Virus record (IMG/VR): IMGVR_UViG_3300048930_000172 | Span: 1-39,028 of that record | Direction: 5' to 3' (one strand) | Length of the DNA: 39,028 bases | DNA from: a virus | Part shown: in pieces, positions 1 through 39,028 of the stretch | Layout of the letters: each line of letters opens with the position of its first letter | How positions within the stretch are numbered: the stretch's first letter is position 1 | Notes under the pieces: model-generated | Told to the model about the DNA's origin: nothing | Databases searched by the model: none | What the model saw: the letters and a program-made list of their open reading frames with translations, nothing else | Program-made: the position numbers and the translations under genes

Positions 1-127
1 CTGAGTCTCGGCATCTTCGAGGATCATCACGCCCCGACCTTCGGCGATGTGGACGAGTTCGGGAAAGTCGTCAGCGGCACTTACTTGATCAGCCACGGGT
101 GGCCTCCGTTCCGTCATTTCCTTGTCG
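1..127. repeat. Terminal direct repeat, left copy
   Basis: These 127 bases are identical to the last 127 bases (38902-39028), which shows the contig is circular or terminally redundant. The length equals a k-mer size widely used by assemblers, so it probably marks a circular assembly graph (true circle 38,901 bp) rather than a physical end. The start of the leftward gene listed at 38779-39018 also lies here, with its ATG at 117-115. Confidence 0.97.
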
Positions 128-304
128 ATATCCGTCGCCCAACATCTCGGGTCGATGCACGGCGGGGTCGTAGTCCACGATCATCTCGGGCCGGTAGAGC
201 ATGATGTTGCGCAGCTCGTCCAGGCATCGTTCGTTGGACTGGGCACGAGCAATGTCGTGACGCTCAAGATCCAGTGGGTTGCGTGTTCGTAGTGGGTGTG
301 TCAT
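89..304 (-). CDS. Hypothetical 71-residue protein, first gene of the leftward unit
   Basis: The product begins MTHPLRTRNPLDLERHD and is hydrophilic and charged, with no recognised domain. A longer reading from 400 is open, but its extra N-terminus is only the antisense of the terminase start. The ATG at 304 is preferred because it lies 7 nt downstream of a CAATGT box that itself sits 17 bp from TTGACG, giving a leaderless start. The stop at 89 overlaps the start of the next leftward gene (ATG at 117, equal to 39018 on the right copy). It is the promoter-proximal gene of the leftward block and diverges from the terminase gene. Function unknown. Confidence 0.7.
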   Translation of the reverse strand: MTHPLRTRNPLDLERHDIARAQSNERCLDELRNIMLYRPEMIVDYDPAVHRPEMLGDGYRQGNDGTEATRG

Positions 305-311
305 CACCGAT

Positions 312-340
312 ACATTGACAGATGGCGGGCTCGCCGTCAA
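312..340 (-). promoter_or_regulatory. Leftward promoter, leaderless type
   Basis: On the minus strand TTGACG (340-335), a 17-bp spacer and CAATGT (317-312) are followed 7 nt later by the ATG at 304. The same architecture recurs at 32227-32255 and 33749-33778, which supports it as a real sigma70-type promoter. It lies back to back with the terminase promoter. Confidence 0.65.
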
Positions 341-349
341 GAGGGTCGT

Positions 350-355
350 TACGCT
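350..355 (+). promoter_or_regulatory. Rightward -10 box for the terminase gene
   Basis: TACGCT lies 7 nt before the ATG at 363, so the transcript would start at or next to the start codon. No convincing Shine-Dalgarno sequence precedes this ATG. The same TAnGCT/TAnnnT spacing precedes the starts at 4837, 9753, 11165, 23821, 25595 and 32336. No consensus -35 is visible at the expected distance. Confidence 0.55.
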
Positions 356-362
356 GACGTCG

Positions 363-1943
363 ATGGCCGACGAACTGTTGCAAGCGATTGCCTCGCTCAC
401 GCCCGAACAGGTCGCGTCGATGGCACCGAAGGATCAGGCCATGATCCAAGCCGCGCTCGAACGGCAACTGCTGCTGCGCTCACCGGCCGACTTCGCTGCC
501 GGGCTGTCGCACGGGCAGTGGAAGCCGTACCCGCACGTGGTCCACATCTCCAACGAGATCGTCAACATGATCGAGCACGACTCGTGTGATCTGCTCATCG
601 TCGAGGTGACAGTCAGGCACGGCAAGACCGAACTGTGCTCGCGGTGGACGCCTGCGTGGTACACGGCCAAGTACCGCAAGCCGGTCGGGCTGTCGTCGTA
701 CGAAGCCGACTTCGCTGCGACGCACGGACGCCGGGTGCGCGAGATCATCAAGGACGTCGGGCCACGGTTCGGGTTGGAGATCGACGAGACGTCACGCGCT
801 GCGAACCGCTGGGAAGTGCAAGGCGGCGGCGGGATGTGGACGGCCGGTGCAGGTGGACCCATCACCGGTAAAGGGTTCTTCCTCGGCATCGTCGACGACC
901 CGATCAAGAACGGCGAGGAAGCGAACTCGGCGGTCATGCGCGAACACCTGTGGGACTGGTGGCAGTCGACGTGGATCACCCGTCGCGAACCGGGCGGCAA
1001 GATGCTACTCATCATGTCGCGCTGGCATGTCGACGACATCACCGGGCGACTGTTGAAGCAGGCTGCTGCGCTCGGCATGAGAATCAAGACGATTCGGATG
1101 CCCGCCATCGCCGAAGAAGACGACGTGCTCGGCCGGCGACCGGGTGAGGCGTTGTGCCCCGAACGCTACGACGAAGAAGCGTTGGCAGGTATCCGCAAGG
1201 ACGTCGGCCCCGGTCCGTGGATGTCGCTGTATCAACAGCGACCCGTCGCCCAGGGTGGCGGCATGTTGAAGCCGGAATGGTTGCAGCATTGGACGTCGGA
1301 GACGATGGGCGGCGAGACGTACTACAAGCTCGGCGACCAGTACATCCTCGACTCGGAACTGTGGCGGTTCTCCACGATGGACACCGCCTACACCCGCAAC
1401 CGGACCTCGGACTACACCGTCATCGCAACGTGGGGTGTCGCGCCGACCGACCCGCACTCGCTCGTGCTGCTCAACTTGCAGCGCCGCCGCGTCACTCACG
1501 TCGACCATGCACCGATGATCCTCGACGAGTGGAACACGATGAAGCCTGCCTGGGTCGGCATCGAGAAGCAGATGGCAACACTGTCGGTGTTCGACGACGT
1601 CGCCCGTCAAGGTGTCGTGGTGCGCTGGTTGACGCCGGACAAAAACAAGGTCGCCCGCGCGGAGACTGCTGCTGCGCTCATGGAGCAGGGCCGGGTCTGG
1701 GTGCCGAAGGATGCGCCGTGGATGCCGGACTTCACCGACGAGTTGGCGTCGTTCCCGTTGGGCAAGCATGACGACATGGTCGATGTGCTCACCTACGCCT
1801 GCAACGAGTTGTCGAAGCGGACGGTCAGGCCGCAGAAGGTCCGCAACGAGCCGCAGTCGCGTGAGGAAGAAATCTGGCAGAAGATCCAGAAGCGCAACAA
1901 GGCGGCGAAGCACCGTTTCCACCCAGTAATCGGTCGCATGTGA
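363..1943 (+). CDS. terL: Terminase large subunit
   Basis: This is the ATP-driven DNA-packaging motor and headful/cohesive-end nuclease, acting at the portal of the empty head. The 526-residue product has the usual length. A Walker-A-like loop with the deviant sequence VRHGKTE lies near residues 84-90, Walker B (FFLGIVDD) near 172-179, and a coupling-motif region (SRWH) near 219. The C-terminal RNase-H-like nuclease shows FSTMDTA (Asp340), IEKQ (Glu401) and KHDDMVD (Asp470-471). ATG 363 is chosen over the TTG at 279 because of the -10 box 7 nt upstream and because the earlier codons overlap the divergent promoter. It opens the late block. No small terminase subunit is adjacent, which is unusual; a candidate lies at 32336-32770. 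Confidence 0.95.
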   Translation: MADELLQAIASLTPEQVASMAPKDQAMIQAALERQLLLRSPADFAAGLSHGQWKPYPHVVHISNEIVNMIEHDSCDLLIVEVTVRHGKTELCSRWTPAWYTAKYRKPVGLSSYEADFAATHGRRVREIIKDVGPRFGLEIDETSRAANRWEVQGGGGMWTAGAGGPITGKGFFLGIVDDPIKNGEEANSAVMREHLWDWWQSTWITRREPGGKMLLIMSRWHVDDITGRLLKQAAALGMRIKTIRMPAIAEEDDVLGRRPGEALCPERYDEEALAGIRKDVGPGPWMSLYQQRPVAQGGGMLKPEWLQHWTSETMGGETYYKLGDQYILDSELWRFSTMDTAYTRNRTSDYTVIATWGVAPTDPHSLVLLNLQRRRVTHVDHAPMILDEWNTMKPAWVGIEKQMATLSVFDDVARQGVVVRWLTPDKNKVARAETAAALMEQGRVWVPKDAPWMPDFTDELASFPLGKHDDMVDVLTYACNELSKRTVRPQKVRNEPQSREEEIWQKIQKRNKAAKHRFHPVIGRM

Positions 1944-1956
1944 AAGGATTGTCACC

Positions 1957-2871
1957 ATGCCTGCTTCCGGAGATCCCACCGCCCAGACCTTGCTCGGTCA
2001 CCTGACCGACCGAGCTGGCGCACACGACATCGCCGATCTCAGCGTCGACGAACGCGGCCTCGGCGAAGAAGTCGAAGCGGCACTAAATGCCCAGTATGCG
2101 CCGTCCCCGGCCGTCGATGGCGACGTTGCTGACGTTCTCGCGATCGCTTCGCTCAGCCCACTCGTCACCGAGTGGGTGCCGCAGAGTGGTGGCGGTGGTG
2201 GTGTCACCCTCGAACAGGTCCAGGACGACCTCGGCAACACGTCGCTCGTCGCTGGCACGGGGATCACGAAGACGTACAACGACGGGGCAGGCACCATCAC
2301 GATCGGCGTGACGGCGAGCACGTATCAGCCGCTCGACTCGGACCTTACGACGATCGCCGCTGCCAACAACGGCAGCGTCCTGGCTGCCACCACGGCCAGC
2401 TTCCTGACCGCCGACGAAACGAAGCTCGACGGCATCGAAGCCCTAGCCGACGTGACCGACGCTACGAACGTCGCCGCCGCTGGCGCAGTCATGGAATCGG
2501 CGTTCCCGTCGTCACTGTCGATCGCCTTGTCCGACATGACCACGCAGATCACGACCGGCACGACGAAGGCGTATTGGGTGAACCCGTACGACACGGCGCT
2601 CACCATCACGAAGGTCAAGGCCACGCTCGCGACGGCGGGCAGCGGTTCGACGGTCGTGGACATCAACGAAGGCGCAGGCACCGGGACGTCGATCCTGTCG
2701 ACGAAGATCACGATTGATGCCTCGGACACAGACTCCGACGACGCCACCACCCCGCCCGTCGTGTCCGACGCTTCGATCGCTGCTGACGGCCGGTTGACGT
2801 TCGACATCGACACGGCGGGCACGTCGGCGGCTGGGCTGATGGTTCACATCATGTTCACTCGGGTCGTCTGA
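1957..2871 (+). CDS. Tail fibre / structural protein
   Basis: The 304-residue product has a Gly-rich linker (about residues 77-82). This is followed by fibre-type motifs common in phage tail fibres: GTGITKTYNDGAGTITIGV (about 100-118), a TADETKLDGIE segment (151-161) and ADVTDATNVAAAGAVM (164-179). The C-terminal third is Thr/Ser-rich and predicted beta-sheet, suggesting a trimeric receptor-binding or adaptor tip. An AAAGGA ribosome site precedes the ATG. It sits just after the terminase, starts a three-gene overlapping cluster, and its stop overlaps the next ATG. The family assignment rests on motif resemblance, and the exact place in the virion is inferred. Confidence 0.75.
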   Translation: MPASGDPTAQTLLGHLTDRAGAHDIADLSVDERGLGEEVEAALNAQYAPSPAVDGDVADVLAIASLSPLVTEWVPQSGGGGGVTLEQVQDDLGNTSLVAGTGITKTYNDGAGTITIGVTASTYQPLDSDLTTIAAANNGSVLAATTASFLTADETKLDGIEALADVTDATNVAAAGAVMESAFPSSLSIALSDMTTQITTGTTKAYWVNPYDTALTITKVKATLATAGSGSTVVDINEGAGTGTSILSTKITIDASDTDSDDATTPPVVSDASIAADGRLTFDIDTAGTSAAGLMVHIMFTRVV

Positions 2872-3587
2872 TGACGACGCTCGTTGACTCGTACCGGTTC
2901 GCTGCGGCTGGTGGTGGGTGGACTCCCGCCGACCTCACTGGCCTGCTCGCCTGGTACGACGCATCCGATGCTGGATCATTTACTTATTCGTCGGGCGTAC
3001 TCGTATCTCAATGGGATGACCTGAGCGGCAACGCTCACCATATGACGGGGGCCAGCAGCTCCGAGCCGCAGCGGACTGGCACGCAGAACAGTCTCGGCAT
3101 CGTTGAGTTCACGGCGAGTTCCGGGCAATACCTGACCATGCCAAACGCATTCGCGTCGCTAACTCAGGTCACGGTGTATCTCGTGCTCAAGACACGCAAC
3201 GATCCGCCGAGCGTGGGTGATTACTCGGGACTGATGCACTTCTACACGGCCGCCGAAAACACCCACTATCCGTTTACTGACGGCAACGCATATGTGGGTT
3301 TGGGTAGCACGACTCGCAAGTCGACGGGCAGCCCTTCGGATGCCCTCAACGCCTGGCACACGTTGGCAGTGTCGTCGGCGTCAGCGGACTGGAACATGCG
3401 GGTAAACGGCGCTTCCCATTACTCGACGGGCACCAACACGGTCGGCATCAACACCAACCCGAAGTTCGGCTACCAGAGTGACACAGGGAACGTCTATTAC
3501 GACGGGTGGCTCGCCGAGATGGTGATTACTGAAGACACGTACGACTCGGCGTTCGATACCTACGCAGCAACGAAATGGGGACTCTGA
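2871..3587 (+). CDS. Concanavalin A/LamG-like domain protein, probable tail adhesin
   Basis: The 238-residue product contains the pattern LTGLLAWYDASDAG...VSQWDDLSGNAHHM (about residues 23-59), which marks a common LamG/ConA-like beta-sandwich of phage and surface proteins. Later features are a YLVLKTRND strand and the closing YDGWLAEMVITED strand. Such domains bind carbohydrate, so a role in host recognition is likely. The ATG overlaps the previous stop (ATGA). Codon choice is looser than in neighbours, with more A/T-ending codons such as tca, act and att, suggesting recent acquisition or fast evolution. Binding target unknown. Confidence 0.75.
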   Translation: MTTLVDSYRFAAAGGGWTPADLTGLLAWYDASDAGSFTYSSGVLVSQWDDLSGNAHHMTGASSSEPQRTGTQNSLGIVEFTASSGQYLTMPNAFASLTQVTVYLVLKTRNDPPSVGDYSGLMHFYTAAENTHYPFTDGNAYVGLGSTTRKSTGSPSDALNAWHTLAVSSASADWNMRVNGASHYSTGTNTVGINTNPKFGYQSDTGNVYYDGWLAEMVITEDTYDSAFDTYAATKWGL

Positions 3588-4042
3588 TGTACGCACTCGT
3601 CATCAACAACACCATCGAAGCCGTCCAGAGTCGCCTCCCTCGTGGCGCCGACGCTGACGGCCAATGGATCGAACCCGTCACCGAGGCGAACGCTGCGTCG
3701 TGCGGCTGGTTCCCCGTCGTTGACACGCAACGCCCGGACGACACCGACACGACCACCACCGACCGCACGGTGGCTCTCGTCGGCGGCACCCCGACTGTCG
3801 TGTGGACGCAGCGGCCGTGGACGGCCGACGAGTTGACGGCCCGCGCCGATCAGGCGAACGAGACGGCGATCGACGCCTACCTGAACGACGCGCTCGCACT
3901 GATCGACACGATCACGTCGCGGTCTGCTGTGCCGTTCACGCAGCAAGGCGTACGCGACGTGCAAGGGGACTGCAAGGACCTCGGGCGCATCTTGCGGCGG
4001 ATCATCCGCAAACAGCTCCGCAAGCTCGACGCAGCGACCTGA
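3587..4042 (+). CDS. Putative tail fibre assembly protein
   Basis: The 151-residue product begins MYALVINNTIEAVQ. An N-terminal VINNTIE...-type strand, a linker with WTxxELTARADQ and a C-terminal basic helix (LGRILRRIIRKQLRKL) resemble small fibre-assembly chaperones encoded directly after fibre genes. The ATG at 3587 overlaps the preceding TGA (tgATG); an upstream in-frame ATG at 3575 would lie inside the adhesin gene. The chaperone role is inferred mainly from position and general layout. It could instead be a minor structural protein. Confidence 0.6.
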   Translation: MYALVINNTIEAVQSRLPRGADADGQWIEPVTEANAASCGWFPVVDTQRPDDTDTTTTDRTVALVGGTPTVVWTQRPWTADELTARADQANETAIDAYLNDALALIDTITSRSAVPFTQQGVRDVQGDCKDLGRILRRIIRKQLRKLDAAT

Positions 4043-4132
4043 CACCCGGCGCATAATTCCAAGAATGGCCGTCACCGGCCGACCCGCTGAGTCGAACTAC
4101 ACTGACGCTCACACCTACAATAGGAGGAACCC
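4043..4132 (+). promoter_or_regulatory. Intergenic region with hairpin and possible promoter
   Basis: A short perfect hairpin (GGCCG, loop TCAC, CGGCC, 4067-4080) lies after the fibre cluster but lacks a T-tract. TACACT (4098-4103) is a possible -10, and AGGAGG (4122-4127) is a strong ribosome site for the ATG at 4133. No clear -35 is seen. Confidence 0.35.
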
Positions 4133-4591
4133 ATGAAGGTCATCGACTCGTACCCACCGTTCGCTGTCGGCGGATCGTGCATCGTCACCAAGGACTACGA
4201 CGTGTCCGGTGGCAAGAAGGTCATCAACCTCGACGTGGACGTGTCCACCCTGCCGGCGCGCGGTGTGCTCTGCCTGTCGGAGAAGGCGGTCGAACTCATG
4301 TGTGTCGCGCTCGGCTGGGACACCGACCGTGACGGGTTCGCGAAGCGCAAGGGACTCGCCGATCACGTTGCCGAGTTGGAGGCCGAGAACGCGCAGCTTC
4401 GCGAAGCGATGCAGTCGGTCCTTTCGGTGCAGCGCGTCGTCGCCGAGCCCACCCCGGCCCCCGAGCCCGAGGTGGTGGTGGCTGACGAGCCCGTCGTGGA
4501 GCCCGTCGCCAAGAAGGTTCCGGCGAAGAAGGCGGCAGCCAAGAAGGTTCCGGCGAAGAAGGCGGCAGCCAAGAAGGCTCCGGCGAAGTGA
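4133..4591 (+). CDS. Small protein with coiled coil and histone-H1-like Lys/Ala/Pro tail
   Basis: The 152-residue product has three parts. The N-terminal domain (1-75) is unrecognised. It is followed by a short coiled coil (about 76-100, containing LEAENAQLREAM) and an acidic Pro/Glu/Val linker (about 104-124). The last part is a basic tail built from the repeated unit KKVPAKKAAA (about 125-152). The tail is encoded by near-perfect 30-bp DNA repeats at 4507-4588. Such tails resemble histone H1 and bacterial HU-type extensions that bind DNA without sequence specificity. The gene starts from a strong AGGAGG site, and its stop overlaps the next start (GTGA). It lies just upstream of the portal, so a role in DNA handling or head assembly is possible but unproven. 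Confidence 0.7.
   Translation: MKVIDSYPPFAVGGSCIVTKDYDVSGGKKVINLDVDVSTLPARGVLCLSEKAVELMCVALGWDTDRDGFAKRKGLADHVAELEAENAQLREAMQSVLSVQRVVAEPTPAPEPEVVVADEPVVEPVAKKVPAKKAAAKKVPAKKAAAKKAPAK
4507..4588 (+). repeat. Tandem 30-bp repeat encoding the KKVPAKKAAA tail
   Basis: Two 30-bp copies beginning gccaagaaggttccggcg are followed by a partial third copy with one changed base (gctccg). They encode the Lys/Ala/Pro tail of the 4133-4591 gene. Tandem arrangement makes copy-number variation by slippage likely. Confidence 0.8.
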
Positions 4592-4809
4592 GCATCGAAG
4601 CTCTCGCCATCGCCATCCTCGCTGCGCTGCTCATCGCGCAGCAATACCTGTTCGTGAACGAACGGGCCAAGTGGGCGACCGAACGCAAGGAACTCGTGAA
4701 CCGTGCCATCGCACGTCACGCAGGCGAGATCGTCGCACTGGATCGGGAAGGCAAGCCGAAGCCCGAGCGCGAAGACAAGCCACCGGTCTACGTGGAAGGA
4801 CTCTCTTGA
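4588..4809 (+). CDS. Small single-pass membrane protein
   Basis: The 73-residue product has one N-terminal hydrophobic segment (about residues 4-20, LAIAILAALLIAQQYLF) followed by a highly charged tail with many Arg, Lys and Glu. The GTG start overlaps the previous stop (GTGA), so it is probably translated by coupling. The topology resembles a membrane-anchored cytoplasmic protein. It resembles an inner-membrane spanin in outline, but no outer partner is seen and the lysis genes lie elsewhere. Function unknown. Confidence 0.65.
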   Translation: MSIEALAIAILAALLIAQQYLFVNERAKWATERKELVNRAIARHAGEIVALDREGKPKPEREDKPPVYVEGLS

Positions 4810-4824
4810 CCTGTGCCGTGAGCG

Positions 4825-4830
4825 TAGGCT
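4825..4830 (+). promoter_or_regulatory. -10 box for the portal gene, leaderless type
   Basis: TAGGCT lies exactly 6 nt before the ATG at 4837. A TTGACC is present at 4805-4810, but the 14-bp spacing is short. The intervening GAGG could alternatively act as a weak ribosome site. Confidence 0.45.
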
Positions 4831-4836
4831 GAGGCG

Positions 4837-6831
4837 ATGGCCGACGACGAGAACAAGCGACTGACCCCCGCCAAGGTCCGTGAATGCTGGGACAAGGGCG
4901 TCAAGGCCACGCGTCCAGAGCGCCAGACGGCGTCCGTGAACCACCAATTCATCCGCAACAAGATGTGGGTGTACTTCAACGAAGGGTCGAACCGGCTCGA
5001 GGAAGTCCCCCGCTCCCCCGAGCGTGTCCGTGCCTCCATCGCCCGCATCGGCCCCGACACCCGTGTCATCATGTCGAAGCTCACTCGGCGGGCGTTGCAG
5101 TTCGAGGTGCCACCGACGACACCGGACGACACCGCGATGAAGGGCTCGCGCATCGCCGAGTCGGCGCTGGCCCAGACCGCCCGTGAGCAGAACTGGGAAA
5201 GCCATCGCCGCGACCATGCCTACACGACGTGGGAGGCAGGCGTCGGTGGACTATGTGTCGAGTGGGATGCGAACACCGGCACCGTGCTCGGCCAAGACCC
5301 GCAGTCGGGTCGCATGGTGCGTACCGGCGACGTGAAGCTGTCGGTCGTGTCGCTGCACGAGATGTCGTTCGAGCCCGGCACCCGTGACGGCGAACGTGCC
5401 CGCTACTGGGTGCGAGGCCAGGCGCTCCCCCCCGAGGAAGTACGCGAACTGTACGGGCTCTCCAAGACACCGAAGGCTGACGCCCAGGCGCTCGACGTCA
5501 TCCACCGTCTCGGTGAATCGCGCAGCAACACGCCGCTCACGATGGTGTACACCTACTACTGCCGTCCGTCCGATCGGATGCCCGAAGGCGCTGTCGCCAC
5601 CGTTGTCGGTGACGAGTTCGTCGACATGACGCCGTGGTCGTTCCCGTTCGACGACCGGTTGAACATCTCGCTCGCCGTCGTCGAACCGATCCACGGGCAC
5701 TGGTTCGGCCACACCCCGGTCACGGACGCCGTCCCGATCCAGGCCGCGTACAACGCGTCGTGGTCGTCGATCATCGAACACATGAAGAACGCCGGCAACG
5801 CCCGACTGTGGGTGCCGATGGGATCGGTTGAAGACATCGAAGACCTGTCGGACACGTCCGGTGAAGCAGTCGAGTACACCGCCGTCAACGGGATGCGCCC
5901 CACCTACGAGGCTCCCCCGTCGATGCCGGACTGGTGGATTCGCCAACCGTCCATGTTGGAAGCCGCGATGGACGACGCGCTGTCCATCCATGCGATCTCG
6001 CGCGGCGACGCTCCGGCAGGCGTCGAGTCCGGCATCGCCATGTCGATCCTCGCCGAGAACGATGACACTCCGGTCGGTTCGTTCGCCCGTGCGCTCGGCG
6101 ACTGCTGGGGCCGCGCCGCGACGATGGTGCTCAAGCTGTACGAGGCCAACGTGAAGGAGTCGCGCACGGCGACGATCGCCCACTCCGGCCAAGGGTCGAT
6201 CCCCGAAGTCGTCAAGTGGAACGGCGGCGACCTCGCCGGTCAGACCACAGCTGTCGTCCCGGCCGACGCCGTCATCCCCCGCAACCGCTCGGCGCAGGCC
6301 GCATACGCCTTCCAGTTGTACGACCGGCAGATCATCACGAACCCGGCCGAACTCGCCAAGATCGCCGACCTTCCGGACCAGTCCGATCTCCTCGAAGGGA
6401 TCTCGCCGGACTCGGCACGGGCGCACCGCGAGAACTACTGGATGGCTGCTGCGAAGCCGAGGACCGTCGACAACTTCGACGCCCACGAGAACCACATTGC
6501 CATCCACCGCGACTTCATGCGTTCGGAACGGTTTGAGAACCTGCCGCCCGAAATCCAACAGATCTTCCGCGATCACGTCGTGGCGCACGAGATGTACGCA
6601 GCGGGTCGCGCCGCCGAACAGGTGCAGGCCGCGTCGGTGTCCCCGCTCGCTGCCGTGCTGCCCGCCGAAGCAACCGACGTCATCCCGTTGGAGATGCTGG
6701 GCGGCGCAGGCGTCGGCGCAGGCATGGGACCGGCACCCGTCGACGTCCCCGCCGCTGGCACCGAGATGCCCGCCGAGGAAGACGAAGTCGAAGAAGAAGA
6801 ACCACAACAGGAGGAACCGGAAGATGAGTGA
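4837..6831 (+). CDS. Portal protein
   Basis: The 664-residue product is the dodecameric head vertex channel through which DNA enters and leaves. Its size fits the large portals of podoviruses rather than the roughly 400-500 residue siphovirus type. Portal-like features are the N-terminal helical region, a wing with alternating Pro/Asp loops (about 160-290), and a stem/crown region with NASWSSIIEHMKNAGNARLWVP near 307-328. Further signals are the IAMSILAENDD segment and a C-terminal barrel-like helical region. The last 40 residues are extremely Glu-rich. It overlaps the next gene by 8 bases and precedes scaffold and capsid, the standard head-gene order. Identity is inferred from size, composition and synteny. 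Confidence 0.85.
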   Translation: MADDENKRLTPAKVRECWDKGVKATRPERQTASVNHQFIRNKMWVYFNEGSNRLEEVPRSPERVRASIARIGPDTRVIMSKLTRRALQFEVPPTTPDDTAMKGSRIAESALAQTAREQNWESHRRDHAYTTWEAGVGGLCVEWDANTGTVLGQDPQSGRMVRTGDVKLSVVSLHEMSFEPGTRDGERARYWVRGQALPPEEVRELYGLSKTPKADAQALDVIHRLGESRSNTPLTMVYTYYCRPSDRMPEGAVATVVGDEFVDMTPWSFPFDDRLNISLAVVEPIHGHWFGHTPVTDAVPIQAAYNASWSSIIEHMKNAGNARLWVPMGSVEDIEDLSDTSGEAVEYTAVNGMRPTYEAPPSMPDWWIRQPSMLEAAMDDALSIHAISRGDAPAGVESGIAMSILAENDDTPVGSFARALGDCWGRAATMVLKLYEANVKESRTATIAHSGQGSIPEVVKWNGGDLAGQTTAVVPADAVIPRNRSAQAAYAFQLYDRQIITNPAELAKIADLPDQSDLLEGISPDSARAHRENYWMAAAKPRTVDNFDAHENHIAIHRDFMRSERFENLPPEIQQIFRDHVVAHEMYAAGRAAEQVQAASVSPLAAVLPAEATDVIPLEMLGGAGVGAGMGPAPVDVPAAGTEMPAEEDEVEEEEPQQEEPEDE

Positions 6832-7744
6832 CGAGATCGTACGCGACGGCAACGAGTGGGTATTCCCCGACGGCAAGCGACTGCCTGTCATCTCGGGAGG
6901 CTCCGACGAAGGGCTCGCAGCCGCCCCCGCGGAAACAAGCACTCCCGCAGCCTCGGCACCCGCCGAGTCAAGCGCACCAACGACATCAGCCCCCGCGGAA
7001 ACGAGCGCGCCCGCCGCCGAGGCCGACCCGTTCGACGGCGAACTCGGCGACGACCAGGTGTTCTCGCGCGGCTACGTCGAGAAGCTGCGCAAGCAGGGTC
7101 AGACCTACCGCGAGCAGGCCCAAGCGCACGAGCAGGCGCTCTCTGAGTACGAACAGATCTACGGGCAGTACGAACCAGAGGACCGCCAAGCATGGTTCGC
7201 GATGGCGAACGAATGGGCACGCGACCCCCGTGCCGGCGCAGAGATGATGCAGCGCATCGCCGACGCCGTGCTCAACGAAGGCAAGACGCCCGAAGAAGCG
7301 ACCGAGCAGGTCATCGCCGAAGATCAGGTCGCCGCCGAAGCCGAACAGGCCGGTGCCGCGCTCACGCCTGAGCAGGTCGAACAGATCGTCGCCGAACGTC
7401 TCGCCGCCGAGAAGGCCGAGCGCGAACAGGCCCAGGCCGTCGAGTCCGTGTTCAGCGAACTGCGTGCCGCAGGGTTCGACCCGAACACCCGTGAGGGTCA
7501 CTCGGTGCTGTGGACCGCCAACCACGAAACGGGCGGCGATATCGCCAAGGCCATCGAGATCGTCAAGGCCGACCAGCAGCGTATCATCGACGAATACGTG
7601 TCCGGCAAGGCGTCCACGCCCTCACCGCGCACCGCCCCCGACTCAGGGATGCTTGCGACCCAAGCCCCAGAGGTGCATACTTTGGACGACGCCTTCAAGG
7701 CGAGTCGGAAGTTCCTCGAAGGGATCTCCAACTCGCCGGGCTGA
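6824..7744 (+). CDS. Scaffold protein
   Basis: The 306-residue product starts at the ATG at 6824, with AGGAGG about 10 nt upstream and an 8-base overlap with the portal gene. The N-terminus holds a low-complexity Ala/Pro/Ser/Thr region (about residues 27-62) with repeated APAETS units. It is followed by a long acidic helical region rich in Glu, Ala and Gln (about 75-215). This composition and position, between portal and capsid, is typical of capsid-assembly scaffolds that fill the procapsid and are then lost. No protease motif is seen. A reading frame open upstream to 6497 is only a shadow of the portal gene. Confidence 0.85.
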   Translation: MSDEIVRDGNEWVFPDGKRLPVISGGSDEGLAAAPAETSTPAASAPAESSAPTTSAPAETSAPAAEADPFDGELGDDQVFSRGYVEKLRKQGQTYREQAQAHEQALSEYEQIYGQYEPEDRQAWFAMANEWARDPRAGAEMMQRIADAVLNEGKTPEEATEQVIAEDQVAAEAEQAGAALTPEQVEQIVAERLAAEKAEREQAQAVESVFSELRAAGFDPNTREGHSVLWTANHETGGDIAKAIEIVKADQQRIIDEYVSGKASTPSPRTAPDSGMLATQAPEVHTLDDAFKASRKFLEGISNSPG

Positions 7745-7783
7745 CATAGGGCGCAGGGGCAGATCCCCGGCCGACATGACAGG

Positions 7784-7832
7784 GTGCAGAGTCAGGTGCT
7801 CGACCCGTTGCCAGTGCAGAGCCAGATGCTCG
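7784..7832 (+). repeat. Imperfect 19-bp direct repeat upstream of the capsid gene
   Basis: GTGCAGAGTCAGGTGCTCG (7784-7802) recurs as GTGCAGAGCCAGATGCTCG (7814-7832), a 17/19 match with a 30-bp period. It lies in the 140-bp scaffold-capsid gap. It could be a regulatory or processing site, or remains of coding sequence. No promoter is obvious in the gap. Confidence 0.6.
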
Positions 7833-7884
7833 GCTGGAATCCCAACGATCCACCACCCCACTTCTCTCCGAAGGAGAACCCCTC

Positions 7885-9114
7885 ATGTCTCAGACCCGTA
7901 CCACCGCCGACGCGGTGCTCAAGGACTTCTACCTCCCGGCAGTCCGCCAGGTGCTCAACTCGGAAGTCTTCCTGCTCTCTCAGCTCGAGATGAACAGCGA
8001 GGATGTCGAAGGCCGCGCCGCCGTGCTGTCGATCAACACCGGCCGCAACCACGGTGTCGGTGCCCGCGCCGAACTCGGCACGCTCCCGGCCGCTGGCCGT
8101 CAGGGCTACAGCGAGCAGCGTGTCAACCTCAAGTACAACTACGGCTCCATCAAGATCTCGGGTCCGCTCATGCGGTCGATGGGATCGGATCGTGGTGCGT
8201 TCACCCGTCCGCTGGAATCGGAGACGCAGGGCGTCATCCGTGACCTCAAGAACGACGTGAACCGTCAGTGCTACGGCGACGGCTCCGGCAAGATCGTGCC
8301 CATCTCGGGTGCGAACACGGGCGCAGTCGTCCCACTGGCGAACGCCACGAACACGCAGCTCCGCCAGTTGGAGGAGGGCATGGTCATCGAGATCGGCACC
8401 CTCGCCGAGGCAGCAGCAGGCACCGCCACCGCAGCAGTCATCGCGTCGGTGCAGGTCGCCGCGAAGACCGTCACGCTGACCGCAACGGTCACCACCGCCA
8501 ACACGGACTTCATCTTCCGTGCCGGCTCGGGTGGTTCCGGTGCCGACCAGAAGGAGTTGACCGGCCTCGCCGCCATCGTCGACTCGTCCGGTGAGCTGTT
8601 CAACATCGACCCGGCCACCGTGTCGAAGTGGGCGTCGTACGAGGACGGCAACTCGGGCACCAACCGGGCCGTCGCCGAGACGATGTTCACGAAGGCTGCG
8701 ATGGAAGTCAACATCCGCAGCGGTGAGAGCATCGACTTGTGGGTGACGACCGACGGCGTGCATCGCGGTGTCGCGAACCTCCTGACCAGCCTCAAGCAGT
8801 TCCCGTCGACCAACCAGCTCAAGTCCGGCTACACCGGCTTGGACATGGGTTCGGTGTCGCAGGGCAACTCGGGCTCGCAGGAAGTGACCCTCACCTACGA
8901 CAAGGACTGCACCGGCAACACCGCCTACGGTCTGACGACCAAGCGGTTGCAGCAGTACCGCATGTCGGACTGGGAGTTCATGGAGGAGGACGGCAGCGTC
9001 CTCTCCCGCGTCAGCGGCCAGGACGCCTACGAGGCGACCCTGTTCTGCTATCATGAAGTGGCAACTGATGCACGCAATGCTCATGCCAAGATTGCAGACT
9101 TGACCGAAAGCTGA
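7885..9114 (+). CDS. Major capsid protein
   Basis: The 409-residue product follows the scaffold gene and is preceded by an AAGGAG site about 9 nt upstream. It has the layout of HK97-fold capsid proteins. The N-terminal arm contains LPAVRQVLNSEVFLLSQLE. An E-loop-like region ends in VNLKYNYGSIKISGPLMRSM (about 80-99), a typical HK97-fold strand/helix signature, and a spine helix region follows near 110-130. A Thr/Ala/Val-rich beta segment (about 170-215) may be an inserted surface domain. The C-terminal strand pattern TKRLQQYRMSDWEFMEEDG closes the P domain. Head-shell role inferred from fold signature and synteny. It is followed directly by a strong terminator. Confidence 0.88.
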   Translation: MSQTRTTADAVLKDFYLPAVRQVLNSEVFLLSQLEMNSEDVEGRAAVLSINTGRNHGVGARAELGTLPAAGRQGYSEQRVNLKYNYGSIKISGPLMRSMGSDRGAFTRPLESETQGVIRDLKNDVNRQCYGDGSGKIVPISGANTGAVVPLANATNTQLRQLEEGMVIEIGTLAEAAAGTATAAVIASVQVAAKTVTLTATVTTANTDFIFRAGSGGSGADQKELTGLAAIVDSSGELFNIDPATVSKWASYEDGNSGTNRAVAETMFTKAAMEVNIRSGESIDLWVTTDGVHRGVANLLTSLKQFPSTNQLKSGYTGLDMGSVSQGNSGSQEVTLTYDKDCTGNTAYGLTTKRLQQYRMSDWEFMEEDGSVLSRVSGQDAYEATLFCYHEVATDARNAHAKIADLTES

Positions 9115-9128
9115 ACCCTTGCCCCGTA

Positions 9129-9172
9129 AGGGCCAGAGCCGCTTCCCTCCTGTTGCGGCTCTGGCCCTTTTT
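9129..9172. terminator. Intrinsic terminator after the capsid gene
   Basis: A perfect 14-bp stem (AGGGCCAGAGCCGC, 9129-9142, with its complement at 9155-9168) and a 12-nt loop are followed by five T residues and then gggtttt. Preceding it on the other strand is a shorter A-rich start, so it may also stop the antisense HNH gene that ends at 9189. Confidence 0.93.
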
Positions 9173-9188
9173 GGGTTTTACGAGACGG

Positions 9189-9656
9189 TTATAGGTGCGC
9201 CCATAGTTTCTTTGTTTGGATGGCCGATACATGCTGCTGGCTGATTCCGAACCGCTTGGCCGTGATCCGCTGGGGTTCGGCTGACTGGCGAATGGCGAGC
9301 ACGTCATCCTTGGTGAGCTTGGCGAGCGGGTGCTTCTCGCCTCGGTTATCAGTTCCGTCTCGTCGGCGGTCCAACTGGTTCTCGCTCGGGCTCGCCCAGT
9401 AGAGGTGCCGGGCGTTCATGCAGAGCGTCTGCTTGCAGAGGTGCGCCGCTTCCTTGTCAGCGGGATCTTCGCCCGTCGCGAGCACCAGCGCGTGCCGGTG
9501 GGTGTACGTCAGCTCGCCGTCCAGCCGCACCTTGCCGTACTTCTTCTTGCCTCGGACGTTGATGTGGGCGTAGGGCCAGACGACGCACTCGTCCGTCTCG
9601 GTCGCTCGCAGCCGGTTGAACTCGCTGAGCGCTTGACCCCAAGGTAGTCTTGCCAT
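9189..9656 (-). CDS. HNH homing endonuclease 1
   Basis: The 155-residue free-standing endonuclease would cut unoccupied alleles to promote its own spread. It begins with a TDEC..WPYA motif (about 21-30) shared by all three HNH proteins here. The HNH core shows Asn81, His72 (AAHLCKQTLC) and His84 (NARHL), with Cys74 and Cys79 as possible zinc ligands. The C-terminal half (107-155) has AKLTKDDVLAIR followed by a helix-turn-helix (RITAKRFGISQQHVSAI) for DNA binding. It lies antisense between capsid and connector genes. Its ATG sits 2 nt from a hairpin whose loop holds the AGAGG ribosome site. It is clearly related to the proteins at 13179-13742 and 31771-32220. Confidence 0.92.
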   Translation of the reverse strand: MARLPWGQALSEFNRLRATETDECVVWPYAHINVRGKKKYGKVRLDGELTYTHRHALVLATGEDPADKEAAHLCKQTLCMNARHLYWASPSENQLDRRRDGTDNRGEKHPLAKLTKDDVLAIRQSAEPQRITAKRFGISQQHVSAIQTKKLWAHL

Positions 9657-9711
9657 ATCAGGAACCTCTGTTTCCTGGTCATGCCCCCGGCCGCTGACAC
9701 GGTGCGGGGGC
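9657..9711 (-). promoter_or_regulatory. Structured two-hairpin leader of HNH gene 1
   Basis: Reading towards the gene, an outer hairpin (GCCCCCG 9711-9705 with CGGGGGC 9689-9683, plus an inner CCG/CGG step) comes first. A 5-nt linker follows, then a second hairpin (CAGGAA 9677-9672 with TTCCTG 9664-9659). The loop of the second hairpin carries the ribosome site, 2 nt before the ATG-proximal end. The same arrangement with compensatory base changes precedes HNH gene 2 (13743-13796). It may control translation or be part of the mobile unit. Confidence 0.7.
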
Positions 9712-9740
9712 GTTCACTGTCTTGGGGGTCAGTGTAGTTC

Positions 9741-9746
9741 TATGCT
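9741..9746 (+). promoter_or_regulatory. -10 box, leaderless type
   Basis: TATGCT lies 6 nt before the ATG at 9753, just after the HNH leader and capsid terminator. A fresh promoter would be needed here to express the connector genes. No good -35 at 16-18 bp. Confidence 0.5.
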
Positions 9747-9752
9747 GTGGCA

Positions 9753-10175
9753 ATGACGATGATCGAGCACCCCGAGTGGGTCGAGGGTCGAAGGCTGTGG
9801 CTCGACCCGGCGATGCGTGTGGTCATCGACAAGCTGCACAACGGCGACGCCACGAAGGGTTGGGATGGCGACCCGCGGCTCGAGGTGTACTGCACCCCCA
9901 CCGCTGACGGTCCCGTATGGGAACTGTGGCGGTTGGAGGACGACAACGAGTACCGCATGACGTGTCGTTCGCAGCCTGGCGTCCCGTTCGATGAGCGTCT
10001 GATCGAACATCTCGTCGCCCACGACCGTCGCCGCTTCAAGACGTCGCTGCACGAGCAGATCAAGGCGAAGAACGATGCCGTCGACCGCGAGATCCGCCGC
10101 AAGAACGACGACTACATCCGCGAGGAAGTCAACCCGCGTCTCGACTGGGCCTTGAAGAAGGACGGACTCGCATGA
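9753..10175 (+). CDS. Hypothetical protein in the head-connector cluster
   Basis: The product is about 140 residues long, soluble and charged. It has a Trp-rich N-terminal half (HPEWVEGRRLWLDPAMR, VWELWRLEDD) and a helical, probably coiled C-terminal half rich in Lys, Arg and Asp (LHEQIKAKNDAVDREIRRKNDD). The ATG at 9753 is chosen because it lies 6 nt after the TATGCT box; GTG 9747 and ATG 9759 are alternatives. Its stop overlaps the next start (ATGA). Its place between capsid and adaptor suggests a virion or head-completion role, but no family is recognised. Confidence 0.7.
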   Translation: MTMIEHPEWVEGRRLWLDPAMRVVIDKLHNGDATKGWDGDPRLEVYCTPTADGPVWELWRLEDDNEYRMTCRSQPGVPFDERLIEHLVAHDRRRFKTSLHEQIKAKNDAVDREIRRKNDDYIREEVNPRLDWALKKDGLA

Positions 10176-10789
10176 GCCGCCTCGCACAGATCCGCCGCAC
10201 CGTGCGTTCACGTCTCGGCGTGCCGGTCACCGACCAGTTCCAAACCGACGACGTCATCGACGAACACATCAACATCGCCATCCAGACCATCGAACAAGAG
10301 AACCGCTGGCCGTGGCAGGAAGCGATCCAGGCCGTCACGATGGCCGACTCGTCCGGCGACTTCACCGTCCCGACCGACTGGCGGGCCACACGGGCGATCA
10401 TCGCCGACCGCTACGAAGTGAAGATCGTGTCGCCGATCGACGTGCTCATGTACCCGACGAACGCGTCCGGCCCCCCGCAGATCGCTGCGATCATCGACCG
10501 CACCGCCAAGCTGCGCCCCGTACCCGCAGCGGGGACCGTGCTGTCGCACATCTACTACCGTGCCCCGGTACTGCTCGTCGAGGACGACGACGAACCGCAG
10601 ATGCCGACCGAGTACACGCCGGCCATCGTCACGAAGGCCGCCGAACTGCTGTCGTTGCGCGAGGACGACCGTGCCGCTGCTGCTGCCCATCTCACCGAAT
10701 ACCAGCAGTGGCTACAGCGGATGAGGAAAGATACTCGTCGCACCACCGGCCCCATCACCCCCCGTATCCGTCCCGGTTCGTGGACGTAA
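10172..10789 (+). CDS. Head-to-tail adaptor protein
   Basis: The 205-residue product has the helical N-terminal pattern IRRTVRSRLGVP...FQTDDVIDEHINIAIQTIEQENRWPWQE (about residues 7-47). This resembles the adaptor proteins that bind under the portal in podoviruses such as SU10-type phages. A beta region with FTVPTDWRATRAII (about 62-75) follows, and then a C-terminal helical part (IVTKAAELLSLREDDRAAAAAHLTEY) that would extend along the portal. It overlaps the previous gene by four bases. Function inferred from pattern and synteny. Confidence 0.75.
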   Translation: MSRLAQIRRTVRSRLGVPVTDQFQTDDVIDEHINIAIQTIEQENRWPWQEAIQAVTMADSSGDFTVPTDWRATRAIIADRYEVKIVSPIDVLMYPTNASGPPQIAAIIDRTAKLRPVPAAGTVLSHIYYRAPVLLVEDDDEPQMPTEYTPAIVTKAAELLSLREDDRAAAAAHLTEYQQWLQRMRKDTRRTTGPITPRIRPGSWT

Positions 10790-10798
10790 GGAGACATC

Positions 10799-11095
10799 AT
10801 GATCCACGCCCTCGAAATCACCCTGTCGACCACCGCCCAGAAGATCGTCGACTGCACGAACGTCTCGGCCGTCGATCGTTGCCAGGTGCTCCTGCAAGCA
10901 GCGTCGGGTGCGATCCAGGTCGGCGGTCCCGACGTCTCCGTTGCCGGTGGCCTCACGATCGCGGCGACGACCGGGACTCTTGACATCTCGCTCGGCCCCG
11001 GCGACGATCTGTGGGCGGTTGCTGCTGGAACTGGAACCACAACGTCAACCGATCCATCACTGCCCCTGGTGGGCGTCGGTGGCGTCTGGTCCTGA
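10799..11095 (+). CDS. Small structural (decoration-like) protein
   Basis: The 98-residue product is Gly/Thr/Ala-rich and predicted all-beta, with VGGPDVSVAGGLTIAATTGTLDI and a closing LWAVAAGTGTTT. This resembles small head- or tail-decorating beta proteins found near connector genes. AAGGAG sits 8 nt before the ATG. It lies between adaptor and tail hub genes. The exact role is not deducible. Confidence 0.6.
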   Translation: MIHALEITLSTTAQKIVDCTNVSAVDRCQVLLQAASGAIQVGGPDVSVAGGLTIAATTGTLDISLGPGDDLWAVAAGTGTTTSTDPSLPLVGVGGVWS

Positions 11096-11115
11096 CCCGG
11101 CCGTTACTTCCAAGT

Positions 11116-11158
11116 TGGTTCGCCCGTCAACCACCCACCGAACCACGCGGAGTAACCT
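11116..11158 (+). promoter_or_regulatory. Inverted repeat and -10 box before the tail hub gene
   Basis: TGGTTCG (11116-11122) and CGAACCA (11139-11145) form a perfect 7-bp inverted repeat just upstream of TAACCT (11153-11158). That box is 6 nt before the ATG at 11165. The repeat covers the position where a -35 would lie, so it could be an operator or simply a hairpin. Confidence 0.4.
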
Positions 11159-11164
11159 GCCGAC

Positions 11165-12679
11165 ATGCCGGATTTTCCCGTTCGTTGGAGTGATTGGTCC
11201 GGTGGTGACTACGGCGACCTCGACTCCGCGAAGGCCGAGTCGAACCAGTACCACGGCAACAACGTCACCGTCTACAACTCGGGGCTGATCGGACCTCGCG
11301 CCGGCCTCAAGCCGTTCACGACGAGTGGACTGCCTACACACACGCACGCCCCCGGTCCAATGGGGTTCAGTGTGTTCAACTCGAACCTGCTGATCGTGCT
11401 GAACCGGATCTACCAGATCCCGCTCTCCACGGGCGTCGCTGCCGCCCAGGACGTGTACCCGACGTCGGCTGCCAACCCGGTCGGCTTCGCCGTCGCCAAC
11501 AGCGTGCTGTACTCACTCAAGGACGGCATCGTCTACAAGCACTCAGGCACCGCGACCGTCGCCGCAACCATGCCGGTTGGCATCACGTTCTCCCGGCTCG
11601 TGCAATGGGAACAGTGGCTCATCGGCGTCGACGCCACCGTCCCGTACCGGATCTGGTTCACCGAACTCACCTCGGCCGGACCCAACTTCGACGTGTGGCC
11701 CGCCAACAACTTCTTGTACGTCGGCGGCAACCAGGCCATCGAAGCGCTCCTTCCGATCTACAACACGCTGTACGCAGGCAAGGCGTCGGGCTGGTGGGCA
11801 GTGTCCGGCGTGCTCGGCATCCAAGCCTCGGTGCGTGCCCTCACGATCGGCAACGGCCCGAAGGACGGACGCCTCGCCGCCGCGACGACCGACAACCGGA
11901 TCGTGTACTGGCCGAACCAGGACTCGCCCGCCATGTTCAACGGCGAATCGACCCGCGTCCTCGACCGTCAAGTGCTCAGACAGGCTCAGACCGAGTTCCC
12001 GTCCGACGGCATAGCAGTCACCCCCACACACCAGAAGGTGTACATGGCGGGCGACGCTGACGCCAACAACGACGCCACCGACCTGTACGAATACCACCAG
12101 GGCCGATGGTCCTATCTTTCGCTCAACACTGCGATCGGTGGCATCCTGCCCCTCGACGTCAAGGCCGGCGACCAGCTCCCGTCCGGTGTGATCTTCGTCG
12201 TCAACAGTCCAACGACCGTCGGTGATGCCGTCGTCATCTCGTCGTTCGATCACGGTCTGGATCGACCGGCGCACGCCTCCGACACCTGGGCGTCACCGAC
12301 CGATCCCGGTGAGACGGAACTCGTGGCGGGAGAACTCGAGCTGCGGTCGTGGTACGACGGCCAAGGCAGGCAGGTGCGGGTGCGTTCCGTCATCGTGCAG
12401 TTCCGCAAGTGGACGTCGGGTGTCGCTGACACGTTGAACCGGATCACGATGAACGTCACGGTCAACGGCCAGTACGAGGCCGGTTCGGCGACGGGCGACA
12501 CTGTCGAATGGTACGAGCCGTCCGAGCGGGCGACCGATGACGGCACGAACGATTCGTGGCGGGTGAATATCGGCGAGCAGGGCTGGGGCAACGGGCTGAC
12601 GATCACGTTCCCGAAATTGCAGGGTGTCGCGATCCGCGAGGTGATCGCACTGTGTGACGTGAGGAACACGAAGACGTGA
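11165..12679 (+). CDS. Putative tail hub / nozzle protein
   Basis: The 504-residue product begins with the pattern SKAESNQYHGNNVTVYNSGLIGPRAG-like (about residues 22-47), followed by many short beta blades (for example FSVFNSNLLIVLNRIYQIP, FAVANSVLYSLKDGIVYKH, RIVYWPNQDSPAMF). This repeated-blade composition resembles the beta-propeller nozzle or 'stabilisation' proteins of podoviral tails (P22 gp10 type). The C-terminal region has a separate beta domain (about 390-500). It follows a leaderless-type -10 box and overlaps the next gene (GTGA). The assignment is by composition, size and position, so tail tube or fibre attachment remains possible. Confidence 0.65.
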   Translation: MPDFPVRWSDWSGGDYGDLDSAKAESNQYHGNNVTVYNSGLIGPRAGLKPFTTSGLPTHTHAPGPMGFSVFNSNLLIVLNRIYQIPLSTGVAAAQDVYPTSAANPVGFAVANSVLYSLKDGIVYKHSGTATVAATMPVGITFSRLVQWEQWLIGVDATVPYRIWFTELTSAGPNFDVWPANNFLYVGGNQAIEALLPIYNTLYAGKASGWWAVSGVLGIQASVRALTIGNGPKDGRLAAATTDNRIVYWPNQDSPAMFNGESTRVLDRQVLRQAQTEFPSDGIAVTPTHQKVYMAGDADANNDATDLYEYHQGRWSYLSLNTAIGGILPLDVKAGDQLPSGVIFVVNSPTTVGDAVVISSFDHGLDRPAHASDTWASPTDPGETELVAGELELRSWYDGQGRQVRVRSVIVQFRKWTSGVADTLNRITMNVTVNGQYEAGSATGDTVEWYEPSERATDDGTNDSWRVNIGEQGWGNGLTITFPKLQGVAIREVIALCDVRNTKT

Positions 12680-13068
12680 GCAACGGTCCCGGTTTCCAGT
12701 ACGCGCTGCGCGCCGAGCAGTTGGCGTTCGCCCCGTCGGATCAGTACCGCGCCGTGTTGCAGGAACAGCGCGACCGCGAGCTGGAAGACCATTTGGCCGC
12801 GACGGCGACCAAGCTCAACGGCATCCAATACGACCGAACTGCTGTTACAACAGACGGTTCAGGGCAAGCGACGATCAACTTTCCTTCGGCGTTCACTGCG
12901 TTGCCGTCAATGTCGCAGCCCGCTGTGGCTGGTACGTCCGTGTATGTCGCCACGATCACCTCCCTGTCAAAAACCAGCTTCACGGTGTCGGTTCGCAGCA
13001 TCACTACGGGCACTTTGTTCGTCGGCAGTATCACGATCATGTGGCAGGCGTTCGGGGAGCTGGCGTGA
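12676..13068 (+). CDS. Minor tail protein with C-terminal beta domain
   Basis: The 130-residue product has a helical N-terminus (LRAEQLAFAPSDQYRAVLQEQRDREL, about 12-37) that could anchor it to the tail. The C-terminal domain (about 55-128) contains TTDGSGQATINFPSAF and ends in GSITIMWQAFGE, similar to the short beta domains that cap phage tail fibres (gp53/H-type lectin-like). The GTG start overlaps the previous stop. Receptor or structural role is inferred. Confidence 0.6.
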   Translation: MSNGPGFQYALRAEQLAFAPSDQYRAVLQEQRDRELEDHLAATATKLNGIQYDRTAVTTDGSGQATINFPSAFTALPSMSQPAVAGTSVYVATITSLSKTSFTVSVRSITTGTLFVGSITIMWQAFGELA

Positions 13069-13096
13069 GTCCAATCCGCAGCGGTGGTGCTGTGAC

Positions 13097-13102
13097 TACG
13101 AT
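13097..13102 (+). promoter_or_regulatory. Possible -10 box before the truncated gene start
   Basis: TACGAT is followed by a short leader containing AAGGAG and the ATG at 13122. It would transcribe the truncated gene copy and run antisense into the HNH gene. Confidence 0.3.
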
Positions 13103-13121
13103 GGCACGCAAGGAGTGACGA

Positions 13122-13184
13122 ATGGCAGCCAAGACTGACAACTCAATGACGAGCCTGCTGTCACGCTTCGGCGTGGGACTAGAT
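13122..13184 (+). pseudogene. Truncated 5' end of an internal virion protein gene
   Basis: The first ~20 codons (MAAKTDNSMTSLLSRFGV) match the start of the intact downstream gene at 13825 (MAENTNGMTSLLSRLGV). The homology stops where the antisense HNH gene begins. The frame stays open through the HNH gene to 13832, but that part is only HNH antisense. A good ribosome site (AAGGAG) is retained. This looks like the left remnant of a gene interrupted at its 5' end by the HNH unit. Confidence 0.75.
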
Positions 13185-13742
13185 GTGCTTCCACGTGCGT
13201 CGGTTTCGAGCTTGACTGATCGTTGCCTCGCCAACCCCGTACTTCTCCGCCAGGACCTTCCCTTGCTCACCAGACGCACGGATGACACGAACGTCACGCT
13301 CCGTCAGCCTGTGCGCCGGGCACTGCTCTCCCCAGTTCATCGTGCCGTCGCGCTTCTTGTCGGCGCAGTTCTCTGCTCTCGTAGCCCATCGCAGGTGACG
13401 AGGGTTCATGCACGACGGGTTGTGGCACGGCCCGTGTGCGGCCTCAAGGCCATCGCCGTCAATTCCGGTCGCACGTTGCAGCGCGAGGCGGTGCGTGTAG
13501 TGCTTGGTGCCTTCGTAGACCAGCGTGCCGTATCCCGCAGAAGTTCGGGCGTGCGGCCACTCAATGCACTCGTCGGTCTGAATCGCGAGCAGGCGATCGA
13601 AGTCGCCCGACCGCTGCCGACTCGGCGCGATCGGAGTGTCCAGTTCCCCTCGATACCTGCGCCTACGGTGCGAGCAGCACATCGACCGTCCTTGTGTCGG
13701 TCGACCGCAACCGTCGACGGGGCAGTGGCTAGGGTGGGTCAT
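13179..13742 (-). CDS. HNH homing endonuclease 2 with N-terminal zinc finger
   Basis: The 187-residue product has an extra N-terminal Cys/His cluster (Cys7, Cys12, Cys22, Cys23, His25) absent from the other two copies. It then shows the shared QTDEC..WPHA motif (56-65) and THRLALQRATG. The HNH core is AAH103 with Cys106 and Cys111, Asn113 and His116. The C-terminal part has HRLTERDVRVIRAS and a helix-turn-helix (GKVLAEKYGVGEATISQA). An AAGGAGG ribosome site lies in the loop of the conserved hairpin 2 nt before the ATG. It sits antisense exactly between a truncated and an intact copy of the same gene start. Confidence 0.92.
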   Translation of the reverse strand: MTHPSHCPVDGCGRPTQGRSMCCSHRRRRYRGELDTPIAPSRQRSGDFDRLLAIQTDECIEWPHARTSAGYGTLVYEGTKHYTHRLALQRATGIDGDGLEAAHGPCHNPSCMNPRHLRWATRAENCADKKRDGTMNWGEQCPAHRLTERDVRVIRASGEQGKVLAEKYGVGEATISQARNRRTWKHI

Positions 13743-13796
13743 ATCAGCCTCCTTGGTGGCTGGTCGTGCCCCCGGCTGTTTGCGCAGTGCGGGGGC
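13743..13796 (-). promoter_or_regulatory. Structured two-hairpin leader of HNH gene 2
   Basis: It has the same layout as 9657-9711. The outer hairpin is GCCCCCG (13796-13790) with CGGGGGC (13774-13768) and an inner CTG/CAG step. A 5-nt linker follows, then the inner hairpin CAGCC (13762-13758) with GGCTG (13749-13745), whose loop holds AAGGAGG. Compared with leader 1, both the inner step and the ribosome-site hairpin differ in sequence while keeping pairing. Confidence 0.7.
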
Positions 13797-13824
13797 GTTT
13801 CTTCAACCTTAGTGGGTGGATGTC

Positions 13825-14412
13825 ATGGCTGAGAACACCAACGGGATGACCTCGCTCCTGAGTCGGCTGGGCGTGGACTACCAGAACGCTCCCGCGCCCA
13901 CGCCGGCCACCCTCGCGTTCATGCGTGGGCTCGGGCTGTCGTTGGACACGATGGCTGCTGCGAAGGACAAGCAGGTCGGCCGCATCAAGGACCGCACCAC
14001 CTCGACGCTCGGGGACATCGACGTCGCCAACGAGCGCACGAAGACGAACATGCTCGGCGATCTCGTCCGGCGCGGCGTGCTGCGCTCCGGTGAAGCGAAC
14101 ACCCGGTACGGTCAGCAGGCTGAGAACGTCGCCCGTCGGAAGTCGGACGCTCTGCGTGCCCAGGCCGAAGGGATCGACCAGGCCGAGTTCGGGTTCAACA
14201 CGGGCGCTGACTCGCTGCGGACGCGGGCACTCGAAACGGTGCTCGGTGCCGAGACATCGCAGGCGCAAGAGAAGGCGGCACTCAAGGCGCAGGAGGAATC
14301 GTACAAGCGCCAGGATGCAGCCGCCGAACTCGCCTACACCCGCTCGAAGGAAGCCGAGGAACGGGCACTCAAGGCGCAAGAGGACTTTCTCAAGAGGGGG
14401 CTCGGGATATGA
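13825..14412 (+). CDS. Internal virion / ejection-type protein
   Basis: The 195-residue product is Ala-, Glu- and Arg-rich and almost entirely helical. Long coiled-coil stretches (about 50-95 and 130-190) and repeated AQEKAALKAQEES / ERALKAQEDF units are visible. Its place before the two largest virion genes matches the small internal core proteins that podoviruses eject with DNA. ATG 13825 is chosen by alignment with the truncated copy at 13122; an in-frame GTG lies at 13816. Its stop overlaps the next ATG (ATGA). Function inferred. Confidence 0.65.
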   Translation: MAENTNGMTSLLSRLGVDYQNAPAPTPATLAFMRGLGLSLDTMAAAKDKQVGRIKDRTTSTLGDIDVANERTKTNMLGDLVRRGVLRSGEANTRYGQQAENVARRKSDALRAQAEGIDQAEFGFNTGADSLRTRALETVLGAETSQAQEKAALKAQEESYKRQDAAAELAYTRSKEAEERALKAQEDFLKRGLGI

Positions 14413-16292
14413 GCACGAACATCCCAGCCGCCGACACGGCACTCCTGCACGCCCAGGCGAAGGCGGGGCCAGCAGGTGTCGAAGCCTACGAACAGGCCAA
14501 GAAGGAACTCGCCGCCCAGCAGGCAGCAGCGGCAGCGGCAGCACAGAACGAGGCGGCACGCCGGGGCACCCCAGACGCCGCGCTCGGTGTCGCATCGTCT
14601 GGCCTCAACGACATGTACGCCCGTCGTATTGCGTCGGTGACCGAGGCGGGTGCGCTCGCCGGGGCACAGGCCGAACAGCGTGACGCCCGCATGGCCGACT
14701 ACTCGGGCGCGGTCGGACAGGCTCGTGGCCTCATCGCCGATCAGGTGAAGCAGACCATCGCCCCGATCAACGCCGAGACGGACTACCGGATCAAGGCGCT
14801 GACCCGTGAAGGCCAGAACGCCGTCGACAGGATCGAAGCCCAGATGCGCCTCGACGCTGCACGGGCAGCAGCGGCAGCAGCATCGGCCGGTCGTGGTGGC
14901 GGTGGCGGTGGCGGTGGCGGTGGCGGCGGTGGCGGCGGTGGGTCGCTCAACCAGACCGAACTCCGCGCTGCGATGACCAGAGGCGCGCAGGCCAAGATGG
15001 GCAAGACCATCAACACCGCGCAGCAGGCGATGAGGCAGACTGCCGAGCAGTCCCGTCAGGCAGCGTCCTACGCCGGCCGGTCGGCGCAGGAATACTCCCT
15101 CAAGAACGCTCCCCGCAACCGGGCGCAGGAGGAAGCCGATCGCCAGGCAGGTTCCTATGCGGCAGCGTCGTCGCGGCCGTCGATCCGCCAGGACGAGCGC
15201 TCAACAGTCAACCGCACGCTGGCAGAGCAACAGCGTCAAGCAGCGTCGTACCTCGGGCGCAGCAACCCAACGGTCGCGGGCGCGACTGCGGGCAGCCAAG
15301 TGCCAATGTCTCGCTCGCAGATCCTTCGGCAGTCCGGCATCGGGAGCGCCCGAACGTCGACACCCCCGACCCGGTCGGCGCTCGCCGTGCAGGAAGCGCT
15401 GCGGCAGGCTGGTTCGATGCTGGCCCGTTCCGGTGGACGCACCGCGAGCAACATCATCAACGACTCGGCACGGGCAATGGCGGCACCACGTCGCACCAAC
15501 AACCTCGCCGCTCTCGCCGCAGGCCGACAGGCAGCAGGCCAAGCGTCGCCGCTCTACATGGACGACACCGCCTCGATGTTCACCCCCGAGCAGGCACTCA
15601 AGTTCAGCGAGTCGCCCGACGCTGCTCTGTACGGCTACCTGTTCGACGAGAACAACCCCGCACGTCGCATCCGGGCGATCGACGAGATCCTTGGCGGCGC
15701 ACCCCGCTACGCAGACCAGGGATCGTTCAGTCTGCGCGATGCCACCATGAATGGCAGCGTCGACGACTCCGCTCGAGCAGCGATGCGCGACGCCATGCAG
15801 CTCACCGCCTACGACCTTGCCGACGAGGGCTACGACATCACCGAGCCGGAGATCCTTGCCGCCTTGGATGATGACGCGACATGGAAGCCTGGCTCCACCT
15901 ACGCCGACGTCGCCGGCCGTTCGATGGATCGTGGCGATACTGCCGACCAGCAGGCAGCCGCCGACAAGTGGGCAGCGGAGGAACAGGCACGCTACGAAGA
16001 CGAGTACGAGAGGGAGGACGCCGCAGGCAAGGAGCGCCTCGACGCCGCCAGGGCGCAAGCCAAGGAGATGTTCGCCACGCGCACCGGCATGGACCCCGAC
16101 AAGTACGGGCTCCCCCTCGCCACCCTCGCCGAGATCGTCACCGACCCGACGTTCGATGGCGCAGTCGAACTCGCCGCCGACGCCAAGGACGAAGACGAAG
16201 TGGTCCGCATCTTGAAGGACGATGGCGGATTCGACACTTCCGACCCGTACTTCGCCACCATCATCCGCATCGTTGCGGACATGCATGTCTGA
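14409..16292 (+). CDS. Ala/Gly-rich internal virion protein with poly-Gly linker
   Basis: The 627-residue product has a helical Ala-rich N-terminal third (1-160) and then a run of 16 Gly residues (163-178, encoded at 14895-14942). A disordered central region follows, carrying four RQA(A/G)S(Y/M) motifs (residues 216, 245, 276 and 332) within about 30-residue units. The C-terminal third (about 385-627) is an acidic domain with FTPEQALKFSESPDAALYGYLF. The sequence is adjacent to, and overlaps by 8 bases, the giant virion gene. It is probably ejected or part of an internal core. No enzymatic motif is seen. Confidence 0.65.
   Translation: MSTNIPAADTALLHAQAKAGPAGVEAYEQAKKELAAQQAAAAAAAQNEAARRGTPDAALGVASSGLNDMYARRIASVTEAGALAGAQAEQRDARMADYSGAVGQARGLIADQVKQTIAPINAETDYRIKALTREGQNAVDRIEAQMRLDAARAAAAAASAGRGGGGGGGGGGGGGGGGSLNQTELRAAMTRGAQAKMGKTINTAQQAMRQTAEQSRQAASYAGRSAQEYSLKNAPRNRAQEEADRQAGSYAAASSRPSIRQDERSTVNRTLAEQQRQAASYLGRSNPTVAGATAGSQVPMSRSQILRQSGIGSARTSTPPTRSALAVQEALRQAGSMLARSGGRTASNIINDSARAMAAPRRTNNLAALAAGRQAAGQASPLYMDDTASMFTPEQALKFSESPDAALYGYLFDENNPARRIRAIDEILGGAPRYADQGSFSLRDATMNGSVDDSARAAMRDAMQLTAYDLADEGYDITEPEILAALDDDATWKPGSTYADVAGRSMDRGDTADQQAAADKWAAEEQARYEDEYEREDAAGKERLDAARAQAKEMFATRTGMDPDKYGLPLATLAEIVTDPTFDGAVELAADAKDEDEVVRILKDDGGFDTSDPYFATIIRIVADMHV
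14895..14942 (+). repeat. GGN codon tract encoding 16 consecutive glycines
   Basis: Sixteen consecutive GGN codons, mostly alternating ggt and ggc, form a simple-sequence tract. It is prone to length change and to G-quadruplex formation on the coding strand. Confidence 0.9.
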
Positions 16293-19200
16293 TGTCTACG
16301 CACCCCGACCGTCGGCACCCCGCACATTGCGGCCGACCACGAGCGTTCGTAGGCCCGCGCCGTCGAACACCAACAGCGAACTCGAACGCCTCAATCGGGC
16401 GCTGAGTCAAGTCAACCGGACGGCACGGCCCAGGCCAGCCAAGCTCGACGAAGCACTCGCCAAGCGTCGCGCCGGTCGTGAAGCCGCCGAAGGGTTGATG
16501 GCCGGGTTCGAGCGGGACGACAACTCGCTGCTCGGCCAGTTGCAGAACGAGGTGAAGGCTGCGGTCACGCAAGGACCATCGCAGATCCTCAAGGCCGGCG
16601 TGCAGACCACACTTGGCCCGATCCGTGCGGCCGTCGATCTTGTCAAGGACGGTGAACTGCGCGGCGACGGCGGGATCTACGGTGCCTACAAGGAGTATGC
16701 ACCGCTGTCGCAGATGGTGTCGGACTCGTTGGAGAACTCCTACCGGCGCAACATTGATCCGATCACCCCGTGGAATTGGGAAGGACCGAGCGGTGTCGTC
16801 GAGAACTGGAAGGAAGCATCCGACGAGAACCGCACGATCTCGGCCATCTTCGAGGACGTCGGCAACGCAGCGATCGTCGCAGGCGCAGCATCCCGCGTCG
16901 TCGGCCGTGCCCCCCGCCCGATGCGTGTCGCAAACATCGCCGAGAAGGCAGCGATCGAAGGCGCACCAGCCCCGGTGCGCAGCCTGTCGTCGGGTGGGTA
17001 CGCAACCACCGCCACCGACATCGCCACCGCGCAGCGCCAGGCGGCACGGTCAGCACGCACCGTCACGGGCGAACTCGCAGACGTCGCCACCGTGCCCACC
17101 TACCCGGCCGGTCGTGGCCTCGCAGGTGCGGCCCGCCGCGCCGGCTACGAAGACCTCGCCGTCAGGCTGAACACGGTCGGCGAGAATCTGGGCAAGGCGA
17201 CCCGATTGTTCGACGCCCCCGACAACCTCACCGTCGGCTGGCAGTTCCTCGGTGCAGGCAAGGCGCTCGGCGCAGCAACCCGCGGGGCCGGTCGTGTCGC
17301 CACCCGTCTCGCCCCCTACGCCAACCGTATTCTCGGCGAGGACAACCTCATCAACCAGCGTGTCGACCCCGACGCACGGGCACGCCGAGACATGGCCGAA
17401 GCGGATGTTGAGTGGGTCAGGACGCAGAAGATGGCCGTCACTCAGACTGCCGCCAAAGTGCTCGGCGAAGCGGAGGCCGGCAAGCTGTCCAAAGCCGAAG
17501 GTGCCGTCGTGCTCAACGCACTCGACCATCGCTTCGACACGCTCGCCGACGGTGTCCGCACCCTCATCGACGAAGGACGCCCCGACGAAGCACGGGCACT
17601 CGTCGACCAGTACGGGGCCGATAAGCATCCGACGATGCGCCCCACGTTTGACGACGTCGTTGCCATCATCGACTACGCCGACAACCCGAACACGCCACGG
17701 GCAAAAGTCATCTACGAGATCGCTCGCAAGGTGGAGCGCGAACTCATCCCCGAACGCACCCAGCGCGCCCTCGACGACCAGGGGCTCAACCCCGAACAAC
17801 TCGGTAACGAAATGCTCACGCCGAAGGTCGACGAGATCCGCCGTGGCATCGAAGCCGACCGCAACCGGGCGCAACGGGAACGGGCCGGACTCGACTCGCG
17901 CACCGTGCGCGCCTCGGCCGTCGAACGGGCGCAAGTCGCCATCAACACCACCCTGCCCGACCCGCCCGACGTGCGCACATGGACAACCGTCGGCGCACGG
18001 GCCGGAGCCGCAGCCCAAGCGCTGCGTGAACTCCACAACGAGCACGGTCGCACCGTCAAGGCGCTCAACGACGCCATCAAGGAGTACATCAAGGCCGACC
18101 AGGGCCGCGGCCAGAACTCGCTCACCGCCGCGCTCGCACAACGCATCGACGAACTCACCGAAGAAGCGGTCCAGCTCGAGCAGCAGATCCTCACCGACCA
18201 GCGACGGTTTGAGGCGGCACAGGCGTTGTCGAAGGCGACCGGCGACGTGGAGACGGTGGACGCCAACGGCAACGTGGTGGACCCCGAGGCCGGCATCCAA
18301 GCCGAGATCGACGACATCGTCACCAGCCCCGAGCCAGACCTGTCGAACGTGCCCACCGTCAAGGCGATCGAGACGACGGCACGCGAGGTGGTCGATCACA
18401 TCCGTGCCGAGATGGTTGGTGAGATCGACCAGATGACGGGCGGCGAGCGACCCCGCATTCCTGGCCCCGACGATGTCGGCAAGGCCGAGTACGACTGGTA
18501 CGACAGTCTGTCCGTCGAAGACAAGCGCATCCTGGCGCGCGATGGCTGGCTGTCCAGCGAGGGTGCGACGCCGGACGACTTCGCTCGTGTCGTCAACGCC
18601 GAACTCGGCACCGACTTGTCGATCGATGGGGCGGTGTCCCAGTACCTCGAACTGGTCGATCAGGTGCGTGATCTGCGATCCCGTGGCAACCAGACGCGGA
18701 CGCGCCGTGAGAAGTTGAGCGGGTTGGAGATCGACGCCGACGGCAAACTCGCCAACCGGTACGCCCGAGCACGCCAGTCCACGTCTCGGCCGGTGCCCGA
18801 CTCGGTCGTGCAGATGGCCGCCGAGCGCCTGGGCATGTCGCCCGAGGTGGTGTCCGCCGCGCTCAACGGCAACGCCAAGCGCCTGCGTGAAGCGTTCGCC
18901 GACGACGTGACCCGTGGCTACGAACAGGTGAAGGCTGCGTGGGATTCGATCGAGCCGGAGATGAAGGCGTCGATCTACGACACGGCCCGCCAGATCGCCG
19001 AGGAAGGTGGCGACCTGTTCGAGTACATCATGGACGTCGCCGAGAACTACGGACTCGACGCCCGCGACACGATGTCGATGTACGGTGCGACCGATCCCGC
19101 TGCACTGTGGCATTGGTTGGAGGGTGCCGACCCCGTTGTGCCCGATACGTTCGTGCGTGCCGTCACCGAAGCGGCCGGTCCCGCCCAGAAGCGACTGGTC

Positions 19201-22059
19201 GCCCGGTTGCAGCAGGCGATCAGCAAGTCGAAGTCGGCGCTGCGTGAGACGTACAGCCGCCAACGTGACACCCGCCGACTGCTGGACCGCAGCCGGGAAC
19301 TCGACGCCGACCGGCTGGACGACGCCGCTGGCCGGGTCGACATCGCCGAGATCCAGATGGATGCGGCAGCCGCCCGCATCGACGACGTGGAGACGAACCG
19401 TCCCCGCCTCGACGAGACGACTGCCGTCACCCCGAAGGTGGCTGACGTGTGGAAGCGGTACCGGCGCAGCGTCGATCTCGGTGCCGACGAGCGTGCCCGC
19501 ACCCCCGGCACCCCCGAGAAGGGGACTGTCGTCCACATGTCCCGCGCCGAGAAGGCACGGGTCCGTGAGGGCAGGGTCATCCAGATCCGCAAGGCAGTGC
19601 AGCGCGACCGTCAGGTGCGCACCCGCCGCGCCCGCCGCTTCGACGACGAGATCGCCAACCTGAACACCGAACTTGGACGCTCCGCTCAGGCCCGCCTCAT
19701 CGAAGACATCAACGCGCCGGCCGTCAAGTCGCTGTTCGGCATCGTGCGCCGCGAGGGCAAGCCGATCGGTTCGGTCGTTCCTCCGTTCGACGGCAAGCCG
19801 CCCAGCCTGACCGGCGTCATGGAGTCCATCGTGCGCAAGGCGGCAGGTTCCGACGGTGTGGATGCTGTCGCAGCGCAGATGTACGCGCACGGCCGGTTCG
19901 ACTCGGTGGCCGAGATGCACCAGGCGTTCCTCGACGCCGCCGAGGATGCAGGCGTCATCATCGCCGAAGGCACCGATGCCTTCCGTGACCTGCGAGATTC
20001 GATGATGGCTGAGTACGCACTCGAAACGATGCGTCAGGTGCAGGCCGCAGCCGGATCGACGAACATGAACCTGCCGTACCGGGTGATGGCCGAGGCGCGC
20101 AAGGCGACCAAGGGGTTCCCGCAAGAGGCACGCAACGCCCTGGAAGCCCGATTCGAGCGGTACGAGCGTTCCCGCAACCGTCACCTGCGCAACATGAACG
20201 CCGACTACCTGTCGGTCATGCCCGCCCGATTCAGGCAAGTGGCACGCGAGAACCTTCGCGCGATCGACGATTTCCTCGATCGTGCCGAGAAGGCCATCAA
20301 CGACGGGGATCTGTACCTCGCATCCATCTACCACCGTCTCGCCGCCGAAGCGCCCACCACGCTGCAAGGCATGATCGACAACGGCATCGACCCGAAGCAT
20401 CTCGTCGGCGGCAAGACGGTCAGCGAAGCGACGACGGCGCGCGACACGGCGGGCTCAGGCACAATCGGGCGCTCTGCCATCCGAGGCACGAAGCAGTCCA
20501 AGACCGGTGGCCGCGCCGTCGGACTGTCGGACTACATCAAGATCGAAGCGCACGAACAGATAGCGCAGATCGACAAGGCTGGACTCGAAGCCGTCCGCAA
20601 CCATCCCGGCCTCACCTCACGCGCCGATTCCATCATCAGGGACGTGATCGACGAGTACGAAGCATCCAATCCGCCCAATCGCGACGGCACGCCCGCCAGG
20701 ATGCCGCCCGAGATGATTATCAAGGCGCTCGACGAGCGGGGCTGGGCGCTGATCCCCAGCGAGAAGCCGCAGGTTGTCCACCGTGGCACACCGGTCGTCC
20801 CGAAGCTCGCCGTCAAGGCGTTCGACGCGCAAGCGATGGGCACCCGTCCACTGCCGGTCAAGATGCTGTCCGCCGCGAACCGCATGTTCAAGTACAGCGT
20901 GCTCGCCGCGTCGCCGCTGTGGCAGATCGGCAACCTTGTCGGCAACCTGTTCATGGCGACGATGGGGCTCGGCAAGGTGTCGATCCTCGACGTGCCCCGC
21001 CTCATGCGTCAGATGAAGAACGACGCGGGCGGATGGAAGGCGCTGTGGGACAGGGGCGGGCTCGCACCGTGGGCACCCGACCGACTCGCCTCGCACGGCC
21101 TCTCCTACGGCGAGCACCAGCTCATGCGCGACGGGTGGGACCCGACGAAGCAGGAGAACGTCGCGAAGCGTGCCGTCAACGCCATGTACACGCTCAACGA
21201 GTTCATGGACAACGCCTTCCGGTCGATCACCTACGCCGACCAGATGCAGAAGATGGCTGCCGATCCGACATCCCCCGACCGGCTGGCTGCACAGAACATG
21301 ACGGCATCGGAGGCTGCGGTCAAGCACACGCTCCGGGCGCTCGGCGACTTCACGAACATGACGGCGTTCGAGAAGCGGTATCTGCGTGAGGTGTTCCCGT
21401 TCTGGGCGTGGCTGCGACACCAGACACTCATGACGATGCGGATGCCGCTGTACTCGCCGGCCCGCACCGCCTACCTGATCGCCCTGACCGATCTGCTCGA
21501 GGACGAGGATGTCGCCGACGAGTGGTACAGCATGATGGGTTCGATGATCCCGCTCGGCAATGGCTCGGCGCTCAACTTGGGTGGGATCTCGCCGTTCGCC
21601 GCGCCGTGGGAGGTGCCGCTCAACCCGTTCAACATCGGCACAACGGTCGCTGCGACCACCCCGATGCTCAAGCTCCCGGTGCAGTTGATGACCGGGTACG
21701 ACCCGAACCGTCTCGCTCCGACGTCACGGCCCTACGACGAGCGTTCGACCGACCTGTTCGGTCGTGAGGAATCGTCGTCGCCGATCACGAGGCTGCTGTC
21801 GGACCCGAAGGATGCGCTCGGCGAGATCGGCTACATCGCTGCGGGCACCCTGCCGCAGACGAAGGCGGCACGCAATGTCATCAACGGCGCAGGCGAGGCA
21901 CGCTATGGGTCCGGCAAGCAGGTGGGTGACGGACAGTACGATGATCCCAACCAGACCGCGATCCTCGAAATCTTGGGTGGACTCAGGGTTCCGAGGCCGG
22001 TGCCAATGGAAAAGCGACTCGACGATCTCACCCAGCGAATCCTTGAAGGACGGCCCTAA
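16285..22059 (+). CDS. Giant 1924-residue virion protein, probable DNA-ejection/polyvalent protein
   Basis: This one gene covers about 15% of the genome. The start MSDVYAPRPSAP at 16285 overlaps the previous gene by 8 bases; an earlier ATG at 16222 lies inside that gene. The N-terminal 250 residues are basic and contain a putative amphipathic region. The middle (about 400-1450) is long, helical and highly charged. The C-terminal part (about 1530-1800) has FKYSVLAASPLWQIGNLVGN, then EKRYLREVFPFWAWLRHQ and a Pro/Gly/Leu-rich section. This resembles the C-terminal domains of phage 'large polyvalent proteins' and internal virion proteins. No transglycosylase or protease catalytic motif was recognised. 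It probably is packaged in the head and ejected with DNA; this is inference. Confidence 0.75.
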   Translation: MSDVYAPRPSAPRTLRPTTSVRRPAPSNTNSELERLNRALSQVNRTARPRPAKLDEALAKRRAGREAAEGLMAGFERDDNSLLGQLQNEVKAAVTQGPSQILKAGVQTTLGPIRAAVDLVKDGELRGDGGIYGAYKEYAPLSQMVSDSLENSYRRNIDPITPWNWEGPSGVVENWKEASDENRTISAIFEDVGNAAIVAGAASRVVGRAPRPMRVANIAEKAAIEGAPAPVRSLSSGGYATTATDIATAQRQAARSARTVTGELADVATVPTYPAGRGLAGAARRAGYEDLAVRLNTVGENLGKATRLFDAPDNLTVGWQFLGAGKALGAATRGAGRVATRLAPYANRILGEDNLINQRVDPDARARRDMAEADVEWVRTQKMAVTQTAAKVLGEAEAGKLSKAEGAVVLNALDHRFDTLADGVRTLIDEGRPDEARALVDQYGADKHPTMRPTFDDVVAIIDYADNPNTPRAKVIYEIARKVERELIPERTQRALDDQGLNPEQLGNEMLTPKVDEIRRGIEADRNRAQRERAGLDSRTVRASAVERAQVAINTTLPDPPDVRTWTTVGARAGAAAQALRELHNEHGRTVKALNDAIKEYIKADQGRGQNSLTAALAQRIDELTEEAVQLEQQILTDQRRFEAAQALSKATGDVETVDANGNVVDPEAGIQAEIDDIVTSPEPDLSNVPTVKAIETTAREVVDHIRAEMVGEIDQMTGGERPRIPGPDDVGKAEYDWYDSLSVEDKRILARDGWLSSEGATPDDFARVVNAELGTDLSIDGAVSQYLELVDQVRDLRSRGNQTRTRREKLSGLEIDADGKLANRYARARQSTSRPVPDSVVQMAAERLGMSPEVVSAALNGNAKRLREAFADDVTRGYEQVKAAWDSIEPEMKASIYDTARQIAEEGGDLFEYIMDVAENYGLDARDTMSMYGATDPAALWHWLEGADPVVPDTFVRAVTEAAGPAQKRLVARLQQAISKSKSALRETYSRQRDTRRLLDRSRELDADRLDDAAGRVDIAEIQMDAAAARIDDVETNRPRLDETTAVTPKVADVWKRYRRSVDLGADERARTPGTPEKGTVVHMSRAEKARVREGRVIQIRKAVQRDRQVRTRRARRFDDEIANLNTELGRSAQARLIEDINAPAVKSLFGIVRREGKPIGSVVPPFDGKPPSLTGVMESIVRKAAGSDGVDAVAAQMYAHGRFDSVAEMHQAFLDAAEDAGVIIAEGTDAFRDLRDSMMAEYALETMRQVQAAAGSTNMNLPYRVMAEARKATKGFPQEARNALEARFERYERSRNRHLRNMNADYLSVMPARFRQVARENLRAIDDFLDRAEKAINDGDLYLASIYHRLAAEAPTTLQGMIDNGIDPKHLVGGKTVSEATTARDTAGSGTIGRSAIRGTKQSKTGGRAVGLSDYIKIEAHEQIAQIDKAGLEAVRNHPGLTSRADSIIRDVIDEYEASNPPNRDGTPARMPPEMIIKALDERGWALIPSEKPQVVHRGTPVVPKLAVKAFDAQAMGTRPLPVKMLSAANRMFKYSVLAASPLWQIGNLVGNLFMATMGLGKVSILDVPRLMRQMKNDAGGWKALWDRGGLAPWAPDRLASHGLSYGEHQLMRDGWDPTKQENVAKRAVNAMYTLNEFMDNAFRSITYADQMQKMAADPTSPDRLAAQNMTASEAAVKHTLRALGDFTNMTAFEKRYLREVFPFWAWLRHQTLMTMRMPLYSPARTAYLIALTDLLEDEDVADEWYSMMGSMIPLGNGSALNLGGISPFAAPWEVPLNPFNIGTTVAATTPMLKLPVQLMTGYDPNRLAPTSRPYDERSTDLFGREESSSPITRLLSDPKDALGEIGYIAAGTLPQTKAARNVINGAGEARYGSGKQVGDGQYDDPNQTAILEILGGLRVPRPVPMEKRLDDLTQRILEGRP

Positions 22060-22851
22060 ATGGCGTACCCAGCCACACCTCCACCGGACGGCAGGACCGA
22101 CTCGACTCCGCTGCCCACGAACCACCCGACCGATCACAACCTGATCTCGGCTGCGATCACCGACATCGTCAACGAGTTGGGGTCCGATCCGAAGGGCAAC
22201 GCTGCGTCACTGACGGCCCGCCTCGACGAGATGGACCCGGCCGACAAGATCATCGCCATCGGCGGTTCCACCGCCCCGACCGGGTGGGGGTTGTGTGACG
22301 GTACGGCCTATCTGAAAGCGACCTACCCAGGTACGGACGCTCGCTTGTCAGCGGCGGGTTACCCGTATGGTTCCACCGCCACCCATTTCAACGTCCCCGA
22401 CCTGCGATCCAAGTTCATCGCCGGCAAGGGCACGGCGTCGTGGTCGAATGCGCTCACCGACACGGGCGGGTCGGCAAATGCGGTCGCGGTCGCCCACACT
22501 CACACGTTCAACCACGACCACCCCGACACGTTCGCTGTCGTCGCTGGTGGCGGGTCGCACGCCCACGTCGAAGGATCGGAAACCGGTCAGGGCTGGCTCT
22601 ACAGCGGCGCCTACAACGGTGTCCGCTTCGACGTGTTCGTCGGTTCCGGCCTGTCCGGTGCGCGTTCAACCTACGGCTACACGCAACCGTCGACCAGCTC
22701 GAGCGGCTCAACTCACAACCACACGATTTCGGGTTCGGTGTCGAACAACGGGACCGGCGACACCACGGCGGGTCAGTCACCGACATCAACGGCGACCAAC
22801 ACCAACCTGCCGCCGTACCAGACCCTCAACTACTGCATCCGGTTGCGCTGA
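22060..22851 (+). CDS. Tail fibre with collar domain
   Basis: The 263-residue product has a phage tail-collar domain. Its signature is TGWGLCDGTAY (about residues 74-84) and FNVPDLRSKFIAGKG (110-124), with repeated His clusters (HTHTFNHDH near 145-153 and HNHTISG) of the kind that bind metal in T4 gp12-type fibres. The C-terminus NLPPYQTLNYCIRL is the usual family end. It starts one base after the giant gene. It is probably a receptor-binding fibre; the receptor is unknown. Confidence 0.88.
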   Translation: MAYPATPPPDGRTDSTPLPTNHPTDHNLISAAITDIVNELGSDPKGNAASLTARLDEMDPADKIIAIGGSTAPTGWGLCDGTAYLKATYPGTDARLSAAGYPYGSTATHFNVPDLRSKFIAGKGTASWSNALTDTGGSANAVAVAHTHTFNHDHPDTFAVVAGGGSHAHVEGSETGQGWLYSGAYNGVRFDVFVGSGLSGARSTYGYTQPSTSSSGSTHNHTISGSVSNNGTGDTTAGQSPTSTATNTNLPPYQTLNYCIRLR

Positions 22852-23357
22852 TGGTCACGAACCGAGCGCTCACCCTCCACTTCGAGGCCGGAACATCGGC
22901 GGTCGACGGCAACTACGGCTCGGCGACACGCACCTACGGTGAAGCGACATGGACCTACGGGCAGCAGGCGCTCGATCCGACCGAGACTCGCTACAAGTTG
23001 ACCGCCTACCCCGGCTGGGGGCCACGTTCGGCTGACTGGGAGTACCGGCAGTGGGACACGTCACCCGACATGGAGATCGCGCTGCTTGCACCGAACGGGG
23101 CAGCGGCCAACTATGCGATCATCGACACCGCCGAGCTGGTGTTGACGATGGTGGGCTACGCCGGGTTCTTCTACGCACCGAAGTTCTCGCTCACTGTCGG
23201 GGCCGACCGGCTGACGAGGACGTGGGCCGAGCACGATCTTCCCGCTGTGGGCCGCTATCGGGTGGCGGTGAATCTGACGTTCGACTCGGGGCGCACGCTC
23301 TCGGTGCCCGCCGACGACGGTGCGGTGTTCGTGGTGCGTGACGGGGCTCGGCCATGA
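22851..23357 (+). CDS. Hypothetical tail protein
   Basis: The 168-residue product is predicted to be mostly beta, with many Tyr, Trp and Thr residues (TRTYGEATWTYGQQ, WEYRQWDTSPDM) and no recognised family. The ATG overlaps the collar-gene stop (tgATG), and the gene ends in an ATGA overlap with the next. A longer open frame back to 22440 is a shadow of the collar gene. By position it is a fibre-associated or baseplate-like protein. Confidence 0.7.
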   Translation: MVTNRALTLHFEAGTSAVDGNYGSATRTYGEATWTYGQQALDPTETRYKLTAYPGWGPRSADWEYRQWDTSPDMEIALLAPNGAAANYAIIDTAELVLTMVGYAGFFYAPKFSLTVGADRLTRTWAEHDLPAVGRYRVAVNLTFDSGRTLSVPADDGAVFVVRDGARP

Positions 23358-23782
23358 GTGAGCAGAAGCTCACGTTGCGGGTCGGCAACCGGTTGCCGCA
23401 GTTCTCGGCGACTCTGCTCGACGAGTTCGGTGACCCGATCGACTTGACCGGGTTGCGTGTGTGGCTGGTGATTCGTGCGATCGACTCGCCGACGGTGTTC
23501 GGTGAAGCGTCGCCGTATGTGGTGGAGGCAACAGTCGTTGCGGCTGCTTCTGGGACGGTGCGGCGCGACTGGTTGCAGGTCGAAGTGGATGCTGCGATCC
23601 CTGGCCGCTACAACGTGAGCGTGCGCCTGACTGACGCGGCGACGGGCGATCAGGTGTCGGAGGTGCCGACGAGGCGGGATGCGACACTGATCGTGCGTCC
23701 GGCGATCGTCGGGTTCAACTACATGCAGGACGCTGACGGCGAACTGGTGCTGACTACTGGCGGGCAACCGATCCCGACGTAG
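23354..23782 (+). CDS. BppU-like N-terminal domain tail protein
   Basis: The 142-residue product has the pattern FSATLLDEFGDPIDLTGLRVWLVIR (about 17-41), typical of Ig-like beta domains at the base of phage receptor-binding complexes (BppU N-terminal family). It ends with the strand RRDATLIVRPAIVGF. It probably anchors fibres to the tail. The next 38 bases hold the endolysin promoter. Confidence 0.65.
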   Translation: MSEQKLTLRVGNRLPQFSATLLDEFGDPIDLTGLRVWLVIRAIDSPTVFGEASPYVVEATVVAAASGTVRRDWLQVEVDAAIPGRYNVSVRLTDAATGDQVSEVPTRRDATLIVRPAIVGFNYMQDADGELVLTTGGQPIPT

Positions 23783-23807
23783 ACCCCTTGCTGGGGCAAC
23801 GATCGCC

Positions 23808-23813
23808 TACGAT
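23808..23813 (+). promoter_or_regulatory. -10 box of the lysis cassette
   Basis: TACGAT lies 7 nt before the GTG at 23821, giving a leaderless start. TTGCTG is found at 23788-23793, but at only 14 bp. Confidence 0.5.
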
Positions 23814-23820
23814 GCTGGGT

Positions 23821-24699
23821 GTGAGTGGATTCTTGACCGACATGGCGGGCGTGCTGCGCGAGGCTGGCCTGCTTGTCGTCGAGGTGCCGGGCTGGCAGAC
23901 TCGGGCACGATCAGGTGGCGCACCGTACGCGTCCGGTCGCCCCGTTGCGGTCATGGTGCATCACACTGCGTCGCCGCCTCGCACCGACGGGGCGAACGAC
24001 GTCAGCTACATCATCTCCGGCTCACCCGTCGCACCAGTCGCGAACCTCTACATCGACAGGGCTGGCACCGTCTGGGTGTGCGCTGCTGGCCCGACGAACA
24101 CGAACGGGGCAGGTGGTCCGCTCGGGACCGTCCCGAAGGATCAGATGAACGCCCACGCGATCGGCATCGAGATCGCCAACGCCGGCACCGGGGAGTCGTA
24201 CCCGTCGTTCCAGCAGGACGCCACCCTCGCCACGGTGCGGGCACTCACCGCCCGATATGGCATCGGCCAGGTGTACTCACACTTCGAGTGGGCACCATCC
24301 CGCAAGATCGACCCGTCCGGCCAGTCGCGCTGGTCACCGAACGGCGGCAAGTGGAACATGGATGCGTTCCGTGCCGAAGTGTTCGCCGCCGCCCCTCCCC
24401 CCGACCCGATCGTTCCACCAGAAGGAGCACCAGAAATGTTCGCATTCGTCATCACCAATGCGCCGACGTCAGCAGTCAAGGAGACGTGGACACTGTGTGA
24501 CGGCACGCAGCTTTCACACATCGTCGACGGTCACGCCGCCGAAGTGTTCATGTCGCTGCCTGGCTTCCAGATCGTGCGTGCCAAGAACGCCGATCAGGTG
24601 GCAGGCGTCATCAAGTCGTGTGTCACCATGAACGACTGCCCGCCCGAATGGGTTGGCACCGGGTGGGAGGCGCTGTGGGCGAAGCAGCGCGCCATCTGA
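23821..24699 (+). CDS. N-acetylmuramoyl-L-alanine amidase endolysin
   Basis: This enzyme cleaves the amide bond between the glycan and the stem peptide of peptidoglycan at the end of infection. The N-terminal amidase_2/PGRP domain (about residues 35-185) has the zinc ligands His47/His48 (MVHHTAS), His154 (YSHFEWAPSRK) and a position usually Cys or Asp (Asp164 in KIDPSG). Glu117 (GIEIAN) is the likely catalytic partner. A Pro-rich linker (about 191-203, PPPDPIVPPEG) leads to an unrecognised C-terminal domain of about 90 residues, probably cell-wall binding. GTG 23821 is chosen from the -10 spacing; ATG 23812 and the more distant 23788 are alternatives. It is followed by three membrane proteins. 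Confidence 0.92.
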   Translation: MSGFLTDMAGVLREAGLLVVEVPGWQTRARSGGAPYASGRPVAVMVHHTASPPRTDGANDVSYIISGSPVAPVANLYIDRAGTVWVCAAGPTNTNGAGGPLGTVPKDQMNAHAIGIEIANAGTGESYPSFQQDATLATVRALTARYGIGQVYSHFEWAPSRKIDPSGQSRWSPNGGKWNMDAFRAEVFAAAPPPDPIVPPEGAPEMFAFVITNAPTSAVKETWTLCDGTQLSHIVDGHAAEVFMSLPGFQIVRAKNADQVAGVIKSCVTMNDCPPEWVGTGWEALWAKQRAI

Positions 24700-25052
24700 T
24701 GGGGGGCGGCCTCACCGAGTCGAAGGTGATGACAGCGTTCTGGGCGCTGATTGCCGTCGGATGGCTTGTTCTCGGCACGAACTCTGATCGTGTCCCGTGG
24801 GGCAGTGAACTGTTCTGGGTCACCGTGTCGGCGGTTGCTGCCGGCGCTGCACTCGCCGCCGCCCGCTACCGGACGGTGTTCGCGTTGCGGTCCTACGTGT
24901 TCATCACGACCACGATCGGTGCGATACGGTCGTGTGCGTACCTGTCATCCAACGCTGGCGGGCCTGCGGCGGTGTGGTTCCTGTTCGCATTGACCACGAT
25001 GGGCGGATACCTGCTGTATGTGGACTACATCGAGAAACGGAAAGTGAACTGA
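24699..25052 (+). CDS. Putative holin, multi-pass membrane protein
   Basis: The 117-residue product has three or four hydrophobic segments: about 12-28 (AFWALIAVGWLVLG), 37-56 (VTVSAVAAGAALAA), a weaker one near 62-78, and 90-110. It ends in a charged tail. The ATG overlaps the amidase stop (tgATG). Size, hydrophobicity and position fit a holin that would release the amidase. This is inference; the two following genes are equally plausible. Confidence 0.65.
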   Translation: MGGGLTESKVMTAFWALIAVGWLVLGTNSDRVPWGSELFWVTVSAVAAGAALAAARYRTVFALRSYVFITTTIGAIRSCAYLSSNAGGPAAVWFLFALTTMGGYLLYVDYIEKRKVN

Positions 25053-25279
25053 TGGAGTCCAACCCGATCAACCTCAACAATCCCCCGAAGTTCTACATCG
25101 TCATCCTCGCGCTCGTCTGTATCACGATCCTGATGATCACGGGCACGATTGACTCCGACGCCGGATTGGGGTTGCTCGGGCTGATCGTCGGCTACGCAGT
25201 CGGCAACGGCATCGCAGCGAAGCAGGGTGAACCGATCGAGCCCATCGTCGGGCACCAGCACAAGGAGGACTACGAATGA
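25052..25279 (+). CDS. Small membrane protein, holin-like
   Basis: The 75-residue product has two hydrophobic segments (about 14-32, FYIVILALVCITILMI, and 39-56, LGLLGLIVGYAVGNGI) and a charged C-terminus. Overlapping start and stop codons couple it to both neighbours. Its hairpin topology fits a class II holin or antiholin. Confidence 0.6.
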   Translation: MESNPINLNNPPKFYIVILALVCITILMITGTIDSDAGLGLLGLIVGYAVGNGIAAKQGEPIEPIVGHQHKEDYE

Positions 25280-25539
25280 GTGAAGCACTGACGGCTGCCG
25301 GAGGGCTGTTCACGTCGATCCCTGCCGGTGTTCGGCGCACGCTCTACGGGCTGTTCGGTCTGGTGATCGTGCTCGAGGGCATCTTCGATGTGCTGCCGGA
25401 GGATTGGAGCCTCAAGTTGATCGCTCTGTGGGGCGTGTTCAACAGTCTGATGGCGCTCGCGAACTCGACGGTTGCCCCTCTGCCGCCACCCCCGCCCAAT
25501 GGTGGCGTGGAGCCTGCGTTCCCCGACGAATTCCCGTAG
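25276..25539 (+). CDS. Small membrane protein of the lysis cassette
   Basis: The 87-residue product has two hydrophobic regions (about 22-42 and 46-64) and ends in a Pro-rich acidic tail. It starts in an ATGA overlap with the previous gene and is the last gene of the lysis group. It could be a third holin-like protein or a regulator of lysis timing. Confidence 0.6.
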   Translation: MSEALTAAGGLFTSIPAGVRRTLYGLFGLVIVLEGIFDVLPEDWSLKLIALWGVFNSLMALANSTVAPLPPPPPNGGVEPAFPDEFP

Positions 25540-25557
25540 TCGTCATGTAGTTGGGGG

Positions 25558-25587
25558 TTGCCCCGGTGTAGCGGGGTCGTGTAAGCT
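25558..25587 (+). promoter_or_regulatory. Promoter of the HTH-recombination group
   Basis: TTGCCC (25558-25563), an 18-bp spacer and TAAGCT (25582-25587) precede the ATG at 25595 by 7 nt. This is the rightward start with the best -35 match. Confidence 0.55.
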
Positions 25588-25594
25588 CGTTGTC

Positions 25595-25819
25595 ATGACG
25601 AAACGAGTGACTACTCCCCCTTCCGCGTCGGTCAAGGTGTACGACGTGTCCGTCCGGGCCGCAGCCGAGAGGCTGGATGTGTCCACCGAGACGATCAAGC
25701 GGTGGGCGCGTGCCGAACGCATTGACGCCCGCAAGAACATCTCCGGCAACTGGGTGTTCAACCTGGCCGATGTCGATGCCATGCGCGATCGCAACGTCGT
25801 GGTCGAGACGCTGTCATGA
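25595..25819 (+). CDS. Helix-turn-helix DNA-binding protein
   Basis: The 74-residue product contains a MerR/excisionase-type HTH (about residues 20-55: VRAAAERLDVSTETIKRWARAERI) and then ISGNWVFNLADVDAM, the usual beta-wing ending of HTH_17 domains. It could be a transcription regulator of the recombination genes, or an excisionase-like protein. No integrase is seen, so regulator is preferred. It starts leaderlessly after a -10 box, and its stop overlaps the mini-ORF at 25816. Confidence 0.8.
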   Translation: MTKRVTTPPSASVKVYDVSVRAAAERLDVSTETIKRWARAERIDARKNISGNWVFNLADVDAMRDRNVVVETLS

Positions 25820-25854
25820 CCGGCGCATACCGAGCAGGAAGGACCGCGACGTGA
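25816..25854 (+). CDS. 12-residue mini-ORF coupled to both neighbours
   Basis: The ORF encodes MTGAYRAGRTAT. Its ATG overlaps the HTH gene stop (ATGA), and its TGA overlaps the GTG of the next gene (GTGA). A nearly identical mini-ORF (MSGAYRAGRAV) occurs at 35454-35489, also between two genes. The DNA also carries the ribosome site (GCAGGAAGG) of the next gene, so conservation may serve translation coupling rather than the peptide. Expression as a peptide is unproven. Confidence 0.45.
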   Translation: MTGAYRAGRTAT

Positions 25855-26501
25855 GCGAGACGTACACCGACGAAGTCCTCATTGCCAGGGCCATCGAGAA
25901 CGGCTGGGAGCAGTGCATCGAAGTCACCGACCGTTGGCCTGGTCGGCCTGGGTTCCCGTTCACGGGGTGGAAGAAGACAACCAGCGCCCGCCACATGGAG
26001 CCAGGCAAGGAGTACGAGGAGTGGGTAGGCGACTACCCCAACAGAGAGAAGCGGACATACATCGCTACCTGGGCGCACGACCCTCGCAAGGCGTTCTCCC
26101 ACGAGGATCGCTGCGGCGAGTGTGGTAAGTGGGTCGAGTACGGCGGGATGATGGGCTATCTCGGCGACGTGCGCCGAGAGTTCTGCTGGAACTGCAACCA
26201 CTGGTTGCAGCGGATCGCGGATTTCGCCAAGCCAGACCCTCGCCACGAGCGGGCGGTCATAGACCAGGCCAACGGTCGATTCATCTACACCATCGGCAAT
26301 GCCACCCGCCCGTCCTCGCACAACGGATTCGGTGGGTCGTGGTTCACGATCCTGTTTGACGATGGCACCGAGCGCAAGACGTGTGATCTGTGGTCGGGCG
26401 GCGAGGTGCCCGAGCGATTCCATGACCGCATCCACACCAACGCCCGCTTCGTGCTACCGCAAGCACCCAGCCCATACCCGAAGGTAAGTGACGAGTCATG
26501 A
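25851..26501 (+). CDS. Hypothetical protein with two CxxC motifs
   Basis: The 216-residue product has CGECGKW near residue 86 and CWNCNHW near residue 110, a probable zinc ribbon. Trp- and Arg-rich flanks and a C-terminal stretch (SWFTILFDDGTERKTCDLWSGG) follow. No family is recognised. The GTG at 25851 overlaps the mini-ORF stop. Its position before the nuclease and annealing genes suggests involvement in DNA or RNA binding. Its stop overlaps the next ATG. Confidence 0.7.
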   Translation: MSETYTDEVLIARAIENGWEQCIEVTDRWPGRPGFPFTGWKKTTSARHMEPGKEYEEWVGDYPNREKRTYIATWAHDPRKAFSHEDRCGECGKWVEYGGMMGYLGDVRREFCWNCNHWLQRIADFAKPDPRHERAVIDQANGRFIYTIGNATRPSSHNGFGGSWFTILFDDGTERKTCDLWSGGEVPERFHDRIHTNARFVLPQAPSPYPKVSDES

Positions 26502-27415
26502 ACACGTTCACGATCGACAAGCCTGACGACCGCTTCGCATGGTTGGAGGCCAGGCACGGTCATTTCAATGCGTCGTCGGCTGCGGTGCTGTACGACAGGC
26601 ACCCGTTCCAGACGGCGGCGGACTACGCCGTTGAGAAGCTGGGCGCGGTCAGCGACGAACCGGCCACCGACCCGATGAACCGTGGCCGACACTTGGAAGC
26701 GGGCATCGCCGACTGGTTCGGTGAGACGATGGGGTGGACGCTGATCGAATCCCCGGTGCTGCACGGCTACGGGCCGCTGCTCGCCACCGTCGACCGGTTC
26801 GTGGCGCAGACCGGATCACCCGTCGAGATCAAGACGGTGTCCTACTACACGTCCGAGCCTTTGCCGTACTGGTTGGACCAGTGCCAGGCGATCCTGGCTT
26901 GCACCGACACCGACACGCTGTATCTGGTGTGGATGGATGCGTCGATGACGTTGCAGTGGTGCGAGGTGGACCGCGACGAGGCGCACATCGCCGACATGGT
27001 GGACCGGGCCGAGCGGTTCATGGCGGCGATCGAGTTGGGCATGATGCCGGACTGGATTACGCCCGAGTCGCAGCACATCGCGGCGTTGCACCCCGATCCG
27101 GTGGGCGAGGTCGAGTTGGACGATGACACCGTCGCGTTGCTGCGTGACTTCGCTGACCATCGCGACGCGGTCAAGTACCACGAGGCCGAGATGAAGGCGA
27201 TCAAGGATCGGGTGGCGAACGTGCTCGGTGAGCACGAGGCTGGCGTGCGCGATGGGCAGACGGTCGTGTCGTGGTCGAAGGTGAAGGGCCGGTCGTCGTT
27301 CGATCAGGCTGCGTTCAAGGCTGACCATCCCGAGATGGTCGGCAAGTACACCCGTGTCGGGTCACCGTCACGGCGATTCATGGTGAACATCGCAACAGGA
27401 GGGGAAGAAGAATGA
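26498..27415 (+). CDS. YqaJ/lambda-exonuclease-family recombination nuclease
   Basis: The 305-residue product is the strand-resecting half of a phage recombination pair. It has the PD-(D/E)XK nuclease motifs of the YqaJ family: a GRHLEAGIADW helix (Gly63, Glu67), TVDRF (Asp99), VEIKT (Glu110 and Lys112) and a Gln-containing helix (YWLDQCQAI, Gln128). It digests one strand from double-strand ends to expose single strands for annealing. It overlaps the annealing-protein gene by 4 bases, and a start-proximal GAAGG site is visible. No recognisable replication enzyme accompanies it. Confidence 0.9.
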   Translation: MNTFTIDKPDDRFAWLEARHGHFNASSAAVLYDRHPFQTAADYAVEKLGAVSDEPATDPMNRGRHLEAGIADWFGETMGWTLIESPVLHGYGPLLATVDRFVAQTGSPVEIKTVSYYTSEPLPYWLDQCQAILACTDTDTLYLVWMDASMTLQWCEVDRDEAHIADMVDRAERFMAAIELGMMPDWITPESQHIAALHPDPVGEVELDDDTVALLRDFADHRDAVKYHEAEMKAIKDRVANVLGEHEAGVRDGQTVVSWSKVKGRSSFDQAAFKADHPEMVGKYTRVGSPSRRFMVNIATGGEEE

Positions 27416-28410
27416 GCAGGCTTACAGATGAACAGATCGAGGTGCTGTTGCGCCCGATCAAGCCGAGCAGGGTCCACAAGTTGGACGGGATGTCACACGT
27501 CGAAGCGTTCGACATCCGCGCCACGCTCACCCGCATGTTTGGCTTCGGGCGTTGGGATGAGGTTGCGCTCGAGCCGACGGTACTGTTGTACGAGCAGGAG
27601 ACGACCACGAAGGCGGGCAAGCCTGCGTTTAAGGTGGCCTACCGGGCGTCTCGGCGGCTGGTGGTGCGTGATGGTGACGGCGAGTTGCTGTGTTCGCACG
27701 ACGGCAGTGCGGTGGGTGAGTCTGTGATGCCGGACTTCAAGCGGGGCGACGCGCACGACATGGCGATCAAGACTGCCGAGTCGCAGGCATTGAAGCGGGC
27801 GGCGATCAATCTCGGCGATCAATTTGGTCTGTCGTTGTACGCGAAAGGTTCGACCGGCGCTGTCGTCAAGGCGGTGGTCGGGTTCGAGCCTGCGGCGTCG
27901 GGGTTCGTGGAGCCCGAGCCCGTGGAGATGGGGCCGGATGATCCCGAGCCCGATGAGTTCAAGCCTGCCGAGCCGAAGGTGTTGTCGGAGGCCAACCTCG
28001 CCAAGTTCAACGAGGCGTGCAACGAGGCCGGGCTGGCTCCTGCCGCGGTGATGGGCAGCGCGTTCCCTTCTGGTGCGCCTGAGCCGTTGCTCGACACTCA
28101 CCTTCCGGTGATGAGGGATTCTTTCAAGCGGATGAAGGCGGCGCTTGCGCCCGAGGTCGTGGACGATGCGCCCGAGGCTGGCGTGAAGCTGGCTTCGGAT
28201 GCGCAGGTCGATGAACGACCGGCACCGAGGGGGATGGTTGGGCTCATCAAGAAGGCGTACTCGGATGCCGGCGTGGTGGATCGGCTTGAACAACTACGGC
28301 TCACGGCCGAGAGGTTGGGGTTGCCGGAGGTTCCTGCCACGCATTCAACGCTGAGTCGCGCTCAAGCGGGTCGGCTACTGGACATCATGGAGATGGAGGC
28401 GGGCAAATGA
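27412..28410 (+). CDS. Rad52-family single-strand annealing protein
   Basis: The 332-residue product has the Rad52/22-type core (about residues 20-145): a VHKLDGMSHVEAFDIRATL helix, FGRWD, a beta-hairpin region, and the conserved KRGDAHDMAIKTAESQALKRA segment leading to NLGDQFGLSLY. The acidic Pro/Glu linker (about 155-200) and a second helical C-terminal region (about 260-330) are typical variable extensions. It would anneal the strands exposed by the adjacent exonuclease, acting in recombination-dependent replication or host takeover repair. ATGA overlaps link it to the nuclease and to the next ORF. Confidence 0.9.
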   Translation: MSRLTDEQIEVLLRPIKPSRVHKLDGMSHVEAFDIRATLTRMFGFGRWDEVALEPTVLLYEQETTTKAGKPAFKVAYRASRRLVVRDGDGELLCSHDGSAVGESVMPDFKRGDAHDMAIKTAESQALKRAAINLGDQFGLSLYAKGSTGAVVKAVVGFEPAASGFVEPEPVEMGPDDPEPDEFKPAEPKVLSEANLAKFNEACNEAGLAPAAVMGSAFPSGAPEPLLDTHLPVMRDSFKRMKAALAPEVVDDAPEAGVKLASDAQVDERPAPRGMVGLIKKAYSDAGVVDRLEQLRLTAERLGLPEVPATHSTLSRAQAGRLLDIMEMEAGK

Positions 28411-28607
28411 GACGCTTTGATGAGTTGCGAACGATGATTGCCGCCAGCGCCGACGACTGCGTGTTGTGGCCCTACGCTCGGATCGGCGGAGGTTCCAGTG
28501 AGCGATTTCATGCGGGTGGCGCGGTCGTTTGCGTGGCAGCAGTCGATGGCGATGCGTGGCTATGCACGCATGGGGGTGGTGGTGTGTCATCCGCAGTCGT
28601 CGCGTGA
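28407..28607 (+). pseudogene. HNH endonuclease N-terminal remnant
   Basis: The frame starts MRRFDELRTMIAASADDCVLWPYAR. Its first ~30 residues match the N-terminal motif common to the three HNH proteins (xFDxL...TDEC.xWPxAx). The rest of the HNH domain is absent and the frame runs into the downstream gene. The frame stays open to 28607. It is probably a decayed homing endonuclease, although a functional 66-residue product cannot be excluded. Confidence 0.55.
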
Positions 28608-28686
28608 CGTGCTCGACGAGGCGTTGGAGGTGGGTGACGTCGGTGCATGGCATGAGGTCGTGGTCGTCGATGTGGCTTCCCCGTGA
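28498..28686 (+). CDS. Small hypothetical protein at the end of the rightward block
   Basis: The 62-residue product starts VSDFMRVARSFAWQQSMAMRG and has no recognised family. The GTG at 28498 is preferred because a GGAGG site lies 5 nt upstream. The gene ends just before the bidirectional hairpin at 28693-28737 and overlaps the HNH remnant in another frame. Confidence 0.55.
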   Translation: MSDFMRVARSFAWQQSMAMRGYARMGVVVCHPQSSRDVLDEALEVGDVGAWHEVVVVDVASP

Positions 28687-28692
28687 ACGCAA

Positions 28693-28737
28693 CGATCCCC
28701 TCCCTGCTGACGCTGTTGCGTAGCGGGAAGGGGATCG
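28693..28737. terminator. Bidirectional hairpin terminator at convergence point
   Basis: A 15-bp stem (28693-28707 with 28723-28737; nine perfect base pairs CGATCCCCT/AGGGGATCG, then one mismatch and one G-T pair) and a 15-nt loop separate converging gene blocks. There is no T-tract on either side, so termination could need Rho, but the position strongly suggests a transcription stop in both directions. Confidence 0.6.
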
Positions 28738-28778
28738 CCGGGGGGTGCACGCCGAGGGGGGTGGCGCTGTCGTGAATG

Positions 28779-28916
28779 CTAGTCGTTGTCGCGTTCCCGG
28801 TCGTGATCGTCGTCGGCGTGGTCGGCGCGCCAGGCTTCGGCGGCCTGCTCGGGTGTGAGTTCGCCGGCTTCAACCATGCGGTCGAGGCGGGTTGCGTAGC
28901 TCGGTCCGATCTTCAT
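28779..28916 (-). CDS. Small hypothetical protein
   Basis: The 45-residue product begins MKIGPSYATRLDRMVEAGELTPE and is acidic at the end, with a predicted helix-turn pattern (LDRMVEAGELTPEQAAEAW). The ATG overlaps the stop of the gene at 28913-29620 (ATGA). A longer antisense reading is a shadow of that gene. It is the last leftward gene before the convergent hairpin. Function unknown. Confidence 0.6.
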   Translation of the reverse strand: MKIGPSYATRLDRMVEAGELTPEQAAEAWRADHADDDHDRERDND

Positions 28917-29620
28917 GACATCTCCATGTGAATCTCGTGGATCTCGTCTTGGCATCGGGCGATGTTGACGGGATCGGTGTCGGGTGAGTGGTGGATGAGG
29001 ATGGGGGAGTCGCCGGCGATGGCGCGTGCGGCTTCGGAGGCGTAGAGGTTCCAGGCCAGGGCGAGGGCGACGCTGCGGGTGGTCATGGTGGGGTCGAGGG
29101 CGACGACGGTGCCGTCTGCTGCGGGTGCGTGGTGGCCTTCGAGCATGATGCGCCAGTAGTAGGCGGCGCGGTCGGGGTGTAGGTGGGTGCGTTGCACGCT
29201 GAGGGTGACGTCTCCGTAGGTGCCGGCGATCTCGGGGCCGGGGAGGTATCCGTCGGCGGGGTCGGGCTCGGGTCGCCAGGTTTCGGGGATCAGGTCGTAC
29301 TGCTCGGGCAGGCAGTCGGGGCAGTAGTGCAGGGTGGTGCATGGCTGCTCGGTTGGCGAGCAAGGATCGTTGGCGGGGTGGTCGACCATCCGGCGATGGC
29401 GGGTGCAGCACTGGCGAACCTCGGTCATCGGCACGGTGCGGGTGGTGGTGGGTCCGGTGGGTTCCCAGTCGCATCGTCCGCACTCGTCGCAGTGGGCTTC
29501 GCATCCTTCGTGTCGGAGTTCGGCGAGCTGGTTGCGTTCGCTGTCGTCGAGGGCTCGGGTGGTGGGGACGGGGTAGGTGTGGGCGCGGCGTGGTGCGCCG
29601 TCGTTGTGCAGGGTGCTCAT
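28913..29620 (-). CDS. Cys-rich hypothetical protein
   Basis: The 235-residue product has an N-terminal half with multiple Cys pairs (CEAHCDECGRC near 40-50, RQCCTRH near 69-75 and CPDC near 100), suggesting one or more zinc-binding sites. The C-terminal half is ordinary (HLHPDRAAYYWRIMLEGHH). No family is recognised. The start overlaps the preceding gene's stop (caATGA), and it lies in the leftward small-gene block. Confidence 0.7.
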   Translation of the reverse strand: MSTLHNDGAPRRAHTYPVPTTRALDDSERNQLAELRHEGCEAHCDECGRCDWEPTGPTTTRTVPMTEVRQCCTRHRRMVDHPANDPCSPTEQPCTTLHYCPDCLPEQYDLIPETWRPEPDPADGYLPGPEIAGTYGDVTLSVQRTHLHPDRAAYYWRIMLEGHHAPAADGTVVALDPTMTTRSVALALAWNLYASEAARAIAGDSPILIHHSPDTDPVNIARCQDEIHEIHMEMS

Positions 29621-29778
29621 TGGTCGTTTCCGTTCTGTGTGGTGTCAGGGTCCGGTTCGTAGGGCTTCGGCTGCCAGGCGTGGATTCCGAGGCGGATGGC
29701 GTGGGCGTGGGCGTTGATCTCGTCGCGTGCTCGCAGGCAGTCGGCGTGGGTTCGGTCGATGGGTTCGTTGGGGGTCAT
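29617..29778 (-). CDS. Small hypothetical protein, 53 residues
   Basis: It starts MTPNEPIDRTHADCLRARDE and is predicted to be helical. It is coupled by ATGA overlaps to the gene before it (ending 29775) and to the gene after it (starting 29620), which makes it convincing despite its length. No recognised domain. Confidence 0.65.
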   Translation of the reverse strand: MTPNEPIDRTHADCLRARDEINAHAHAIRLGIHAWQPKPYEPDPDTTQNGNDQ

Positions 29779-30092
29779 GACGTCGCCTTCGGGAAGGGGT
29801 AGATGCGGCCGGTGGTCTGTTCCATGTCGGCTTCGATGGCGTGGGCCAGCTCTCGGTAGATGGCGGTGCGGGTGGTGATGATGGTGATGCAGTCGGCGGG
29901 GGTGTCGGCGAGGATGTCACCGCCAGGTATCGAGGCGTGCACGTCGAGGGTGCCGGCCCATCGGAGTTGGGCGGGTGTGCCGGGTTCGATGGTGAGGGTG
30001 CCGGGTCGGTGTGGGTATCCGGCGCGTATGGCTTCGGTGTGCATGGTGCGTGCGAGGCGGTCGGCGTCGTTCCAGGTGGGGTGGGTGGTCAT
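29775..30092 (-). CDS. Hypothetical protein, 105 residues
   Basis: It starts MTTHPTWNDADRLARTMHTE at 30092, in an ATGA overlap with the upstream gene. The C-terminal half shows mixed beta-alpha character (LDVHASIPGGDI, TRTAIYRELAHAIEADMEQ). No family is recognised. The long antisense frame extending to 30752 is not the gene. Confidence 0.6.
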   Translation of the reverse strand: MTTHPTWNDADRLARTMHTEAIRAGYPHRPGTLTIEPGTPAQLRWAGTLDVHASIPGGDILADTPADCITIITTRTAIYRELAHAIEADMEQTTGRIYPFPKATS

Positions 30093-30601
30093 GATGGGGT
30101 GGGTCCGATCTCGCGAGTGACGTGCGAGACTCCGCCGATTTTGCGGCGTCGGGTGTCGTCGTGGTCTGCTCCGTGCAGGTAGGTCACGGTGTGGATGGTG
30201 CCGTCGTTCTGCTCGAACACGTTGATGCCGAATGCTGGTCCGTCGATGGTGGTCACGGTGAACGTGGGGAATGCGACGACGCTGAGCCGGACGTGCGCGC
30301 TCGGCTTCGATCGGAGCACGGTGGTTCCGTCGGGTCGGTCGTCCATCGTGGGGCGGGGGAGTCCGTGGGGTGGGGTCGGGTCGGGGTCGACCAGGGGCTC
30401 GTGGCCGATGGCGTCGTTGACTCGGGCGAGAAAGGCGTCGTGGGTGGTCATGGTGGTGTCTCCTGTGGTTGCGGTGTTCGGGGTTGGGTCGTAGGGGTCG
30501 ATGGGGTCGTGTCGTTGTGTGCGGTGCGGCTTCGGTGCGGGGTCGTCGCGGTGTTCTGCGGCGAGGCTGTCGAGGTAGTCGGCGTGGTCTGTCCAGGTCA
30601 T
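30089..30601 (-). CDS. Hypothetical protein with two possible starts
   Basis: The 170-residue frame has a ribosome site (AGGAGACTG) before the ATG at 30601. It has a second in-frame ATG at 30451, which is preceded by the repeated cassette AGGAGACACCACC. The first 50 residues are low-complexity, Asp/Pro/His-rich and end in TTGDTT, which is the cassette itself translated. The remaining 120 residues (starting MTTHDAFLARVNDAIGHE) form a more ordinary domain. Two products or a fused small gene are equally likely. Confidence 0.65.
   Translation of the reverse strand: MTWTDHADYLDSLAAEHRDDPAPKPHRTQRHDPIDPYDPTPNTATTGDTTMTTHDAFLARVNDAIGHEPLVDPDPTPPHGLPRPTMDDRPDGTTVLRSKPSAHVRLSVVAFPTFTVTTIDGPAFGINVFEQNDGTIHTVTYLHGADHDDTRRRKIGGVSHVTREIGPTPS
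30452..30470 (-). promoter_or_regulatory. Repeated Shine-Dalgarno cassette
   Basis: AGGAGACACC lies just upstream of the ATG at 30451. The same cassette precedes starts at 31730, 35758 and 36808, with variants before 30601, 31325 and 33930. Confidence 0.6.
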
Positions 30602-30607
30602 CGTGGG

Positions 30608-30871
30608 TCAGTCTCCTTGTGTGGGCCAGCCGAGCGATCGGAACATCGCGCGGACTTGGGCGGGGTTGGATGGGTTGCGGGTGTCGGGGAGTGTGGGGGC
30701 GGTGCCGTGTGTGCATTCGGCTTCGGTGTGGGTGCCGGCGCAGACGGGGCATGATGCGGGCTCGGTGTGATCGAGCTGGTCGAACATGGCGAGCTGGTGG
30801 CGTTCGTTGTTGCGGCGGGTGACGGCGCGCTCGTTGGGTGTGGCGGGGTAGTCGAACATGCGGGCGGTCAT
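30608..30871 (-). CDS. Hypothetical protein, 87 residues, with CPVC motif
   Basis: It starts MTARMFDYPATPNERAVTRR at 30871 with AAGGAA about 13 nt upstream. The central CPVCAGTHTEAEC is a probable zinc site. It ends in the sequence WPTQGD, whose codons are the ribosome site of the next gene (AAGGAGAC). No family recognised. Confidence 0.6.
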   Translation of the reverse strand: MTARMFDYPATPNERAVTRRNNERHQLAMFDQLDHTEPASCPVCAGTHTEAECTHGTAPTLPDTRNPSNPAQVRAMFRSLGWPTQGD

Positions 30872-30876
30872 GGCGA

Positions 30877-31125
30877 TCAGGTTCCTTCGATCAGGTTGCG
30901 GATGGTGAGGACGTGGGCGGCGATGTAGTCGCGTTCGACTTCTCGGAGGTCGTCGCTGGTGCAGCCGATGGCGTGGGTTGCGAGGCGGCGGGCGGTGTCG
31001 ATTTGTTCGGGGCGGATCGGGCGGGCGCATTGGGTGAGGTACTGCCTCGCGGCGATCGTGATGCGGCTGTGATCCTCGGGGGTGAGGCGGGAGCCGTTGC
31101 GCTTCTCGGTGCGGGTGGTGGTCAT
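30877..31125 (-). CDS. Hypothetical helical protein, 82 residues
   Basis: It starts MTTTRTEKRNGSRLTPEDHS at 31125 in an ATGA overlap with the previous gene. It is charged and helical throughout (ARQYLTQCARPIRPEQIDTA, DLREVERDYIAAHVLTI). A larger frame extending to 31665 contains only a shadow region. The ribosome site of the next gene lies inside its last codons. No recognised family. Confidence 0.6.
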   Translation of the reverse strand: MTTTRTEKRNGSRLTPEDHSRITIAARQYLTQCARPIRPEQIDTARRLATHAIGCTSDDLREVERDYIAAHVLTIRNLIEGT

Positions 31126-31325
31126 CGTGCAACCTCGACAGTGTCGGCGTGCAGTGAGTGCAGGACGTGTCCGCCGGCCATGCGGACGGTGCGGTGGTCG
31201 ACTTCGGTGACGAGGCGGAATGCGCCTTCGTGCCAGATGTAGCGGCCGGGTCGGAGTCGGAAGATCGAGAGGGATCGGCCGGCGCTGGTGGTTGCCAGGG
31301 TGGCGGGTCGGGTGGTGGTGGTCAT
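31122..31325 (-). CDS. Small hypothetical protein, 67 residues
   Basis: It starts MTTTTRPATLATTSAGRSLS and has a beta-strand-rich core (LRPGRYIWHEGAFRLVTEV). It is preceded by AGGAGG in the variant cassette. No recognised family. Confidence 0.6.
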   Translation of the reverse strand: MTTTTRPATLATTSAGRSLSIFRLRPGRYIWHEGAFRLVTEVDHRTVRMAGGHVLHSLHADTVEVAR

Positions 31326-31347
31326 CGGGTGTTCCTCCTGTGTGTGG
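31326..31347 (-). promoter_or_regulatory. Variant Shine-Dalgarno cassette
   Basis: CACACAGGAGGAACACCCG precedes the ATG at 31325. It is similar in layout to the AGGAGACACC cassettes but has AGGAGG. Confidence 0.5.
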
Positions 31348-31412
31348 GTTGGGTGTTCGTGCCTCGCTCCGGTCGTGGTCCGGTGGCTCCTGCGAGCGGC
31401 GAGGCGGTGGGG

Positions 31413-31730
31413 TCATTCGTCTCGGAAACTCTGTGCAACCTCCTTCCAATCGACCCGCCAGAACGAGCCGACATCGGAGATCATGAGGCGGGTCCATTCT
31501 TCGCCGGGTTCGTTCGGGTTCGGGTAGAGCACGCACTCCACGGCGTCGGTGACGAAGCGTTCCAAGTCTTCGCCGGCGATCATGTTGTTGGAGCTCCCTG
31601 CGACCATGCGGCGGCAGATGTTGTAGAGCGATTCGTCGTTGGACAAATGGAGCGCGGCGGCCCATGTCTCGCGGTTGGTCCAGCCGTTGTACTCGTCTGG
31701 GTTGGTCTGGGTGGTTTCGGTGGTGGTCAT
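31413..31730 (-). CDS. WTNRETW-motif phage protein
   Basis: The 105-residue product begins MTTTETTQTNPDEYNGWTNR and has the motif GWTNRETWAAALHLSNDESLY (about 15-35), found in a recurrent group of short phage proteins. Its role is unknown. Start 31730 is chosen because the AGGAGACACCACG cassette precedes it. An ATG at 31766 would add 12 residues that simply translate the cassette (TGDTT). It is followed by the HNH gene stop, which is 5 nt from that upstream ATG. Confidence 0.75.
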   Translation of the reverse strand: MTTTETTQTNPDEYNGWTNRETWAAALHLSNDESLYNICRRMVAGSSNNMIAGEDLERFVTDAVECVLYPNPNEPGEEWTRLMISDVGSFWRVDWKEVAQSFRDE

Positions 31731-31752
31731 CGTGGTGTCTCCTGTGTGTGTG
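31731..31752 (-). promoter_or_regulatory. Repeated Shine-Dalgarno cassette
   Basis: ACACACAGGAGACACCACG precedes the ATG at 31730 and is translated in frame if the upstream ATG at 31766 is used. Confidence 0.6.
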
Positions 31753-31770
31753 TTGTGGGTGGTCATGTCG

Positions 31771-32220
31771 TCAGGTGTCCTTCTGTTGGATGTGCTTCCA
31801 CGATTTGTGGGTGCGAATCGAGTGGATCGTGTTGCGGGCGACGCCGTAGTGCTGGGCGAGGGTTGCGGCTGATTGGGTGGATGCTCGGATGTCGAGGACG
31901 TCCGCTGGTGTGAGTTTGGCTCTCATGGTGTGATCTGCGATCATGTCGGCGCTGTTCTCGGCTGGTGTGGCCCAGCGAAGGTGACGCAGGTTGATGCATG
32001 AACGATTGCGGCACGAGTGCGCAGCGACCAGCCCGGCCGGGTTGGTTCCGGTTGCTTGCGTCAAGACGTAGCGGTGGACTGTGATTGTTGAGTCGCGCAG
32101 TGATATTTGGGCGTACCCATCGCTGCGGGTGAAGTGCGGCCATGGTGTGCAGTCATCGGTTTCGATGGCGGAGAGGGTGACCGCCTCCTCTGCTCGTGTT
32201 GGTGTCCTGTTGCTGCTCAT
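31771..32220 (-). CDS. HNH homing endonuclease 3
   Basis: The 149-residue product has the shared TDDC..WPHF motif (21-30). The core is AAH68 with Cys70 and Cys75, Asn77 (CINLRHLRW) and His80. AKLTPADVLDIRAS and a helix-turn-helix (AATLAQHYGVARNTIHSI) follow. Unlike copies 1 and 2 it has no structured leader. Its ATG is 6 nt from a CATACT box, itself 17 bp from TTGACG, so it opens a leftward transcription unit. The C-terminal WKHI is shared with HNH protein 2. Confidence 0.92.
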   Translation of the reverse strand: MSSNRTPTRAEEAVTLSAIETDDCTPWPHFTRSDGYAQISLRDSTITVHRYVLTQATGTNPAGLVAAHSCRNRSCINLRHLRWATPAENSADMIADHTMRAKLTPADVLDIRASTQSAATLAQHYGVARNTIHSIRTHKSWKHIQQKDT

Positions 32221-32226
32221 AGGGTC

Positions 32227-32255
32227 AGTATGAACCCGTGATGTAGCGGCGTCAA
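32227..32255 (-). promoter_or_regulatory. Leftward promoter of the HNH3 unit
   Basis: TTGACG (32255-32250), 17-bp spacer, CATACT (32232-32227) and 6 nt to the ATG at 32220. It is almost identical in layout to the leftward promoter at 312-340, which strengthens both. Confidence 0.7.
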
Positions 32256-32323
32256 CATGTATCGCATTCGGATCGGAGATAGGTGGCCATCTCCCCCAGC
32301 GATAGGGCTCGAGCTGGGTGGTC

Positions 32324-32329
32324 TACGCT
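32324..32329 (+). promoter_or_regulatory. Rightward -10 box, leaderless type
   Basis: TACGCT lies 6 nt before the ATG at 32336 and matches the terminase box exactly. No -35 consensus is visible at 16-18 bp. Confidence 0.5.
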
Positions 32330-32335
32330 GGTCCG

Positions 32336-32770
32336 ATGGCAGGCAACCCGCGAACCCTGACACCATTCGACGCCACAGAAGAAGGCAGGCGACGCGCCAG
32401 CGAACTCGGCAAGCGAGGCGCAGAAGCCAGGCGACGCAAACGAGAAGCACAACAGCTCGTCACCGTGGAAGACGCCAGCGCCGGCGCCAACCTCATCGAC
32501 ACGCTCACGTCACGGTACAACCGAGACAACCTGGCACCATCAGCAGCAGCAGCAGCACAACACCTCATCGCCAAGCTCGGAAACGGTGATATCCCGATCA
32601 AAGACGGCACCGACTTCGCCAACGCATTGCGAGCCTTGGTCGATGTGGCACGGCTCGAAGAAGGCCAGGCAACGAGTCACACGCTGCACGCGAGCATGGA
32701 CGCCGGCGCAATCGTCGCCCGCATCGAACAGCTACGTGGCGAACTCGCCCCTGGAGACTCGAACCCGTAG
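32336..32770 (+). CDS. Possible small terminase subunit or DNA-binding protein
   Basis: The 144-residue product has a basic N-terminus (GRRRASELGKRGAEARRRKR, about 17-36), reminiscent of the DNA-binding part of some small terminase subunits. An Ala-rich helical region and the segment IPIKDGTDFANALRALVDVARLEEGQATSH (about 86-115) follow. It is the only rightward gene in this half of the genome and stands beside the long non-coding region. A terminase role is attractive because no other candidate exists, but the resemblance is weak. A transcription regulator is an alternative. Confidence 0.6.
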   Translation: MAGNPRTLTPFDATEEGRRRASELGKRGAEARRRKREAQQLVTVEDASAGANLIDTLTSRYNRDNLAPSAAAAAQHLIAKLGNGDIPIKDGTDFANALRALVDVARLEEGQATSHTLHASMDAGAIVARIEQLRGELAPGDSNP

Positions 32771-32855
32771 CAAGATGGAAGGCACGGGACCACCCTCGCA
32801 AGAATTGAACGCGTGCTGAGAGCAGGGGACTGCCGAACCGAAACCGAAGCCGGCA

Positions 32856-32881
32856 CCCCCACCCCCACCCCCCGGCCCCCC
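32856..32881 (-). other. G-quadruplex-forming tract
   Basis: On the minus strand four G-runs of 5-6 are separated by one or two bases (CCCCC, CCCCC, CCCCCC and CCCCCC on the plus strand). This meets the classic G4 rule and, on the other strand, the i-motif rule. Such elements occur at replication origins and packaging sites. It lies 86 bases after the 32336-32770 gene. Confidence 0.6.
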
Positions 32882-33119
32882 TCATGGCGGCCCGTATATG
32901 TCCTATAGATATAGCCCAGGTGTATTACGCACCGTTTTTGCGGCACGTTCAGTTTGTGTGTGTATCGGATGAGCGGCCTTGATGGATGCCGTGCTCTGTC
33001 TGGCTCTGCTGTCCCGTTCGATTGTCTGCTCAGCAGTTGGGAGGGGTAGGTGCTGAACTGTCGTTGTGAGATGGTGACCGCTCGGCCTCGTTCCTCGTCC
33101 TTCGCTAAAAGGAGGGACT

Positions 33120-33144
33120 CTGTGCTGGGGCGCGCAGATTTTTT
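33120..33144 (+). terminator. Small intrinsic terminator
   Basis: CTGTGC (33120-33125) pairs with GCGCAG (33132-33137) across a 6-nt loop, followed by A and six T residues. One pair is G-T, so it is moderate. It could end the rightward transcript from 32336. Confidence 0.55.
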
Positions 33145-33304
33145 CGTTTCATCGCTCGGCGAGAGGTCATCCGGTTGGCGGTGGTCGTTTCAGACCGACA
33201 TCAGATTGGATTCGACCGTTCACTAGGCGGGCCCAATCTTGCAGCATCCGGCGATGCATCCGCTCGACGTATGTGGGCCCCGAGCGGCGAGGGCCGTGGT
33301 CGGG

Positions 33305-33538
33305 TTACCGTTTGTTCGCCTGTCCTGCGGTGGCGAGGGGCTTGTTGTTGTGGCCGCACCACTTGGCGAGTCGGCCGCTGTCGAAGGAGGTGATGTCGTT
33401 CGCGCTGGCGAGGTGACGAAGGTTGGCGGGGAGTTCGTTGGCGTACATCTGTGCGGTGCGCAGCCAGCGTGCTTTCTCCATCTCTCGGATGGTAGACCAG
33501 CTCGGTGCCTTCTTGCTGCGACGTCGGGGGGTGTTCAT
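33305..33538 (-). CDS. Hypothetical basic protein, 77 residues
   Basis: It starts MNTPRRRSKKAPSWSTIREM and is basic and helical (EMEKARWLRTAQMYANELPA). The C-terminus has WCGHNNKPLAT. The ATG overlaps the previous stop (ATGA). A plus-strand frame of 129 residues covers the same bases but has worse composition. Possible nucleic-acid-binding protein; no family recognised. Confidence 0.6.
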   Translation of the reverse strand: MNTPRRRSKKAPSWSTIREMEKARWLRTAQMYANELPANLRHLASANDITSFDSGRLAKWCGHNNKPLATAGQANKR

Positions 33539-33714
33539 GCGCCTGCTGCGTTCATGGCGGCGACGAGTTCGGCTCGGTCGGTGAACGGGCGGCTGTACAC
33601 GGGCGTGGTTGTCATTGAGTGTTCGTAGGCGTCGACTCTGCGCTTGTCGAAGCGGATCGACACGAACCGTGTGTGGGTGGGTGTGGTGTTGGTGTTGCGG
33701 TGGTCTCGGCTCAT
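33535..33714 (-). CDS. Hypothetical protein, 59 residues
   Basis: It starts MSRDHRNTNTTPTHTRFVSI and is basic. The ATG at 33714 is supported by a GGAAAGG site 7 nt upstream, and by a promoter at 33749-33778. The frame opened at 33750 adds 12 residues that are less likely. It is coupled (ATGA) to the next gene. Function unknown. Confidence 0.6.
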   Translation of the reverse strand: MSRDHRNTNTTPTHTRFVSIRFDKRRVDAYEHSMTTTPVYSRPFTDRAELVAAMNAAGA

Positions 33715-33748
33715 CGTGTACCTTTCCTGTTGGATGTAAGCAGTCCTC

Positions 33749-33778
33749 ATCGTGTCAGAGCCTCGGCTGGTGTGTCAA
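33749..33778 (-). promoter_or_regulatory. Leftward promoter with short leader
   Basis: TTGACA (33778-33773) matches the sigma70 consensus, with an 18-bp spacer to CACGAT (33754-33749). It is upstream of the ATG at 33714 with a roughly 28-nt leader that holds the ribosome site. The gene upstream ends at 33808. Confidence 0.6.
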
Positions 33779-33807
33779 GCATCAGTCGGGGCTCTTTCCG
33801 TTTTCGG

Positions 33808-33930
33808 TCAGCCGAATCGTCTGTCTCGGAGCAGTCGGATCAGGATGGGCATGTCGTCTGTGTATCTGGTCCACGGCACGGTGAGCCGGGTCGGGAAGTT
33901 GATCTTCAACGGGAACAGGCGGGCGATCAT
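33808..33930 (-). CDS. Small hypothetical protein, 40 residues
   Basis: It starts MIARLFPLKINFPTRLTVPW. A strong AAGGAGAC site lies 4 nt before the ATG. The stop codon is 30 bases upstream of the promoter at 33749-33778. No recognised domain. The overlapping 75-residue reading from 34035 is a less likely alternative. Confidence 0.6.
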   Translation of the reverse strand: MIARLFPLKINFPTRLTVPWTRYTDDMPILIRLLRDRRFG

Positions 33931-34094
33931 GTCGTCTCCTTCGGTGGTCGGCAGTCGCGTGCCCGGCACGAGCCGGTCTTGCCGGCACGCACTTCTTCGA
34001 CGGGCAGCCACACGAAATCGGATTCGCACCAGCACGACACGATGACGTGCTCACCGTCACGTGGGGCACGGAAGTTGCTGCCGCTGCGGCCCAT
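33927..34094 (-). CDS. Small CxC/CxxxxC protein, 55 residues
   Basis: It starts MGRSGSNFRAPRDGEHVIVS and contains CWCESDF and CRARDC, a probable zinc-ribbon. It starts in a TGATG overlap with the upstream gene and ends in an ATGA overlap with the next. The longer 157-residue frame is mostly a shadow. Function unknown. Confidence 0.6.
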   Translation of the reverse strand: MGRSGSNFRAPRDGEHVIVSCWCESDFVWLPVEEVRAGKTGSCRARDCRPPKETT

Positions 34095-34312
34095 CAGAAC
34101 ACCGCCTCGGCTTGCATCGCGTCGACGGTCATGCCGATCGCCACCTTCGTCAGGTAGTACCACTGGTGGTGAATCGTCCAGCCGGACATCTCGAGCACGA
34201 ATCGGCCGTCGAAGTCCTTGAAGGCGGTCACGCCTGTCTCGGTGTTGACGACGGCGAGGGTGCGCACGTCGGCGTTGGTCCATCGGTGGACGGTCCACGT
34301 CAGCGGGATCAT
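34094..34312 (-). CDS. Hypothetical protein, 72 residues
   Basis: It starts MIPLTWTVHRWTNADVRTLA and is predicted to be beta-rich with repeated Thr and Trp (MSGWTIHHQWYYLTKVAIG). The ATG overlaps the upstream stop (ATGA). No family recognised. Confidence 0.6.
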   Translation of the reverse strand: MIPLTWTVHRWTNADVRTLAVVNTETGVTAFKDFDGRFVLEMSGWTIHHQWYYLTKVAIGMTVDAMQAEAVF

Positions 34313-34515
34313 GGCTGCGGCGAGATCTTGACGGTGTCGCCCGGTCGCAACTGTCGCGCCCACACGTTGCCTTCGGTGTTCGTGCAGACGAACGCTCCAC
34401 CCTCGGTGAACGACCAGCCGACCAGATTGGTGCGGGTGAGGCCGAGCGGTTCTCGTTCGTCGGAGATCCATGCCTGCCACAGCTTCGGTGGGGCAGGGGG
34501 TGGTTCGAGGCTCAT
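34309..34515 (-). CDS. Hypothetical protein, 68 residues
   Basis: It starts MSLEPPPAPPKLWQAWISDE. ATG 34515 is chosen from its ATGA overlap with the previous gene, although a GTG two codons earlier is possible. A Pro-rich N-terminus and a beta-rich C-terminus (FVCTNTEGNVWARQLRPGD) are visible. Unknown function. Confidence 0.6.
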   Translation of the reverse strand: MSLEPPPAPPKLWQAWISDEREPLGLTRTNLVGWSFTEGGAFVCTNTEGNVWARQLRPGDTVKISPQP

Positions 34516-34970
34516 CGCCACTCCGACAAGTCGATCTTCGGGCGGGGGTCAGCCCATCCTGGGGGCGGGGGGGGCATCGCGCTGAGGATGCGCGGCGCCT
34601 GACCGGCCTCTGCAAGCAGTTCCAGCATGAGCTTCCCAGCGGTACTGATGCGCGCCGTGTTGGCCCACGTCGGACACTCACGCGCCACCGGCGTGTAGTT
34701 CCGTGGCTGCCACTCCACCTCGATCAGTCCTCGTCGTTCGAGTGCTTGGAGAGCCCCATCGTGCAGCGGTCGACGGGCTCGCTCGTGACCCTCACGGATG
34801 GCATGAGCGAGGGACAGAAGTGTGAGCACCATGTTGCGGGACAGCGAGATGGAGAACGCTGTCGACGCGACGTAGTCAGCGAAGCGTTCGTTCATCTCCT
34901 CCGAGTGCTGGATGCCTTGAGCGATGCGTACGGCTGCGCTCAGCTCGGCGGTCATGTCGTCGACGTTCAT
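34512..34970 (-). CDS. Hypothetical protein with winged-helix-like region
   Basis: The 152-residue product has a helical N-terminus and a region resembling a winged helix (about 68-117: LHDGALQALERRGLIEVEW ... ARISTAGKLMLELL). A Pro-rich C-terminal tail (PPPPPGWADPRP) follows. An AAGGAA site lies 11 nt before the ATG. DNA-binding is a weak inference. Confidence 0.55.
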   Translation of the reverse strand: MNVDDMTAELSAAVRIAQGIQHSEEMNERFADYVASTAFSISLSRNMVLTLLSLAHAIREGHERARRPLHDGALQALERRGLIEVEWQPRNYTPVARECPTWANTARISTAGKLMLELLAEAGQAPRILSAMPPPPPGWADPRPKIDLSEWR

Positions 34971-35143
34971 CTAGAGGTGTTCCTTCCGTAATCCCATCTC
35001 GGGTGGTCGTGGGGGTGGATGTCGGGTCGGCGCTTCACCGGTCGTTTCTCCGGTGGCAGGTCGGAACGCAGTCGGTCGAGCTTGTCGGCTAGGCGCTCGG
35101 CGTTGCGTTGCGCTCGTGTCTTGGGCTTGGGTGTGCGTGCCAT
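34967..35143 (-). CDS. Small basic protein, 58 residues
   Basis: It starts MARTPKPKTRAQRNAERLAD and is Arg/Lys-rich, typical of a nucleic-acid-binding peptide. Overlaps with both neighbours (TGATG at the start and ATGA at the end) support it over a competing frame from 35153. No recognised family. Confidence 0.6.
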   Translation of the reverse strand: MARTPKPKTRAQRNAERLADKLDRLRSDLPPEKRPVKRRPDIHPHDHPRWDYGRNTSR

Positions 35144-35454
35144 CAGCCGTCACTTGCCTTCGGGTATCGCGTGCATGGTCGGCCGAGCAACGCGTCCACG
35201 ATGCGGACTTGCTCGCACGCCCTCCAGTCGTCGAACGCGTTCGGACCCGCGCACAGATGACAGATGGTCAGCGCCTCTGGCCCGCGCTGGGCGTACTCAA
35301 CGAGCGTGCCAGCCCTGAGCACCACACCCCAATCGGACGCACCCGACACGCTGAACTCGGAGCCGTAAGAACGTCCGAGTTCCGACGGAGGTGACACGAC
35401 GATGTTGGTGTCGATCTCGGCGACCGCCACGCGGATCATCTCGAACGCCTCCAT
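35143..35454 (-). CDS. Hypothetical protein, 103 residues
   Basis: It starts MEAFEMIRVAVAEIDTNIVV and has a CHLCAG motif near residue 67. The ATG overlaps the stop of the mini-ORF at 35454-35489 (TGATG) and uses that ORF's ribosome site. No family is recognised. Confidence 0.65.
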   Translation of the reverse strand: MEAFEMIRVAVAEIDTNIVVSPPSELGRSYGSEFSVSGASDWGVVLRAGTLVEYAQRGPEALTICHLCAGPNAFDDWRACEQVRIVDALLGRPCTRYPKASDG

Positions 35455-35489
35455 CAGACGGCCCTTCCTGCTCGGTATGCGCCACTCAT
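35454..35489 (-). CDS. 11-residue mini-ORF, second copy
   Basis: It encodes MSGAYRAGRAV. Its ATG overlaps the membrane-protein stop (ATGA), and its TGA overlaps the next ATG (TGATG). The sequence GCATACCGAGCAGGAAGG is shared exactly with the mini-ORF at 25816-25854. It may be a leader that couples translation. Confidence 0.45.
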   Translation of the reverse strand: MSGAYRAGRAV

Positions 35490-35758
35490 GCTGCTGCGAA
35501 CACGGCGATAACGATCAGGACGATGACGGCCAACTCGATGACGCCGAGCGTCAGACCGGCAACAGCGAGGCCCGACGGCTTCACCCCGGCCTTCTTCGCC
35601 TTGCTCATCGAGATCCCGGCGAACGTGACCGCGAGGATCGGCAGGATGCCGTACATCCAGAACATGAGGATGCCGACGCACCCGCAGACGAAACCGGCGA
35701 TCGCCATGCCGTCTGCTGTCGCGCGTTCGGTCGGTGTGGGTGTGATGGTGGTGTTCAT
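35486..35758 (-). CDS. DUF4190-like membrane protein
   Basis: The 90-residue product has hydrophobic segments near residues 18-32 (MAIAGFVCGCVGILMF), 35-48 and 66-88, with the motif MSKAKKAGVKPSGLAVAGLTLGVIE between them. This is the usual pattern of DUF4190 proteins of Actinobacteria and their phages. Function unknown. It is preceded by the AAGGAGACACCG cassette and a long hairpin. Confidence 0.75.
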   Translation of the reverse strand: MNTTITPTPTERATADGMAIAGFVCGCVGILMFWMYGILPILAVTFAGISMSKAKKAGVKPSGLAVAGLTLGVIELAVIVLIVIAVFAAA

Positions 35759-35776
35759 CGGTGTCTCCTTGTGTGA
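35759..35776 (-). promoter_or_regulatory. Repeated Shine-Dalgarno cassette
   Basis: CACACAAGGAGACACCG precedes the ATG at 35758. No clear promoter is found in the remaining 57 bases before the hairpin. Confidence 0.55.
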
Positions 35777-35835
35777 TGGTTGGTGAGTGTGTAGTGTTTG
35801 TAGGGCAGGCGTGTGGCTTGCAGGTGTTCATCCGT

Positions 35836-35877
35836 CGAATCCCCCTCGTCGACCCGCACAGGTCCGAGGGGGATTCG
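35836..35877. terminator. Long perfect hairpin between leftward units
   Basis: CGAATCCCCCTCG (35836-35848) and its exact complement (35865-35877) form a 13-bp stem with a 16-nt loop. It is followed by ccgttttc on the plus strand. It lies just past the stop of the 35884-36204 gene, so it is probably a terminator or processing site. Confidence 0.65.
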
Positions 35878-35883
35878 CCGTTT

Positions 35884-36204
35884 TCATGACGTGAACGCTC
35901 CGGCAGCGAAGTCGACGGACTGGATCATCACGACCGACATCGGGTCCAACTCGCGCACGTTCGGCAGACGGAACGCGATCTCCGGTTTCGTGCGATCCTG
36001 CCAGGCGTACCGCAACGTCCATGTCGCATCGGACACGAACCCTTCGCAATGGAAGCGCATCGTGCCCAACAGGCGTGACGTGCCGTCAGTGTGCCGTTGC
36101 AGATACGCGTTCATGCTGCCGTGCGGTTCGCCGGTCGTACCGTCGATCAGCTCGAGGATGAATGGTTCGACCGACTGCACCGGGTCGGGTGACTGCTGCT
36201 TCAT
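35884..36204 (-). CDS. Hypothetical protein, 106 residues
   Basis: It starts MKQQSPDPVQSVEPFILELI. A strong AAGGAGG site lies 5 nt before the ATG. Mixed beta structure (LLGTMRFHCEGFVSDATWTLRY) is predicted. No recognised family. It is the last gene before the long hairpin, and its ATG overlaps the previous stop (ATGA). Confidence 0.65.
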   Translation of the reverse strand: MKQQSPDPVQSVEPFILELIDGTTGEPHGSMNAYLQRHTDGTSRLLGTMRFHCEGFVSDATWTLRYAWQDRTKPEIAFRLPNVRELDPMSVVMIQSVDFAAGAFTS

Positions 36205-36452
36205 GACCCCTCCTTCATCAACAGCCCGACGCAGTACCGGCCGACACGAGCAGGCCACAGCCCCTCGTCGATCTCAAACCCGTACACCCAGCAGTGGCAG
36301 TGGGCACATTCGTACATGAAGTCCGATGCGTCGTCGTTCTCGTCGTCGGGGAGCTGGTCCCAATCGTGGCCCCCATGCGGGTGACGGTCCAGGTCGAGCG
36401 TCGGATGGTTGAGCATGATCTTGCGACGCAGCCGCTTGCGCTTGCGGATCAC
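36201..36452 (-). CDS. Hypothetical protein with CAHCHC motif
   Basis: The 83-residue product starts VIRKRKRLRRKIMLNHPTLD at a GTG (36452) that overlaps the previous stop (GTGA). A basic N-terminus is followed by a His-rich acidic section and ECAHCHCWVYGFE, a probable metal site. Function unknown; the longer antisense frame from 36605 is a shadow. Confidence 0.6.
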   Translation of the reverse strand: MIRKRKRLRRKIMLNHPTLDLDRHPHGGHDWDQLPDDENDDASDFMYECAHCHCWVYGFEIDEGLWPARVGRYCVGLLMKEGS

Positions 36453-36808
36453 GCCGGCACCCGGCCTCGCCCGTTGCAGCACGGGCACTTCACCAGCGAC
36501 TCGTCGACGTGGGTGCCGTCCAACAGTCCGTGCTCGGACACGATCAGCCGGTACACGAACAGGCCGGTCCCGGCGTTGCGCTTCTCGACGGTGTGCCCAC
36601 CCCATCGCTGCTTGCGCAGGTGACGCAGTTGCGCCGAGACGGAGGCGTGCGGGTCACCCGTGGCGCGAGAGATGTCGTCGAGGGTGCGCCAGTTGCCGTC
36701 GCGCATCAGGTCGTAGACCCGTTCGATCTGCGAGGTGAGTCGCACGTTGTCGTCGACGGGCGAGTAGTCGGGGCCGTCGAACAGTCGAGGCTCAGTCCAG
36801 GTTGTCAT
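36449..36808 (-). CDS. Winged-helix DNA-binding protein with zinc ribbon
   Basis: The 119-residue product has a winged HTH (about 27-90: RVYDLMRDGNWRTLDDISRA and a wing containing GGHTVEKRN), a common phage/actinobacterial type. It ends in a CPCCNGRG zinc-binding motif. ATG 36808 follows the AAGGAGACACG cassette. An ATG at 36835, in frame, would add MNHTTQGDT and overlaps the nuclease stop. It probably binds DNA as a regulator or replication accessory. Confidence 0.75.
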   Translation of the reverse strand: MTTWTEPRLFDGPDYSPVDDNVRLTSQIERVYDLMRDGNWRTLDDISRATGDPHASVSAQLRHLRKQRWGGHTVEKRNAGTGLFVYRLIVSEHGLLDGTHVDESLVKCPCCNGRGRVPA

Positions 36809-36830
36809 CGTGTCTCCTTGGGTTGTGTGG
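36809..36830 (-). promoter_or_regulatory. Repeated Shine-Dalgarno cassette
   Basis: CACACAACCCAAGGAGACACG precedes the ATG at 36808 (20-base limit: core AAGGAGACACG). It is translated in frame as TTQGDT if the upstream ATG at 36835 is used. Confidence 0.55.
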
Positions 36831-36831
36831 T

Positions 36832-37227
36832 TCATGGTGTCCATTCCCGTACGCGCCCGAACGAGAGCAACGTCACGATCTCGTTGCCGTCACGCGGTCG
36901 CCACATGCGGTAGTGGACTCGGATCTGACGTTCCGGCATGACGCCCGGTTCGTCCAGGCATTCGTTGATCGCCTCGGCGCACGTCGCCAGCGTCTCGGCC
37001 CATTCGATCTGCTCGTCGCTCGTGGGCGATCCCGACTCGCGCTTCATCTCGGCGAAGATGATGTGGCCCTTGTCGTGGATCATGGTCAGGTCGGGATACC
37101 CCTTGCCGTCGTAAGCGATGGGTGTGCGCCATCCCTTGTTCGTGCCAGCGGCGCGAGCATGAAACACTCGCCACCCCCAGAGGTGTGCCACCTCCACGAC
37201 GGCATCTTGGAACTCTCGTTCCGTCAT
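36832..37227 (-). CDS. VRR-NUC domain nuclease
   Basis: The 131-residue product starts MTEREFQDAVVEVAHLWGWR and belongs to the small VRR-NUC nucleases found in many phages. The motifs GYPDLTMI (Asp46) and FAEMKRE (Glu60, Lys62) are its PD-(D/E)XK active site, with Glu6 and the early helix typical. It may act as a structure-specific endonuclease in recombination intermediates. The ATG at 37227 is chosen because the domain begins directly there; the extra 71 residues of the longer frame are composition-poor and unlikely. It forms part of the leftward run. Confidence 0.85.
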   Translation of the reverse strand: MTEREFQDAVVEVAHLWGWRVFHARAAGTNKGWRTPIAYDGKGYPDLTMIHDKGHIIFAEMKRESGSPTSDEQIEWAETLATCAEAINECLDEPGVMPERQIRVHYRMWRPRDGNEIVTLLSFGRVREWTP

Positions 37228-37235
37228 CGTGTTCT

Positions 37236-37433
37236 TCACGTCGCGCTCCGCTTGCGCCACCAGCGCGACAGTGCGACACCAATGGCGACCGACGCAACGA
37301 GATGGGCGATCAGGTCGAGCTTGGCTCCACCGTCGTCGGACCAGTCGTGTGAGGGGTGGCCGAGCCACGGCCAGATGCCGAAGAAGGCGGTCCAAATGAT
37401 GAAGCACCAGAGCAAGATTCGATCGCCGCTCAC
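37236..37433 (-). CDS. Small two-pass membrane protein
   Basis: The 65-residue product has two hydrophobic segments (about 6-24, ILLWCFIIWTAFFGIWPWL, and 42-57, LIAHLVASVAIGVALS) and a basic C-terminus. The GTG start overlaps the previous stop (GTGA). Function unknown. Confidence 0.6.
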   Translation of the reverse strand: MSGDRILLWCFIIWTAFFGIWPWLGHPSHDWSDDGGAKLDLIAHLVASVAIGVALSRWWRKRSAT

Positions 37434-37660
37434 TCGTCACTTACCTTCGGGTTGGCGCGTGCTGCGAGCCAGCGGCGAAGGCGGGGCCATCGGACGCTGA
37501 CGAGCACCCACCCTTTGCGTTGGCAGAACCAGCACGGGGCAAAGGCTCCGCTGCCCACGTCCAATACTGCGGGGTTTCCGTGGCACACGGCGCACGGCAT
37601 GTTGTGGCTCGCCCAGGGGCCACCATCGGTGATGATGGTTGGTTGCAGCAGCGGGCTCAC
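37430..37660 (-). CDS. Hypothetical protein with CxxC-CxxC zinc ribbon
   Basis: The 76-residue product starts at GTG (MSPLLQPTIITDGG). CAVCHGN near residue 23 and CWFCQRKGW near 43 form a probable DnaJ-like zinc ribbon. The C-terminus is basic. No further identification. Confidence 0.65.
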   Translation of the reverse strand: MSPLLQPTIITDGGPWASHNMPCAVCHGNPAVLDVGSGAFAPCWFCQRKGWVLVSVRWPRLRRWLAARANPKVSDE

Positions 37661-37896
37661 GTCGCGTTCCCTTGTCGGCGAGCGGTTGGCTCTTGCGGGT
37701 TTGGGACGTCGGATTGGCCCGATGGCGCTTCAAGTAACTGACGTCTGCGGTCCCATTCGTTCGGCACAGCCCCGCAGTCGCAGAGGAACGCGACGCTGTA
37801 CACCGACGAGCACAATTCGTCGTGCGGCAGCTCGTGGCCGACCTCGCGCTGGATGTCCCATGCGGTCGGGAAGTCGAGAAAGTCGGTGCGCATCAC
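37657..37896 (-). CDS. Hypothetical protein, 79 residues
   Basis: It starts at GTG 37896 (MMRTDFLDFPTAWD) in a GTGA overlap with the previous gene, or at ATG 37893 (TGATG). CDCGAV near residue 39 may bind metal. Function unknown. Confidence 0.55.
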   Translation of the reverse strand: MMRTDFLDFPTAWDIQREVGHELPHDELCSSVYSVAFLCDCGAVPNEWDRRRQLLEAPSGQSDVPNPQEPTARRQGNAT

Positions 37897-38504
37897 TGCT
37901 TCTCCCGACCGTTGTTCTCGTAGAAGCGACGGACATCTTCCAGCACCTCGGGATCGAACGCTGGGAGGCCACGAACATCACCGAACGGGATGTCGACGTA
38001 CGGCTTGGCCTCCGCTGCGATCTTCTTGACGTGGTCGGGGTTGAGGCCCATGCCGCGGATCTCGTCCTCCCACATGCGGGTGTGCTCGTCGAACGGGTTG
38101 GGCTCGGGGTCTGGTTTCGCTATGCGCTTCGCCTCATCGAGTCGCGCCGACAGCTCGACCACCTGCTCGTACAGGTAGCTGCGTGCCTCCACGCACTCGT
38201 CTAGTCTGCGGGCGCTCTCCATCCCGTGAACGCGAAGCTCAGTGAGCCCAGGCAGTAGGTCGGATGGCCCGCACGCTGCCTGGCGGTCGTAGCCGAGCGG
38301 CTCGACGACGTCCGCGACGCCGTTCATCCACGCCTTGCATTCCTCGGCCAAGCGGTCCACGAGCTGGGCCTGCTTCTCCAGCGTGTCGGCTGCGTCGGAA
38401 AGCAGCGCCGCAGCGACGAGACGCTGACCTCGCGTGATGACCGAGCGGTCCAGCAGGTTCCGCGATTCGGCGCGCATCTGGTTGATGATGTTGTCGTAGC
38501 TCAT
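37893..38504 (-). CDS. Hypothetical coiled-coil protein
   Basis: The 203-residue product starts MSYDNIINQMRAESRNLLDR at 38504 in an ATGA overlap with the previous gene. It is helical and coiled over most of its length (TLEKQAQLVDRLAEECKAW, YEQVVELSARLDEAKR), with an acidic C-terminal third. No family recognised. Confidence 0.7.
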   Translation of the reverse strand: MSYDNIINQMRAESRNLLDRSVITRGQRLVAAALLSDAADTLEKQAQLVDRLAEECKAWMNGVADVVEPLGYDRQAACGPSDLLPGLTELRVHGMESARRLDECVEARSYLYEQVVELSARLDEAKRIAKPDPEPNPFDEHTRMWEDEIRGMGLNPDHVKKIAAEAKPYVDIPFGDVRGLPAFDPEVLEDVRRFYENNGREKQ

Positions 38505-38782
38505 CGCGCCGCTTCCGCCATCTGGTGTTTGCACTGACACGCACCGTCATGGCCGTTCGGGTGAACGCACGGACACCGATCACCAAAGTGATCTCGACCT
38601 CCCGTCAGCCCTGGACAACGACCAAGGTTGCACTTCGCGCAGATATCGCGACCACCGTTGTCAAGGGTCCAGTCAGCGAGGTGCTCTCTGATCTGTTCGT
38701 ACGACGCTGAGCCGTTGAACGTGACGTACTCGTCGCAGAGCGGGGTGTCACACTTCCACGTCGTGGTCGATGAGACGGTCAT
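38501..38782 (-). CDS. Cys-rich hypothetical protein
   Basis: The 93-residue product starts MTVSSTTTWKCDTPLCDEYV and contains at least eight Cys (CDTPLC, CAKCNLGRC, CPCVH, CQCKH), suggesting two zinc sites. A conserved GLTGGRDHFGDRC segment lies between them. It is linked by ATGA overlaps on both sides. Function unknown. Confidence 0.7.
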   Translation of the reverse strand: MTVSSTTTWKCDTPLCDEYVTFNGSASYEQIREHLADWTLDNGGRDICAKCNLGRCPGLTGGRDHFGDRCPCVHPNGHDGACQCKHQMAEAAR

Positions 38783-39018
38783 CGCGTCAGCGCCCCGTCG
38801 TAGCCAGCCATGCGGAGTGCCACCACCGTGGCGGCAAGCTCGGCTTCACGTAGCGCCACGCGTCGACGCAGAACGTCGATTTCAGCGAGCGCCATCGCAG
38901 CCTGAGTCTCGGCATCTTCGAGGATCATCACGCCCCGACCTTCGGCGATGTGGACGAGTTCGGGAAAGTCGTCAGCGGCACTTACTTGATCAGCCACGGG
39001 TGGCCTCCGTTCCGTCAT
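38779..39018 (-). CDS. Hypothetical protein crossing the contig junction
   Basis: The 79-residue product starts MTERRPPVADQVSAADDFPE at 39018, inside the terminal repeat (the same start lies at 117-115 on the left copy). It is helical in its second half (MALAEIDVLRRRVALREAEL). In the circular genome it follows the gene at 89-304 with an overlapping boundary. Confidence 0.7.
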   Translation of the reverse strand: MTERRPPVADQVSAADDFPELVHIAEGRGVMILEDAETQAAMALAEIDVLRRRVALREAELAATVVALRMAGYDGALTR

Positions 39019-39028
39019 TTCCTTGTCG
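38902..39028. repeat. Terminal direct repeat, right copy
   Basis: Identical to bases 1-127; see there. Removing one copy gives a circular genome of 38,901 bp. Confidence 0.97.

Follow-up and report, generated by a model that had tools for sequence, protein, structure and literature searches.

The two-hairpin elements at 9657-9711 and 13743-13796 of the window, which is the whole 39,028-nt stretch of viral DNA analyzed (IMGVR_UViG_3300048930_000172, 1-39,028; all coordinates refer to it), directly adjoin the ATGs of two HNH_3 endonuclease genes (9656 and 13742, minus strand). It is likely that each element encodes a ~65-nt cis-antisense RNA to the HNH gene, by which the ribosome-binding site (RBS) would be covered and the endonuclease kept low. 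The elements are genuine and lie well outside chance expectation; the pattern of the G+C-rich hairpin (hairpin 1, hp1) matched twice in the window and not once in 100 shuffles. A check against the window sequence found the coordinates of the original prediction exact, and the GCCCCCG/CGGGGGC stem in both elements, the inner step (CCG/CGG in one and CTG/CAG in the other) and the hairpins CAGGAA/TTCCTG and CAGCC/GGCTG were all present as it described them. The linker, given there as 5 nt, is 3 nt on the functional (plus) strand, on which the RBS-side hairpin (hp2) has 7-8 bp including one G-U pair. The ribosome site had been placed in the loop of this hairpin, which holds in the gene sense, whereas on the functional strand the loop is its complement. 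The features of the two copies are as follows.

9645..9650, plus strand: TAGTCT (TANNNT), putative -10 box for antisense RNA A, within the first codons of HNH A (conserved RANNNTAY)
9657..9722, plus strand: predicted antisense RNA A, ~66 nt (R2 covariance match 9644-9720)
9657..9679, plus strand: predicted 5' hairpin (hp2') of RNA A, arms 9657-9664 / 9672-9679
9665-9671, plus strand: hp2' loop of RNA A, CCTCTGT, complementary to the HNH A Shine-Dalgarno region
9683..9711, plus strand: predicted 3' hairpin (hp1') of RNA A, terminator-like, core CCGGCCG...CGGTGCGG (pattern, model and fold)
9712..9722, plus strand: tail 3' of the RNA A terminator stem, weak T-run (sequence)
9731..9736, minus strand: TACACT, a candidate -10 for sense transcription of HNH A; it precedes hairpin 1 by 25 nt, which fits the family peak
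9189..9656, minus strand: HNH_3 endonuclease gene A, the target (Pfam HNH_3, 26.1 bits)
13730..13735, plus strand: TAGGGT, putative -10 box for antisense RNA B, on the same basis as the RNA A box
13743..13807, plus strand: predicted antisense RNA B, ~65 nt (R2 covariance match 13729-13805)
13743..13764, plus strand: predicted 5' hairpin of RNA B, arms 13743-13749 / 13758-13764
13750-13757, plus strand: loop of the RNA B 5' hairpin, TCCTTGGT, anti-SD (sequence and fold)
13768..13796, plus strand: predicted terminator-like 3' hairpin of RNA B (pattern, model and fold)
13797..13807, plus strand: T-rich tail of RNA B, GTTTCTTCAAC (sequence)
13806..13811, minus strand: TAAGGT, a weak candidate -10 for sense transcription of HNH B; it precedes hairpin 1 by 15 nt, outside the family peak
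13179..13742, minus strand: HNH_3 endonuclease gene B, the target (Pfam HNH_3, 29.7 bits)

The predicted RNAs A and B fold with -31 kcal/mol (z -3.2) and -31.9 kcal/mol (z -3.1), respectively. A scan of the window with the covariance model detected no copy of the element at the third HNH gene (31771-32220), in agreement with the original prediction.

The element had been regarded as a minus-strand leader of the HNH mRNA, which was not borne out by strand statistics on 170 non-redundant relatives, in which hairpin pairs were scored symmetrically. In the gene orientation, the stems contained 257 A-C mismatches versus 8 G-U pairs (30 and 0 in hp1, 227 and 8 in hp2), and these mismatches become G-U wobbles when read on the opposite strand (plus in the window). 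The antisense strand of 102 aligned members gave 1739 Watson-Crick, 188 G-U and 4 A-C pairs. It was also revealed that hp2 is more stable on the antisense strand in 153 of the 170 relatives (MFE -11.3 versus -7.4 on the sense strand), and when the register was fixed, at least seven of its eight pairs formed in 77% of antisense, 12.5% of sense and 1.7% of shuffled sequences. With the covariance model R2, which was trained on the family with both window copies in the training set, copies A and B gave E values of 2e-17 and 6e-17 on the plus strand versus 0.018 and 0.4 on the minus strand, where hairpin 1 only was matched. The compensatory base changes claimed from the two copies were upheld family-wide: double-change cells numbered 109 versus 41.8 after shuffling, and the covariation score was 0.469 versus 0.161, a value that 0 of 500 shuffles reached. 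These statistics support a conserved structured RNA with covariation. Since the A-C/G-U asymmetry, the R2 scores, and the -10 spacing and terminator tail described below all point to the plus strand, the selected RNA is antisense to the HNH genes.

It is thus quite unlikely that the HNH mRNA itself carries the two hairpins as a leader, the second of which would hold or hide the RBS and limit translation without an antisense RNA. Both hairpins are foldable on the sense strand too, the CA of the linker pairs with the UG of the start codon in many members, and RBS-hiding hairpins are known on homing endonuclease genes such as T4 I-TevI and Aeh1 mobE (PMC2988022). However, A-C exceeds G-U by ~30 to 1 in the sense reading, the sense hp2 is mostly the weaker one, and such a leader leaves the -10 spacing and the T-tail without a role. 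We rejected an RBS-sequestering leader because the selected pairing is not in the mRNA strand.

RANNNTAY is conserved in the first codons of the target genes, and judged by its sequence it is a putative -10 box (TANNNT) of the antisense strand. ANNNTA was located 11-12 nt from hp2 in 121 of ~165 members. When a scan was anchored on the terminator core alone, hp2' and TANNNT were present in 52 of 79 matches, and the distance between them was 6-7 nt in 49 of these 52 independent members. With this spacing, the predicted RNA would start at the first base of the RBS-side hairpin, and its 3' end would be formed by the G+C-rich hairpin and a T-rich tail. No conserved -35 box was detected across the family, in which the -10 is conserved and tightly spaced, and a consensus scan of the window copies called no sigma-70-type promoter. 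We rejected the reading of RANNNTAY as a signal in the protein frame or for translation, since it is present also in elements without a start codon; its phase bias may reflect codon freedom, and the antisense -10 accounts for it. An upstream ORF from an RTG in the linker was also rejected because the RTG and the conserved TA do not share one reading frame.

A G+C-rich hairpin followed by a T-rich tail was found in the antisense direction only. The 12 nt after hp1 contain a family mean of 4.9 T in the antisense direction versus 1.2 in the sense direction, with a background of 2.4, and the member Rctr16k ends in GCUUUUUU. The tails of both window copies are weaker than those of the family, the T-run of copy A being weak, and neither copy was called a terminator in the consensus scan. 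In the sense direction, TANNNT peaks 18-27 nt upstream of the G+C-rich hairpin, and a -10 is present 18-34 nt upstream in 107 of 196 elements versus 28 after shuffling, which suggests that each target gene tends to have its own -10 ~20 nt upstream of this hairpin.

The best reading of the antisense RNA is that it is RNA-OUT-like in design: its strand is opposite to the target, it overlaps the ribosome site and/or the start codon, and it has its own terminator. We infer that the -10 box in the first HNH codons would start the RNA at about the base adjoining the start codon. The 5' hairpin would form with its loop as the complement of the HNH Shine-Dalgarno region, followed by the 3-nt linker and the G+C-rich terminator hairpin with its conserved apical core. 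The HNH mRNA would be transcribed towards this RNA from a promoter just upstream, and pairing of its 5' end with the RNA would cover the ribosome site and so keep the endonuclease low. The element probably restricts endonuclease expression in this way, as was originally suggested; the purpose may be low expression in the cell that carries the element, with the enzyme possibly made once the element enters a naive cell. Of 170 elements, 139 contain an anti-SD of 4-5 nt (CTCC/CCTC/TCCT/CCTCC). The coverage of the RBS is not universal, since some integrase-upstream elements (e.g. L103) have no internal start codon. The late structural genes share the antisense strand, so that read-through could give the same complementarity without a dedicated promoter.

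It is very unlikely that the antisense RNA acts in the opposite way, opening the weak sense hairpin to aid translation or protecting the mRNA from decay. Asr9 of ISPpu9, which belongs to the same position class, does activate (PMC8450116), and the ribosome site is indeed enclosed by hairpins in sense folds, but the sense hairpin is the weaker one, and with the Shine-Dalgarno region itself under the antisense RNA, a full duplex would block ribosomes. Control of the next plus-strand gene by a plus-strand promoter, leader and terminator is highly improbable. Plus-strand genes (9747 and 13822) do lie within ~40 nt of the window terminators; however, antisense-strand ORFs past the terminator were in no clear excess at 156 loci, where the fraction with an ORF start ≤80 nt from it was 0.65 versus 0.59 at random (0.39 versus 0.33 for ORFs ≥120 aa). 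Least probable of all is an element that acts as DNA, such as a recombination end or a protein-binding palindrome, which would suit targets that are mobile-element genes and the insertion of HNH A together with the element, but G-T and A-C should be indistinguishable to selection at the DNA level, in contrast to the ~30:1 bias seen, and the TANNNT spacing and one-sided T-tail point to a transcript.

The covariance model matched IMG/VR contigs, Propionibacterium, Arthrobacter, Pseudanabaena and cluster P Mycobacterium phages, and the carriers include Propionibacterium phage Anatole and Mycobacterium phage Phayonce. Phages contain 1-3 copies, and matches in bacterial genomes are sporadic, with up to 11 copies. 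In a draw of Pseudomonadota, which doubles as a false-positive control, 1 of 80 genomes matched, and this was the seed genome itself. Matches in Acetobacter phiAP1 and Amohnition were rejected because they consist of the terminator-like hairpin alone, without the second hairpin and the -10, and nine matches to the first pattern (L004, L007, L008, L010, L011, L026, L030, L036, L039) were discarded as coding or chance.

An ORF of ≥60 aa starts at the element in 161 of 194 cases, versus 139 of 582 random ones. At least 42 of the 149 downstream proteins are encoded by HNH genes, and the other targets include integrases, a transposase, Cas1-HTH proteins, an antirepressor and many unknown genes. The expected linkage to HNH genes thus holds in that the element occurs at HNH translation starts and its targets are HNH-rich, but it is not HNH-specific, and an HNH-only association was rejected because the downstream proteins are mixed. 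No module was found in eight HNH relatives from isolate phages (L050-L057) inspected in detail, which indicates that members of the HNH_3 family do not always carry it. Peptide-pattern searches using the HNH proteins yielded few relatives. HNH A and the module form one insertion, as an 85%-identical relative (L425) has the empty site; the suggestion that the element is part of a mobile unit is thereby supported, HNH A and the element having entered as one unit. We tentatively consider it possible that a portable antisense switch, composed of a gene-specific anti-RBS hairpin and a conserved terminator scaffold, was adopted by unrelated mobile-DNA enzymes, which would be silent where resident and allowed in a naive cell, and that a host or phage factor may bind to the conserved core. 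The adopters of such a switch would be HNH homing endonucleases, tyrosine/serine recombinases, an IS1595 transposase and Cas1-HTH proteins, in phages and bacteria.

FinP/traJ of F-like plasmids has two stem-loops, of which the 5' one is opposite the RBS of the target and the 3' one is the terminator. The element likewise has a 5' stem-loop opposite the RBS and a 3' terminator stem-loop, whereas its sequence and target are different and it has no Rfam match. An Rfam search of both elements at the gathering score gave no match, the RNA-OUT model included, and a permissive search gave chance matches to other families only. RNA-OUT of IS10 is a 69-nt antisense RNA, the first 35 nt of which cover the translation initiation region (PMC5006887). 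As in RNA-OUT/RNA-IN, a mobile-element gene is opposed by a short opposite-strand RNA with complementarity to its translation initiation region (PMC5006887), whereas here there are two hairpins, a conserved terminator core, unrelated genes in many phyla, and a repression that we infer. T4 I-TevI, segB and Aeh1 mobE have RBS-sequestering hairpins and seg43(25) an upstream hairpin (PMC2988022); these are also RNA structures at the ribosome sites of phage homing endonucleases, but they act in the sense mRNA, whereas the selected strand of the element is antisense. Asr9 of ISPpu9 is likewise an antisense RNA against an mRNA 5' region, that of a transposase mRNA with a structured RBS (PMC8450116), but it is ~180 nt, antisense to a long 5' UTR and activating, whereas the RNA of the element is ~65 nt and a proposed repressor. 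CfrI of cyanophage S-PM2 is described in a review as an antisense RNA linked to psbA and F-CphI, and is thus also a phage antisense RNA beside a homing endonuclease gene; in the account given there it differs from the element in not being a small RNA of two hairpins that spans the RBS of the endonuclease gene (PMC12197685, citing Millard 2010). The SAS of cluster K mycobacteriophages is present in many copies per genome, about half with ESAS, and its authors found little support for mRNA hairpins (PMC3203893). SAS/ESAS resembles the element in being a start-codon-linked sequence with an upstream inverted repeat on unrelated genes (PMC3203893), whereas the element occurs in 1-3 copies per phage and has strong pairing. 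Membership in SAS/ESAS was rejected because the start-associated sequence GGGATAGGAGCCC is absent at both starts.

Free-standing homing endonucleases are common in phages, and to our knowledge the control of their expression outside T4-like phages is largely unknown. One antisense-RNA module common to homing endonucleases, integrases and other recombinases would, if true, be a general answer, and it is testable in culturable phages. The module would also be a structured RNA family new to Rfam. It would help correct gene starts, since the annotated HNH starts in Anatole and Pan2 are located far downstream of the module.

The original prediction of two two-hairpin elements at the HNH genes A (9189..9656, minus strand) and B (13179..13742, minus strand) agreed with the window sequence and with the gene and domain annotation. 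The pattern of hairpin 1, the G+C-rich, terminator-like hairpin, occurred twice in the window and never in 100 shuffles. At the gathering score no Rfam 15 family matched the window; a permissive threshold returned chance hits only. An exact-pattern scan of IMG/VR yielded 36 contigs, about 27 of which had the same layout in gene sense: a G+C-rich hairpin, a short linker, a second hairpin bearing the Shine-Dalgarno sequence, and the start codon. With broader patterns, 98 stretches were recovered from GTDB genomes and at least 119 from IMG/VR; these collection-scan counts are lower bounds, biased by the search patterns. A first covariance model (hairpin 1, gene sense), the E-values of such models being only rough, confirmed most stretches from the wider scans.

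The elements had been read as a leader on the HNH mRNA (minus) strand with pairing-preserving base changes. Such changes were found family-wide, as pair counting in the MAFFT alignment A3 gave a covariation score of 0.469 versus 0.161 shuffled and at most 0.150 slid, but the strand had to be reversed. In gene sense, 170 non-redundant elements showed 1669 Watson-Crick, 30 A-C, and 0 G-U pairs in hairpin 1, and 1115 Watson-Crick, 227 A-C, and 8 G-U pairs in hairpin 2 (the RBS-side hairpin), which was located with a score that weighted G-U and A-C equally. Since A-C pairs of the sense strand turn into G-U on the opposite strand, it is the antisense strand that is selected. An antisense-oriented alignment of 102 members contained 1739 Watson-Crick, 188 G-U, 4 A-C, and 22 other cells. 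Nearly all pairs of its RBS-side hairpin showed at least three pair types; this stem was chosen for pairing, which inflates the percentages and leaves the 170-element G-U/A-C ratio unaffected. In a fixed register, 7 or more of the 8 outer pairs formed in 77% of antisense hairpins, compared with 12.5% of sense hairpins and 1.7% of shuffles. The mean hairpin energy was -11.3 kcal/mol for antisense and -7.4 kcal/mol for sense, the strands being equal in shuffles. On the antisense strand, the gene-sense internal loop (C[AG]/C) resolves in most cases into a G-C or G-U pair and a single bulged G. In the family alignment, the bases just before and after hairpin 1 covary as U-G and C-A, which are isosteric wobbles, as does its loop-closing pair.

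Two cis-antisense RNAs are predicted in the window:

9657 to about 9722, plus strand, predicted RNA A, starting one base off the HNH A start codon
13743 to about 13807, plus strand, predicted RNA B, starting one base off the HNH B start codon

The first hairpin of each contains the complement of the respective HNH Shine-Dalgarno region. Across the family, the first codons carry a gene-sense RANNNTAY motif, its TA mostly 34-41 nt past hairpin 1. On the antisense strand this is TANNNT, and in 121 of about 165 it lies 11-12 nt from the hairpin, measured to the TA. IMG/VR was rescanned by the apical terminator core alone (CCGGCNGTTNNCGCNGCGCGG) to escape the bias of the first patterns; 52 of the 79 hits also had a TANNNT box and a second hairpin set flush against a 3-nt linker, with a TANNNT spacing of 6-7 nt in 49 of these 52. 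The outer stem, left free by the core pattern, covaried (CG, GC, TA, AT, UG, GU). The 12 nt past the stem contained 4.9 T on the antisense strand versus 1.2 on the sense strand and 2.4 in the background. No -35 box was conserved across the element family. Of 196 elements, 107 had a gene-sense TANNNT 18-34 nt before hairpin 1 (28 in shuffles), with a peak at 20; therefore, the gene's mRNA would start close to the distal end of the antisense RNA.

The terminator core (CCGGCTGTT..CGCAGCGCGG) was also found without the anti-RBS hairpin in other stretches (L350, L376, L382, L389, and L043 at 1501-1527), and alone it is apparently a bidirectional terminator (AAACCCCCGGCTG...GCGGGGGTTT). Because of this use elsewhere, the conserved core may be no more than an efficient terminator, or it may bind a factor.

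The antisense RNA would pair over the ribosome site of its target and thereby repress translation. A sense hairpin held weaker than its antisense counterpart is consistent with a translatable mRNA under the control of a well-folded antisense RNA. The predicted module matches the design of FinP. It likewise matches that of IS10 RNA-OUT, an antisense RNA complementary to the transposase TIR (69 nt; PMC5006887), repression being a prediction here. By analogy with Asr9 of ISPpu9, a precedent for activation (PMC8450116), it is conceivable that the antisense RNA activates its target instead. A leader or attenuator of the divergent gene is not supported, because ORF starts past the terminator were near the random level. 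A literature search of open-access papers found no description of this antisense RNA.

The expected link to HNH genes held in part: many relatives from the covariance-model search lay upstream of HNH-type genes, but others preceded integrases, a transposase, Cas1, and further genes. Among the 149 downstream proteins scanned (families overlap) were 42 HNH_3, 11 HNH, 9 HNH_5, 8 tyrosine integrases, two Cas1 proteins whose C-terminal part weakly matched an HTH, an IS1595 transposase, an XisF-like recombinase, KilAC antirepressors, DnaN, and many without a known family. The Cas1 genes with the module at their start, casposase-like in the weak helix-turn-helix match, are from Acidimicrobiales MAGs (L144 1683-3452, L146 6365-7999). 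Five stretches (L103, L143, L087, L106, L229) have both hairpins and the -10 box with no internal start codon; in L103, an ORF resembling an integrase gene begins about 100 nt downstream. In L277 (about 460-520), the terminator hairpin comes immediately after the 3' part of a tRNA-like sequence, which may be an attachment site.

Among isolate phages, the module was found in Propionibacterium phage Anatole (with BLAST adding B3 and E1), Pseudanabaena phage Pan2, Arthrobacter phage Persistence (upstream of HNH), Virus Rctr16k (predicted RNA end GCUUUUUU), and, upstream of a phrog_658 gene, Mycobacterium phages Phayonce, ThulaThula, and weakly Fishburne. In cluster P mycobacteriophages (L325 983-1495, L327, L329) it lies opposite this conserved function-unknown gene, which is a few genes from an antirepressor gene in Phayonce and Fishburne and near an excise gene in ThulaThula. 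The annotated HNH starts of Anatole (772; L040) and Pan2 (3580; L041) are far downstream of the module, and their open frames start directly at it (L040 505, L041 3055); the annotated starts appear too distal. Phages carried 1-3 copies and some bacterial genomes up to 11. Sampling 61 genomes from the class of L103 turned up the module in only 13, and among 80 sampled Pseudomonadota genomes the seed genome was the sole match.

A relative, L425, has a head protein 85% identical to that of the window, and about 65 nt separate its head gene from the next gene, with no intervening HNH gene or module. Therefore, HNH A and its module most simply arrived as one insertion. The HNH B flanks in L425 are too diverged for the same empty-site comparison. 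A covariance-model search for the module in 16 relatives gave 0 matches. The window holds two copies of the 5' end of the plus-strand gene that starts at 13822: a complete one at 13822-13885 and, on the far side of HNH B, a diverged and truncated one at 13122-13181 (MAAKTDNSMTSLLSRFGVG against MAENTNGMTSLLSRLGVDY). Both copies share GGACTA at the break, which contains the HNH B stop codon, and the duplication flanking HNH B resembles what a homing or recombination event would leave behind.

Follow-up and report, generated by a model that had tools for sequence, protein, structure and literature searches.

Endonuclease genes lodged in other genes are known from several systems, and the closest parallels to the locus described here come from fungal mitochondria and from phages. 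In fungal mitochondria, mobile ORFs bring foreign C-termini to the genes that they enter, the native end is stranded beyond the ORF, and the divergence is largely synonymous (PMC3630166). Examples are atp6 of Allomyces and atp6, atp9, cox2 and nad3 of Glomus. Similar to our locus, these hybrid genes carry an endonuclease between diverged copies of one gene end, of which one is stranded while the other keeps the gene working (PMC3630166). They differ in that the 3′ end is duplicated and that the endonuclease is of the LAGLIDADG or GIY-YIG type and reads with the gene (PMC3630166), whereas in the window (the entire virus record of 39,028 bases, analysed as one stretch) the 5′ start is duplicated and an HNH gene lies between the copies on the opposite strand.

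Among phages, mycobacteriophage ShiLan has an HNH insertion in a methylase gene. The host frame is open through the insert, and the first 11 host-frame residues of the insert resemble, in diverged form, the 11 host residues on the far side of the insertion site; a related HNH-like gene is found inside a methylase gene in Pacc40 and just upstream of it in Tiff81 and Sashimi (PMC11855218). The HNH gene inside a phage gene, the 11-residue resemblance and the open host frame are all reminiscent of the present case. In ShiLan, however, the insert lies on the same strand and forms one continuous frame with its host gene, whereas the HNH gene in the window is antisense and the interrupted gene restarts with a complete second start (PMC11855218).

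In an ancestor of phage T4, an endonuclease split gene 39, the end of which became gene 60, as described in PMC5009743. The T4 mobA gene (genes 39/60) and the Aeh1 mobE gene (in nrdA) resemble our HNH gene as free-standing HNH genes that split phage genes, and the ribosome-binding site of mobE is likewise covered by a hairpin (PMC2988022). Both halves of the genes split by mobA and mobE are used as separate polypeptides, whereas the window has a dead first piece followed by a complete gene; a shared two-hairpin leader, as found in the window, is not described in the part of that report available to us (PMC2988022). The same source states that the cut sites of free-standing endonucleases usually lie hundreds or thousands of bases from the gene that encodes the enzyme and that MobA and MobE nick DNA instead of making a double-strand cut (PMC2988022).

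The feature by which hybrid genes are recognised, a diverged duplicate of a gene end across an endonuclease, is found here at the 5′ end, and an empty site, as expected for a free-standing homing endonuclease, is present in a related phage (locus L007), which lacks both HNH genes of the window at these places. The locus would be a start-side, opposite-strand variant of the known hybrid genes and insertions, with HNH gene 2 as a putative homing gene. No case of a phage HNH gene carrying a gene start was found in the literature searched, which lay mostly outside subscription journals.

Organization of the locus

The features of the locus are collected in Table 1. The interrupted gene is called gene X, its stranded first codons copy A, and the start of the working gene copy B.

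Table 1. Coordinates of the features at gene X and at the first HNH gene in the window
Feature	Position	Strand	Remarks
HNH gene 1 (HNH_3 nuclease of 155 aa), in the gap that follows the major capsid gene	9189-9656	-	PF13392; gap empty in L007
Leader of HNH gene 1, two hairpins	9654-9711	-	77% identity with that of HNH gene 2 (60 bases)
Ribosome-binding site of copy A, AAGGAG	13110-13115	+	Duplex energy -8.4 kcal/mol; AAGGAGT also before the L007 gene
Copy A, stranded fragment with the first 18-19 codons of gene X	13122-13178	+	Ranks first by motif score in the window (25.3 bits)
Read-through frame of 236 codons, open from copy A through the HNH antisense strand	13122-13832	+	Stop overlaps the gene X start
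Junction, GACTA in common with copy B after a one-base shift	13177-13181		By eye; holds the HNH gene 2 stop
HNH gene 2, 187 aa, HNH_3 nuclease	13179-13742	-	PF13392, phrog_59
Leader of HNH gene 2, two hairpins	13740-13796	-	Start codon included
Hairpin 2 of this leader, with the ribosome-binding site	ca. 13745-13762	-
Hairpin 1 of this leader	13768-13796	-
Working gene X (195 aa), beginning with copy B	13825-14412	+	69% identity to the uninterrupted gene in L001/L007

Both HNH proteins belong to the same Pfam family, with scores of 29.7 bits for the product of HNH gene 2 and 26.1 bits for that of HNH gene 1 (cutoff 24.8); the match of the former to phrog_59 has an E-value of 1.4e-19. His103 and Asn125 of the HNH gene 2 protein align with the active-site segment 85-119 of I-PpoI at an E-value of only 0.12-0.16, and we take the aligned His and Asn to be the catalytic residues of I-PpoI. 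Alignments of the HNH gene 2 protein to proteins of named phages commonly extend to its last residue, 187, and the HNH gene of Brevibacterium phage Rousseau has its stop at the next codon after that end. The junction therefore coincides with the natural end of the gene, and HNH gene 2 is of natural full length. A scan for an intrinsic terminator in the HNH cassette gave no support for one.

The codons of copy A that match the start of gene X number 18 (13122-13175, MAAKTDNSMTSLLSRFGV), and copy B begins with MAENTNGMTSLLSRLGV at 13825. The HNH gene 2 stop triplet (13179-13181) is codon 20 of copy A, with one codon between it and the last matching one. If a one-base shift is allowed, as judged by eye, the GACTA of copy A equals that of copy B and the match reaches into the HNH stop.

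Upstream of copy A lies a 130-aa gene (12676-13068), of which only about the first 40 residues are conserved (compared with L007, 14155-17141). L007 matches its residues 1-41 and has other genes between this match and gene X, three other reading frames being present in the stretch from the 504-aa gene to gene X. The region between a 504-aa gene and gene X is variable and perhaps tail-fibre related, with a weak Gp53-like match. In two further loci (L011, 5403-6304; L021, 14261-15267), about 300 residues are inserted in frame into the homologue of the 504-aa gene, in both cases at one and the same position near residue 275.

Comparison of the two gene starts

To score gene X starts, a ten-column matrix was made from six motifs of relatives, with the sequences of the window left out. 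Among 65,879 stop-free stretches in six frames, copy A ranks first and copy B second (24.4 bits), and the third-ranking stretch reaches 11.0 bits; the best score in 20 Markov-simulated windows was 15.4 bits with the same matrix. A chance resemblance of copy A, at 25.3 bits, is rejected by these values.

Over the ten core codons the copies differ at 11 of 30 bases and at 1 of 10 residues. The sole residue change is from L to F, and F is also present in the relatives L007 and L014. If 11 bases were changed at random, residue changes would be this few with a probability of 1.5e-5, a figure that is somewhat biased since copy A was first recognised by its protein match. Both serine codons of the motif fall in different codon boxes (AGC/TCA vs TCG/AGT), and the pair escaped a search for DNA repeats seeded with 8 bases. 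The substitution pattern rejects a recent or target-site duplication, and it indicates that both copies were coding, as working genes, while they diverged. The earlier note on this DNA had described HNH gene 2 as lying between a truncated and an intact, diverged copy of one gene start, which the motif scores confirm. It had also excluded a recent duplication, in agreement with the codon comparison, and had placed the HNH stop where the match ends, which holds with the one-base shift, while without it one codon lies between the last matching codon and the stop.

The region upstream of copy A resembles that of the L007 gene, with AAGGAGT before the ATG in both, whereas copy B is directly preceded by the HNH leader. 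On these grounds the native position is probably that of copy A. Copy B has its own ribosome-binding site, of adequate strength, with a duplex energy of -7.8 kcal/mol, equal to that of the L007 gene. In a hybrid gene the stranded copy should be closest to the near relative and the working copy closer to a foreign lineage; here the differences from L007 number 9 of 30 bases for copy A and 11 of 30 for copy B, a stretch too short to tell which copy is foreign, and copy B is the presumed foreign one.

The frame that starts at copy A is open up to a TGA overlapping the gene X start, and a functional read-through protein or translational coupling to gene X was therefore considered. Such a frame stays open by chance with a probability of 0.09-0.59, and it is probably incidental. 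Both candidates were set aside in view of this value and of the site that copy B has for itself.

Gene X in related phages

The nearest record, IMGVR_UViG_3300048582_000062 (G001; loci L001, L004, L005 and L007), has a capsid protein 85% identical to that of the window. Its gene X is uninterrupted, and no HNH gene is found there or at the place of HNH gene 1. It carries an HNH_3 gene elsewhere, after a terminase-like gene (the terminase judged by eye). The capsid proteins of named phages show at most 42% identity over a third of the length and at most 35% over more, and gene X and the 504-aa gene have no match among these phages. Among viral contigs, gene X, the 504-aa gene and the HNH protein each have one close relative.

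A search with the capsid protein gave 16 loci, and alignment of gene X added one further gene X record (L048). Besides the window, gene X occurs in seven records (L007, L010, L012, L013, L014, L019 and L048). The earlier note had advised a search for an uninterrupted gene in related phages; no HNH gene interrupts gene X in any of the seven, within the stretch examined of each record (not always the whole record). Six of the seven have a single copy. L012 has two full-length tandem copies with no HNH gene between them, one with a VanY domain and the other with a different N-terminal extension. In a tree, the L012 copies are sisters (support 0.98), and gene X of the window groups with the single-copy L007 gene (0.996). 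The sister relation and the extra N-terminal domains mark the L012 duplication as lineage-specific.

In the distant relatives, gene X corresponds to the C-terminal part of a larger protein (L012, 15918-18545; L010, 13649-15046; L013, 14476-15783; L014, 14502-15911), the N-terminal part of which is lysozyme-like, VanY or unassigned. An SLT_3 lysozyme-like domain lies N-terminal to it in L010 and L014.

The two-hairpin leader

HNH genes 1 and 2 are preceded by a common leader of about 57 bases, composed of a GC-rich hairpin, the sequence GACC and a second hairpin with the ribosome-binding site; its end lies 0-2 bases upstream of the start codon. In the window, the pattern CTGCGNNAACAGNCGGGGNCNNGACC was found a single time, where 0.02 occurrences are expected, and 18 stretches of IMG/VR contain it; a stricter pattern gave no matches. 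A similarity search for the leader reached Pan2 and five Propionibacterium phage records (Pan2 and Anatole were inspected). One leader stretch was found in a collection of 84,980 genomes (L054), before an ORF without a Pfam match. Besides the two in the window, such leaders are found in L026, L027 and L030-L047.

HNH genes follow 13 of the 18 IMG/VR leaders; 12 are confirmed by Pfam, and the remaining one, L030, is a fragment counted as HNH by its leader, identical to that of L040, and by the protein start that both have in common. These HNH genes are of the HNH_3 type with or without NUMOD4, or of the PF01844 type, and they belong to unrelated phages. Four leaders precede primase-type (Prim-Pol/DUF3987) genes, in L033 and L039 according to Pfam and in L044 and L047 as judged by eye, and one precedes a GDSL hydrolase gene (L036). 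The leader may be a general phage translation leader, or a remnant left by HNH genes.

Two observations concern individual leader genes. L035 (11648-11702) and L043 (4157-4211) have identical leaders before HNH proteins with different N-terminal parts and similar C-terminal HNH parts, which would fit module exchange. In Pan2 (L026, 1531-2289; ON968453.1), the HNH annotation as deposited (2080-2289) takes in no more than the last part of a longer HNH frame, which begins about 500 bases further upstream, behind the leader.

Covariation was assessed with 16 leaders, taken from 17 distinct sequences and the HNH gene 1 leader, with the near-duplicates L032 and L038 left out. The arms of hairpin 2 pair on average at 5.25 of 6 positions, compared with 3.64 when arms are swapped, and none of 20,000 permutations reached the observed pairing total; the fit is poor in Pan2 (4/6) and L054 (2/6). 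For the whole structure, 90.6% of the cells are paired and 13 cells are changed on both sides, values that 0 of 500 shuffles attained for either measure. The two measures that count pairs or types were not clearly above the shuffles (71/500 and 194/500). These values are to be read with the relatedness of some leaders in mind, and much of hairpin 1 is fixed by the search pattern itself.

Rfam gave no match in the window at the gathering score, and for four short leader loci only three weak matches at chance level, far below that score. With a covariance model, two leaders were recovered from the window and no more than one from any of 15 other records searched in full; G001, Rousseau and Pam5 gave none. 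Neither the leader sequence nor a description of the leader was found in the papers searched, again mostly outside subscription journals. T4-type endonucleases are known to use hairpins at the ribosome-binding site (PMC2988022). The principle is known; the shared motif is the new part.

Origin of the duplicated start

Of the explanations considered, the one we favour, with a probability of just under one half, is that the HNH cassette came together with the gene X start of a related phage, so that the native start was stranded and the foreign start now serves the gene. A free-standing cassette (HNH gene and two-hairpin leader, ca. 13179-13800, opposite to the late genes) would have entered the lineage in one recombination or repair event. 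On its left side, the end of the HNH gene would have been fused to the resident gene X, broken after about codon 19. On its right side, gene X DNA of the donor phage, including its start (copy B), would have been exchanged by homology along with the cassette. The native start and its ribosome-binding site would thereby have been left as an 18-codon fragment, while the foreign start begins the working gene. Entry in one event would explain why the native fragment is short, why it diverged as a working allele does, why the downstream gene is intact and why no other remnant of gene X is present. Copy B directly follows the cassette, as the other side of the cassette is set by the leader common to HNH gene 1. 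The donor phage was not found among the records searched, and copy A measures only 54 bases.

The role of cutting is the weakest step of the one-event reading. Any cut by the HNH enzyme, and its site, would be a supposition; a cut precisely at codon 19-20 is not to be expected of free-standing endonucleases, whose cut sites are usually distant from their own gene, and MobA and MobE nick. In a bolder form, which seems rather unlikely, HNH gene 2 would be a self-repairing homing cassette: it would cut gene X near codon 20, insert itself at that place and give the gene a new start with a foreign N-terminus, synonymously recoded so that it escapes cutting, the portable leader being a common translational switch for the exchange of nucleases. 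The protection of copy B by recoding would likewise be conjectural.

The earlier note had proposed a history in two steps, in which the HNH gene broke gene X near codon 20 and a later recombination with another relative restored a start downstream. Its first part stands in that copy A is an allele start in its native context, broken by an HNH cassette that the seven other records lack. The separate restoring recombination is dispensable, as a single event that brings the HNH gene and the downstream start explains the same facts in fewer steps, and a single event is what we would favour. A history in two steps explains why there are two diverged starts and why the junction is exact, but it requires an intermediate with a broken gene X, and none was found. 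Gene X is retained in all seven other records (found through gene X itself or beside the capsid gene), which suggests that the gene matters. A relative with the N-terminus of copy A joined directly to the gene body, which the earlier note expected to support its model, was not among the seven. We regard the two-step history as unlikely.

Ordinary mosaicism, in which an illegitimate joining at a gene boundary set an HNH gene and a related gene X next to what was left of the old start, with no role for HNH cutting, is to be judged unlikely to the same degree. The variable region between the 504-aa gene and gene X, with its three other frames in L007, agrees with such an origin; the position of the joint does not, as it falls precisely on the HNH stop and within gene X, the place expected for a homing gene.

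An ancestor with two adjacent copies of gene X, the first of which was entered by the HNH gene and then lost its remainder, finds a model in the two tandem proteins of L012. Such full-length paralogues in HNH-free relatives, which the earlier note had named as evidence against its own history, occur in this one record of seven and weigh weakly, since the L012 copies are each other's sisters and arose within that lineage. The window gene groups with a single-copy relative instead and six of the seven records have one copy, which makes this origin quite improbable. Finally, a target-site duplication at insertion, with copy A decaying afterwards, would place a fragment and an intact start directly beside the insert as observed, but is hardly credible given 11 base changes with a single residue change, at the above probability for unconstrained decay.

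Similar scars were sought at other cassettes. A first version of the split-start search was uninformative, as 85 of 86 mismatched control pairs also matched. In a second version with 15 shuffles per cassette (24 cassettes, 4 of them too short), the window case scored 51 against a shuffle maximum of 45. Of the 19 other cassettes tested, only L040 (57 vs 42) and L054 (49 vs 42) exceeded their shuffles; both matches are repetitive and of low complexity, and no convincing second split start was found among the tested cassettes.

Implications

The leader, which covaries strongly, is a candidate for a new cis-regulatory RNA in phage HNH genes and makes translational control of such genes testable outside T4. 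If the one-event reading of the locus is true, a phage HNH gene can invade a gene of the late structural region without destroying it, by way of a spare start. This would be the 5′ counterpart of the fungal mitochondrial endonucleases at gene ends, it would explain how HNH genes enter virion operons, and it would leave a scar that can be searched for, namely a stranded start with its ribosome-binding site.
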